Shown in pieces: positions 1 through 34,975 of a stretch of DNA of 34,975 nucleotides (position 1 is its first letter; each line of letters opens with the position of its first letter). Source of the DNA: Chloroflexota bacterium. Lineage in GTDB: Bacteria; Chloroflexota; Dormibacteria; Dormibacterales; Dormibacteraceae. A model generated the notes under the pieces. It was not told the DNA's origin. It did no database searches and worked only from the letters and a program-made list of their open reading frames with translations. The DNA lies in contig VBDS01000039.1 of NCBI GenBank assembly GCA_005889085.1, positions 1 through 34,975 of the forward strand, given 5' to 3'. Position numbers and translations under genes: made by a program.

Positions 1-86
1 ACGCCTGGTACGCGTGGTACCTGCGCAGGCTCGCCGAGCGCCCGGCCAACGTGCTCTTCGTGGCGAGACAGCTCTTCGGCGCGTAG
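1..86 (+). CDS. 3' end of an unidentified protein gene (cut by window edge)
   Basis: An open frame enters from the left edge, with codons beginning at position 3, and ends at TAG 84-86. The last 27 residues (AWYAWYLRRLAERPANVLFV, then ARQLFGA) are rich in aromatic and basic residues, and their codon use is typical of the window. A GC-rich hairpin follows 30 nt downstream, as expected at the end of a gene. Too little is visible to assign a family or function; the gene itself is likely real. Confidence 0.5.
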   Translation, partial: AWYAWYLRRLAERPANVLFVARQLFGA

Positions 87-116
87 CAGCCATTCAGATT
101 GATCGCGCGGCGAAGA

Positions 117-133
117 ACCGGCGCTGCGCCGGT
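117..133 (+). terminator. Putative hairpin terminator
   Basis: ACCGGCG (117-123) pairs perfectly with CGCCGGT (127-133) around a CTG loop, 30 nt after the TAG of the partial gene. It lies between that gene and the convergent small gene ending at 159. There is no clear T-tract, so termination is plausible but not certain. Confidence 0.4.
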
Positions 134-158
134 CCTCCGTTTCCGAGCCGCCGTCCAG

Positions 159-404
159 CTAGGGGACGGTCGGTACCTGGCCCGCGTTTTCCTGAGCCTC
201 GCGCGCCGCACTCTCGCCGGCCTCGTGGGTCGCGTCCTCGTTGGGCACGAACTTGCCGGTCGAGGAGCTTGACGGGCTCGGCGACGGCGATGCCGCCGAC
301 GCGGTCAGGGTGGTCACGCCGTACAACACGGCTCCTGCCACGCCTCCGACCAGCATCGACCCGGCGATTGCGGCCGCTGCCACTGTCTTGCGAACTCCGT
401 TCAC
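159..404 (-). CDS. Small exported or membrane-anchored protein
   Basis: 81 aa. The N-terminus is positively charged (MNGVRK) and is followed by a hydrophobic Ala/Gly/Val segment at about residues 7-36, which acts as a signal peptide or signal anchor. Next comes a Ser/Pro linker (SPSPSPSSSS), then a charged Glu/Ala-rich tail likely to lie outside the membrane. An AGGAGG Shine-Dalgarno sequence lies 7 nt before the ATG. It is transcribed divergently from the di-iron protein gene at 551, with about 146 bp between the start codons that must hold both promoters. No family is recognised and no enzymatic motif is visible. A role at the cell surface is inference from the architecture only. Confidence 0.6.
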   Translation of the reverse strand: MNGVRKTVAAAAIAGSMLVGGVAGAVLYGVTTLTASAASPSPSPSSSSTGKFVPNEDATHEAGESAAREAQENAGQVPTVP

Positions 405-550
405 TGCACTGCCTCCTTTGCGTCTTGATCGCCCGCGCCGCGAGCGTCGAGACCTAGACTGGCGGCGGCCGCTCAGGCTCCCGTGTGAGGATGCTGGGAC
501 TTGGCCAAGACCTCATGATCCGTTCCGGTCTGGACTTCGTAGGGGTTGAT

Positions 551-1465
551 ATGAGCTTCAGCATCGAGCGTTACAAGGAAGAGTCCAAGAAGGTCGACGT
601 CGCCGGCATCGCCTGGGACGAGGTTTCGGCGAACCCACTATCGAAGGGCGATCTCTTCTGCCTGCACTACATGATGGACATCGAAAACCATGTCCCCCTC
701 TACCTGTCCCACCTGCTCGTCACACGCGCATGCATGGACCCCATCCTCACCGCGTTCCTCGCCTGCTGGAACTACGAGGAGTTGTGGCACGGCGAGAACA
801 TCGGCAAGCTGCTGAACCTCTACGGCGTCGAGTTCGACACGCAGGATCGCATCGCGAACGTGCGCGCGAACCTCGGTTTCCAGAACAGCGTGAGCATTCT
901 TTCGACGATGGCGGGATCGTGGCTGATGAAGGACTTCTCCGCGGTCTACCTCACGATCGGCGCGATCAACGAGCTCTCCACGCTGACCGGGTACGGCGCG
1001 CTGATTCGCAAGTCCGGCCACCCGGTGTTGAGAGACCTGCTCAGCCGGATCATCAAGGACGAGCGCCGGCACTATGCCTTCTACTTCAACTCAGCCAAGG
1101 AATGGCTGAGCGGCAACGAGCGGGCGCAAAAGATCGACCGCTGGATGCTTAACCGCGTGTGGGTTCCGGTCGGCCAGGGCGTCAAGCGGCAGGAAGAGGT
1201 TGACGCGCTGGCGATCTACCTGTTCGACGACGAACAGGGCGAGGAAGACCTGCTGGAGCTCGACGCGAAGATCGGCAAGCTGCCTGGACTTTCCGGAATC
1301 AAGCTGATGTCGAAGGCCCTTTACGCGGCGCGCGAGCGGGTGCGGCGCAACCCTCGGTGGGCGTGGCGGCTGATCGAGAACGAAGTCTGGGCGGTCACGC
1401 CGCCCAGGAAGTCGCCCGTCGGCCAGCTGACCGGGCGCCGCCTGCAGGAGTCTGAAACGTCGTAG
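551..1465 (+). CDS. Ferritin-like di-iron protein, acyl-ACP desaturase type
   Basis: 304 aa. I chose the ATG at 551 because AGGGG lies 5 nt upstream; the frame is open back to 485 without homology-like sequence. The full set of carboxylate and histidine ligands expected for a four-helix di-iron centre is visible: E45, the E77-L-W-H80 motif (EELWH), E141, and the E171-R-R-H174 motif (DERRH). Such ExxH pairs typify acyl-ACP desaturases and related ferritin-like oxygenases, which use O2 and a reductant to dehydrogenate or hydroxylate an acyl chain. Substrate and chain position cannot be read from sequence. The protein is mainly helical and soluble with no signal peptide. The stop codon is followed immediately by the ECF sigma-factor gene, suggesting co-transcription. 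It could instead be an N-oxygenase-like member of the superfamily. Confidence 0.8.
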   Translation: MSFSIERYKEESKKVDVAGIAWDEVSANPLSKGDLFCLHYMMDIENHVPLYLSHLLVTRACMDPILTAFLACWNYEELWHGENIGKLLNLYGVEFDTQDRIANVRANLGFQNSVSILSTMAGSWLMKDFSAVYLTIGAINELSTLTGYGALIRKSGHPVLRDLLSRIIKDERRHYAFYFNSAKEWLSGNERAQKIDRWMLNRVWVPVGQGVKRQEEVDALAIYLFDDEQGEEDLLELDAKIGKLPGLSGIKLMSKALYAARERVRRNPRWAWRLIENEVWAVTPPRKSPVGQLTGRRLQESETS

Positions 1466-2028
1466 CCGCGAGCGGCGACCAGGCGCTCGCCGCGGGGCTC
1501 GCCGCAGGTAACCATGAGGCCCTCGCCGAGCTCTATGACCGCTACGGCGGCCTCGCCTATGGCGTCGCGATGCGCGTGCTCGGCGATCCCGGCCGCGCCG
1601 AGGACGCAGTGCAGGACGCGTTCATGAACGTCTGGAACCGCGCCGCGACCTTCGACGCGGAACGCGGCTCGATGCGCGCGTGGCTGCTCACCTCGGTGCG
1701 CAACCGCAGCATCGACTATTTGCGCGGCCGCGGCGCTCACGAGCGAGACGAGCGCGAGCTTCGGAGTGAAGCCGCCTACTCCGTCTCTCCATCAGACCCG
1801 TGGCGCGAGGTGGCGTTGTCGCTGGAGCGAGCTGCGGTGCGCGACGCGATGGCGAGCCTGCCGGCCGAGCAGCGCCAGGTCCTCGAGCTGGCTTACTTCG
1901 GGGGCTACTCCCAGGCGGAGATCGCGGACATGACGCGCGTGCCGCTCGGCACGGTCAAGGGCCGCACACGTCTGGCTCTCGAAAAGATGGGCTCTTTCCT
2001 GCGTGGTCGGGGGACAGTCGATGTCTGA
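1459..2028 (+). CDS. ECF RNA polymerase sigma factor
   Basis: About 189 aa if translated from 1459. Region 2 is clear (AELYDRYGGLAYG, then EDAVQDAFMNVWN), followed by a linker and region 4 with a helix-turn-helix (LELAYFGGYSQAEIAD, GTVKGRTRLALEKM). Family homology begins at about 1477, but after the in-frame TGA at 1453-1455 there is no ATG, GTG, TTG or CTG until ATG 1570, which would delete most of region 2.1. AGGAG at 1445-1449 sits 9 nt before GTC 1459 and 12 nt before GTA 1462, so initiation may be at a non-standard codon, or the assembly has a base error here. The gene overlaps the end of the di-iron gene by a few bases and the downstream anti-sigma gene by 8 nt (ATG 2021 inside it). The pair would control a stress or envelope regulon. 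The family is clear; the start is not. Confidence 0.85.
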   Translation, partial: VVAASGDQALAAGLAAGNHEALAELYDRYGGLAYGVAMRVLGDPGRAEDAVQDAFMNVWNRAATFDAERGSMRAWLLTSVRNRSIDYLRGRGAHERDERELRSEAAYSVSPSDPWREVALSLERAAVRDAMASLPAEQRQVLELAYFGGYSQAEIADMTRVPLGTVKGRTRLALEKMGSFLRGRGTVDV

Positions 2029-2767
2029 TCACGAAGAGCTCGAAAGCTCAGTCGCCGCCTGGGTCCTGGGCGCGCTGGACCCAAAGGAGGCCGAGACGGT
2101 TCGCTCTCACGTCGACGCGTGCCCCACGTGCCGCGACACGGCCGAGCGGCTGCGCCGAGTTGTCGGCGCCCTCCCGCTGGTGGTTGAAGATTCGACTCCA
2201 CCGCCTCGCCTGCGTGAGCGGGTGCTTGCCGCAGCCGCAGCCTCGAGGCGCCCATCCGGATCGCCGGCTATCGCACGCATCCCGCGCCCGAGCCGCCACC
2301 ACCCAGCCGCGCAACCGCGGGTGTCGGTCATCCGCCGCTTGCCGGCGTACGCAATCGCCGCGGTCGCCCTGCTGGCGCTCCTCATCGGCCTCGTGGTCGG
2401 TGAGGTCACCCACGCACCTCAACCTTCCACGACGAACCAGGTGGCGAGATTCGAGCTATCCGGCCATCAGGGGATGTCGGGTGCCCAGGCGTCGGTGATC
2501 GACCTCAAGTCGGATGGCCTGGCACTGGTCGACTTTCGTGGATTGCCGCAGCCTGGCAGCGGCCGCGTCTACGAGGTGTGGCTGATACCCGGGGGTGGAA
2601 ACCCTGTGCCAGTGGCGGTCTTCGTGCCCGACAGCAACGGCGCCAAGGTGGTCCTCGTCGACAGGGCGCTGGCCGGTTATGCGGTGATGGCCGTGACCAA
2701 CGAGCCGGGCCCGGACGGGTCGCAAGCCCCCACGCAGCAGCCGCAGCTCTTCGGCAGCATCGCGTAG
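2021..2767 (+). CDS. Anti-sigma factor, RskA family, with zinc-binding N-terminus
   Basis: 248 aa from ATG 2021, which overlaps the sigma gene by 8 nt and so suggests translational coupling. The N-terminal anti-sigma domain carries the H-x3-C-x2-C zinc motif (H30, C34, C37, in RSHVDACPTC). A Pro/Arg-rich linker leads to one transmembrane helix at about residues 109-129 (AYAIAAVALLALLIGLVVG). The extracytoplasmic C-terminus matches the anti-sigma-K (RskA) domain, with the characteristic VYEVWLIPGG and LVDRALAGYAVMAVTNEPG strands. It should hold the cognate ECF sigma factor at the membrane until regulated proteolysis releases it. The signal sensed is unknown. A hairpin directly after the stop marks the operon end. 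Confidence 0.88.
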   Translation: MSDHEELESSVAAWVLGALDPKEAETVRSHVDACPTCRDTAERLRRVVGALPLVVEDSTPPPRLRERVLAAAAASRRPSGSPAIARIPRPSRHHPAAQPRVSVIRRLPAYAIAAVALLALLIGLVVGEVTHAPQPSTTNQVARFELSGHQGMSGAQASVIDLKSDGLALVDFRGLPQPGSGRVYEVWLIPGGGNPVPVAVFVPDSNGAKVVLVDRALAGYAVMAVTNEPGPDGSQAPTQQPQLFGSIA

Positions 2768-2776
2768 AAAAGAGAA

Positions 2777-2806
2777 GACCGGCGGACGCTTGACGCGCCG
2801 CCGGTC
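2777..2806 (+). terminator. Putative hairpin terminator after the sigma/anti-sigma operon
   Basis: GACCGGCGG (2777-2785) pairs perfectly over 9 bp with CCGCCGGTC (2798-2806), leaving a 12-nt loop, 10 nt beyond the anti-sigma stop. It sits between convergent genes (2767 and 2833), so it may serve both strands. There is no strong T-run. Confidence 0.5.
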
Positions 2807-2832
2807 GTGGACCCTGTCAGCAAACGGACGCT

Positions 2833-2994
2833 TTAGTTCTTGCCCGGAATGATCGGGGCGCGCTGCTCCTGTTCTTTGAGCAGGTCGGGCTTCTCCAGGT
2901 CGTCGTCGCCGCCGCCCATCGGGTGTTCGCGCTCCTTGTGCTTCTCCAGCTCGACGGAGTTAGCGAACTCTTCGTCGCAGATTTCGCATTTCAC
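2833..2994 (-). CDS. Small C2H2 zinc-finger protein
   Basis: 53 aa from GTG 2994, chosen because GGAGGG lies exactly 7 nt upstream and because the finger begins right at the N-terminus (MKCEICDEEFANSVELEKHK). A 73-aa version from ATG 3054 is also open but lacks a good ribosome-binding site. The sequence has a classical C-x2-C-x12-H-x4-H spacing (CEIC ... H-KERE-H), the signature of a eukaryote-type C2H2 finger that also occurs in some bacteria and archaea. The tail after the finger is acidic then polar (MGGGDDDLEKPDLLKEQEQR), suggesting a flexible extension. A single finger would give weak DNA binding alone, so protein or RNA binding is equally possible. Target unknown. Confidence 0.7.
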   Translation of the reverse strand: MKCEICDEEFANSVELEKHKEREHPMGGGDDDLEKPDLLKEQEQRAPIIPGKN

Positions 2995-3142
2995 GGTCTT
3001 GCCCTCCGCATGCGAGTTATGAGACGCCCGAACCTTGCGGCCCAGGCGCCTCATCTATAAAACGCCCGCGGTATCGCCGCTACTGGCTCTCAGTTCGTTC
3101 TCATCTCGGAGGGAGAGACCGGGATGAACGAGGAGGCCTCAC

Positions 3143-3427
3143 ATGAGCATGCTTGCAGGCGGGATCAACAACCAGATCAGCGCGGGACGGAAGACGATCG
3201 AGCATTCGTTTGGTGAGATGAAGGACCTGGACATTCGGAAGGTGCCCCCGCCAACGCTCGTCGCGGCCGGGTTCGTGACTGCAATCGTCGCGGTGGGCAT
3301 CGTCGGGTGGATGGTCTATCGGAGCCGCCGCCGCCGGACGCTGGTGGAGCGGCTGCAGAGCGCGATTCCCGACTCGGTCCGTGACCTGCCGCAGGAAGTG
3401 CGCGCCCAGGTGAAACGCGCCCTGTAG
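3143..3427 (+). CDS. Small single-pass membrane protein
   Basis: 94 aa. A strong GAGGAGG ribosome-binding site precedes the ATG at 3143. Residues 1-37 are polar and probably cytoplasmic or amphipathic. Residues about 38-60 form one transmembrane helix (TLVAAGFVTAIVAVGIVGWM), followed by a basic stop-transfer cluster (YRSRRRRTLVERL) and a charged amphipathic tail ending at VRAQVKRAL. The positive-inside pattern places the C-terminus in the cytoplasm. It diverges from the zinc-finger gene, with 148 bp between starts. No known family is recognised, and the tandem hairpin repeats begin 48 nt after its stop. Confidence 0.6.
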   Translation: MSMLAGGINNQISAGRKTIEHSFGEMKDLDIRKVPPPTLVAAGFVTAIVAVGIVGWMVYRSRRRRTLVERLQSAIPDSVRDLPQEVRAQVKRAL

Positions 3428-3475
3428 CCAGCTACAGATCGCTAGTGATGGCGCCCGCGCGTCACCGGCGTTGCC

Positions 3476-3671
3476 CTGGCGGCCGGGTTTACCCCGGCCG
3501 CGACTATGCCAATCGGTCTCGCAAACGCTTCTCCGAGTGGCTACTTAGACAAGTCCCAACCGCATACCGGAAAGAGAGCAGCCCCGTCGGCGACGCCGAC
3601 GGGGCGATGCAATCAGTAATCCCATCCTGCCCGCGCCTGGCGCGCAGAGGAAACCATCCGGGTTTCCTCTC
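3476..3671. repeat. Tandem structured repeat, copy 1 (196 bp)
   Basis: First of two direct repeats at a 213-bp period, with 13 substitutions and no indels between copies (about 93% identity). Hairpins in order: a 9-bp stem (GCGGCCGGG/CCCGGCCGC, 3479-3487 with 3493-3501, 5-nt loop); an 11-bp stem (GCCCCGTCGGC/GCCGACGGGGC, 3581-3591 with 3595-3605, GAC loop); a short GCGCC-T-GGCGC palindrome (3634-3644); and a 10-bp stem (AGAGGAAACC/GGTTTCCTCT, 3646-3655 with 3661-3670). The unit lies between convergent genes. An ORF on the plus strand crosses both copies but looks like a by-product of the repeat. It could encode a structured RNA, be a mobile intergenic repeat, or act in termination. Confidence 0.85.
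3646..3670. terminator. Terminal hairpin of repeat copy 1
   Basis: A perfect 10-bp stem (AGAGGAAACC with GGTTTCCTCT) and an ATCCG loop. It is terminator-like in shape but has no T-run on either strand. It is repeated identically at 3859-3883. Confidence 0.35.
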
Positions 3672-3688
3672 CCACACCCAGCGCTGCT

Positions 3689-3884
3689 CTGGCGGCCGGG
3701 TTTACCCCGGCCGCGACTATGCGACTCCGTCTCCCAAATGTTGCTCCGAGTGGCTACTCAGACAAGTCCCGACCGTATACCGGAAGGAGAGCAGCCCCGT
3801 CGGCGAAGCCGACCGGGCGATGCAATCAGTAATCCCATCCTGCCCGCGCCTGGCGCGCAGAGGAAACCATCCGGGTTTCCTCTC
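3689..3884. repeat. Tandem structured repeat, copy 2 (196 bp)
   Basis: Second copy, starting 17 nt after copy 1 ends. The first 34 nt and the last 75 or so nt are identical to copy 1, and most differences cluster in the unpaired middle (about 3723-3745). The 11-bp stem has one mismatch in this copy because of a G-to-C change, while the other stems are unchanged. It ends only 8 nt beyond the stop codon of the patatin gene, so the terminal hairpin would also be read at the 3' end of that transcript. Confidence 0.85.
3859..3883. terminator. Terminal hairpin of repeat copy 2, just past the patatin stop
   Basis: The same 10-bp stem as at 3646-3670. Read on the minus strand it begins 8 nt after the patatin stop codon, a natural position for a terminator, though a T-tract is lacking. 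Confidence 0.4.
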
Positions 3885-3891
3885 ATATCCT

Positions 3892-4815
3892 CTACGCTGC
3901 CTGTGCGGGGTTCGGGCTCAGCTTGAGCGCCTTGCGCGCCTTGTCGGGCGTGGCTAGGTCGCGCGACTGGCCGTTAGCCTCGCTGAGGTAGCGACCGGCC
4001 GACCGGTAGCCCCAGTCGATCAGCTCCCGTGTGTGGCTGAAGTCGGCAGGCGAGACGTCGGCCAGATCCAATGCGGGCAGAACGTGGATGCTCGCGACGT
4101 CGCGGTTCGACGCGACCTCGGCCTCGAGCCTCTGCTCGACGATCCGCGCCAGCGCGTTGAGCGCCATCCCCAGCGCATTTGTGGGCTCGCGGTTCAGCCA
4201 GGGGTAGCCGACGGGTAGGACGTAGATCTCGGCCGCCCCGAGCTCGATCGCGACCGTGACGGGGGTGTGGTTGGCGACGCCACCGTCGACATACTCGCGC
4301 CGGCCGATCGCGACCGGCGGGAACACGCCAGGGATGGCGCAGCTCGCGAGCACTGCGGGCACGGCTGGTCCCGACTTGAGGACTGTCGCCCGCCCGCTCT
4401 TGAGCTCGGTGGCCACGATGTGAACGGGCACTCGGGCCTCCTCGAGCCGCTCAAACGGAATGTGTTGCTCGAGGATCGAGCGCAGGCTCTGGTTCGAGAT
4501 GAGGTGATTGCTTCGGCCGAGCAGCCCAAGGGCGCTGGTCAGTGGGCTCAGCGGAAACACGTCCTGCCGCCGCAGGCCGAGCCAGATGTCAGCCAGGTCG
4601 ACCATGGCGTCCGGATCGGGTCTCCCGGCGACCCACGCCGCGTTGACCGCGCCTACCGAGGTGCCGATAAGGAAGTCCGGCCGCAAGTTGCTCTCGAACA
4701 AAGCCCGGAGCATTCCGACCTGGACGGCGCCCAGGCTTCCACCACCCGAGAGGACGAAAGCCGTACAACGTCCACCTTCCTCGCCGCGCCGGCGGCGGGG
4801 GGCCGAGGCGCTCAT
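3892..4815 (-). CDS. Patatin-like phospholipase / NTE-type lipid esterase
   Basis: 307 aa from ATG 4815; a longer open frame to 4911 overlaps the upstream gene and is low-complexity. The patatin fold signatures are present: the oxyanion glycine-rich loop (LSGGGSLGAVQVG, residues 22-34), the nucleophile elbow G-T-S-V-G with Ser53, and the catalytic Asp177 in the DGG motif (YVDGGVANHTP). Such Ser-Asp dyad enzymes hydrolyse acyl esters of phospholipids or neutral lipids. There is no signal peptide, so it is probably cytosolic or membrane-peripheral. It lies 25 nt downstream of a 60-aa gene on the same strand and probably shares its transcript. No obvious ribosome-binding site is seen. The exact lipid substrate cannot be told. 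Confidence 0.88.
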   Translation of the reverse strand: MSASAPRRRRGEEGGRCTAFVLSGGGSLGAVQVGMLRALFESNLRPDFLIGTSVGAVNAAWVAGRPDPDAMVDLADIWLGLRRQDVFPLSPLTSALGLLGRSNHLISNQSLRSILEQHIPFERLEEARVPVHIVATELKSGRATVLKSGPAVPAVLASCAIPGVFPPVAIGRREYVDGGVANHTPVTVAIELGAAEIYVLPVGYPWLNREPTNALGMALNALARIVEQRLEAEVASNRDVASIHVLPALDLADVSPADFSHTRELIDWGYRSAGRYLSEANGQSRDLATPDKARKALKLSPNPAQAA

Positions 4816-4840
4816 TGAGACTGGTTGGTGAGTCCCATGG

Positions 4841-5023
4841 TCAGGCTGCCTCTTTGGGGTCGCGGTTCTGCCTGCGCTTTTCGCGCAGGTTCTCGAGCAT
4901 GACCGCGGCATCCAGGCGATCCCACAGCCGCCAATCGCTCTCCGACTTCCACACCTGGTCGAGCATGGATTCCAGCTGTGTGTGCAAGTCGGGTGCGTCG
5001 GACTTCGTTTTGAACCTCACCAT
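4841..5023 (-). CDS. Small conserved-looking hypothetical protein
   Basis: 60 aa from ATG 5023, which has AGGAG 5 nt upstream (GCAGGAGACGAATG); the longer open frame to 5146 lacks such a site. The protein is soluble, charged and probably helical (LHTQLESMLDQVWKSESDW, then RLWDRLDAAVMLENLREKRR), with a basic C-terminus. It resembles a short helical-hairpin adaptor more than an enzyme. It is followed 25 nt later by the patatin gene and may be made with it. No family recognised. Confidence 0.55.
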   Translation of the reverse strand: MVRFKTKSDAPDLHTQLESMLDQVWKSESDWRLWDRLDAAVMLENLREKRRQNRDPKEAA

Positions 5024-5102
5024 TCGTCTCCTGCTTACAAAACGCGCACCGAGCCGTTTGGCAGCTACCACTATTGGATGGTTCTTGAATTCCACCGTTG
5101 AT

Positions 5103-6107
5103 CTAGCCGCCCACCCAAACGGGTGCTGATGTGGAGTCGAGCCCAAGGTCCCTGGTGATGGCGCGCGCCGAAGCCGGGCCGGACGAACCGACTGTCCAGA
5201 GCTGGAAATGCCCTCCCGGCGAGGCGGGCGCCAGGTAGGCGATAGTCGCGCCGTCAGGCGAGAACGACGGGGAGGCGACCATCTGCCCGCCGACGAGCGT
5301 GGCGGGCGATCCCATCGCCAGCGTGGTGCTGTCGAAGCTGGCCACTTCGAGCTCGGCCGAGAGGTTGGATCCCTTCGTGCACACCATCGCGATCAGCTTC
5401 TGGTCGGGGGAGAGTGCCGGCTGCGCACAGCCGAGCTCGGATGTTGTCAGCGCTTGGCCTGCGCTGCCCTGGCGCTTCTGGACCCAGATCTGCGAGTGCA
5501 CCTTGAACGAGTCGTCGATCGAGTACTTGGTGTAGAGCAGCCCACCGCCGCGCAAGGGCACCGGGTTCACGTCCCCGCCGGTGAATTCGTTCGGTGAGGT
5601 CCACTGCACTGCGCGGCCGGAGCTTGCGTCCAGGGCGTAGATCGCCAGATCCACGAGATAGCTGTTGTAAGGGTCTTTCTGGTCGGAGGCGAAGAAGTAG
5701 GTTCCCGCGTCCGGAGTGAACCGCGGATAGAAGGACCAGTGATTGCTCTCGACCGAGGCAGACGATGCGTTGTGCGTCAGCTGGCCGAGCTTCCTGCCGC
5801 TCGTCGAGAGGAGGTAGAGGTCGGAGAAGTTGTTCTGCCGGCGCACGACCACGAGCTGGCCAGATGGACCCGACGCCGGCTGCATCCATCCGTCCTCGGA
5901 CGTGATCTGCGTGAACGAACCGTGCTCGAACCGATACACAGCCCCTGACTGGACCACGTAGATGGTCCCGGTCAGGGTCGGCCCGGAAATCTCATTCGGG
6001 CGGTGGACTACGACGTGGTCGGCTTTGAAGTACCCGGCGGCGTGGTAGACACCAATGCCAAAGGCGAGCATTGCCAGGAGAAGGCCTCCGCCGACAAGCC
6101 AGCGCAT
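5103..6107 (-). CDS. Membrane-anchored TolB-like beta-propeller protein
   Basis: 334 aa from ATG 6107, which overlaps the stop of the LCP gene by one base (TGATG), implying translational coupling. An N-terminal signal anchor (MRWLVGGGLLLAMLAFGIGV) is followed by an extracellular domain with repeated WD40-like/PD40 blades: GWMQPASGPSGQLVVV, HWSFYPRFTPDAGTYFF, AQPALSPDQKLIAMV, VASPSFSPDGATIAYLAP. The S-P-D-G/Q turns are typical of TolB-type propellers. It probably binds a protein or glycan ligand outside the membrane. Coupling to an LCP transferase suggests a role in cell-wall assembly or surveillance, which is inference from position. Confidence 0.8.
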   Translation of the reverse strand: MRWLVGGGLLLAMLAFGIGVYHAAGYFKADHVVVHRPNEISGPTLTGTIYVVQSGAVYRFEHGSFTQITSEDGWMQPASGPSGQLVVVRRQNNFSDLYLLSTSGRKLGQLTHNASSASVESNHWSFYPRFTPDAGTYFFASDQKDPYNSYLVDLAIYALDASSGRAVQWTSPNEFTGGDVNPVPLRGGGLLYTKYSIDDSFKVHSQIWVQKRQGSAGQALTTSELGCAQPALSPDQKLIAMVCTKGSNLSAELEVASFDSTTLAMGSPATLVGGQMVASPSFSPDGATIAYLAPASPGGHFQLWTVGSSGPASARAITRDLGLDSTSAPVWVGG

Positions 6108-7033
6108 CAGGGAAAGTTCTGGTGGACGAGGGGCAGAATCTGCCCCCAATCCGGAAACACAACGCTTTGGGCGGCCGCCCATCCCTCTGATGTGTAAGGC
6201 GGGACAAGGAGCACCCGGTGAACGTTCGGACCGTTGAAGTCGTTAGCGATCGACAGGAGCGCGCGCATCCGGTCGACTCCGATGCTGGTCTTGATTTCTC
6301 CGTTGAACGCGCCACTCAGCGCGGGCAGGTCGGCAATGTTCTGGTGCACGGCCTGTGTCTTGATCGCCAGCAGCAGCTGCTGCTGCCGCTCAGATCGCGC
6401 GAAGTCACCTCGGATGTCGCCGTGCCGCGATCGGACGTACTGCAGCGCGTGCACTCCGTCCAAATGCGTTGCACCCGGAAGCACCGCCACGCGGTAGTAC
6501 CCATATGGATCACCGCTCTGGAGGTCCGCCGGATAGAAATCGTCAAGGACAGGATTTGTGATCTGAAGATTCACACCGCCGAGCTTGTTGATCAGGTTGA
6601 CGAGGCCGTTCAGGCCGATCCACACGTAATCGTCGATGTGGACCTTGAAGTTGCTCTCGACCGCGGCGATCGCCGCTTGCGGCCCGCCGAGCTGGTATGC
6701 CGTGCTGATCTTGCCAACTCCCTGCCCGGGAATAGGGACCCACAGGTCGCGTGGGATCGAGAGCAAGGTCGCCTGTTTGGTGCTCGGATCAACACGCACC
6801 AGGATCATCGACTGGGTGTTGAGCCGATCCGGCGGAAACTTGGAGTCGTCGTCCGATCCCAGCAGCAGGACGGTGAATGGCTCAGTCGGGACGCTGACAG
6901 GGTTCAGGTTTGGGATCGCCGCCGAACCGGTCGACGAGTTCGCGGCGGTCTGAAAGACCGGCAGGAAATACGCGCCCAGGCCACCAAGACCGGCGAGCAG
7001 GAAACCGAGAACGACAATCCAGGCACGAGTCAT
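6107..7033 (-). CDS. LytR-CpsA-Psr (LCP) family cell-wall glycopolymer transferase
   Basis: 308 aa from ATG 7033, where the N-terminal anchor (MTRAWIVVLGFLLAGLGGLG) begins; the open frame to 7078 adds 15 unlikely residues. The extracellular LCP domain is clear: TVLLLGSDDDSKF, the block around SMILVRVDP and LLSIPRDLWVPIPG, the central GVNLQI region, and the Arg-rich YVRSRHGDIRGDFARSERQQ. These Arg and Asp residues bind the polyprenyl pyrophosphate and metal in characterised LCP enzymes, which transfer teichoic-acid-like or arabinogalactan-type polymers to peptidoglycan. A GGAGG lies 13 nt upstream, slightly far. Its stop overlaps the start of the propeller gene, and it diverges from the glycosidase-like gene at 7117. 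Confidence 0.9.
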   Translation of the reverse strand: MTRAWIVVLGFLLAGLGGLGAYFLPVFQTAANSSTGSAAIPNLNPVSVPTEPFTVLLLGSDDDSKFPPDRLNTQSMILVRVDPSTKQATLLSIPRDLWVPIPGQGVGKISTAYQLGGPQAAIAAVESNFKVHIDDYVWIGLNGLVNLINKLGGVNLQITNPVLDDFYPADLQSGDPYGYYRVAVLPGATHLDGVHALQYVRSRHGDIRGDFARSERQQQLLLAIKTQAVHQNIADLPALSGAFNGEIKTSIGVDRMRALLSIANDFNGPNVHRVLLVPPYTSEGWAAAQSVVFPDWGQILPLVHQNFP

Positions 7034-7116
7034 ACGAGCGTCTGGCCCTCCACCCGAGCAACGCTTGAACGCGGCCAAAAACCCGTGCTCCGGCCGTTTG
7101 CCGCGTTGCTTGCACG

Positions 7117-8169
7117 ATGAAGGGCCTCATCCTGTTGATCGCGGCCGCCCTTGCGCTCGGCAGCGAAACGTGGCCGCAGGAGGCGCCGTCCGCACCACTT
7201 GCCGGGTTCAGCTTCAGCCCGCTTATCTCGGAGTCCGCCGAGCGCGATCCCGCGCGGGATCTCAAGCTGCTGCTCGATACCACGAACCCCGACCTCGTAC
7301 GGCTCCCGATCTACTGGGAATCCGTCGCGCCGGCGCCTGACCAGCTCGACTTCACATCCGTCGACACCTTGCTGGCCGTTGTCGCCGCCCACAACGAGGT
7401 CTCACGAGTCACCACACAGGTCGTGCTCACGGTCGGGGCGCGCAACTTTCTCTACCCGGAGCTACATGAGCCCGCGTGGGCAGGACTTCGACAGCAGCCC
7501 GACCTCGGCCTGGCGCAAGCCGGATCGGCATACCGCACTTACTTCGATACGAGCATCAGACGTTACCGCGCCTCGCCATTGCTCTATGCATGGCAGGTGG
7601 AGAATGAGCCGCTCGATTACGTCGGCAATGCGCTGACCGGTGCCGACCAGATCACGACATCGCAGCTTGCGTGGGAGATCGACGAGGTCCATCGTCTTGA
7701 TCGAGACCACAGGGCGATGATCACGACGTACGACGGCATGAATCTTCCCATCGACCTGCTGCAGCTGTGGGCCCCGCAACTGCTCGCACCGTTCGGTCCG
7801 GACGGCCATCCAGCAGGCGCGCTCCAGGCGGGCGATGCGCTTGGCCTTGACCTCTACGTCGACGGCCCGAACATCGCCCTGCGCAAGCTCACCAGCATCG
7901 ACCTGCGCGAACAGTGGAAGCAGCAGGCGATCGCATTCTGGGCCGACCGCGCGCGCAGCCAGGGCAAGGATGTGTGGCTCGCCGAGATGCAAGCGCAGCC
8001 GTGGGGCGACTCGAGCACGTTCTCACCATCCGACCTGATCGAGAGCGCCGTCGACTATCGCCAGGAGCCGCTGCAGGTCGTCTTCATGTGGGGCGTCGAC
8101 ACGTGGCTGAACGACCCGGAATGGCTGACGGCCGGCGCACAGGCAATGGACATCCTCCGCGCCGGCTAG
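7117..8169 (+). CDS. Secreted glycoside hydrolase-like protein (clan GH-A TIM barrel)
   Basis: 350 aa with an N-terminal signal peptide (MKGLILLIAAALALGSETW). The pattern of a retaining (beta/alpha)8 glycosidase is visible: an N163-E164 pair in the strand-4 motif AWQVENEPLDY (acid/base), and E290 in WLAEMQAQPWG at the strand-7 position (nucleophile), with barrel strands VRLPIYWESV and GDALGLDLYVDG between and before. Known relatives cleave beta-linked glycans, but the substrate here is not predictable and the family number is uncertain. Divergent from the LCP gene across 83 bp, and convergent with the lipoprotein gene at 8175 with a 5-nt gap. A role in cell-wall or environmental polysaccharide turnover is inference. 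Confidence 0.75.
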   Translation: MKGLILLIAAALALGSETWPQEAPSAPLAGFSFSPLISESAERDPARDLKLLLDTTNPDLVRLPIYWESVAPAPDQLDFTSVDTLLAVVAAHNEVSRVTTQVVLTVGARNFLYPELHEPAWAGLRQQPDLGLAQAGSAYRTYFDTSIRRYRASPLLYAWQVENEPLDYVGNALTGADQITTSQLAWEIDEVHRLDRDHRAMITTYDGMNLPIDLLQLWAPQLLAPFGPDGHPAGALQAGDALGLDLYVDGPNIALRKLTSIDLREQWKQQAIAFWADRARSQGKDVWLAEMQAQPWGDSSTFSPSDLIESAVDYRQEPLQVVFMWGVDTWLNDPEWLTAGAQAMDILRAG

Positions 8170-8174
8170 AAGCC

Positions 8175-8684
8175 CTATGCGGCGATTATTTCGTGCTGGT
8201 TTTCGGCCCCGATCGTGAACACGCCCGCTGACGTTGCGACGTGGATCGTGACCTGATAGTCGCCGTAGCTCGACCCGCTTGAGCCGTACTTGTCGCTCGT
8301 GCAGGCGCTCGGGATCGTCACCTTGAGCGTCGTCGTCGCGCCGGGGGAGACACTCGCGGGACTGAACTGCACCGTGCCGGCGTCGTAGCTCGACCCGGTC
8401 TTCTCGAGCCAGTCGCCTTTGACCGATGTGAGCGTCATCTGCGCCGTTACCGCGTGGATGGCAACTGTGCGGCTGGTCCCGTTGTGAGCGCCGACCGTCG
8501 CGTGAATTTCATACGGGGCGTTGTTCGCGCCGCCCGGGCAGAAGTAAGTCGGGTCGACCGCCGCTGCGGTCAGGGCGAAAGTGGACGAGGCCGACGAGCA
8601 CGCTGTCAACAGACAGGCGCCAGTCGCCACCAGCGCAATCAGGTGCCGCATCGCCGCGGAATCATATTCGCCCCGCCTGTTCAT
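8175..8684 (-). CDS. Putative lipoprotein
   Basis: 169 aa from ATG 8684, which has AAGGAA about 10 nt upstream; ATG 8651 (residue 12) is an equally reasonable start giving a standard signal peptide. The lipobox LLTAC places the lipidated cysteine at residue 29. The mature part is Ser/Thr/Ala-rich and beta-like (YEIHATVGAHNGTSRTVAIH, VSPGATTTLKVTIPSACT), resembling a small immunoglobulin-like domain. Two cysteines (in YFCPGG and SACTSD) could form a disulphide. It probably sits on the outer face of the membrane; no specific function recognised. Confidence 0.7.
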   Translation of the reverse strand: MNRRGEYDSAAMRHLIALVATGACLLTACSSASSTFALTAAAVDPTYFCPGGANNAPYEIHATVGAHNGTSRTVAIHAVTAQMTLTSVKGDWLEKTGSSYDAGTVQFSPASVSPGATTTLKVTIPSACTSDKYGSSGSSYGDYQVTIHVATSAGVFTIGAENQHEIIAA

Positions 8685-8719
8685 AGTCTCGTCATTCCTT
8701 TTAATGTGTCACCACTGCC

Positions 8720-9178
8720 ATGGGTCACCTGGACACGCAGCGCTCCCTGCCGGTGGTCGGAGCGGAAAAGACGGGGTTCAGCCCCCTGGCGAAGAAGCTG
8801 CGCCTTGACGCCGACCACCGCGTGGTGGTTCTCAACGCACCGGAGGGCTACATCCGGCAGCTGAGCCCTGGACCTGCCGATATCAAGACTGAGCTGCACC
8901 AGGACCAGGCCTATGACGCGGTGCTGCTCTTCGTGAAAGACGTCGACGAGCTGCGGCGCCTCGGGCCCACCGCCATCCGCGCCACCAGGCCGAACGGCCT
9001 CTTGTGGATCACATATCCCAAGGGCGGCAAGACGCGCGGGGCGACCGACTTGCCCGCGACTCCATGGTGGGTGCAGCGCGACGTCCTGGGCGAGATCACG
9101 TCGGAAACCGGCTACAAACCGGTCGCTTTCGTCGCCGTCGACGAGAGCTGGACCGCCCTGCGCTTCAAGCGGATCTAG
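8720..9178 (+). CDS. DUF3052-like conserved protein
   Basis: 152 aa. The central and C-terminal part (YDAVLLFVKDVDELRRLGP, GLLWITYPKGG, then YKPVAFVAVDESWTALRFKR) has the strand-helix-strand rhythm and the LWITYPK block that I associate with DUF3052-like proteins; the match is from memory and is moderate. No catalytic motif is visible, and there is no signal peptide. TAATGT lies 12 nt before the ATG with no Shine-Dalgarno sequence, suggesting a very short leader. The stop TAG 9176-9178 is followed in the same frame by the metallophosphoesterase coding sequence, so the two genes are almost certainly co-expressed. Confidence 0.7.
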   Translation: MGHLDTQRSLPVVGAEKTGFSPLAKKLRLDADHRVVVLNAPEGYIRQLSPGPADIKTELHQDQAYDAVLLFVKDVDELRRLGPTAIRATRPNGLLWITYPKGGKTRGATDLPATPWWVQRDVLGEITSETGYKPVAFVAVDESWTALRFKRI

Positions 9179-9184
9179 CAACAC

Positions 9185-9823
9185 CTGCGCATCCTCGCGG
9201 TCGCCGACGAGGTGGATGAAGCGTTCTACGGTGACCGGCTTGAATCAATTCACCCGGACCTCGTGCTCTCCTGCGGGGACCTGCCATTCGACTACCTCGA
9301 GTACCTGGTCAGCCGTTTGGACGTGCCGCTGCTCTACGTGCCCGGCAACCACGATCCCGGCCTTCAATCACCCGACATGAGCTGGATGCCGCTGCGCAGT
9401 GAGCTTCCACCAATGCCTGGACCGCAGGGGTGCGACAACATCGACGGCCGCCTCGTCGAGTTTCGCGGCTGGCGCATCGCAGGGCTGGGCGGCAGCCTTC
9501 GCTACAAAGACGGTCTCAACCAGTACACGCAGGCACAGATGGGCTGGCGTGCTCTGAAGCTCGAGTTTCGGATCCGCCTCAAGCGCCTGCGAGCAGGCCG
9601 GAAGCTCGACATCCTGGTCACCCACGCGCCGCCGTTCGGCCTGGCCGAAGCCAAGGACGCGGCGCACGTCGGGTTCGTCTCGATCCTCCGCCTCGTTCAG
9701 AGATTTCAACCGCTTCTGCTGGTGCACGGTCACGTCCACCCATACGGCCGGACACTGCCGGAGCGCCGAGTGCGGGAAACCCGTGTCGTCAACGCCATCC
9801 CTTATCGCGTGATCGACCTATAA
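9185..9823 (+). CDS. Metallophosphoesterase (calcineurin-like)
   Basis: 212 aa if started at CTG 9185, which restores the first beta strand (MRILAVADEVDE); the first GTG is 9212 and would remove it. Metal-site motifs are present: SCGDLPFD (GD), the GNHD box in YVPGNHDPG, THAPP and the terminal GHVH box (VHGHVHPYG). The usual first D-x-H is replaced by A-D-E-V, so metal site 1 lacks its histidine, as occurs in some subfamilies. These enzymes hydrolyse phosphomono- or diesters with two metals; the substrate is unknown. It is in the same frame as, and immediately after, the preceding gene's stop. It ends with a 6-nt overlap with the convergent cyclodeaminase gene (CTATAA). Confidence 0.85.
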   Translation: MRILAVADEVDEAFYGDRLESIHPDLVLSCGDLPFDYLEYLVSRLDVPLLYVPGNHDPGLQSPDMSWMPLRSELPPMPGPQGCDNIDGRLVEFRGWRIAGLGGSLRYKDGLNQYTQAQMGWRALKLEFRIRLKRLRAGRKLDILVTHAPPFGLAEAKDAAHVGFVSILRLVQRFQPLLLVHGHVHPYGRTLPERRVRETRVVNAIPYRVIDL

Positions 9824-10768
9824 CGGAAGGCGAACTCCGGCTCCTTCTTCCAGTGCGCGGTCGTAGACAAGCCGGGCCGTCGCTGCGTCCTCCACGGCGT
9901 GACCAGTTGACTTGTACACGGTGATCTCGTCCTGCGATCGCCGTCCTGGCTTGCGGCCGGACAAGACCTCGCCGACCTCGGTGACGGCGTCGGGGTCGAG
10001 TCCCTGCAGCTCGTGCGCGCCGGCCGGTGGTGGGTTGGTGACCGCGCCTCGCCACTCGACGAACACGCGTCCCGCCTGGATGGTCTCGCGGTCGAGCTCC
10101 GGCCCGAAGGTGCCGCCCACGCTGCTCACGTGCGCGCCAGGCTTCAGCCACTCGCGGAGCAGAACAGGCTCGCGCGCGTCGGTGCAGCACGCGACTACGT
10201 CCGCGGCGCGGACTGCCTCTTCGAATGACGGCGCCCGATGGGCGCGAGGATGATGGGCGGCCAGGTCGTTTGCGCGGTCCGGGTTGCGGGACGCGATCCA
10301 GATCTCCTTGAAGTCCCGGACCCGCGGGAACGTCTCGAGGTGGGACCACCCCTGCACGCCGGCGCCGAGGATCGCGAGCACCGACGCGTCTTCGCGGGCG
10401 AGGGTGCGCGCGGCCACCGCAGCCGTGCCCCCGGTCCGGATCGCGGTTATGTAGGTGCCGTCCATCAGCGCAAGCGGCGCCCCGGTCTTCTCGTCGAAGA
10501 GCGCGATGAGCCCCTGGTGCGACGGGAGGTCGTGCTCGTCGTTGCCAGGGAAGACCGAGACCAGCTTTGTCTCGAGTGCGATTCCCGGTACGTAGCCGGC
10601 CATCACACCGAGCAAGTTGCCGTCGCCCGTGCGTGCCGCGGATCGTGGAGGGATCGAGGTGACGCCCGACGAATAGACCTCGAGCGCGCGGGCCAGGGCC
10701 TCGAGCATCGCGTCGACATCGAGCAGCTGCTCCACGTCGGCCCGGCTGAGATACAGGAGCTCGCCCAC
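9818..10768 (-). CDS. Ornithine cyclodeaminase / mu-crystallin family dehydrogenase
   Basis: 316 aa from GTG 10768. This start gives the family-typical N-terminus (MGELLYLSRADVEQLLD), and the -10-like TATGAT lies exactly 7 nt before it, pointing to a leaderless transcript. The ORF remains open far upstream (to 11371), but that extension is antisense to the transporter. Features are the substrate-domain blocks LETKLVSVFPGNDEHD and MDGTYITAIRTGGTAA, and the Rossmann nucleotide-binding loop LGAGVQGWSHLE. Family members deaminate ornithine or reduce/oxidise alanine, lysine-derived imines or opine-like compounds with NAD(P)H. The specific substrate cannot be read. Start codons of this gene and the divergent transporter are only 21 bp apart. 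Confidence 0.88.
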   Translation of the reverse strand: MGELLYLSRADVEQLLDVDAMLEALARALEVYSSGVTSIPPRSAARTGDGNLLGVMAGYVPGIALETKLVSVFPGNDEHDLPSHQGLIALFDEKTGAPLALMDGTYITAIRTGGTAAVAARTLAREDASVLAILGAGVQGWSHLETFPRVRDFKEIWIASRNPDRANDLAAHHPRAHRAPSFEEAVRAADVVACCTDAREPVLLREWLKPGAHVSSVGGTFGPELDRETIQAGRVFVEWRGAVTNPPPAGAHELQGLDPDAVTEVGEVLSGRKPGRRSQDEITVYKSTGHAVEDAATARLVYDRALEEGAGVRLPL

Positions 10769-10775
10769 CGCGGCG

Positions 10776-10781
10776 ATCATA
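10776..10781 (-). promoter_or_regulatory. -10 box (TATGAT) of a leaderless promoter for the cyclodeaminase gene
   Basis: TATGAT on the minus strand is followed by 7 nt and then GTG 10768; no ribosome-binding site intervenes. The same base pairs lie within the region that must also drive the divergent transporter gene. No convincing -35 box is seen. Confidence 0.6.
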
Positions 10782-10789
10782 TCTGTGTA

Positions 10790-11992
10790 GTGCGCGACTT
10801 CCTGCGGAACGGAAAGCTGCTGACGCTGATGCTCGGCCACTTCACGGTCGACAGCTACGTTGGAGTCCTTCCTGTCCTTTACCCCCTGCTCATCGGCAAG
10901 TTCAAGCTCAGCCTCGCGACGGTTGGCCTCGTGAGCCTCGCTTACAGCGGGATGGCGGCCATCTCGCAGCCTCTGTTCGGGCTTCTGGCCGACCGTTTCG
11001 GCACCCGTTTCACCGGCCTCGCGCTGGCCTGGACGGCACTGACCTTCTCGGTGGTTGGCTTCGTCAACAGCTTTCCCCTGCTGCTTGCGCTTGCATTCGC
11101 GTCTGGCCTGGGCTCGGGCGCGTTCCATCCCCTCGGCGCGCTGGACGTGCGCGCGCTCTTGTCGGCGTCGCGCCGGAGCCTGGGCATGTCCGTCTATGTG
11201 ACCGCGGGCACCGTCGGCGTAGCCGCCGGCCCCTTGATCGGAATCCTGCTGTTTGGCGTTTTCGGTGTCCACGGCACCGGGTTCCTCGTCATCCCGGGCC
11301 TGGTCACGGGCGGATACCTGCTTTGGCGCATGCGCCGCCGAGTGGCGGGCGCGACCACCGCGGTCCGCCACGCGGCCGCCGCATCACAAGCCGTGCCGGT
11401 CTTCGCGTTGGCCGTTGTGATCGCGGTGATGATGTCTCGAAGCTGGACCGTGAACGTGTTCCAGGCCTTCACGCCTACGTGGTACCGCCAGCTTGGCTAT
11501 GGACCTCAGTTCTACGGTCCCCTGGCAACTACGCTGGTGCTGGCAAGCGCTGTAGGCACCGTGGGCTGTGGCTCGCTCGCCGACCGGTATGGCAGGCGCA
11601 CGGTGATCATCGCGACGCTCGTCCTCACAGTACCCGCGGTGCTTCTCTACACGCTCTACCCAGGTCCGTGGGCGTTCGCGACTGCGATCTTGATCGGCTT
11701 TCTTGCCGCGTCGACGGCTCCACTCCTTCTTCTGATGGCGCAGCAGCTGATGGCCTCGCGCGCGGGACTTGCGTCGGGGCTGGTGATGGGACTCGGATTC
11801 GTGACGGGCGCGATCGGTGTTCCGATCAACGGCGCGATCGGCGACGCAATCGGCCTGCAGAAGTCCTTGATGACGCATGTCATCCTCGTCATCGTCACCA
11901 TCGGCATAGCGTGGTTTCTGCCTCGCGAGGCCGAGATCGAGGGCTATGGGGCGCGGCAGGAGCCTCTGCTCGCCGCGAGCGAGCAGACGTAG
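10790..11992 (+). CDS. MFS transporter, fosmidomycin-resistance (Fsr)-like
   Basis: 400 aa from GTG 10790; the open frame reaches back to 10238, but that part is antisense to the cyclodeaminase gene. About 12 transmembrane helices are evident. The N-terminus has LGHFTVDSYVGVLPVLYPLL, the helix-1 pattern of Fsr-type MFS antiporters. The MFS signature loop between helices 2 and 3 reads FGLLADRFGTRF and its C-half counterpart CGSLADRYGRRTV. Members export drugs or small metabolites in exchange for protons. Co-localisation with an amino-acid dehydrogenase-like gene might hint at a metabolite exporter, but this is speculative. No Shine-Dalgarno sequence is seen, and the -10 box is unclear (TCATAT at 10777-10782 is a weak candidate). 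Confidence 0.88.
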   Translation: MRDFLRNGKLLTLMLGHFTVDSYVGVLPVLYPLLIGKFKLSLATVGLVSLAYSGMAAISQPLFGLLADRFGTRFTGLALAWTALTFSVVGFVNSFPLLLALAFASGLGSGAFHPLGALDVRALLSASRRSLGMSVYVTAGTVGVAAGPLIGILLFGVFGVHGTGFLVIPGLVTGGYLLWRMRRRVAGATTAVRHAAAASQAVPVFALAVVIAVMMSRSWTVNVFQAFTPTWYRQLGYGPQFYGPLATTLVLASAVGTVGCGSLADRYGRRTVIIATLVLTVPAVLLYTLYPGPWAFATAILIGFLAASTAPLLLLMAQQLMASRAGLASGLVMGLGFVTGAIGVPINGAIGDAIGLQKSLMTHVILVIVTIGIAWFLPREAEIEGYGARQEPLLAASEQT

Positions 11993-12080
11993 CGCGATGA
12001 TGATGACGAGTATTTCAGCGGCGTTGCCCAGAGCGAGGCCGCCGAGGAAAAGGCTCCGCAGCTCTCTGCGCACGGCTTAG

Positions 12081-12086
12081 TAGCAT
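12081..12086 (+). promoter_or_regulatory. -10 box (TAGCAT) of a leaderless promoter for the globin gene
   Basis: TAGCAT is followed by 6 nt and GTG 12093, with no Shine-Dalgarno sequence. It is at the end of the 100-bp gap after the transporter gene, in which nothing else is seen. Confidence 0.5.
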
Positions 12087-12092
12087 CGGACT

Positions 12093-12485
12093 GTGCTGAG
12101 TCGCAGCGTTTATGAGCTTGCGGGTGGAGAACCAACTTTCAGGCTGCTCGTCCAGCGCTTCTACACGCGAGTCGCTGCCGACCCGATTCTGCGTACGGTG
12201 TATCCGGAGGAGGACCTGTCCGGGGCGACCGAGCGCCTGTCACTTTTCTTGATTCAATACTGGGGCGGCCCCCCCACCTACAGCGAACAGCGGGGCCACC
12301 CGCGGCTGCGCATGCGCCATCAGCCGTTCGTGATCGGAACGAGGGAACGCGACGCCTGGTTGGGCCATATGACCGCCGCCGTCGAATCGATGGACTTCGC
12401 TCCCGCAGTGCGCAAGGCGCTGCTCGACTACTTCGAGAGCGCGTCCACCGCGATGATCAACCAGCCGCCTCTGCGGCCGGAGTAG
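12093..12485 (+). CDS. glbO: Group II truncated hemoglobin (trHbO-like)
   Basis: 130 aa, the usual length for a truncated globin with a 2-on-2 fold. The B-helix Tyr24 (RFYTRV), the CD/E region with YWGGPPTY, the proximal heme-binding His76 in RLRMRHQPFVIG, and the G8 Trp89 in RDAWLGHM match group II (HbO-type) proteins. It would bind heme and O2 or NO in the cytoplasm and may protect against nitrosative or oxidative stress, or deliver O2. GTG start preceded by TAGCAT at 6 nt, so it is probably leaderless. Its last 29 nt overlap the 3' end of the convergent DUF2254 gene. The symbol is assigned by family resemblance. Confidence 0.9.
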   Translation: MLSRSVYELAGGEPTFRLLVQRFYTRVAADPILRTVYPEEDLSGATERLSLFLIQYWGGPPTYSEQRGHPRLRMRHQPFVIGTRERDAWLGHMTAAVESMDFAPAVRKALLDYFESASTAMINQPPLRPE

Positions 12486-14115
12486 ACGCGGCCGGCGCGG
12501 TTGGCTCGGGCTGGACCAGGTCCTTCGCGATCACGGGCTCCTCTTCATAGTCGACCACCGCACCGTTGCCCGACGTCTTGGTGCGCCGCAGGGCCGCCCG
12601 CAGCCGAGGGATCTCATCGCGCAGCGGCTGTTCGAGCCAGTCGAAAGAGATGACGCGTTCGTTGACCTCCCAGAAGAGGCCGTTCTGCATCGATTCCATT
12701 CGGCTTAGCGCGGCGTCGACGAAATCGGGCGGAGCGGTCGCGATCCCCTCGACGAGCACGTGTGCGATGTCCTTCTGGTCCGACGCCATGGCCCAGCACG
12801 TCAACTTCGCGACGCCTTTGAAAAGACCGTTGAGCCCGATCGGCCGCGCGTTCGGAATCAGGTCGAGCAGGTTCCGGACGAGGAGCTGCGCGAGACGAAA
12901 CGACACCTGGGGGTCGCGCACACGGGCCTCGATCGCGAGGTCGGCAACGTCCTCCGCGGCGGCTCCGAAGATCGCGGGCATGCCGGCCTCGTCGAAATGT
13001 CTCCCGTAGCGAAGGAGATGTGCGGCTGCCTCGACGGCAAGGTCGCGGCGCCATTCCAGCGCACCGATCGCGAAGCGCCGATATTCGTTCATGATCCCGG
13101 ACGCAAATGTCGGAGCGGAGCGGTTGATCGCGGTGCGGAGGTACGTGTTGAAGAAGCGCAGGCACAGCTCGGCCGCCTCCGGGTCGCCGGCCTCGATCGC
13201 GGCCAGGCCCATGTTGCGTGTCGCGACCGCGATCGCGTAGACCGCCTCCTTGCGATGGATCGGCGTCAGCCCGACCATGTCGACGAAGCTCGAGAGGACC
13301 ATGTAGCCGAACCAGGTCTTGGCGCGATTGACCTCGGCGAGGATCTGGTCAGACGCTCCCGGAAGCTCACCGTGGCCAACCTTGAACCACTCGGCGTCGA
13401 GGTTCTTCTTGGCCGGGATGTAGTCGCGGGCCAGGAACTGGCCGAGCACCTCGATGCCGAGGACGGCGACCGGGACGTCCCCCAGCTGGATCGATGCGAA
13501 CGCAATGTCGGTGACCTGTGCGACGGAGGTCATCAGTGCGCTGCGGCGGCGGCGCAGGTCGCGCGAGCCGGCGGCGCGGCGGAGATCGCGCCGCGCGGTT
13601 CTCATGATTCCCTGCACGAGGGTCTCGGGTCGCATCACCTCGAAGACGTACAGCACGTAAGGAAACAGAAGGGCGAAGTTGACGATCGCGAGGATCTCCG
13701 CGACGGCGACGCTGGCCATCGGCACGTAGTTCGGCTTGATCTCGGAGCGGACCAGGAAGGTGTAGAGGATCGACGCGAGGGCGAAGCTCAGTACGAAAGC
13801 GTTCAGCGCGTTGCGGGTGAAGATGTCGATGATGCGTGGTGAATAGCGGGCCGATGTGGTCTGGATGCCGAACATCACGCCGAGCAGCACGATGCTCAAG
13901 GTCACGCCCTCGGCGCCGCCCACCAGGCCGAGCGTGCCACCGGCAGCAGTTGAGTCCGGGGTGAAGAAGTCGGCGATCGAGCTGTAGCGCAGGGCGTCGA
14001 GGACGCCGAACAGGACCACCAGCATCAACGCCACCGTCACCAGGGCGAGCCCGGATAGCGTCGCGCTGGCCCAACCGATCGAGCCGACTTTCGGCTGAGG
14101 GCGATCCTGCTTCAC
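12457..14115 (-). CDS. DUF2254-family predicted membrane protein
   Basis: 552 aa from GTG 14115. Four transmembrane helices fill the first 170 residues (LVTVALMLVVLFGVLDAL; VTLSIVLLGVMFGIQTT; ALNAFVLSFALASILYTFLV; ILAIVNFALLFPYVLYVFEV). Between helices 2 and 3 is ARYSPRIIDIFTRN, the SPR motif typical of DUF2254. The long cytoplasmic part is helical, with a repetitive alpha-solenoid look (AAIEAGDPEAAELCLRFFN), followed by an acidic, Pro/Ala-rich tail. Function is unknown in this family. TAGGAT lies 9 nt before the GTG with no ribosome-binding site. Convergent overlap of 29 nt with the globin gene, and divergent from the HAD gene with only 27 bp between starts. Confidence 0.82.
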   Translation of the reverse strand: MKQDRPQPKVGSIGWASATLSGLALVTVALMLVVLFGVLDALRYSSIADFFTPDSTAAGGTLGLVGGAEGVTLSIVLLGVMFGIQTTSARYSPRIIDIFTRNALNAFVLSFALASILYTFLVRSEIKPNYVPMASVAVAEILAIVNFALLFPYVLYVFEVMRPETLVQGIMRTARRDLRRAAGSRDLRRRRSALMTSVAQVTDIAFASIQLGDVPVAVLGIEVLGQFLARDYIPAKKNLDAEWFKVGHGELPGASDQILAEVNRAKTWFGYMVLSSFVDMVGLTPIHRKEAVYAIAVATRNMGLAAIEAGDPEAAELCLRFFNTYLRTAINRSAPTFASGIMNEYRRFAIGALEWRRDLAVEAAAHLLRYGRHFDEAGMPAIFGAAAEDVADLAIEARVRDPQVSFRLAQLLVRNLLDLIPNARPIGLNGLFKGVAKLTCWAMASDQKDIAHVLVEGIATAPPDFVDAALSRMESMQNGLFWEVNERVISFDWLEQPLRDEIPRLRAALRRTKTSGNGAVVDYEEEPVIAKDLVQPEPTAPAASTPAAEAAG

Positions 14116-14124
14116 AGCACGGCG

Positions 14125-14130
14125 ATCCTA
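14125..14130 (-). promoter_or_regulatory. -10 box (TAGGAT) for the DUF2254 gene
   Basis: Minus-strand TAGGAT, 9 nt before GTG 14115. It shares two base pairs (TA, 14129-14130) with the oppositely directed TAATCT box of the HAD gene. Confidence 0.4.
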
Positions 14131-14134
14131 ATCT
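14129..14134 (+). promoter_or_regulatory. -10 box (TAATCT) of a leaderless promoter for the HAD gene
   Basis: TAATCT is followed by 8 nt and TTG 14143; no Shine-Dalgarno sequence. It overlaps the divergent TAGGAT box. Confidence 0.5.
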
Positions 14135-14142
14135 TTGGGACA

Positions 14143-14805
14143 TTGATTCGCGCCTTAGTTTTTGACTTCGACGGCCTGATCCTCGACACGGAAGAGCCGA
14201 TCTACCGCTCCTGGCTCGAGGTGTACGAGGCCCATGGGGAGGATCTGCCCTTCGAGCGCTGGGTGCAGATCGTCGGTTCGACCCAGGCGGGCTTTCATCC
14301 CCAGCACCACCTCGAGGAGCGTCTGGGGCGGCCGCTGCCGAAGGAGGTGCTCGACCGGAGGATCGGACGGCGGACCGAGATGATCCTCGCCCAGCGCGTG
14401 CTCCCCGGCGTCTTGCAACGCCTAGACGAGGCGCGTGAGCTGGGCATGAAACTCGGGGTGGCCTCGAGCTCCACGGGCGAATGGGTCCGCGGCCATCTGG
14501 CGCGCCTGGGCATACTCGACCGATTCGACTGCATGCGCTGTCGCGACGACGTCGAGAACGCCAAGCCGGAGCCCGATCTCTACGTTGCCGTGCTCGATTG
14601 TCTCCGCGTATCGGCGGCCGAGGCGATCGCGATCGAAGATTCCCCGAACGGCGTGACGGCCGCCAAGCGCGCAGGCATGCGCTGCGTGGCGATTCCCAAC
14701 AACATCACGGCGCGCCTCGACCTGAGCCAGGCGGACCTGGTGCTCAGATCGCTGGCGGAGGTCACTGTGGCCCAGCTCCTAGAGCGACTGACCGGGACGC
14801 CTTAA
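14143..14805 (+). CDS. HAD-family phosphatase / phosphoglucomutase-like hydrolase
   Basis: 220 aa from TTG 14143, the only start that keeps motif I near the N-terminus. Motif I (VFDFDGLILDTEE) supplies the nucleophile Asp8 and acid/base Asp10. Motif II is the Ser in GVASSS, motif III the Lys in NAKPEPDLY, and motif IV the EDSPNG acid pair. The helical cap between motifs I and II is that of subfamily IA (beta-phosphoglucomutase-like, subclass C1). Substrates are small phosphorylated metabolites, such as sugar phosphates; the exact one is unclear. The gene starts 11 bp upstream of the phosphofructokinase gene, which hints at sugar-phosphate metabolism. Confidence 0.88.
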   Translation: MIRALVFDFDGLILDTEEPIYRSWLEVYEAHGEDLPFERWVQIVGSTQAGFHPQHHLEERLGRPLPKEVLDRRIGRRTEMILAQRVLPGVLQRLDEARELGMKLGVASSSTGEWVRGHLARLGILDRFDCMRCRDDVENAKPEPDLYVAVLDCLRVSAAEAIAIEDSPNGVTAAKRAGMRCVAIPNNITARLDLSQADLVLRSLAEVTVAQLLERLTGTP

Positions 14806-14808
14806 CCT
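14803..14808 (+). promoter_or_regulatory. -10 box (TAACCT) overlapping the HAD stop codon, for the phosphofructokinase gene
   Basis: TAACCT begins with the TAA stop of the HAD gene and lies exactly 7 nt before GTG 14816. No ribosome-binding site is present, consistent with a leaderless mRNA. Confidence 0.55.
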
Positions 14809-14815
14809 AGTTGCC

Positions 14816-15850
14816 GTGCGAATCGGAGTTCTCACCGGGGGCGGCGACGCGCCCGGGCTCAACGCGGCAATCCGCGCCGTGGCCAGGCGGGCGTTTCAGC
14901 TCGGATACCAGGTCAGCGGCGTGAAGAACGGCTGGGCCGGTTGCCTCGGAGAAGGCCTGATCGAGGAGCTCAAGCCCGCCGACGTACGCGGCATCCTGCC
15001 CCAGGGCGGCACGATCCTTGGCACCTCGCGAACCAATCCGCTTAAGGAGCAAAACGGAATCGATCGCGTGATCAGGGCCTTACGACACAACGGCATCGAT
15101 GCACTTGTCCCGATCGGAGGCGATGACACGCTCAGCGTCGCAGCGAAGCTCCACGAGACTGGTTTTCGCACCATCGGGGTCCCCAAGACGATCGACAACG
15201 ACCTCGCTGTTACGGAGTTCTGCATCGGGTTCGATACTGCGGTCGGAGTCGTGACCGAAGCGCTGGACCGTCTCCACACCACCGCCTCCGCGCATCACCG
15301 CGTGATGGTTGTCGAGGTGATGGGGCGAGACGCTGGCTGGGTTGCGCTGATGGGCGGCGTCGCCGGCGGCGCGGACCTGATCATCATCCCGGAGTTCGAG
15401 GTCCCACTCTCCGAAGTCGTCGCCCACCTGTACCGCCGCCGCGGCGAGGGCAAGCTTTTCAGCATCATCGTCGTCGCCGAAGGCGCTCACATCCCGGAGC
15501 TCGACAGTGAGATGGGTGGTGCAGCGGAGAAAGATGCGTTCGGCCACATCCGGCTTGCGAAGCGCGGCATCGGAGACCTTCTCGCAGGCAGGGTTGAAGG
15601 CGAGACAGGCTTCGAGACTCGTGTGACTGTGCTCGGCCACCTCCAGCGCGGAGGCTCTCCCTCGCCGGTCGACCGGATCTGGGCCACGCGCCTTGGAGTT
15701 GCGGCGGTGGAGCTGATCGTCGACGGCAAGAGCGGCGTGATCCCGATCCGCCGAAACGGCGACGTCGAGGTGGTGCCTTTGACCGAGGTGATCAAGGAGA
15801 CACGGCGCGTGCCGAAGGAGCTATACGACCTCAGCAAGGTCTTCGAGTAA
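14816..15850 (+). CDS. Phosphofructokinase, PPi-dependent type
   Basis: 344 aa from GTG 14816. Group-A phosphofructokinase motifs are complete: LTGGGDAPGLNAAIR, the GGDDTLS block (residues 101-107), PKTIDNDL (123-130), EVMGRDAGW and GHLQRGGSP. In E. coli ATP-PFK, residues 104 and 124 are Gly; here they are Asp104 and Lys124 in the same numbering. That pair blocks ATP and accepts pyrophosphate in characterised PPi-PFKs, so this enzyme most likely interconverts fructose 6-phosphate and fructose 1,6-bisphosphate with PPi/Pi, reversibly. It is cytoplasmic. The start follows a TAACCT box by 7 nt. The membrane pyrophosphatase gene at 30279 makes a PPi-based economy plausible. ATP use cannot be excluded without an assay. 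Confidence 0.9.
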   Translation: MRIGVLTGGGDAPGLNAAIRAVARRAFQLGYQVSGVKNGWAGCLGEGLIEELKPADVRGILPQGGTILGTSRTNPLKEQNGIDRVIRALRHNGIDALVPIGGDDTLSVAAKLHETGFRTIGVPKTIDNDLAVTEFCIGFDTAVGVVTEALDRLHTTASAHHRVMVVEVMGRDAGWVALMGGVAGGADLIIIPEFEVPLSEVVAHLYRRRGEGKLFSIIVVAEGAHIPELDSEMGGAAEKDAFGHIRLAKRGIGDLLAGRVEGETGFETRVTVLGHLQRGGSPSPVDRIWATRLGVAAVELIVDGKSGVIPIRRNGDVEVVPLTEVIKETRRVPKELYDLSKVFE

Positions 15851-15881
15851 GACATCCGGGCCACGAGCCCGCAAGAAGCCG

Positions 15882-16445
15882 ATGCTCGAGCTGTCCGGCA
15901 CCGGCGACGACGGCACGACGGGCCTGCTGGGTGGTGGTCGCGCCGCCAAGGACAACCCGCGGATCGAGGCTTTTGGCACTGTCGACGAGGCATCGAGCGC
16001 TCTTGGCCTGGCCCGCGCGCTCACCAAGCACGCGCGCGTCTCCTCGATCTGTGAGGAGCTCCAGCGGGGGCTTTACGCAGTCGGCGCTGAGCTCGGCACG
16101 AATCCCGAAGCCGGCAAGACGTTTGTGACGACGGGGAAAGCGGAGGTGGAACGCCTCGAGCACCTGATCGGCGAGCTGGAAGGTGAGGTCAAGATGCCGG
16201 ATGGATTCATCCTGCCCGGCACCACGCCGGCCTCTGGCGCTCTCGACCTCGCCCGGGCCATCACGCGCCGCGCGGAACGGCGTTGCGTGACCCTCGAGCG
16301 CGGCGGTGGCCTGCCCAACGCCGACATCCGCCGCTGGCTGAACAGGCTCAGCCTGCTCATCTTCGTCCTTGGGCGCTATGAGGAAGGCCTCGCCGGCCGT
16401 CGCGCGCAGCCGGCAAAGGAGTCGCGCGCGCAGCGTTCTCGGTAA
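15882..16445 (+). CDS. PduO-type cob(I)yrinic acid a,c-diamide adenosyltransferase
   Basis: 187 aa. The N-terminal ATP-binding motif (TGDDGTTGLLGGGRAAK, close to the family's TKxGDxGxT...K), GTVDEASSALGLAR, and the C-terminal AITRRAERR and LNRLSLLIFVLGRYEE match PduO/MMAB-type adenosyltransferases. These trimers transfer adenosyl from ATP to cob(I)alamin, giving coenzyme B12 for mutases such as methylmalonyl-CoA mutase. The usual RLSD is RLSL here. A basic tail of about 15 residues follows the core. The gene starts 31 nt after the phosphofructokinase; no strong ribosome-binding site is visible. Its stop codon forms the first three bases of the next gene's putative -10 box. Confidence 0.85.
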   Translation: MLELSGTGDDGTTGLLGGGRAAKDNPRIEAFGTVDEASSALGLARALTKHARVSSICEELQRGLYAVGAELGTNPEAGKTFVTTGKAEVERLEHLIGELEGEVKMPDGFILPGTTPASGALDLARAITRRAERRCVTLERGGGLPNADIRRWLNRLSLLIFVLGRYEEGLAGRRAQPAKESRAQRSR

Positions 16446-16448
16446 GCT
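16443..16448 (+). promoter_or_regulatory. -10-like box (TAAGCT) overlapping the adenosyltransferase stop
   Basis: TAAGCT starts with the TAA stop and lies 9 nt before GTG 16458 of the hydrolase gene. The spacing is longer than in the clear leaderless cases; a second GTG at 16467 exists. Confidence 0.35.
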
Positions 16449-16457
16449 TCGGGCAAG

Positions 16458-17393
16458 GTGGCCCCAGTGACGTACGCCGGCCTCGTAATCCTCGCTGTCC
16501 TGGTGCTTTACCTCGGCCTTTCCTACCAGCTCTACCGCCGCGCGTTCGTTCCGCAGCGCCCCATGTGGCTGGACGACTTCACCTTCACGCCCTTCGAATT
16601 CCAGGCTGACTATGAGGAGGTGGAGCTCACGACGGCCGACGGAATCAACTTCGGCGCCTGGCATTTCCGTCAGCCCGGTTCACCCCAGACGGTCATCATC
16701 TCGGGCGGCCACAAGGGGCAGCGCCAAGGCGCGCTCGGCATCGCGGTCGCTCTGTGGCGCAAGGGGTTCAACGTCGTCCTCTACTCGTATCGCGGCATGC
16801 CCGGCAGCGACCGCGCGCCGATCACCTTCGGCATCAAGGAAGTGTTGGAGCTACAGGCGGTGATCGCGTTTGCACGCAAACGCATCGCCAACGCCCGGAT
16901 CGGCCTGCTGGGCTATTCGATGGGCGCCGTGGTATCACTGCTCGGGGCGGCGGGCGAGCCGGGTGTCCAGGCTCTCGTGCTTGACAGTCCATTCAGCGAC
17001 CTGCGCAAGCTCCTCGTCGAAAACGTGCGCACCTCGAGCAAGCTGCCGGGCACTCCGTTTGTCTGGCTCGCCGGGCTGATGTTCTGGCGGCGCACTCGGT
17101 CCTCGCTGTCCGCCTGCAGACCGATCGACGTGTTGAGCTCGCTCGAGCCAAGGCCGTTGTTCTTCATCCACGGGGGCTCTGATGCGATCACGAACGTAAA
17201 CCACAGCCGCCGCCTTTACGACGCCTACCGCGGGCCGCGCGAGATCTGGATCGTGCAGGGCGCGCCGCACACCGGCGCTTACTTCGCCGACCGGCCTCTC
17301 TATGTCGAACGGGTCGCTGGGTTTTTCGCCCGCAACCTCGGCCTCGACCTCAGCAGCCACCTCCGCCTTGTCGAGGAAGAAGAAGTCTCCTAG
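16458..17393 (+). CDS. Membrane-anchored alpha/beta hydrolase
   Basis: 311 aa. One N-terminal transmembrane helix (YAGLVILAVLVLYLGLSYQL) is followed by an alpha/beta-hydrolase domain. The nucleophile elbow is GYSMGA (Ser), the acid is the Asp in IHGGSDAIT, and the histidine lies in VQGAPHTGAYF, giving a full catalytic triad. The oxyanion strand reads VIISGGHKGQ. The general fold resembles the FrsA/BAAT-type or YqkD-like anchored hydrolases. It is probably exposed at the membrane surface and hydrolyses an ester or amide; substrate unknown. GTG start; 13-nt gap from the adenosyltransferase. Confidence 0.85.
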   Translation: MAPVTYAGLVILAVLVLYLGLSYQLYRRAFVPQRPMWLDDFTFTPFEFQADYEEVELTTADGINFGAWHFRQPGSPQTVIISGGHKGQRQGALGIAVALWRKGFNVVLYSYRGMPGSDRAPITFGIKEVLELQAVIAFARKRIANARIGLLGYSMGAVVSLLGAAGEPGVQALVLDSPFSDLRKLLVENVRTSSKLPGTPFVWLAGLMFWRRTRSSLSACRPIDVLSSLEPRPLFFIHGGSDAITNVNHSRRLYDAYRGPREIWIVQGAPHTGAYFADRPLYVERVAGFFARNLGLDLSSHLRLVEEEEVS

Positions 17394-17407
17394 CTGTAAC
17401 AAACCGC

Positions 17408-17422
17408 CCCGTGGGCCACGGG
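17408..17422. terminator. Weak putative bidirectional terminator
   Basis: CCCGTG pairs with CACGGG around GGC in the 66-bp gap between two convergent genes. The stem is only 6 bp, and there is no T-tract. Confidence 0.3.
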
Positions 17423-17459
17423 AAGGCGACGTGCAGCAGTGAGCAGATGAGGTCGTGTT

Positions 17460-18350
17460 TTAAGCCGATAGAGTGCTGGCCAGCAGGATTCCATTCGCCC
17501 AGTAGTATCCGGTCGCGCCCGCGGGCAGCAGGTCGTATGTGCGGCCTTCGGTGTACGGAACGAGCTCCCATCGCGTTATCGTCGAGCCGTCCAGCGCATC
17601 GCCCGCTTTCAGCGTGCCGGCGGGCCGGCCGTCGGCGGTACGGTGTCCTGGCGAGACGAGCAGCTCGCGCCCGTCGGCCAGCATGAGGTGGACCACGCGA
17701 TGACCGACCGGCGCCTGCATGCTTCCGACTTCGACCACAGGCGTGGCGATGCGGGTCCCGTCCGCTGTCTCGGTCCAGACGACGGTTCCGACGCGCACCT
17801 CGGTCACGCGGATCAATCCGCCAGGCGTCGCGATCATGGTCGACGCGGCGAGGCAGATCGGACAGTTCGGTGCACCGGTGGCGGTGCGCGAGGAGACTGC
17901 AACAACGCCGTCGATCCGCACCGTACCCTCGACCATCTCGTAGGCCGCGCTGCCGGTGGTGGAGCGGATGCTGTATTTGAAGACGTACTGCTGTCCGCTA
18001 TATGTCTCGGTGAGCACCAGAGCACGCAGCAGCTTCCACGCCCGATAGACGATGAGCTTCTGCGCGTCGGCGGTCAGGTCGCCCGGAGGAAGGTGCTCAT
18101 GCGCGACGATCGCGGCGTAGACCTCGGCGTCGGCCTTGATCTGTGGGTAGGTCGAGATGGCGTTCGCCTGCTCGCCACCAGCCCGAGCGATGGGGTAGAA
18201 GTCGGGGTCGCAGTAGACGGGTTTACCGACGGAGTCCATGACCGCGAACTTCAGCTGGCTCACGCTCAGCGGGCTTCCGACCACGGGTGTCGGCGTGGAC
18301 GAACCACAGGCCACTGCGGCCAGGACCACCAGAGCCAGAGCGAGCTTCAT
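17460..18350 (-). CDS. Lipoprotein with C-terminal Hint (hedgehog/intein-like) domain
   Basis: 296 aa from ATG 18350, the codon that opens a lipoprotein signal peptide (MKLALALVVLAAVACGSS, lipidated Cys15); a longer frame to 18401 lacks this. Residues about 30-160 form an uncharacterised domain (LIVYRAWKLLRALVLTET, EGTVRIDGVVAVSSR). From Cys166 a Hint fold is recognisable: block A (CLAASTMIATPGGLIRVTEV), block B with His236 (GRELLVSPGHRTADG and then AGTLKAGDAL), and a final strand pair (GRTYDLLPAGATGYYWANGI) like the intein VxGIL block. The terminal His-Asn-Cys needed for splicing is missing, so at most N-terminal cleavage or ester chemistry at Cys166 is expected. A C-P-x-C pair (C163, C166) precedes the domain. 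It is extracytoplasmic and divergent from moxR. Confidence 0.75.
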   Translation of the reverse strand: MKLALALVVLAAVACGSSTPTPVVGSPLSVSQLKFAVMDSVGKPVYCDPDFYPIARAGGEQANAISTYPQIKADAEVYAAIVAHEHLPPGDLTADAQKLIVYRAWKLLRALVLTETYSGQQYVFKYSIRSTTGSAAYEMVEGTVRIDGVVAVSSRTATGAPNCPICLAASTMIATPGGLIRVTEVRVGTVVWTETADGTRIATPVVEVGSMQAPVGHRVVHLMLADGRELLVSPGHRTADGRPAGTLKAGDALDGSTITRWELVPYTEGRTYDLLPAGATGYYWANGILLASTLSA

Positions 18351-18452
18351 ATGACAGACAAGACGCGGAAGCCGAAGTTTGGTAACGGGTGGTGGAACCA
18401 AATACCCCCCTCAGCCGTATTCAACTGAGATGGGTGAGCGCAATGGCGAACC

Positions 18453-18458
18453 TATAAT
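18453..18458 (+). promoter_or_regulatory. -10 box (TATAAT) of a leaderless promoter for the MoxR operon
   Basis: A perfect TATAAT is followed by 7 nt (CGCGGGA) and GTG 18466. No ribosome-binding site intervenes. This is the clearest example of the start-site pattern in this window. Confidence 0.7.
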
Positions 18459-18465
18459 CGCGGGA

Positions 18466-19425
18466 GTGGGGGCAGTCGAAACCGTCACCCGGGTCGCCGA
18501 GGCGTTCCAGTCGAACGTCGGGCGCGCCATCGTCAGCAAGGAAGAAGAGATCCGGCTCTGCCTCGTCACCCTCCTCTGCGAAGGACATCTGCTGATCGAA
18601 GACGTGCCGGGTGTCGGCAAGACGATGCTCGCCAAGTCGCTGGCGCGCTCGCTGGACTGCACGTTCCGGCGCATCCAGTTCACCCCCGACCTTCTTCCAT
18701 CCGACGTGACGGGTGTGCGCGCGTTCAATCAGAAGACCAACGAGTTCGAGTTCCGTCCCGGGCCGGTCTTTGCGCAGATCCTGCTCGCGGACGAGATCAA
18801 CCGCGCCAGCCCAAAGACCCAGGCGGCGCTGCTCGAATCGATGGAGGAGCACCAGGTCACCATCGACGGTGAGACCCACATGCTGCCGAAGCCGTTCATG
18901 GTCATGGCCACGCAGAATCCAGTCGAGTACTCAGGTACGTTTCCGCTCCCCGAAGCACAGCTCGACCGATTCTTGATGAAGGTCAAGCTCGGCTACCTCA
19001 CCGAGAAGGAAGAGGCGAACCTGCTCAACCAGCACAAGATCGAGTCGCCGATGGAGGAGCTCCAGCCGGTTGTCTCGCCAAACGAGCTCAAAGCTGCGCA
19101 GATGGCGGTGCGCGAGGTCTTCGTCAAGCCCGAGCTTCGCGATTACATCGCCCGGCTGGTCGGGCGCACGCGCGGCAACCCCGAGGTCGCCCTCGGCGCG
19201 AGCACCCGCGGCACGCTGCACCTGTTTCACGCGAGCCAGGCACTGGCCGCGATCCAGGGCCGCGGCTATGTCCTCCCGGACGACATCAAGACGCTGGCCG
19301 AGTCTGTGCTCGCCCACCGCATCATCCTGCGGCCGAACGCGGAGATGCAGGGCCAGAGCGCAGGCAAGCTGGTCGCGGGCCTGCTCGAGCGCGAGCACGT
19401 GCCGCAGATGGCTTACGACGGATAG
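18466..19425 (+). CDS. MoxR-family AAA+ ATPase
   Basis: 319 aa from GTG 18466, set by TATAAT 7 nt upstream; the open frame to TTG 18379 adds a low-complexity stretch. AAA+ motifs: Walker A PGVGKT (residues 48-53), Walker B LLADEINRASPKTQAALLE, sensor 1 MATQNP, the arginine finger/PLPEAQLDRF block, and the C-terminal lid with sensor 2 GASTRGTLHL. MoxR proteins act as chaperone-like ATPases that mature or assemble metal- or peptide-containing complexes, often with VWA-domain or DUF58 partners. It is the first gene of an operon with a DUF58 and a transglutaminase-like gene (18-nt gap to the next). Confidence 0.92.
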   Translation: MGAVETVTRVAEAFQSNVGRAIVSKEEEIRLCLVTLLCEGHLLIEDVPGVGKTMLAKSLARSLDCTFRRIQFTPDLLPSDVTGVRAFNQKTNEFEFRPGPVFAQILLADEINRASPKTQAALLESMEEHQVTIDGETHMLPKPFMVMATQNPVEYSGTFPLPEAQLDRFLMKVKLGYLTEKEEANLLNQHKIESPMEELQPVVSPNELKAAQMAVREVFVKPELRDYIARLVGRTRGNPEVALGASTRGTLHLFHASQALAAIQGRGYVLPDDIKTLAESVLAHRIILRPNAEMQGQSAGKLVAGLLEREHVPQMAYDG

Positions 19426-19443
19426 CGATCTAGAGGACTCCCC

Positions 19444-20634
19444 ATGAGCAAGGTCGCTCTCGGCGGCGCACTGGCCATGCTCCTTTTCTTCACCTACTTG
19501 ACCGCGATCCGGCCCGCGTATGCATTCGCGTACGGACTGTGCCTCCTCTTCGTCATCGCATGGGCCTGGCCCCGGCTTGCGATTCGCGGCGTCACCGTGA
19601 CGCGCAAGGTCGACCCGGGGACGCCGACCGTCGGCGAGGTCTACGAGGAGACGTTCGAGGTGCGCCGCAAGGGTTGGATCCCCGCGCCGTGGGTCGAGGT
19701 GCGCGACCTGAGCCAGCTTGCCGACTATCAGCCCGGCCGGGTCATCTCGCTCGGCAGCGAGCTCGTGCGGTGGAAGGCGCGCGGCATCTACCACAGGCGA
19801 GGGTGGATGGCGCTCGGGCCCACGTCACTTCGTGTCCGAGAGCCGTTCGGACTGTTCGACCGCGAGATCAGGCTCACCCATCGCACGTCGATCCTGGTCT
19901 ACCCACGAGTGAGGGCCGTGCCGGACCTGATGACGCCGAGCGCACAGCAGGTTGGAAGCTCGACGGCGTTCGGCGCGTGGGCCGACTACCCCCCAGAGAC
20001 GGGGGGCGTACGCGACTACACGACCGGTGACAGCTTCGGCCGCATCCACTGGCCGCTCTCGGCCAAGCACCAGCGGCTGATGTCCAAGACCTTCGAGCAG
20101 CCGTTGACGACAGACCTGTGGATCCTCCTCGACCTCGACCGCGCGGTGCATTTCGGTCAGGACGAGGAGTCGACGGTCGAGTACGCGGTGAGCCTTGCCG
20201 CGTCGATGGCGTCGCAGGTGCACAACCGCGGCCGTCAGGTGGGTTTGATCGCCAATGACTCGCGCGGCACCATCCTCGAACCGCATCGTGCGGTGCGGCA
20301 GGACCGCTTGATCCTCGATTACCTCGCGGTCTGTCAGGCGGACGGCCGTACACCGCTGACGCAGACGCTGGCCTGGGACCGCATCCGCCGCCTTCCCCGA
20401 CGCGCGATCGCCGTGATCACGCCAAGCGCCGATCCTGCCTGGGTGCGCCTCCTGCAGGCGGTGCGCGGGCGGCGGTCGGCGTTGATCGTGTTCTACCTCG
20501 ACACCGCGAGCTTCGGTGGGCCCGACCAGAACGTGAGCTTCGACCTCGGCCAGGATGTTGACCTTTACGTGGTGCGCCGCGGAGACGACTTCGCGCGACT
20601 TGTCAGGACCAGGGATGCGATACGTATCGCCTGA
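19444..20634 (+). CDS. DUF58 domain protein, membrane-associated
   Basis: 396 aa. Two short hydrophobic helices at the N-terminus (ALAMLLFFTYLTAIRPAY, FAYGLCLLFVIAWAW) are followed by a beta-rich region with the DUF58 hallmark (VRDYTTGDSFGRIHWPLSAK; R-x-Y-x3-D-x2-R-x-I-x-W) and a vWA-like C-terminus (DLWILLDLDRAV). DUF58 proteins accompany MoxR ATPases and transglutaminase-like proteins; their biochemical role is not established. A GAGG lies about 7 nt before the ATG. It overlaps the next gene by 20 nt. Confidence 0.9.
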   Translation: MSKVALGGALAMLLFFTYLTAIRPAYAFAYGLCLLFVIAWAWPRLAIRGVTVTRKVDPGTPTVGEVYEETFEVRRKGWIPAPWVEVRDLSQLADYQPGRVISLGSELVRWKARGIYHRRGWMALGPTSLRVREPFGLFDREIRLTHRTSILVYPRVRAVPDLMTPSAQQVGSSTAFGAWADYPPETGGVRDYTTGDSFGRIHWPLSAKHQRLMSKTFEQPLTTDLWILLDLDRAVHFGQDEESTVEYAVSLAASMASQVHNRGRQVGLIANDSRGTILEPHRAVRQDRLILDYLAVCQADGRTPLTQTLAWDRIRRLPRRAIAVITPSADPAWVRLLQAVRGRRSALIVFYLDTASFGGPDQNVSFDLGQDVDLYVVRRGDDFARLVRTRDAIRIA

Positions 20635-22969
20635 AACCCGCCTAACCGGTCCCGAGGCCGCGTTCGACGGCGACGCAACGCCGCCGGCGCTGCTGGATCG
20701 CGCTCGGGAGTGGATGGGGGCGGGACGATTCTGGTCCGCGGTCATAGTCCTCTTGCTCACCATCTCGGTCGCCAAGTCGACCTCCACGGTCCACTGGGTC
20801 GACGGCATCGACGTCATCGTGCCGATCGCGATCTTCGGCGCGCTCCTGTTGGCCGTTCTTGCGATGCTGCCGGTCAGTGAACCGGTCGGCCTTGGCATCG
20901 GGGCCGTGCTCGCGCCTGTCGCGGCCGTCCTCGGCGCCTGGCCCGAGATTCACGCGCGGCATCCTACCGACGTCATCGGGCCGCAGCTGATCGGCACGTG
21001 GTGGTCCCGGATCAACGACGGGAGCGCCTCGTCGGACCCCTCTTTCTATCTGTTCCTGATCTGCCTCCTGATGTGGGTCACCGGAGCCTGGCTCAGCTGG
21101 TGCGTTCTCCGCTGGCGCAAGCCGATGCTCGGCCTTATCCCGGGCGCGGCCGCCTTCGCGACGAACCTGCTCAACGTACCCACCGACCAGAACGGCTACA
21201 CGCTGGCGATGCTCGTCCTCACGCTCGCGCTGCTGCTGTGGACCAACTACACCGGGTCCATCGCCAACGCGGTGCGGGCCAGGGTCAAGCTGACAGGGGA
21301 CGCTCGGTGGGACTTCTGGGAGAGCGGGCTCGTCGCGATGGCCGGCCTGATCGTGCTGGGCATCATGCTCCCGCCGCTGTCGACGAGCGACCGCACGCTC
21401 GACCTCGAGTCGGGAGTGTTCACGAGCTGGGCCCAGCTGCAGCAGCGTCTCAGCCACCCGGGCATCTTCACCAGCGGCGGAGGCACCGGAGTCACCGGCT
21501 TCACGCAAGACGTCAAATTGAGCGGCCCGCTGCAGCGCACGCGCGACGTCGTGTTCATGTACACGGTGGCCGGCGATTACGCCCCACCACGCTACTTCAG
21601 GGGCCTTGACGTGACCCTCACGTCAGGCGGAGAGTGGCGCTACCCCGACGGAGCCGCGGTGCAGGAGATCATCTCCAAGAACCAGCCGGCAATCTACGGG
21701 GAAGACTATGTGAAGCTCGCCGGGGCGACGATCGACGTGAGGATGCTGCAGCCGCCGGTCGGCTACAAGGACGTCATCTTCTATCCCGGCCAGTTCTACA
21801 AGATCGATCGCACGACACTGGCCTCCCAGGTGATGCCAGGATCGTTGAACACGCTCGATCGTCTGGGGAGCCTGCAGCCGCCCAACTCTTCCGGCGGATA
21901 CGCCGTGACCGTGGACTATTCGACCGCGACGCAGACCGAGCTGGAGGCTGCCGGGACCACGTATCCGACATGGCTCCAGCCGTACATGGAGCTGCCGCCT
22001 TACGGCTACCGCAGCCCTGCTGTGATGAAGAAGGTCCACGACCTGGCCGTCCAGATTGTCACTACGGCCGGGGCCACCACGCCGTATGACCAGGCGGCGG
22101 CGATCGAAAACTATCTCCGCGACCCGCACAACTTCACGTACACGCTGGACGCCCGAACGCCCAGCGGCCGGGATCCGCTCGACTGGTTCCTGTTCACATC
22201 CAAGCGGGGCTACTGCGAGTTCTTCGCCACCGCGATGGGCGACATGCTTCGCTCGCTCGGCATCCCGAGCCGCCTTGTCAACGGCTTTGGTCCGGGCACC
22301 TTCGATGTCACTTTGAACAACTTCATCGTGCGTGGCGAGGACGCGCACACGTGGGTTGAGGTCTACTTCCCGAAATACGGCTGGATCCCGTTCGAGCCGA
22401 CGGCGGACGACCTCGGCATCTACCAGACGATCCCGCGCGGCCAGACCGGCACCAATCCCTGCCTTCGCGACAATGGCTGTGACCCGAACAACATCCCGAC
22501 CGGGCCGGGTGGCGTGGTGAACCCAACCAGCAACCCCCGCGGCAATCGCGACGTGAACGGCCCCACGCCAGGAGGCGGGCTGACGATCGGGTCGATCAGC
22601 GGCGCGACGCTGACCAAGATCGTGGGCTTCGTCGTGGTGCTTGTGTTGCTCTTCCTGGTCGCCGCGTCGCGGTACCTGCGGCCGCGCAGCGTGATGACGG
22701 TTTGGAAACGGATGCTCACGCTCGCCAACCTGGCCGGCGCTGAACGCCGGCCGGGCGAGACTCCCCTGGAGCTCGGCCGGCGCCTGCAGCGAACGTTCCC
22801 CGAGGCCGCCGAGCCGGTGGGCGCCCTGGCTGGAGGGTTCGTGATCGCCGCGTATGCGCCACCGGAGCTGGCGTCGACTGCACGCTCGTCTGTCATGGAG
22901 GCCTGGGTCGCCTTGCGCCCGATGCTGCTCCGTCGCCTCCTCGCACGCCTGAGACCGGGCAGGATCTAG
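20615..22969 (+). CDS. Membrane protein with transglutaminase-like (TGc) domain and DUF4129-like tail
   Basis: 784 aa from ATG 20615, which has AGG-rich sequence upstream and overlaps the DUF58 gene by 20 nt. About six N-terminal transmembrane helices are followed by an extracellular region and the transglutaminase core. The catalytic triad is visible: Cys534 in RGYCEFFATAMGDMLR, His578 in EDAHTWVEVYF and Asp598 in FEPTADD. A Pro/Gly/Asn-rich linker, another helix (IVGFVVVLVLLFLVAAS) and a cytoplasmic segment resembling DUF4129 (RPGETPLELGRRLQRTFP) complete it. It completes the conserved moxR-DUF58-transglutaminase trio, often linked to cell-wall or surface-protein processing. Real transamidase activity is unproven; a protease-like role is possible. 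Confidence 0.9.
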   Translation: MRYVSPETRLTGPEAAFDGDATPPALLDRAREWMGAGRFWSAVIVLLLTISVAKSTSTVHWVDGIDVIVPIAIFGALLLAVLAMLPVSEPVGLGIGAVLAPVAAVLGAWPEIHARHPTDVIGPQLIGTWWSRINDGSASSDPSFYLFLICLLMWVTGAWLSWCVLRWRKPMLGLIPGAAAFATNLLNVPTDQNGYTLAMLVLTLALLLWTNYTGSIANAVRARVKLTGDARWDFWESGLVAMAGLIVLGIMLPPLSTSDRTLDLESGVFTSWAQLQQRLSHPGIFTSGGGTGVTGFTQDVKLSGPLQRTRDVVFMYTVAGDYAPPRYFRGLDVTLTSGGEWRYPDGAAVQEIISKNQPAIYGEDYVKLAGATIDVRMLQPPVGYKDVIFYPGQFYKIDRTTLASQVMPGSLNTLDRLGSLQPPNSSGGYAVTVDYSTATQTELEAAGTTYPTWLQPYMELPPYGYRSPAVMKKVHDLAVQIVTTAGATTPYDQAAAIENYLRDPHNFTYTLDARTPSGRDPLDWFLFTSKRGYCEFFATAMGDMLRSLGIPSRLVNGFGPGTFDVTLNNFIVRGEDAHTWVEVYFPKYGWIPFEPTADDLGIYQTIPRGQTGTNPCLRDNGCDPNNIPTGPGGVVNPTSNPRGNRDVNGPTPGGGLTIGSISGATLTKIVGFVVVLVLLFLVAASRYLRPRSVMTVWKRMLTLANLAGAERRPGETPLELGRRLQRTFPEAAEPVGALAGGFVIAAYAPPELASTARSSVMEAWVALRPMLLRRLLARLRPGRI

Positions 22970-22972
22970 TCT
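22967..22972 (+). promoter_or_regulatory. -10 box (TAGTCT) overlapping the transglutaminase stop codon
   Basis: TAGTCT begins with the TAG stop and is followed by 7 nt (TTTCGGC) and GTG 22980, with no ribosome-binding site. It would give the lipid operon a leaderless promoter embedded in the preceding stop codon. Confidence 0.55.
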
Positions 22973-22979
22973 TTTCGGC

Positions 22980-23399
22980 GTGGCTGCGATCGCCGGGCGA
23001 ACGTACCCGGCGGTGAAAATCGAGATCGACTCTGGTCGCGTGGCGGAGTTCGCCCGCGCAATCGGGTCTGATCCTGCAGATGGCGTGCCTCCTACTTATG
23101 CGGCGGTCTACTCGTTGGGCGTTACGGCGCCGCATCTCTTCGGCGATGAGGACGCGGCAGTCGATTTCGCCAAGCTGCTTCACGCCGAGCAGGAGTTCGA
23201 GTGGGAGAGGCAGCCGGAGGTGGGGGAGACAGTCGTGTCGCGCGGTCGCGTGGCGTCCGACGTGAGCCGCCGAGGCATGCGCTTCGTGACGTTCGAGACC
23301 GACACGACCGATGAGAAGGGCGTGCCGCTCTGCCGCTCGCGCGCGCTGTTCGTCATACGCCAAGAAGCGCGCCCTGCGCGCGCGCCGGCGCGCTCGTGA
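22980..23399 (+). CDS. MaoC N-terminal hotdog subunit of a (3R)-hydroxyacyl dehydratase (HadA-like)
   Basis: 139 aa from GTG 22980. The sequence has the N-terminal MaoC dehydratase domain pattern: RTYPAVKIEIDSGRVAEFAR, VPPTYAAVYSLGV and LLHAEQEFEWERQPEVGETV, followed by the outer strands VSRRGMRFVTFETDTTDEKG. In mycobacterial HadAB/HadBC this subunit lacks the catalytic dyad and forms a heterodimer with a MaoC-type partner, which follows here with a 4-nt GTGA overlap. The pair would dehydrate 3-hydroxyacyl-ACP or -CoA intermediates. It is the first gene of a five-gene lipid operon that runs to 26634. Confidence 0.82.
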   Translation: MAAIAGRTYPAVKIEIDSGRVAEFARAIGSDPADGVPPTYAAVYSLGVTAPHLFGDEDAAVDFAKLLHAEQEFEWERQPEVGETVVSRGRVASDVSRRGMRFVTFETDTTDEKGVPLCRSRALFVIRQEARPARAPARS

Positions 23400-23791
23400 C
23401 CGAACGGCGTATCACCTTCACCCGCGAGCAGATCGCCGCCTATGCCGAGGCATCCGGCGACCACAATCCGATCCACCTCGACGACGAGTTCGCGCGGTCA
23501 GCCGGCCTGCCCGGCGTGATTGCCCACGGCATGCTGCAGATGGGGATCGCCGCGACAGTCGCTGCCGAGGCCGCCGGCGGTCCGGATCATCTGCGACGGC
23601 TGTTCGTTCGCTTTGCAGGGATGGTCGAGCCGGGCGACACGGTGACGTTTCGCGCCGAGTCGAACGGCCCGAACAAGCTCGGCCTGAGCGCGCTCAACCA
23701 GCGTGGCGAGGCCGTGCTGACGAAAGCTGTCGCAGAGTACGACGGGCACCCTCTCCCCTCAGGGGAGAGGGATCAGAGGAGAGGGGCGTGA
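23396..23791 (+). CDS. MaoC-like hotdog dehydratase subunit (HadB-like)
   Basis: 131 aa from GTG 23396, which overlaps the previous stop (GTGA). The catalytic hydratase-2 motif is complete: ASGDHNPIHLDDEFAR with the Asp and His of the dyad, followed by GVIAHGMLQMGIAA and VRFAGMVEPGDTVTF. It should act on (3R)-hydroxyacyl thioesters together with the HadA-like subunit. The last 14 or so residues (HPLPSGERDQRRGA) are encoded by a perfect 10-bp inverted repeat plus purine-rich sequence and look like a non-conserved tail added by a repeat insertion. The stop overlaps the acyl-CoA dehydrogenase start (GTGA). Confidence 0.85.
   Translation: MTERRITFTREQIAAYAEASGDHNPIHLDDEFARSAGLPGVIAHGMLQMGIAATVAAEAAGGPDHLRRLFVRFAGMVEPGDTVTFRAESNGPNKLGLSALNQRGEAVLTKAVAEYDGHPLPSGERDQRRGA
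23749..23771 (+). repeat. Perfect inverted repeat in the 3' end of the HadB-like gene
   Basis: CCCTCTCCCC (23749-23758) pairs with GGGGAGAGGG (23762-23771) around TCA. Repeats of this CT-rich/GA-rich form are common dispersed elements in bacterial genomes. It encodes the C-terminal residues of the HadB-like protein and sits just before the purine-rich ribosome-binding region of the next gene. Confidence 0.8.
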
Positions 23792-24987
23792 CGCTCGAGT
23801 TCTCTCTGACTTCCGAGCAAGAGGAAATTCGCAAGCTCGCCCACCAGTTCGCTGAAAAGGAAATCCGTCCCGTTGCGGCTCAATACGACGAGACCGAGGA
23901 GTTTCCCTACGACGTGGTCAAGAAAGCGCATAAGCTCGGACTCAGCCCCGCGGCATTCATCCCCGAGGAGTACGGCGGCCAGAGCCTCGACTTCCTGACC
24001 GAGCTGATCCTCAACGAAGAGCTCAGCTGGGGCTGCGCGGGTATCGCAGTGTGCATCCAGTCGATGGCGCTTGCGATCGCGGGCATCCGAGCCAGCGGCA
24101 CCGAAGAACAGAAAAGGCGGTGGCTTCCCGAGTTCACGAATCCAGACCGCCTGGTGCTTGGAGGATTGGGGCTGACCGAGCCCGACTCCGGCTCGGACGC
24201 GCTGGCCATGAAGACGCGCGCCACGCGCGTGAGCGACGGCTACGTCCTCAACGGAACCAAGCAGTTCTGCACGAACGGCGGCATCGCCGACTACCACGTC
24301 ATCTACGCCAACACGGACCCCTCGAAGGGTCCTGCCGGCATCGCCTCGTTTCTCGTACCGAAAGACACGCCCGGCCTGCGCATGGGCCGCAAGGAAAAGA
24401 AGCTCGGCGTGCGCGCGAGCCACACGGCGCAAGTGATCCTCGAGGACTGCCACGTCCCCCACGATCATCGTCTCGGCGGCGAACCGGACGCTGAGAAGTC
24501 CGGTCCCGGCGCGCTCGGTGCGCTGATGACGCTCGAGGCGACGCGGCCTGGTGTGGCGGCCGGCGCGCTCGGGATCGCGCGCGCTGCGTACGAGTTCGCG
24601 CTCGACTACGCACAGGATCGCAAGCAGTTTGGCAAGCCTCTGTGGCAGCACGAAGCGGTCGGTTTCAAGCTCGCCGACATGGCGATGAAGATCGATGCCG
24701 CGCGTTTGCTGATCTGGCGCGCGGGATGGATGGCGACCCAGGGCCACTCCTTCGGGCGCGCCGAGGGCTCGATGGCGAAGTGCTTCGCGGCGGACGTCGC
24801 CATGGAGGTGACCACCGACGCGATCCAGGTTCTCGGCGGTTACGGCTACATCAAGGAGTACCCCGTCGAGAAGTGGTTCCGCGACGCGAAGATCTACCAG
24901 ATCTGGGAAGGGACCGCGGAAATCCAGCGGCTGGTCATCTCGCGCGCCATCGCGGGACAGCGCGGCACGATCAAGTTGAGGGGATGA
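23788..24987 (+). CDS. Acyl-CoA dehydrogenase
   Basis: 399 aa from GTG 23788, overlapping the previous stop by one codon (GTGA) and preceded by a long purine-rich ribosome-binding tract. Family signatures: GGLGLTEPDSGSD (FAD and substrate loop), QFCTNGGIADYHV, KLGVRASHTAQVILEDCHVP, DYAQDRKQFGKPLWQHEAV and QVLGGYGYIKEYPVEKWFRD. The catalytic base is Glu374 in YQIWEGTAEIQR, as in short- and medium-chain enzymes. It oxidises a fatty acyl-CoA to the trans-2-enoyl-CoA with FAD, passing electrons to ETF. Chain length is not predictable. It sits in an operon with dehydratase, SDR and hydratase genes, suggesting beta-oxidation or a related route. Confidence 0.95.
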   Translation: MTLEFSLTSEQEEIRKLAHQFAEKEIRPVAAQYDETEEFPYDVVKKAHKLGLSPAAFIPEEYGGQSLDFLTELILNEELSWGCAGIAVCIQSMALAIAGIRASGTEEQKRRWLPEFTNPDRLVLGGLGLTEPDSGSDALAMKTRATRVSDGYVLNGTKQFCTNGGIADYHVIYANTDPSKGPAGIASFLVPKDTPGLRMGRKEKKLGVRASHTAQVILEDCHVPHDHRLGGEPDAEKSGPGALGALMTLEATRPGVAAGALGIARAAYEFALDYAQDRKQFGKPLWQHEAVGFKLADMAMKIDAARLLIWRAGWMATQGHSFGRAEGSMAKCFAADVAMEVTTDAIQVLGGYGYIKEYPVEKWFRDAKIYQIWEGTAEIQRLVISRAIAGQRGTIKLRG

Positions 24988-24990
24988 GGA

Positions 24991-25830
24991 ATGTTTGATC
25001 TAACTGGAAGGGTTGCGATCGTCACCGGTGCTTCGCGAGGACTTGGCCGGCAGGATGCGCTGACGCTGGCCAGGCTCGGTGCTGACGTCGTCATCACCGA
25101 CGTGCTCGTCGAGGATGACCCTAACCTCCAGCAGACGGCGGAGTCCCAGGGCAGCATGCTGGCGCAGGTCGCCGTTTCCCAGGGTTGGGTGCATTCCAAT
25201 GCGACCGCGGAAGAGGTCCGCAAGATGGGCCGCAAGTCTCTCGCCATCAAGATGGACGTGACCAACCGCGACCAGATCCGCGACGTCTTCAAGAAGGTCA
25301 GAGACGAGTTCGGCAAGATCGACATCCTCATCAACAACGCCGCCACGCTCGACCACGCCGCTCAGATCCCCAACCAGTCCTACGAGCTGTGGGACCGCGA
25401 CGTGAAGGTGAACCTGACAGGCGCCTTCAACTGCACCAGGGAGGTCTGGCCATACATGGTCGAGAACAGGTGGGGCCGGCTGATCTTCATGTCCTCGGTG
25501 GCGGGCACGCTCGGTGGCTTCGGCCAGGCCAGCTACTCGTCGACCAAGGCGGGGCTGATCGGCCTGGCCAAGACGGCGGCGCTCGAGGGCGGCCGGCACA
25601 ACATCACAGCCAACGCGATCGCGCCTGGGATCATCGAGTCCGAGGCCGGCAAGGCCGCAGCCGCCAACAACCCTATGTACGAAAGATTCAAGTCGCGCAC
25701 CGTCTTCAAGCGCTTCGGACAGCCGGAGGACATCGCCAACACGATCGCCTTCCTGTGCTCCGAAGAAGCGAGCTACATCACCGGCGCGGTGATCGAGGTC
25801 GCCGGCGGCATACCGCTCTTCACGGCCTAG
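24991..25830 (+). CDS. Short-chain dehydrogenase/reductase, 3-hydroxyacyl dehydrogenase type
   Basis: 279 aa. Classical SDR motifs: TGASRGLG (cofactor loop), NNAA, the SSVAG serine, and catalytic Tyr182 and Lys186 in ASYSSTKAGL; the C-terminus IEVAGGIPL matches the family. Between strand 2 and the next helix there is an insertion of about 30 residues (from EDDPNLQQTAE to NATAEEVRK), longer than in FabG-like enzymes. The Asp at the end of strand 2 (VVITDV) favours NAD(H). Located 3 nt after the acyl-CoA dehydrogenase with GAGGA before the ATG. In this operon it probably oxidises 3-hydroxyacyl-CoA to the 3-keto form, or reduces it; direction and substrate are inference. Confidence 0.9.
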   Translation: MFDLTGRVAIVTGASRGLGRQDALTLARLGADVVITDVLVEDDPNLQQTAESQGSMLAQVAVSQGWVHSNATAEEVRKMGRKSLAIKMDVTNRDQIRDVFKKVRDEFGKIDILINNAATLDHAAQIPNQSYELWDRDVKVNLTGAFNCTREVWPYMVENRWGRLIFMSSVAGTLGGFGQASYSSTKAGLIGLAKTAALEGGRHNITANAIAPGIIESEAGKAAAANNPMYERFKSRTVFKRFGQPEDIANTIAFLCSEEASYITGAVIEVAGGIPLFTA

Positions 25831-25833
25831 CCG

Positions 25834-26634
25834 ATGGGCGAGCTGGTGGACGTCAATCGAGACGGCGCGATCGCACGCGTCGTTATGCATCGCAAGGGCA
25901 ACAACTCGATCGCGGAAGACCTGATGGCGGAGCTTGCCGTGGCCTTCGAAGAGCTGGGCCAGGATCCCTCGGTGCGGGTAGTGGTGCTCGCGTCCGAATA
26001 CGAGAAGTACTTCAGCGTCGGCGCCGATCTCGCATCGCTCGCCGGCATCGACCGCAGCGCACCAGACGCCACTGATCAGATTGCGCTGTTCATGCGGCGC
26101 ATGAACCACCATTTCAACGCCATCGAGCGCTGCCCGAAGCCCGTGATCGCGGCCATCAACGGCCACGCTCTGGGTGGCGGCAGCGAGCTGACGCTGTGCT
26201 GCGACTTCCGGGTCATGGCGGAGGATGGCCGCTCGCGGATCGGCCAGACCGAGTCCTCACTCGGAATCATCCCCGGTGCCGGCGGCACGCAGCGGCTGCC
26301 ACGCCTGATCGGCAAGGCGCGCGCCCAGCGCTACATCATCGAGTCGACCCGGCTCTCCGCGAAGGAGGCGGAGGCGGTGGGCTGGGTCGATCGCGCTGTT
26401 GGCCCAGCGGACTTCCAGGCCGCGGTCGACGAGCTGTCTGGCAGGCTGGCGAAAGCAGCGACTTTTGCCATCGCGATGATCAAGGACGCGATCCGCCGCG
26501 GCGAGGACCTTCGCCTCGACGAGGCACTCGAGATAGAGTCCCAGAACTTCGCCCGCGCAGCGTTGAGCACCGACGCCGCGATCGGCATCATGTCCTTCTT
26601 GAGCAAGCAAGAACCGGAGTTCACGGGATCGTGA
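25834..26634 (+). CDS. Enoyl-CoA hydratase / crotonase family protein
   Basis: 266 aa. The crotonase oxyanion and catalytic region is intact: the FSVGADLASLAG loop, INGHALGGGSELTLCCDFRV with the first catalytic Glu, and RIGQTESSLGIIPGAGGTQR with the second catalytic Glu. Both acidic residues of true hydratases are present, so hydration of trans-2-enoyl-CoA to (3S)-hydroxyacyl-CoA is likely. It starts 3 nt after the SDR stop, at the end of the lipid operon. With the dehydrogenase and SDR it gives three consecutive steps of beta-oxidation; no thiolase is in the window. Confidence 0.93.
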   Translation: MGELVDVNRDGAIARVVMHRKGNNSIAEDLMAELAVAFEELGQDPSVRVVVLASEYEKYFSVGADLASLAGIDRSAPDATDQIALFMRRMNHHFNAIERCPKPVIAAINGHALGGGSELTLCCDFRVMAEDGRSRIGQTESSLGIIPGAGGTQRLPRLIGKARAQRYIIESTRLSAKEAEAVGWVDRAVGPADFQAAVDELSGRLAKAATFAIAMIKDAIRRGEDLRLDEALEIESQNFARAALSTDAAIGIMSFLSKQEPEFTGS

Positions 26635-26690
26635 CGCTCTCGATGTCGAAACCGGCCTCAGCCGTTCGTCGAAGGTGATGGAGGTTTGAA

Positions 26691-27056
26691 ATGAAATACG
26701 TTCTTTTGTTCGCCGGCACGATGGAAGGGATCGACCAGCTCGAGGGCAGCGCTCGCGACCAGGCAATGGCCGACTACGAAAAGTCAAACAGGTGGTTCGA
26801 GAAGTACACGAACGAGGGAAAGGTGGTCGGCGGCGAGGAGCTTCGCGGGCCGAGCACCGCGACGACAGTCTCGCGTAGGAACGGCAAGGTCACAGTGACC
26901 GACGGCCCGTTTATCGAATCGAAAGAGATAATCGGGGGCTTTGCCCTCATCGAGGTGAGCGACCTCGACGAGGCGCTCGAGATGGCCAAGGAGTGGCCTG
27001 GCACCGTGGAGATCCGTCCGATCGTCGACCATTCGCAGGAGCGCCAGGAGCGCTGA
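26691..27056 (+). CDS. YCII-domain protein paired with ECF sigma factor
   Basis: 121 aa; GGAGG lies about 8 nt before ATG 26691. The fold and the conserved block VTVTDGPFIESKEIIGGF (the DGPF-x-E-x-KE signature), followed by EVSDLDEALEMAKEWPG and IRPI at the end, identify a YCII-related (COG3795-type) protein. These small proteins are typically encoded next to an ECF sigma factor carrying a C-terminal TPR-like extension, as here. Their biochemical function is not established; ligand sensing has been proposed. The TGA stop overlaps the probable CTG start of the sigma gene. Confidence 0.88.
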   Translation: MKYVLLFAGTMEGIDQLEGSARDQAMADYEKSNRWFEKYTNEGKVVGGEELRGPSTATTVSRRNGKVTVTDGPFIESKEIIGGFALIEVSDLDEALEMAKEWPGTVEIRPIVDHSQERQER

Positions 27057-28267
27057 CGGGCGGCAGGACCACCCCCGAAGCGGCGGTCGCTGCGGTCTTC
27101 CGCGAGGAGGCCGGACGGCTCACCGCCGCAATGGTCCGGGTTCTCGGCAACTTCGACGTTGCCGAGGAGGTGGTCCAGGACAGCCTCGTCGCAGCGCTGG
27201 AGAAATGGCCGGAACAGGGAATTCCCGACAACCCGGGCGCTTGGCTGATGACCACCGCGCGGAGGCGGGCGATCGACCTCCTGCGCCGCGACAGGCGTTA
27301 CGTCGAAAAGCTCGCCCTGCTGGAGCGCTCGACGTTGCTGAGTGACCCGGCCGAGGCCGACGACAGGCTGCGGCTGATCTTCACGTGCTGCCACCCCGCG
27401 CTGGCGCAAGAGGCGCAGGTAGCCCTCACGCTGCGGGCCGTCGCGGGCTTCACCACCGCTGAGATCGCGGCGGCATTCCTGGTGGCTGAGCCGACGATGG
27501 CGCAGCGCATCGTGCGAGCGAAACGCAAGATCGTCGAGGCCAACATTCCCTACCGCGTGCCGCTGGGCCCTGAGCTGGTGCCTCGGCTCGAGGCGGTGCT
27601 GTCCGTCCTCTATCTGATGTTCAACGAGGGCTACTTGAGCAGAGGGACGGAGGCCGCGATGCGGCGCGACCTGGCCGACGATGCGCTGTGGCTGGCGCGG
27701 ATGCTTGCCGGGCTTCTGCCAGACCAGGCCGAGGTGCTCGGCCTCGTTGCCCTCATGAAGCTGCACCTCGCGCGTTCGCGTGCGCGCTTTGACGCGGCCG
27801 GCGAGATGGTGCTCCTGCCCGACCAGGACCGCTCCATGTGGGATGGGGCCGGCATCGCCGAAGGAGTCGCTTTGATCGAAGGCGCAGCCGCCCTGCGAAT
27901 GCCAGGTCCGTACCAGGTGCAAGCGGCGATCGCCGCGGTTCACTCCGAAGCCAGGATGTGGGAAGAGACCGACTGGCCGCAGATCGTCGCCCTCTACGAC
28001 GCTCTCCTCAGCTTCACCGACACGCCGGTCATCCGGCTGAACCGCGCGGTCGCGTTGGGGCGGGTGAGCGGCGCGCGGGCGGCCTTTGGCGAGGTCAACG
28101 ACCTCGCGATGTCGCTGAGCGGTTACTACCTTTTCCATGCAACACGCGCCGAGCTCCTCGACGAGCTGGGCGAGAAGGTGCTGGCCCGCGAGGCACGGCT
28201 CCGCGCCCTGGAGCTGTGTCAGAACCCGGCCGAGAGGGCGCTGCTAGAGCGGAAGCTGAGTCGCTGA
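27053..28267 (+). CDS. ECF sigma factor with long C-terminal (DUF6596/TPR-like) extension
   Basis: 404 aa if started at CTG 27053, giving an N-terminus of MTGGRTTPEAAVAAVFREE, typical of this sigma group. The first ATG (26993) lies inside the YCII gene, and the next (27131) would cut region 2. AGGAG motifs lie upstream, and the CTG overlaps the YCII stop (CTGA). Region 2 is NFDVAEEVVQDSLVAALEKW and NPGAWLMTTARRRAIDLLRR. Region 4 is ALTLRAVAGFTTAEIAAAFL with the following AEPTMAQRIVRAKRKI. The long C-terminal half has helical repeats and blocks such as YLMFNEGYLSRG and LYDALLSFTDTPVIRLNRAVA. No anti-sigma gene is near. Its last 24 nt overlap the convergent hydrolase gene. Confidence 0.9.
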   Translation: MTGGRTTPEAAVAAVFREEAGRLTAAMVRVLGNFDVAEEVVQDSLVAALEKWPEQGIPDNPGAWLMTTARRRAIDLLRRDRRYVEKLALLERSTLLSDPAEADDRLRLIFTCCHPALAQEAQVALTLRAVAGFTTAEIAAAFLVAEPTMAQRIVRAKRKIVEANIPYRVPLGPELVPRLEAVLSVLYLMFNEGYLSRGTEAAMRRDLADDALWLARMLAGLLPDQAEVLGLVALMKLHLARSRARFDAAGEMVLLPDQDRSMWDGAGIAEGVALIEGAAALRMPGPYQVQAAIAAVHSEARMWEETDWPQIVALYDALLSFTDTPVIRLNRAVALGRVSGARAAFGEVNDLAMSLSGYYLFHATRAELLDELGEKVLAREARLRALELCQNPAERALLERKLSR

Positions 28268-29014
28268 AGCCTCGCCTCGTCGCCAGAGGTTGAGCAGCAG
28301 GCGGACGTGTTCGAGCGTGTAGATCTGCTCCGGCGCCACGAAATGGTGAACACCGGCAAATCGCCTGACGTGGATGTCGGCAAACAGGTGTGCAAGGACT
28401 GCGGCTCTGACCGATTCCGCATCGGAAGTCAGATCTCCGTAACCGAGAAAAACCGGGAACGAGCTAGTCTCGAGCTGCGAGCGGTCGAAACGATAGTCGT
28501 TGAATGCCTGGATCAACGCGGCGATTCCCGCAGGCCGTTTTGCCATCTCTGGCGAGGTCGACGCCGGCGGAGGGGGAGGCTCGACGCCTGGCTTCAGCTG
28601 CTCGCGGACGAAGGCCGCCATGAAGGCGGGGCCTTCGAGGCCCTTCAACCGCTGGACGAGCGCGTCAAATCCTGCGCTCTCTTCGTGGGTTAGGGGACCA
28701 GGAATGCTGGCGGGTTCGAAAAGGGCGAGGCTCCTGATGCGTTCACGCCGGGTCCCGGCGTACGCAAGCGAGAGGAACCCGCCGCCTGAATACCCGAGCA
28801 GGTGGAATCGCTCCAGGTTGTGTTCGGCGGCGAATGTGTCGATCGCTTCCAGCTCGACCTCGACCGAATAGCCGGATGAGGGCTTCGCCTCGCGATAGAC
28901 CTCGAGATCTTTCATGTAAAGGTCGGCGTCGTCCCCGACCGCAGCGCGCAGCGGGCCGTAGCGTTGTGCTGCCGGCGCGACGCCGCCAGGCAGGCAGATC
29001 ACCTGTGGCTTCAT
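28244..29014 (-). CDS. Alpha/beta hydrolase
   Basis: 256 aa from ATG 29014. The nucleophile elbow GYSGGG (Ser in LLGYSGGGFLSLAYA), the HLLGYSGG strand-helix junction, and a C-terminal His (GVHHFVAPEQIY) follow the alpha/beta-hydrolase order; the acid is probably in FLGYGDLTSDAESV. The oxyanion strand is ICLPGGVAP. A Pro-rich loop (EPPPPPAST) lies in the lid region. It is soluble and cytoplasmic; substrate unknown. It lies 16 nt downstream of the CinA-like gene on the same strand, so probably co-transcribed. It overlaps the sigma gene tail-to-tail by 24 nt. Confidence 0.85.
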   Translation of the reverse strand: MKPQVICLPGGVAPAAQRYGPLRAAVGDDADLYMKDLEVYREAKPSSGYSVEVELEAIDTFAAEHNLERFHLLGYSGGGFLSLAYAGTRRERIRSLALFEPASIPGPLTHEESAGFDALVQRLKGLEGPAFMAAFVREQLKPGVEPPPPPASTSPEMAKRPAGIAALIQAFNDYRFDRSQLETSSFPVFLGYGDLTSDAESVRAAVLAHLFADIHVRRFAGVHHFVAPEQIYTLEHVRLLLNLWRRGEASATQLPL

Positions 29015-29030
29015 ATCGCCGACGCTGCCT

Positions 29031-29816
29031 TCATGCCGGTTGGGGTGTGAATCCGAGCTCCCCGGAGCGCTTCCGGATCACCTCGAGCACGTCTTCGACG
29101 CGCTTGGGATCGAGGCCTACGCACCTGATCACCAGCTCCTTGGTTTCGAAGTTCGGGTAAGAGCCCACGGACACGTCCGGCGAACTCTCCTCGAGCTCGC
29201 GCATCAGCGGATAGAACCGCGCCTCCACGGCAAACGAGAAGCGGATCTCGCGCACGGTGGCGGCAGAGCCGCCTGCCAGGAACTGTGGCTCGAGCTCCTC
29301 GGTGAAGATGCCCTTCATCTCCATCGGCACGCCGGGCAGGACGAAGATTCGCTTGCCGCTCGCCTCGTAAACAGCGCCAGGAGCCATGCCGCGCCGGTTC
29401 TTGAAGACGTGTGCGGGCGCGGCGGGGATGCGCGCCATGCGCAGGTTGCCCTCGGTCAGCTCCGGCGACTCGATCAGGCCCATTGAGTGCATCCTCTGCA
29501 CGCGGCGCTCGATGCGGGCGCGAGTCTCCTCCCAGATCACCAGCTGCTTGTCGAGCGCATCCGCCAGAGCGGCGAAGGTGCGGTCGTCAGGTGTCGGGCC
29601 GAGCCCGCCGCTCAGGAAAACGTCGGTCACCTCGGCGTCGACCAGCTCGCGGTGCACCTGGTCGACGATCTCCGCCGGCCGGTCGCGGATCTGCGAGACG
29701 CGCTTGACGGGATAGCCCATGATGCGCAGCCGCTCGGCGATCCAGTGCGAATTGGTGTCCAGCGTGAAGCCGCCGACCAGCTCGTCGCCGATGGCCACGA
29801 TGCTGGAGGTGGGCAC
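29031..29816 (-). CDS. CinA-like molybdopterin-binding domain protein (COG1058)
   Basis: 261 aa from GTG 29816, preceded at 7 nt by TAAGCT. The N-terminal MoCF/Mog-type domain is clear: IVAIGDELVGGFTLDTNSHW, the SGGLGPTPDDRTF loop and PGVPMEMKGIF. Full-length CinA is about 410 aa, with a C-terminal NMN deamidase domain that is absent here; this protein keeps only the COG1058 part plus a short KELVIRCVG... domain. In CinA this part has been linked to ADP-ribose pyrophosphatase activity, so a nucleotide role is possible but unproven. It diverges from the acylphosphatase gene across about 120 bp. Confidence 0.88.
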   Translation of the reverse strand: MPTSSIVAIGDELVGGFTLDTNSHWIAERLRIMGYPVKRVSQIRDRPAEIVDQVHRELVDAEVTDVFLSGGLGPTPDDRTFAALADALDKQLVIWEETRARIERRVQRMHSMGLIESPELTEGNLRMARIPAAPAHVFKNRRGMAPGAVYEASGKRIFVLPGVPMEMKGIFTEELEPQFLAGGSAATVREIRFSFAVEARFYPLMRELEESSPDVSVGSYPNFETKELVIRCVGLDPKRVEDVLEVIRKRSGELGFTPQPA

Positions 29817-29823
29817 ATGTCAA

Positions 29824-29829
29824 AGCTTA
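29824..29829 (-). promoter_or_regulatory. -10 box (TAAGCT) of a leaderless promoter for the CinA-like gene
   Basis: Minus-strand TAAGCT is followed by 7 nt (TTGACAT) and GTG 29816. No ribosome-binding site is present. Confidence 0.55.
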
Positions 29830-29922
29830 GATCTGCGCTCGCCGCTGTCCGCAGATCCCTGGCGGCAAGCGCATAAGGATGTGACCAAGTGATCGCTCCC
29901 CGGTGGGGAGAGAGTGCCTTGC

Positions 29923-29928
29923 TAACCT
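29923..29928 (+). promoter_or_regulatory. -10-like box (TAACCT) for the acylphosphatase gene
   Basis: TAACCT lies 9 nt before ATG 29938, with no Shine-Dalgarno sequence, suggesting a 0-3-nt leader. An inverted repeat (CTCCCC-GGT-GGGGAG, about 29896-29910) lies just upstream in the 120-bp divergent gap. Confidence 0.4.
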
Positions 29929-29937
29929 CGAAGCAAC

Positions 29938-30210
29938 ATGGAGCGGTTGCACGCAATCGTCCGCGGCGATGTGCAGGGCGTCGGGTTCAGGTACTTCGTC
30001 CAGCGCAAGGGGCAGCAGCTCGGCCTGCGGGGATGGGTGCGCAACAACGACGACGGCACGGTGGAGCTGGTCGCCGAGGGTGGCAGGCGGGAGCTCGAAC
30101 AGCTGAAGCATGCCGTGGAAGAGGGTCCCCGGCTGGCCCGGGTTGACCGGGTGGAAACGCGGTGGTCGGAGGCCGCCGGAGGGCTCGACCGATTCGACCT
30201 CGCGTGGTGA
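29938..30210 (+). CDS. acyP: Acylphosphatase
   Basis: 90 aa, the standard length. The signature is complete: VRGDVQGVGFRYFVQRKGQQ, with the catalytic Arg in GFR, and GWVRNNDDGTVELVAEG with the catalytic Asn. The ending RFDLAW resembles the usual F-x-I-x-Y tail. It hydrolyses acyl phosphates such as 1,3-bisphosphoglycerate or carbamoyl phosphate to the acid and phosphate, in the cytoplasm. Likely leaderless from TAACCT. It lies 68 nt before the pyrophosphatase gene, so both phosphate-releasing enzymes could be on one transcript, although a separate promoter is also present. Confidence 0.93.
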   Translation: MERLHAIVRGDVQGVGFRYFVQRKGQQLGLRGWVRNNDDGTVELVAEGGRRELEQLKHAVEEGPRLARVDRVETRWSEAAGGLDRFDLAW

Positions 30211-30225
30211 ATTTTCCGGTTCCCC

Positions 30226-30231
30226 TAAGCT
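30226..30231 (+). promoter_or_regulatory. -10-like box (TAAGCT) upstream of the pyrophosphatase gene
   Basis: TAAGCT lies about 47 nt before ATG 30279, followed by an ordinary leader with a strong GGAGG ribosome-binding site, in contrast to the leaderless genes. No clear -35 box. Confidence 0.35.
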
Positions 30232-30278
30232 ATCCGGTCGCGGCGCTTCTCAGCGCCTCCGCGAATCGAGGGAGGTAA

Positions 30279-32312
30279 ATGGACCCCAACACAGCCTGGT
30301 TCGGCGTGGCCGGCGGACTGGCCGCGGTCGCTTTTGCAGTCGTCCTGATCTTTCTGGTCCTGAACAAGCCGACCGGCAATGACCGCATGCGTGAGATCGC
30401 CGCGGCCATCCAGGAGGGCGCCGCTGCCTACCTGAACCGCCAGTACACAGTGATCGCGATCATCGGCGTGGTCATCGCGATCGTCATCGGGTTCTCTATC
30501 GACTGGAGGACGGCGGCCCTCTACGTCGTCGGCGCGGTGCTGTCCGCTTCCGCCGGCTACGTCGGGATGAACATCGCCGTACGAGCCAACCTGCGCACCG
30601 CCGAGGCGGCGCGCAGCGGTTTGAACAGCGCGCTGCAGGTTGCATTCCGAGGCGGCGCCGTTACCGGCTTCATGGTGGTCGGTCTCGGCCTTCTTGGCGT
30701 CTCCGCTGCCTTCCTCGTGTTCAAGGACCCAGAACTTCTTGTCGGCCTGGCCTTCGGCGCGAGCCTCGTCTCGGTGTTTGCCCGGCTGGGCGGCGGGATC
30801 TACACCAAGGCCGCCGACGTCGGCGCCGATCTCGTAGGCAAAGTCGAAGCCGGGATTCCGGAGGACGATCCGCGCAACCCGGCCGTCATCGCCGATAACG
30901 TCGGCGACAACGTCGGTGACTGCGCGGGCATGGCGGCTGACCTGTTCGAGACCTACGCCGTGACGATGATCGCCGCGATGCTGCTCGCGTCACTGCTGTT
31001 CAAGAACCAGCTCGGTTGGGTTGTCTATCCGCTGCTGCTGGGGTCCGTGAGCGTGGTCGGCTCGATTGTCGGCTCGTTCTTTGTCCGCATCTTCAACCCG
31101 CGCTGGATCATGGGCGCCCTATACGCGGGCCTGCTCGTCGCTGTGGTGATCGCGGTCATCGGGTTCTACATCGTCACGCAGTACATGAAGGGCAACGGCT
31201 ACCTTCCGGCCAACCAGTTTGTCAGCGACCCCAATAACCTCTTCTTCGCGGCGCTCGTCGGCGTGATCGTCACCGTGCTGATCGTCGCGATCACCGAGTT
31301 CTTCACCGAGACCGCGTACTGGCCGGTGCACCTCATCGCGAAGGCGTCAGTCACCGGGCACGCAACCAACATCATCGCGGGCCAGGCCATCGGCATGATG
31401 TCCACCGCGCTCCCGGTGATCGTCATCGCTGCCGGGATTCTCGTCAGCTATGGATTGGGAGGCCTGTTTGGAATCGCGATCGCCGCTACCGCGATGCTGT
31501 CGATGACAGGGATCATCGTCGCGATCGACTCGTATGGCCCGATCACCGACAACGCCGGCGGCATTGCCGAGATGGCCAAGCTGCCCAAGGAAGTCCGTGA
31601 GATCACCGACCCGCTCGACGCCGTCGGCAACACGACCAAGGCCGTGACCAAGGGCTACGCCATCGGCTCCGCGGGCCTCGCGGCATTGGTCCTCTTCGCC
31701 TCGTACACGCAGGAGCTCGCCAAGGCCGGCCACCCCACGACCTTCGAGCTCTCCGATCCGCGCGTCATCGCCGGCCTGTTTCTTGGCGGCATCCTTCCGT
31801 TCCTGTTCGGCTCTCTGGCCATGCTCGCTGTAGGTCGGGCCGGCGGCCTGGTGGTGGAAGAGGTGCGGCGTCAGTTCCGCGAGATCAAGGGCATCCTGGA
31901 GGGCACGGGGCGCCCCGAATACGGAACGGCGGTGCGGATCGTGACCGCGGCGGCCCAGCGAGAGATGATCGTGCCGGGCATCATCCCGGTGGTCGCGCCG
32001 CTCGCCGTCGGGTTCCTCCTCGGTCCGCGTGCGCTGGGCGGCATGCTGCTCGGAGCCATCGTGACCGGCCTGTTCCTTGCGATTCAGATGACCAGCGGCG
32101 GCGCCGCATGGGACAACGCCAAGAAGTACATCGAGGAGGGACACCTCGGTGGCAAAGGCTCCGAGGCGCACAAGGCTGCGGTTACCGGGGACACGGTAGG
32201 TGATCCCAACAAGGACACCGCCGGACCGGCCATCAACCCGATGATCAAGGTGGTCAACATCATCGCCATCCTGATCGCGGCGGCGGTCTCGTCCAACTAC
32301 CTGATCCACTAA
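30279..32312 (+). CDS. hppA: K+-independent H+-translocating membrane pyrophosphatase
   Basis: 677 aa with about 16 transmembrane helices, normal for the family. Active-site motifs: [20 protein letters not shown] and the [19 protein letters not shown] block, with the Asp residues that coordinate Mg-PPi, and [10 protein letters not shown] and [17 protein letters not shown] near the C-terminus. Lys454 in [16 protein letters not shown] sits at the position where K+-dependent enzymes have Ala, which indicates a K+-independent H+ pump. It hydrolyses PPi to build a proton gradient, or uses the gradient to make PPi. ATG with GAGGGAGG upstream. The window also has a PPi-type phosphofructokinase, which could share the PPi pool. 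Confidence 0.97.
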
Positions 32313-32321
32313 TCGCAGGGG

Positions 32322-32327
32322 TACACT
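32322..32327 (+). promoter_or_regulatory. -10-like box (TACACT) for the small coiled-coil gene
   Basis: TACACT lies 10 nt before GTG 32338 and shortly after the pyrophosphatase stop; no Shine-Dalgarno sequence. Spacing would give a leader of about 3 nt. Confidence 0.35.
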
Positions 32328-32337
32328 CCACCTTGAG

Positions 32338-32667
32338 GTGGACGACTACCAGAAGGAGATCGCCGACCTCGAAACACAGGTCGAGCAGCTCGTGGAGGCG
32401 GAGGGCGACGCCAAGACAATCGCCGAGCTCAGCATGCAGCTGGAGATCCTGAAGACCATCTACGCGCGCGCCACCGACCTCTTCCGGCGAGGCATTACAG
32501 ACGAGGGCCTCCGCTATGGCCTGCGCATACAGGGCTACGGCGACTGGACGATCGACAACGTCTACGCCTTCGTGTACGAGCGCTCGGTCGAGCTCGAGCC
32601 CGAGCCCCACCGCGCGTTCGTCGGCGGGATCAGGAACGCCGACTTCGCTCTCATGCTCAATTCGTGA
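32338..32667 (+). CDS. Coiled-coil protein of unknown function
   Basis: 109 aa from GTG 32338. Residues 1-48 form an acidic heptad-like helix (DYQKEIADLETQVEQLVEAE, then KTIAELSMQLEILKTIYARA), followed by a compact C-terminal part (LRYGLRIQGYGDWTIDNVYA, then FVYERSVELEPEP). There is no membrane segment or signal peptide. It lies 25 nt after the pyrophosphatase gene and 13 nt before the acyl-CoA ligase, whose ribosome-binding site AAGGAGGG overlaps the end of this gene's stop region. It is unrecognised; the coiled coil suggests oligomerisation or partner binding. Confidence 0.7.
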   Translation: MDDYQKEIADLETQVEQLVEAEGDAKTIAELSMQLEILKTIYARATDLFRRGITDEGLRYGLRIQGYGDWTIDNVYAFVYERSVELEPEPHRAFVGGIRNADFALMLNS

Positions 32668-32680
32668 AGGAGGGACAGGG

Positions 32681-34258
32681 ATGGAGACGCCGCTGACGCC
32701 TCTCGAATTCGCCCGGCGCACGCGCAAGCTATATGGAGACCGGGAGGGGGTCGTCGACGGCGACCTTCGCCTGACCTACGAAGAGTTTTTTGACCGCTGC
32801 GACCGCTGGTCCGCAGCGCTGCAGGGGATGGGCGTGAAGCAGGGCGACCGCGTCGCATACATCGCGCCCAACGTGCATGAGCAGCTCGAGTCCTTCTACG
32901 CCGTGCCACAGATCGGTGCGGTGTTGGTGCCTATCAACTTTCGCCTCACTGCGGAGGATTTCGTCTACATCACCTCACATTCGGGATCCAAGGTGCTGTG
33001 CGTCCACCCGGACTATCTCTCGGCCATCGACGGAGTCCGCGATCAGCTGAGCGCCGTCGAGCAATTCGTGAGCATTGGCAGCGCCGGAGGAAGGAAAGGC
33101 TGGATCGAATACGAACCAGCCCTCGGTGCGGCCAAACCCGTTTTCACGCGACCCGAAATCAACGAAGACGATCTCCTGACCATCAACTACACGAGCGGCA
33201 CGACCGCCAAGCCGAAGGGCGTGATGATCACGCACCGAAACGCGTGGGCCAATGCCGTCGGCACCCTCGTGCATTTCCACATCACGGTCGGCGATCGGTA
33301 CCTGTGGACTCTGCCCATGTTCCACGCGAATGGATGGACCTTCGTCTGGATCATCACCGCCGTCGGGGGTACACACATATGCCTGCCGAAGGTGGAGCCT
33401 GCGCGGGTTTTCGACCTTGTCCGCAAAGAGAAGGTCGGCTGGCTCTGCGCCGCGCCGACCATCCTGATCGGCCTCGCCAGCGCTCCCGCCGACGTGCGGG
33501 GCGACGTGCCCAAGGGAGTCCAGGTCATCACTGCGGGAGCAGCGCCTGCAGCAGCGACCATCGAGCGCATGGAAGGTGATCTCGGATGGGAGGTGACCCA
33601 GGTCTACGGACTCACGGAAACAGCTCCGTTCATAACGATCTGCGAACCACGGCCGGAGCACCAGAAGCTCGACACCACCGAGCGGGGGATCATCAAGGCC
33701 CGCACCGGCGTCGAGCTGATCACGTCGGGCGAGCTGCGTGTGGTCGACGAGGACGGAAAGGATGTGCCCGCCGACGGGAAGACGCTGGGCGAGATCGTCG
33801 CGCGGGGCAACGTGATCATGAAGGGGTACTACAACGACCCCGAGGCGACCAAGAAGGTAATGGGCGACGGGTGGTTCCACACAGGCGACGCCGCAGTCCT
33901 CCACCCGGACGGCTACGTCGAGATCCGCGATCGGATCAAGGACGTGATCATCAGCGGCGGAGAGAACATCTCGAGCCTGGAGGTCGAGGGCGTGCTGCTG
34001 CGACACCCCGCTGTGCAGGAGGTTGCGATCGTCGGGCTGCCCCACGAGAAGTGGGGCGAGGCGCCGTACGCCTACGTCGTGCTCAAACCTGGAGCCAGCG
34101 CCACCGAGGCGGAGCTGATCGCTTTCACACGCGACCGGCTTGCACATTTCAAGGCGCCGCACGGCGTGACGTTCGTGGCCGAGCTCCCCAAGACGGCGAC
34201 CGGGAAGATCCAGAAATTCGTGTTGAGGAAGGGCGCGGCCGCAGTCGCCAGGCAGTAG
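32681..34258 (+). CDS. AMP-forming acyl-CoA ligase (fatty-acid-CoA ligase type)
   Basis: 525 aa from ATG 32681 with AGGAGGGACAGGG just upstream. ANL-superfamily motifs: the P-loop INYTSGTTAKPKGVMITHRN, VTQVYGLTETAPF, GWFHTGDAAVLHPDGY, the hinge RIKDVIISGGENISS, and the C-terminal Lys in PKTATGKIQKFVLR, the residue that drives adenylation and is often acetylated. Length fits a fatty-acyl-CoA ligase or medium-chain acyl ligase. It activates a carboxylic acid with ATP and CoA, releasing AMP and PPi, and would feed the beta-oxidation-like operon at 23-26.6 kb. The released PPi could be used by the neighbouring pyrophosphatase. Specific acid unknown. It ends 3 nt before a convergent gene. Confidence 0.93.
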   Translation: METPLTPLEFARRTRKLYGDREGVVDGDLRLTYEEFFDRCDRWSAALQGMGVKQGDRVAYIAPNVHEQLESFYAVPQIGAVLVPINFRLTAEDFVYITSHSGSKVLCVHPDYLSAIDGVRDQLSAVEQFVSIGSAGGRKGWIEYEPALGAAKPVFTRPEINEDDLLTINYTSGTTAKPKGVMITHRNAWANAVGTLVHFHITVGDRYLWTLPMFHANGWTFVWIITAVGGTHICLPKVEPARVFDLVRKEKVGWLCAAPTILIGLASAPADVRGDVPKGVQVITAGAAPAAATIERMEGDLGWEVTQVYGLTETAPFITICEPRPEHQKLDTTERGIIKARTGVELITSGELRVVDEDGKDVPADGKTLGEIVARGNVIMKGYYNDPEATKKVMGDGWFHTGDAAVLHPDGYVEIRDRIKDVIISGGENISSLEVEGVLLRHPAVQEVAIVGLPHEKWGEAPYAYVVLKPGASATEAELIAFTRDRLAHFKAPHGVTFVAELPKTATGKIQKFVLRKGAAAVARQ

Positions 34259-34261
34259 GGC

Positions 34262-34774
34262 TCAGGCCCAGACTTCGGTCTTGGCCCACACGAGGCCGTC
34301 GCGCGTCACTCGCGCAGTTACGAGAGTTATGGGAGCGAGGGTGCGCTCGTCGAAGAGCTTCACAGTCCGGGCCTTGAAACGGTACGCCGGGAGTCCTTCT
34401 GCCTCGCCGTCGTAGTCGCGAAATCGCCGACCGTACGCGCGACGAGCATCATCGGCGGCGCGTCCGGACGTCACGCCGGCGGTCCCGAACAGCTGGATGC
34501 CGCGGTCCTTCTTGCCCCACGTCTGGTGGGAGTCGTAGATGGTCACGGCCGCAGTGGAGTTCCTCGCGAGGTTGCGCGAATGAATCGAGTCGGGGTCCGA
34601 GATCCACACGACTTCGAAGCGATCGGTGAATGCGAAATACATGTGGTTGATGTGTGCCCGGCCACCCGAAGAAACGGTGGAGAGTGAGCAGAGGGGAGAG
34701 GTGCTCATCAGGCGATGTGCAGCGACCTCCAGGCGCGCGGAAGAGAAACGGCGCGCCCTACGCTCGACGGTCAC
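34262..34774 (-). CDS. Pyridoxamine-5'-phosphate-oxidase-like FMN-binding split-barrel protein
   Basis: 170 aa from GTG 34774. The N-terminal LMSTSPLCSLSTVSSGGRAH and VVWISDPDSIHSRNLARNST follow the split-barrel pattern of FMN- or F420-binding proteins (strand, substrate-binding loop, helix carrying SRNL). The central GIQLFGTAGVT and the YRFKARTVKLFDERTL ending fit the fold. Real oxidase activity is not assured, since many relatives bind heme or F420 instead. A CAGACT box lies 6 nt before the GTG, which also lies 4 nt beyond the stop of the upstream HNH gene. Convergent with the acyl-CoA ligase (3-nt gap). Confidence 0.85.
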   Translation of the reverse strand: MTVERRARRFSSARLEVAAHRLMSTSPLCSLSTVSSGGRAHINHMYFAFTDRFEVVWISDPDSIHSRNLARNSTAAVTIYDSHQTWGKKDRGIQLFGTAGVTSGRAADDARRAYGRRFRDYDGEAEGLPAYRFKARTVKLFDERTLAPITLVTARVTRDGLVWAKTEVWA

Positions 34775-34778
34775 CCCT

Positions 34779-34975
34779 CTAGTCTGGCCCGCGCGCGAAT
34801 CCGAAGGTAACCGTCGGCGCGATGGTCACGATCTTTCCGTCGCCGGTCTTGACCAGCTGCCAGCAGCCCTCATGCACCATCCAGTGATGCCGATGGCAGA
34901 GCAGGATCTGGTTCTCGATCTCTCCGCCGCCGCCGTGCAACCAATGCACGACATGATGGCCATCGCACTTTGACG
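34779..34975 (-). CDS. HNH endonuclease, 13E12/DUF222-type, C-terminal fragment (cut by window edge)
   Basis: The gene runs off the right edge and ends at TAG (34781-34779). The visible 65 residues contain a full HNH core: CDGHHVVHWLHGGG, EIENQILLCHRHH (Asn, Cys, His), then WMVHEGCWQLVK. This closely follows the C-terminal HNH domain of the 13E12-repeat/DUF222 proteins found in multiple copies in actinobacteria-like genomes. The DUF222 part is outside the window. The substrate of these nucleases is not known; they behave as dispersed repeats. The gene lies 4 nt upstream of the split-barrel gene on the same strand. Confidence 0.85.
   Translation of the reverse strand, partial: SKCDGHHVVHWLHGGGGEIENQILLCHRHHWMVHEGCWQLVKTGDGKIVTIAPTVTFGFARGPD

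Follow-up and report, generated by a model that had tools for sequence, protein, structure and literature searches.

The window analysed here, a stretch of 34,975 nucleotides from a Chloroflexota bacterium (contig VBDS01000039.1), contains two head-to-tail repeat units (3465-3677 and 3678-3890; period 213 bp) between two convergent genes. A 94-amino acid gene without a Pfam match (3143-3427, + strand) precedes the units, and a patatin-like phospholipase gene on the - strand ends beyond them with its stop codon at 3892-3894. The first-pass annotation, made from the sequence alone, had described two tandem units with a 213-bp period, 13 substitutions and no indels between convergent genes. Comparison of the 196-bp cores (3476-3671 with 3689-3884) confirmed both the arrangement and the counts, with exactly 13 substitutions. 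The first 34 nt of the core are identical in both units, as described before; the identical stretch at the core's end measures 70 nt rather than about 75 nt. The reported accumulation of seven of the 13 differences in one short stretch was found at 3510-3530. The three strong stems of the earlier description are real (3479-3501, 3581-3605 and 3646-3670), and DNA folding of copy 2 resulted in z = -4.8 for the + strand and z = -5.8 for the - strand, with none of the shuffled sequences being as stable. The features of the locus are listed below.

3428-3464, no strand: 37-bp stretch from the upstream stop codon to copy 1, missing at the empty site of the nearest relative
3465-3673, + strand: element copy 1, a long form carrying the optional 36-nt module (match to covariance model R1 of 127 bits at 3467-3673); 3' end decayed, with CTCCCACAC in place of CTCATA
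3479-3501, + strand: hairpin 1 of copy 1, GCGGCCGGG TTTAC CCCGGCCGC, followed by conserved ACTATG
3510-3530, + strand: variable segment of copy 1, also variable across the element family
3569-3581, + strand: conserved purine tract 5' of hairpin 2 in copy 1, GGAAAGAGAGCAG, type R
3581-3605, + strand: hairpin 2 of copy 1, GCCCC GTCGGC GAC GCCGAC GGGGC, with a C-G pair replacing the usual C.C mismatch and the loop GAC
3610-3645, + strand: optional 36-nt module of copy 1, CAATCAGTAATCCCATCCTGCCCGCGCCTGGCGCGC
3646-3670, + strand: hairpin 3 of copy 1, AGAGGAAACC ATCCG GGTTTCCTCT
3678-3886, + strand: element copy 2, long form, with the end ...CCTCTCAT (R1 match of 129 bits at 3680-3883)
3692-3714, + strand: hairpin 1 of copy 2
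3782-3794, + strand: conserved purine tract 5' of hairpin 2 in copy 2, GGAAGGAGAGCAG, type R
3794-3818, + strand: hairpin 2 of copy 2, with lower stem, C.C mismatch, GC-closed upper stem and GAA loop as is the family norm
3823-3858, + strand: optional 36-nt module of copy 2
3859-3886, + strand: hairpin 3 of copy 2 including the CAT end, which is separated by 5 nt from the stop of the patatin-like gene
3892-3894, - strand: stop codon TAG of the patatin-like phospholipase gene, abutted by hairpin 3 and at the same place in an element-free relative

Distribution and anatomy of the repeat family

The covariance model R1 was built from 56 copies, and matches with E ≤ 0.001 were counted as copies. 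DNA search and R1 together identified 12-13 full copies in the window's own genome. Copies were present in 31 of 61 related genomes, with up to approximately 45 per genome, and all of these genomes belong to one bacterial family. All 17 genomes of the window's genus carry copies, as do many others of the same bacterial family; the element-bearing genomes represent several genera of one Dormibacterota family of soil bacteria. Across the roughly 36 genomes of this family, g1, g2, g3, g7, g9 and g11 carry the element, and g4, g5, g8, g10 and g12 have none or almost none. None of the 24 genomes of other families in the class had a copy in the R1 search. A search of the genome and its relatives had been proposed earlier, with many intergenic copies taken as indicative of a dispersed repeat; the copies recovered support that reading.

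The first-pass annotation had recognised no named RNA in the layout. Rfam gave no match to the window at gathering score; a permissive scan of eight loci yielded only weak matches below this score. Phages and plasmids gave no match to the element, and viral matches obtained by pattern scan were rejected as true copies since the element context was missing. Spread beyond the Dormibacterota was likewise dismissed, as pattern matches in other phyla lacked the rest of the element, with the exception of one contig. This contig, labelled Myxococcales (palsa_1153), carries at L123:3938-4112 a sequence nearly identical to the Dormibacterota locus L166, and is probably mis-binned. Literature searches, covering open-access papers, returned no description of such an element in Dormibacterota. 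The elements form a family of mobile repeats of small size (about 110-213 bp) that has apparently not been described before.

The + strand consensus starts with CCAGCGTYGCNTTGG, followed by hairpin 1 (GCGGCCGGG TTYAY CCCGGCCGC) and RACTWTG. A variable stretch, GAGTGGCTACTTAGACAAGTCC AACCGTATACCGGAA and the purine tract NGRGAGCAG lead to hairpin 2 and CGATG, after which the optional 36-nt module, hairpin 3 (AGAGGGAACC ATCCG GGTTCCCTCT) and the end CATA follow. The GCAG directly 5' of hairpin 2 is invariant. The element is GC-rich and has no terminal inverted repeats; its ends, CCAGCGTYGC... and ...CTCATA, are not inverted repeats of each other.

The 36-nt module occurs in approximately 15% of the copies, being missing in 85 of 100 parsed copies. 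It was also found alone, outside any element (L325, G000:C248:5019-5054; L318, G007:C46:15008), and may therefore be a separate mini-repeat. Minimal forms without hairpin 2, composed of hairpin 1, linker, GGTGAGCAYGAG and hairpin 3, were found at L354:1895-2195, L356:4221-4451 and L363:15683-15793; some of these are arranged in tandem at approximately 122 bp. At several loci (L300, L302, L043 and L044) the element is reduced to its 3' half, which begins at the hairpin-3 loop (ATCCGGGTT...CTCAT) and is fused to unrelated sequence.

Mobility and docking at stop codons

In the nearest relative (G013, patatin-like protein 90% identical) the window locus reads CTGTAG|CTACGCC, so that the stop codons of both genes abut and the element is absent. 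A single copy in the same orientation is present at this locus in G008. The copies in G007 and G016 have the opposite orientation; that of G007 provides, with its TATGAG end, the stop of the small gene, and that of G016 is truncated. Most other relatives have no copy there. Further empty sites were obtained by a joined-flank search of the genus, e.g., the L189 locus, which is empty in approximately 10 genomes. Elements were also found nested inside older ones (L185). The empty sites and the independent insertions in both orientations show that the element is dispersed and has moved. Together with the many intergenic copies, the empty sites also support the earlier suggestion of a non-autonomous intergenic repeat. 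As to its supposed recent amplification, the copies do not stem from a single recent burst, given their occurrence in several genera and the difference between the window units at 9% of the positions. The window site itself looks young because it is empty in the closest relative.

The insertions lack a detectable target-site duplication. Left and right flanks of 89 copies shared no convincing k-mer above the level of shuffled sequences, and none was seen in the empty-site comparisons. Furthermore, 0 of 86 hairpin-1 sites in approximately 1.6 Mb of loci lead into a protein gene, and no autonomous copy was found there. Three enzymes were rejected as drivers. Y1 transposase (PF01797; IS200/IS605/RAYT) was found in no element-bearing genome, with positive controls. 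Reverse transcriptase (PF00078) and IS110 (PF02371) each occurred sporadically in a few element-bearing genomes, and co-occurrence with the element was not observed for either. Element orientation had no significant link to replication direction, with a GC skew too weak for this test.

The hairpin-3 end lies most often directly behind a stop codon. Gene calls were taken from a simple codon-usage caller, not from curated annotation. Among 70 copies with a gene read towards the hairpin-3 end, 52 had the stop of this gene at a distance of -4 to +5 nt from ...CTCAT; the same measure at the hairpin-1 side gave 11 of 53. In a second set, from two other genera, the numbers were 32 of 56 and 1 of 39, respectively. 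Both sets, which share a few copies, combine to 84 of 126 docked hairpin-3 ends (other end: 12 of 92). In the -4 class the TGA within the element's ATGAG acts as the stop. In approximately 80% of the cases, the hairpin-3-side gene runs towards the element. The flanking genes fall into 137 clusters, so the docking does not stem from one inherited locus. For both the window locus and L187, the empty relative has its stop at the same place, and insertion therefore adjoins a native stop.

Covariation and coupling within the element

Standard base pairs accounted for 99.1% of the pair cells among 56 sequences, and 175 double-changed cells were counted compared to 55 after shuffling; every slid control collapsed. 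All three stems are thus kept by paired substitutions, and the covariation test proposed in the first-pass annotation gave a strong signal. In approximately 2,900 pair cells of 100 parsed copies, G.T (13) and A.C (11) were equally rare. Folding as + strand RNA would give more G.U than A.C, and folding as - strand RNA the reverse; the equal counts thus provide no RNA wobble signature for either strand.

In 85 of 94 copies, a C.C mismatch occupies the third or fourth position of the hairpin-2 stem, counted from the base, and is retained amid freely exchanged pairs. A stem change in copy 2 of the window, previously read as the cost of one pair, is this mismatch and hence the family norm, with the C-G pair of copy 1 as the exception. 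The loops of hairpin 2 are GNA (81) or GNNA (8) in the same 94 copies, with just one GNNA being GNRA, and they are closed by GC/GC in 93. The second set gave similar values (GNA 34 and GNNA 4 of 41 loops; C.C in nearly all). GNA and GNNA loops on at least two G-C pairs form extraordinarily stable DNA mini-hairpins (PMC4686876); this signature is present on the + strand only. Three independent signs, namely the missing wobble bias, loops of the GNA/GNNA type on GC pairs and a conserved C.C mismatch within a fully covarying stem, favour a folded DNA strand rather than RNA as the selected form. Of the earlier proposal of a structured RNA family, the structure was therefore upheld by covariation, but its RNA character was not, given the missing G.U excess and a loop with closing pairs of the DNA mini-hairpin kind.

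The purine tract is of two types, TGGG(A/C)G (type T) and RGAGAG (type R), and hairpin 3 varies with it: AGGGAAAACC/GGTTTTCCCT accompanies type T and AGAGGRAACC/GGTTYCCTCT type R. Tract and hairpin 3 matched in 38 of 38 copies of type T and 57 of 59 of type R, with two AGGG tracts being split; overall, about 97 of 100 copies were matched. Alignment columns 112 and 149 read AA in 57 copies and GG in 37, with 3 crossed. The alleles of hairpin 2, which lies in between, are independent of tract and hairpin 3, and the same alleles are found in both types; hairpin 1 and the presence of the module are also unlinked to the types. The coupling persists in long-form copies with 36 additional nt between the partners. 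Its persistence across the module and the independence of hairpin 2 point to a probable contact between tract and hairpin 3, or to a joint recognition of the two.

The tract is approximately the mirror of the hairpin-3 5' arm, which makes a purine-motif triplex conceivable. This mirror relation fits most copies. A triplex is not claimed here because six copies (the G022/G026/G035 set) changed the 5' arm alone, with the tract unchanged. Watson-Crick pairing of the tract with the hairpin-3 3' arm was rejected, since predicted duplex energies fail to separate matched from mismatched combinations for the T tract.

The coupling might also go back to an old split into two subfamilies, between which gene conversion exchanged hairpin 2 alone, without any physical contact of tract and hairpin 3. 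Such a split alone yields the same two-type pattern, and repeated switches are weakly supported by the tree (the best one has 23 changes, but only two independent pairs lie on supported branches). Against this, neither hairpin 1 nor the module nor the alleles of hairpin 2 go with the types, the two types share identical hairpin-2 alleles, and an additional 36 nt between the partners leaves the coupling intact. We regard a purely historical origin of the coupling as possible, but not as the probable one.

In L010, L046, L104, L143 and L151, hairpin 1 has a C-TT-G loop (GGACTTGCTCC) and a longer, different 3' neighbour (AACACGCG... compared to GACTTTG). Loop and neighbour may represent a second coupling.

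Possible mechanism and comparison with known repeats

The element is rather probably a non-autonomous mobile element whose folded + strand DNA is recognised by an enzyme acting in trans, with insertion at the 3' ends of genes. The functional form would be the single + strand, which could become accessible during replication or transcription or through cruciform extrusion. Hairpin 2 would serve as a mini-hairpin for protein recognition, and contact between the tract and hairpin 3 would fix the fold. A trans-acting strand-transfer enzyme may bind this fold and insert the element at gene 3' ends, where insertions would be tolerated; hairpins at 3' ends may be an incidental benefit to the host. 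The tandem pair in the window would have formed after the first insertion, through either duplication of the unit or insertion of another copy. Several points stand against mobility as folded DNA. Neither an autonomous copy nor a transposase was found, Y1 (PF01797) being missing in all element-bearing genomes and reverse transcriptase and IS110 not co-occurring with the element. No gene follows any of the 86 hairpin-1 sites, and orientation had no significant link to replication direction at a GC skew too weak for this test. Finally, the absence of wobble pairs is equally expected if RNA of both strands must fold.

The last point leads to an RNA element of 3' untranslated regions, i.e., a transcribed hairpin array that ends, stabilises or attenuates messages in a terminator-like or REP-like manner. 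It would have spread by some route, and its retention would be due to folding of both strands or of the message from the gene read towards hairpin 3. The oriented placement, with the hairpin-3-side gene mostly read towards the element, and the strong covariation fit such a function; REPs elsewhere are also common between convergent and codirectional genes (PMC3733652), and a need for folding of both strands would eliminate G.U on either one. However, a U-run follows none of the hairpins on the - strand, and wobble pairs are in excess on neither strand. On the - strand the hairpin-2 loop would be UNC and the mismatch G.G, for neither of which stability is known, and on the + strand those GNNA loops whose third position is a pyrimidine do not qualify as GNRA tetraloops. 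In addition, most orthologous genes are element-free. Selection as RNA is therefore considered unlikely.

A more specific version of the folded-DNA reading is quite doubtful. In this version, the recognition unit would be a tertiary DNA fold consisting of a GNA mini-hairpin with the conserved C.C mismatch and of a purine tract docked on hairpin 3, e.g., as a reverse-Hoogsteen G.G-C/A.A-T triplex; a hitherto undescribed type of enzyme would insert the element behind stops.

Small palindromic repeats are common in bacteria. MITEs are characterised by terminal inverted repeats, a target-site duplication and a related autonomous element with transposase. The Dormibacterota element resembles MITEs (Correia, RUP, ERIC and similar; PMC3049150) in being short, non-autonomous, dispersed and strongly structured, but has neither terminal inverted repeats nor a target-site duplication and is not AT-rich. 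REPs are defined by a GTAG (or CGTC) tetranucleotide beside a 20-40-bp palindrome (PMC3733652). REP/REPIN/BIME repeats with RAYT (PMC3733652) also consist of palindromes with a conserved mismatch and an adjacent tetranucleotide behind genes, and are probably recognised as single-stranded DNA as well. As a member of the REP/REPIN class or of one derived from IS200/IS605 (PATE-like), the element would be mobilised by a Y1 HUH tyrosine transposase that works on hairpins in single-stranded form. Such membership would agree with the imperfect palindromes with a conserved mismatch, the tetranucleotide 5' of hairpin 2, the intergenic 3' location and the absence of a target-site duplication, but is very improbable given the tag GCAG instead of GTAG or CGTC (PMC3733652), genomes without RAYT or any other Y1_Tnp despite working controls, and three distinct hairpins with conserved linkers over approximately 170-210 bp in place of a REP pair.

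BOX elements of Streptococcus pneumoniae (PMC3049150) are similar small modular interspersed hairpin repeats, non-autonomous, with optional internal modules, enriched between convergent genes and inserted into one another. Modularity of this kind was found here too, with modules absent, present or standing alone, and with hairpin 2 lost in minimal forms. BOX has terminal inverted repeats and target-site duplications (PMC3049150), both absent from the Dormibacterota element, which differs further in its GC-richness, DNA mini-hairpin, C.C mismatch and precise docking at stop codons. The mini-hairpins d(GCGNAGC) and d(GCGNNAGC) (PMC4686876) share loop class and closing pairs with hairpin 2 on the + strand in 89 of 94 copies; they were described as synthetic oligonucleotides and aptamer parts, whereas here the motif belongs to a genomic repeat. 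The literature searched held no report of this mini-hairpin as the conserved core of a genomic repeat family.

Evidence for selection of such a repeat as folded DNA, not RNA, is rarely this direct. Since hairpin 2 varies freely between them, the coupled tract and hairpin 3 are a candidate, open to testing, for a tertiary contact in natural DNA. Insertion behind stops without target duplication or known transposase suggests that this uncultured soil lineage has a mobility system which has so far gone unrecognised.

Other palindromic repeats were observed at the same post-stop positions in related genomes (L303, L304, L305, L300 and L301). They include the types CACCGCTGG.TCCA.CGG and CCTCTCCCC...GGGGAGAGG, and these positions are shared insertion hot spots.
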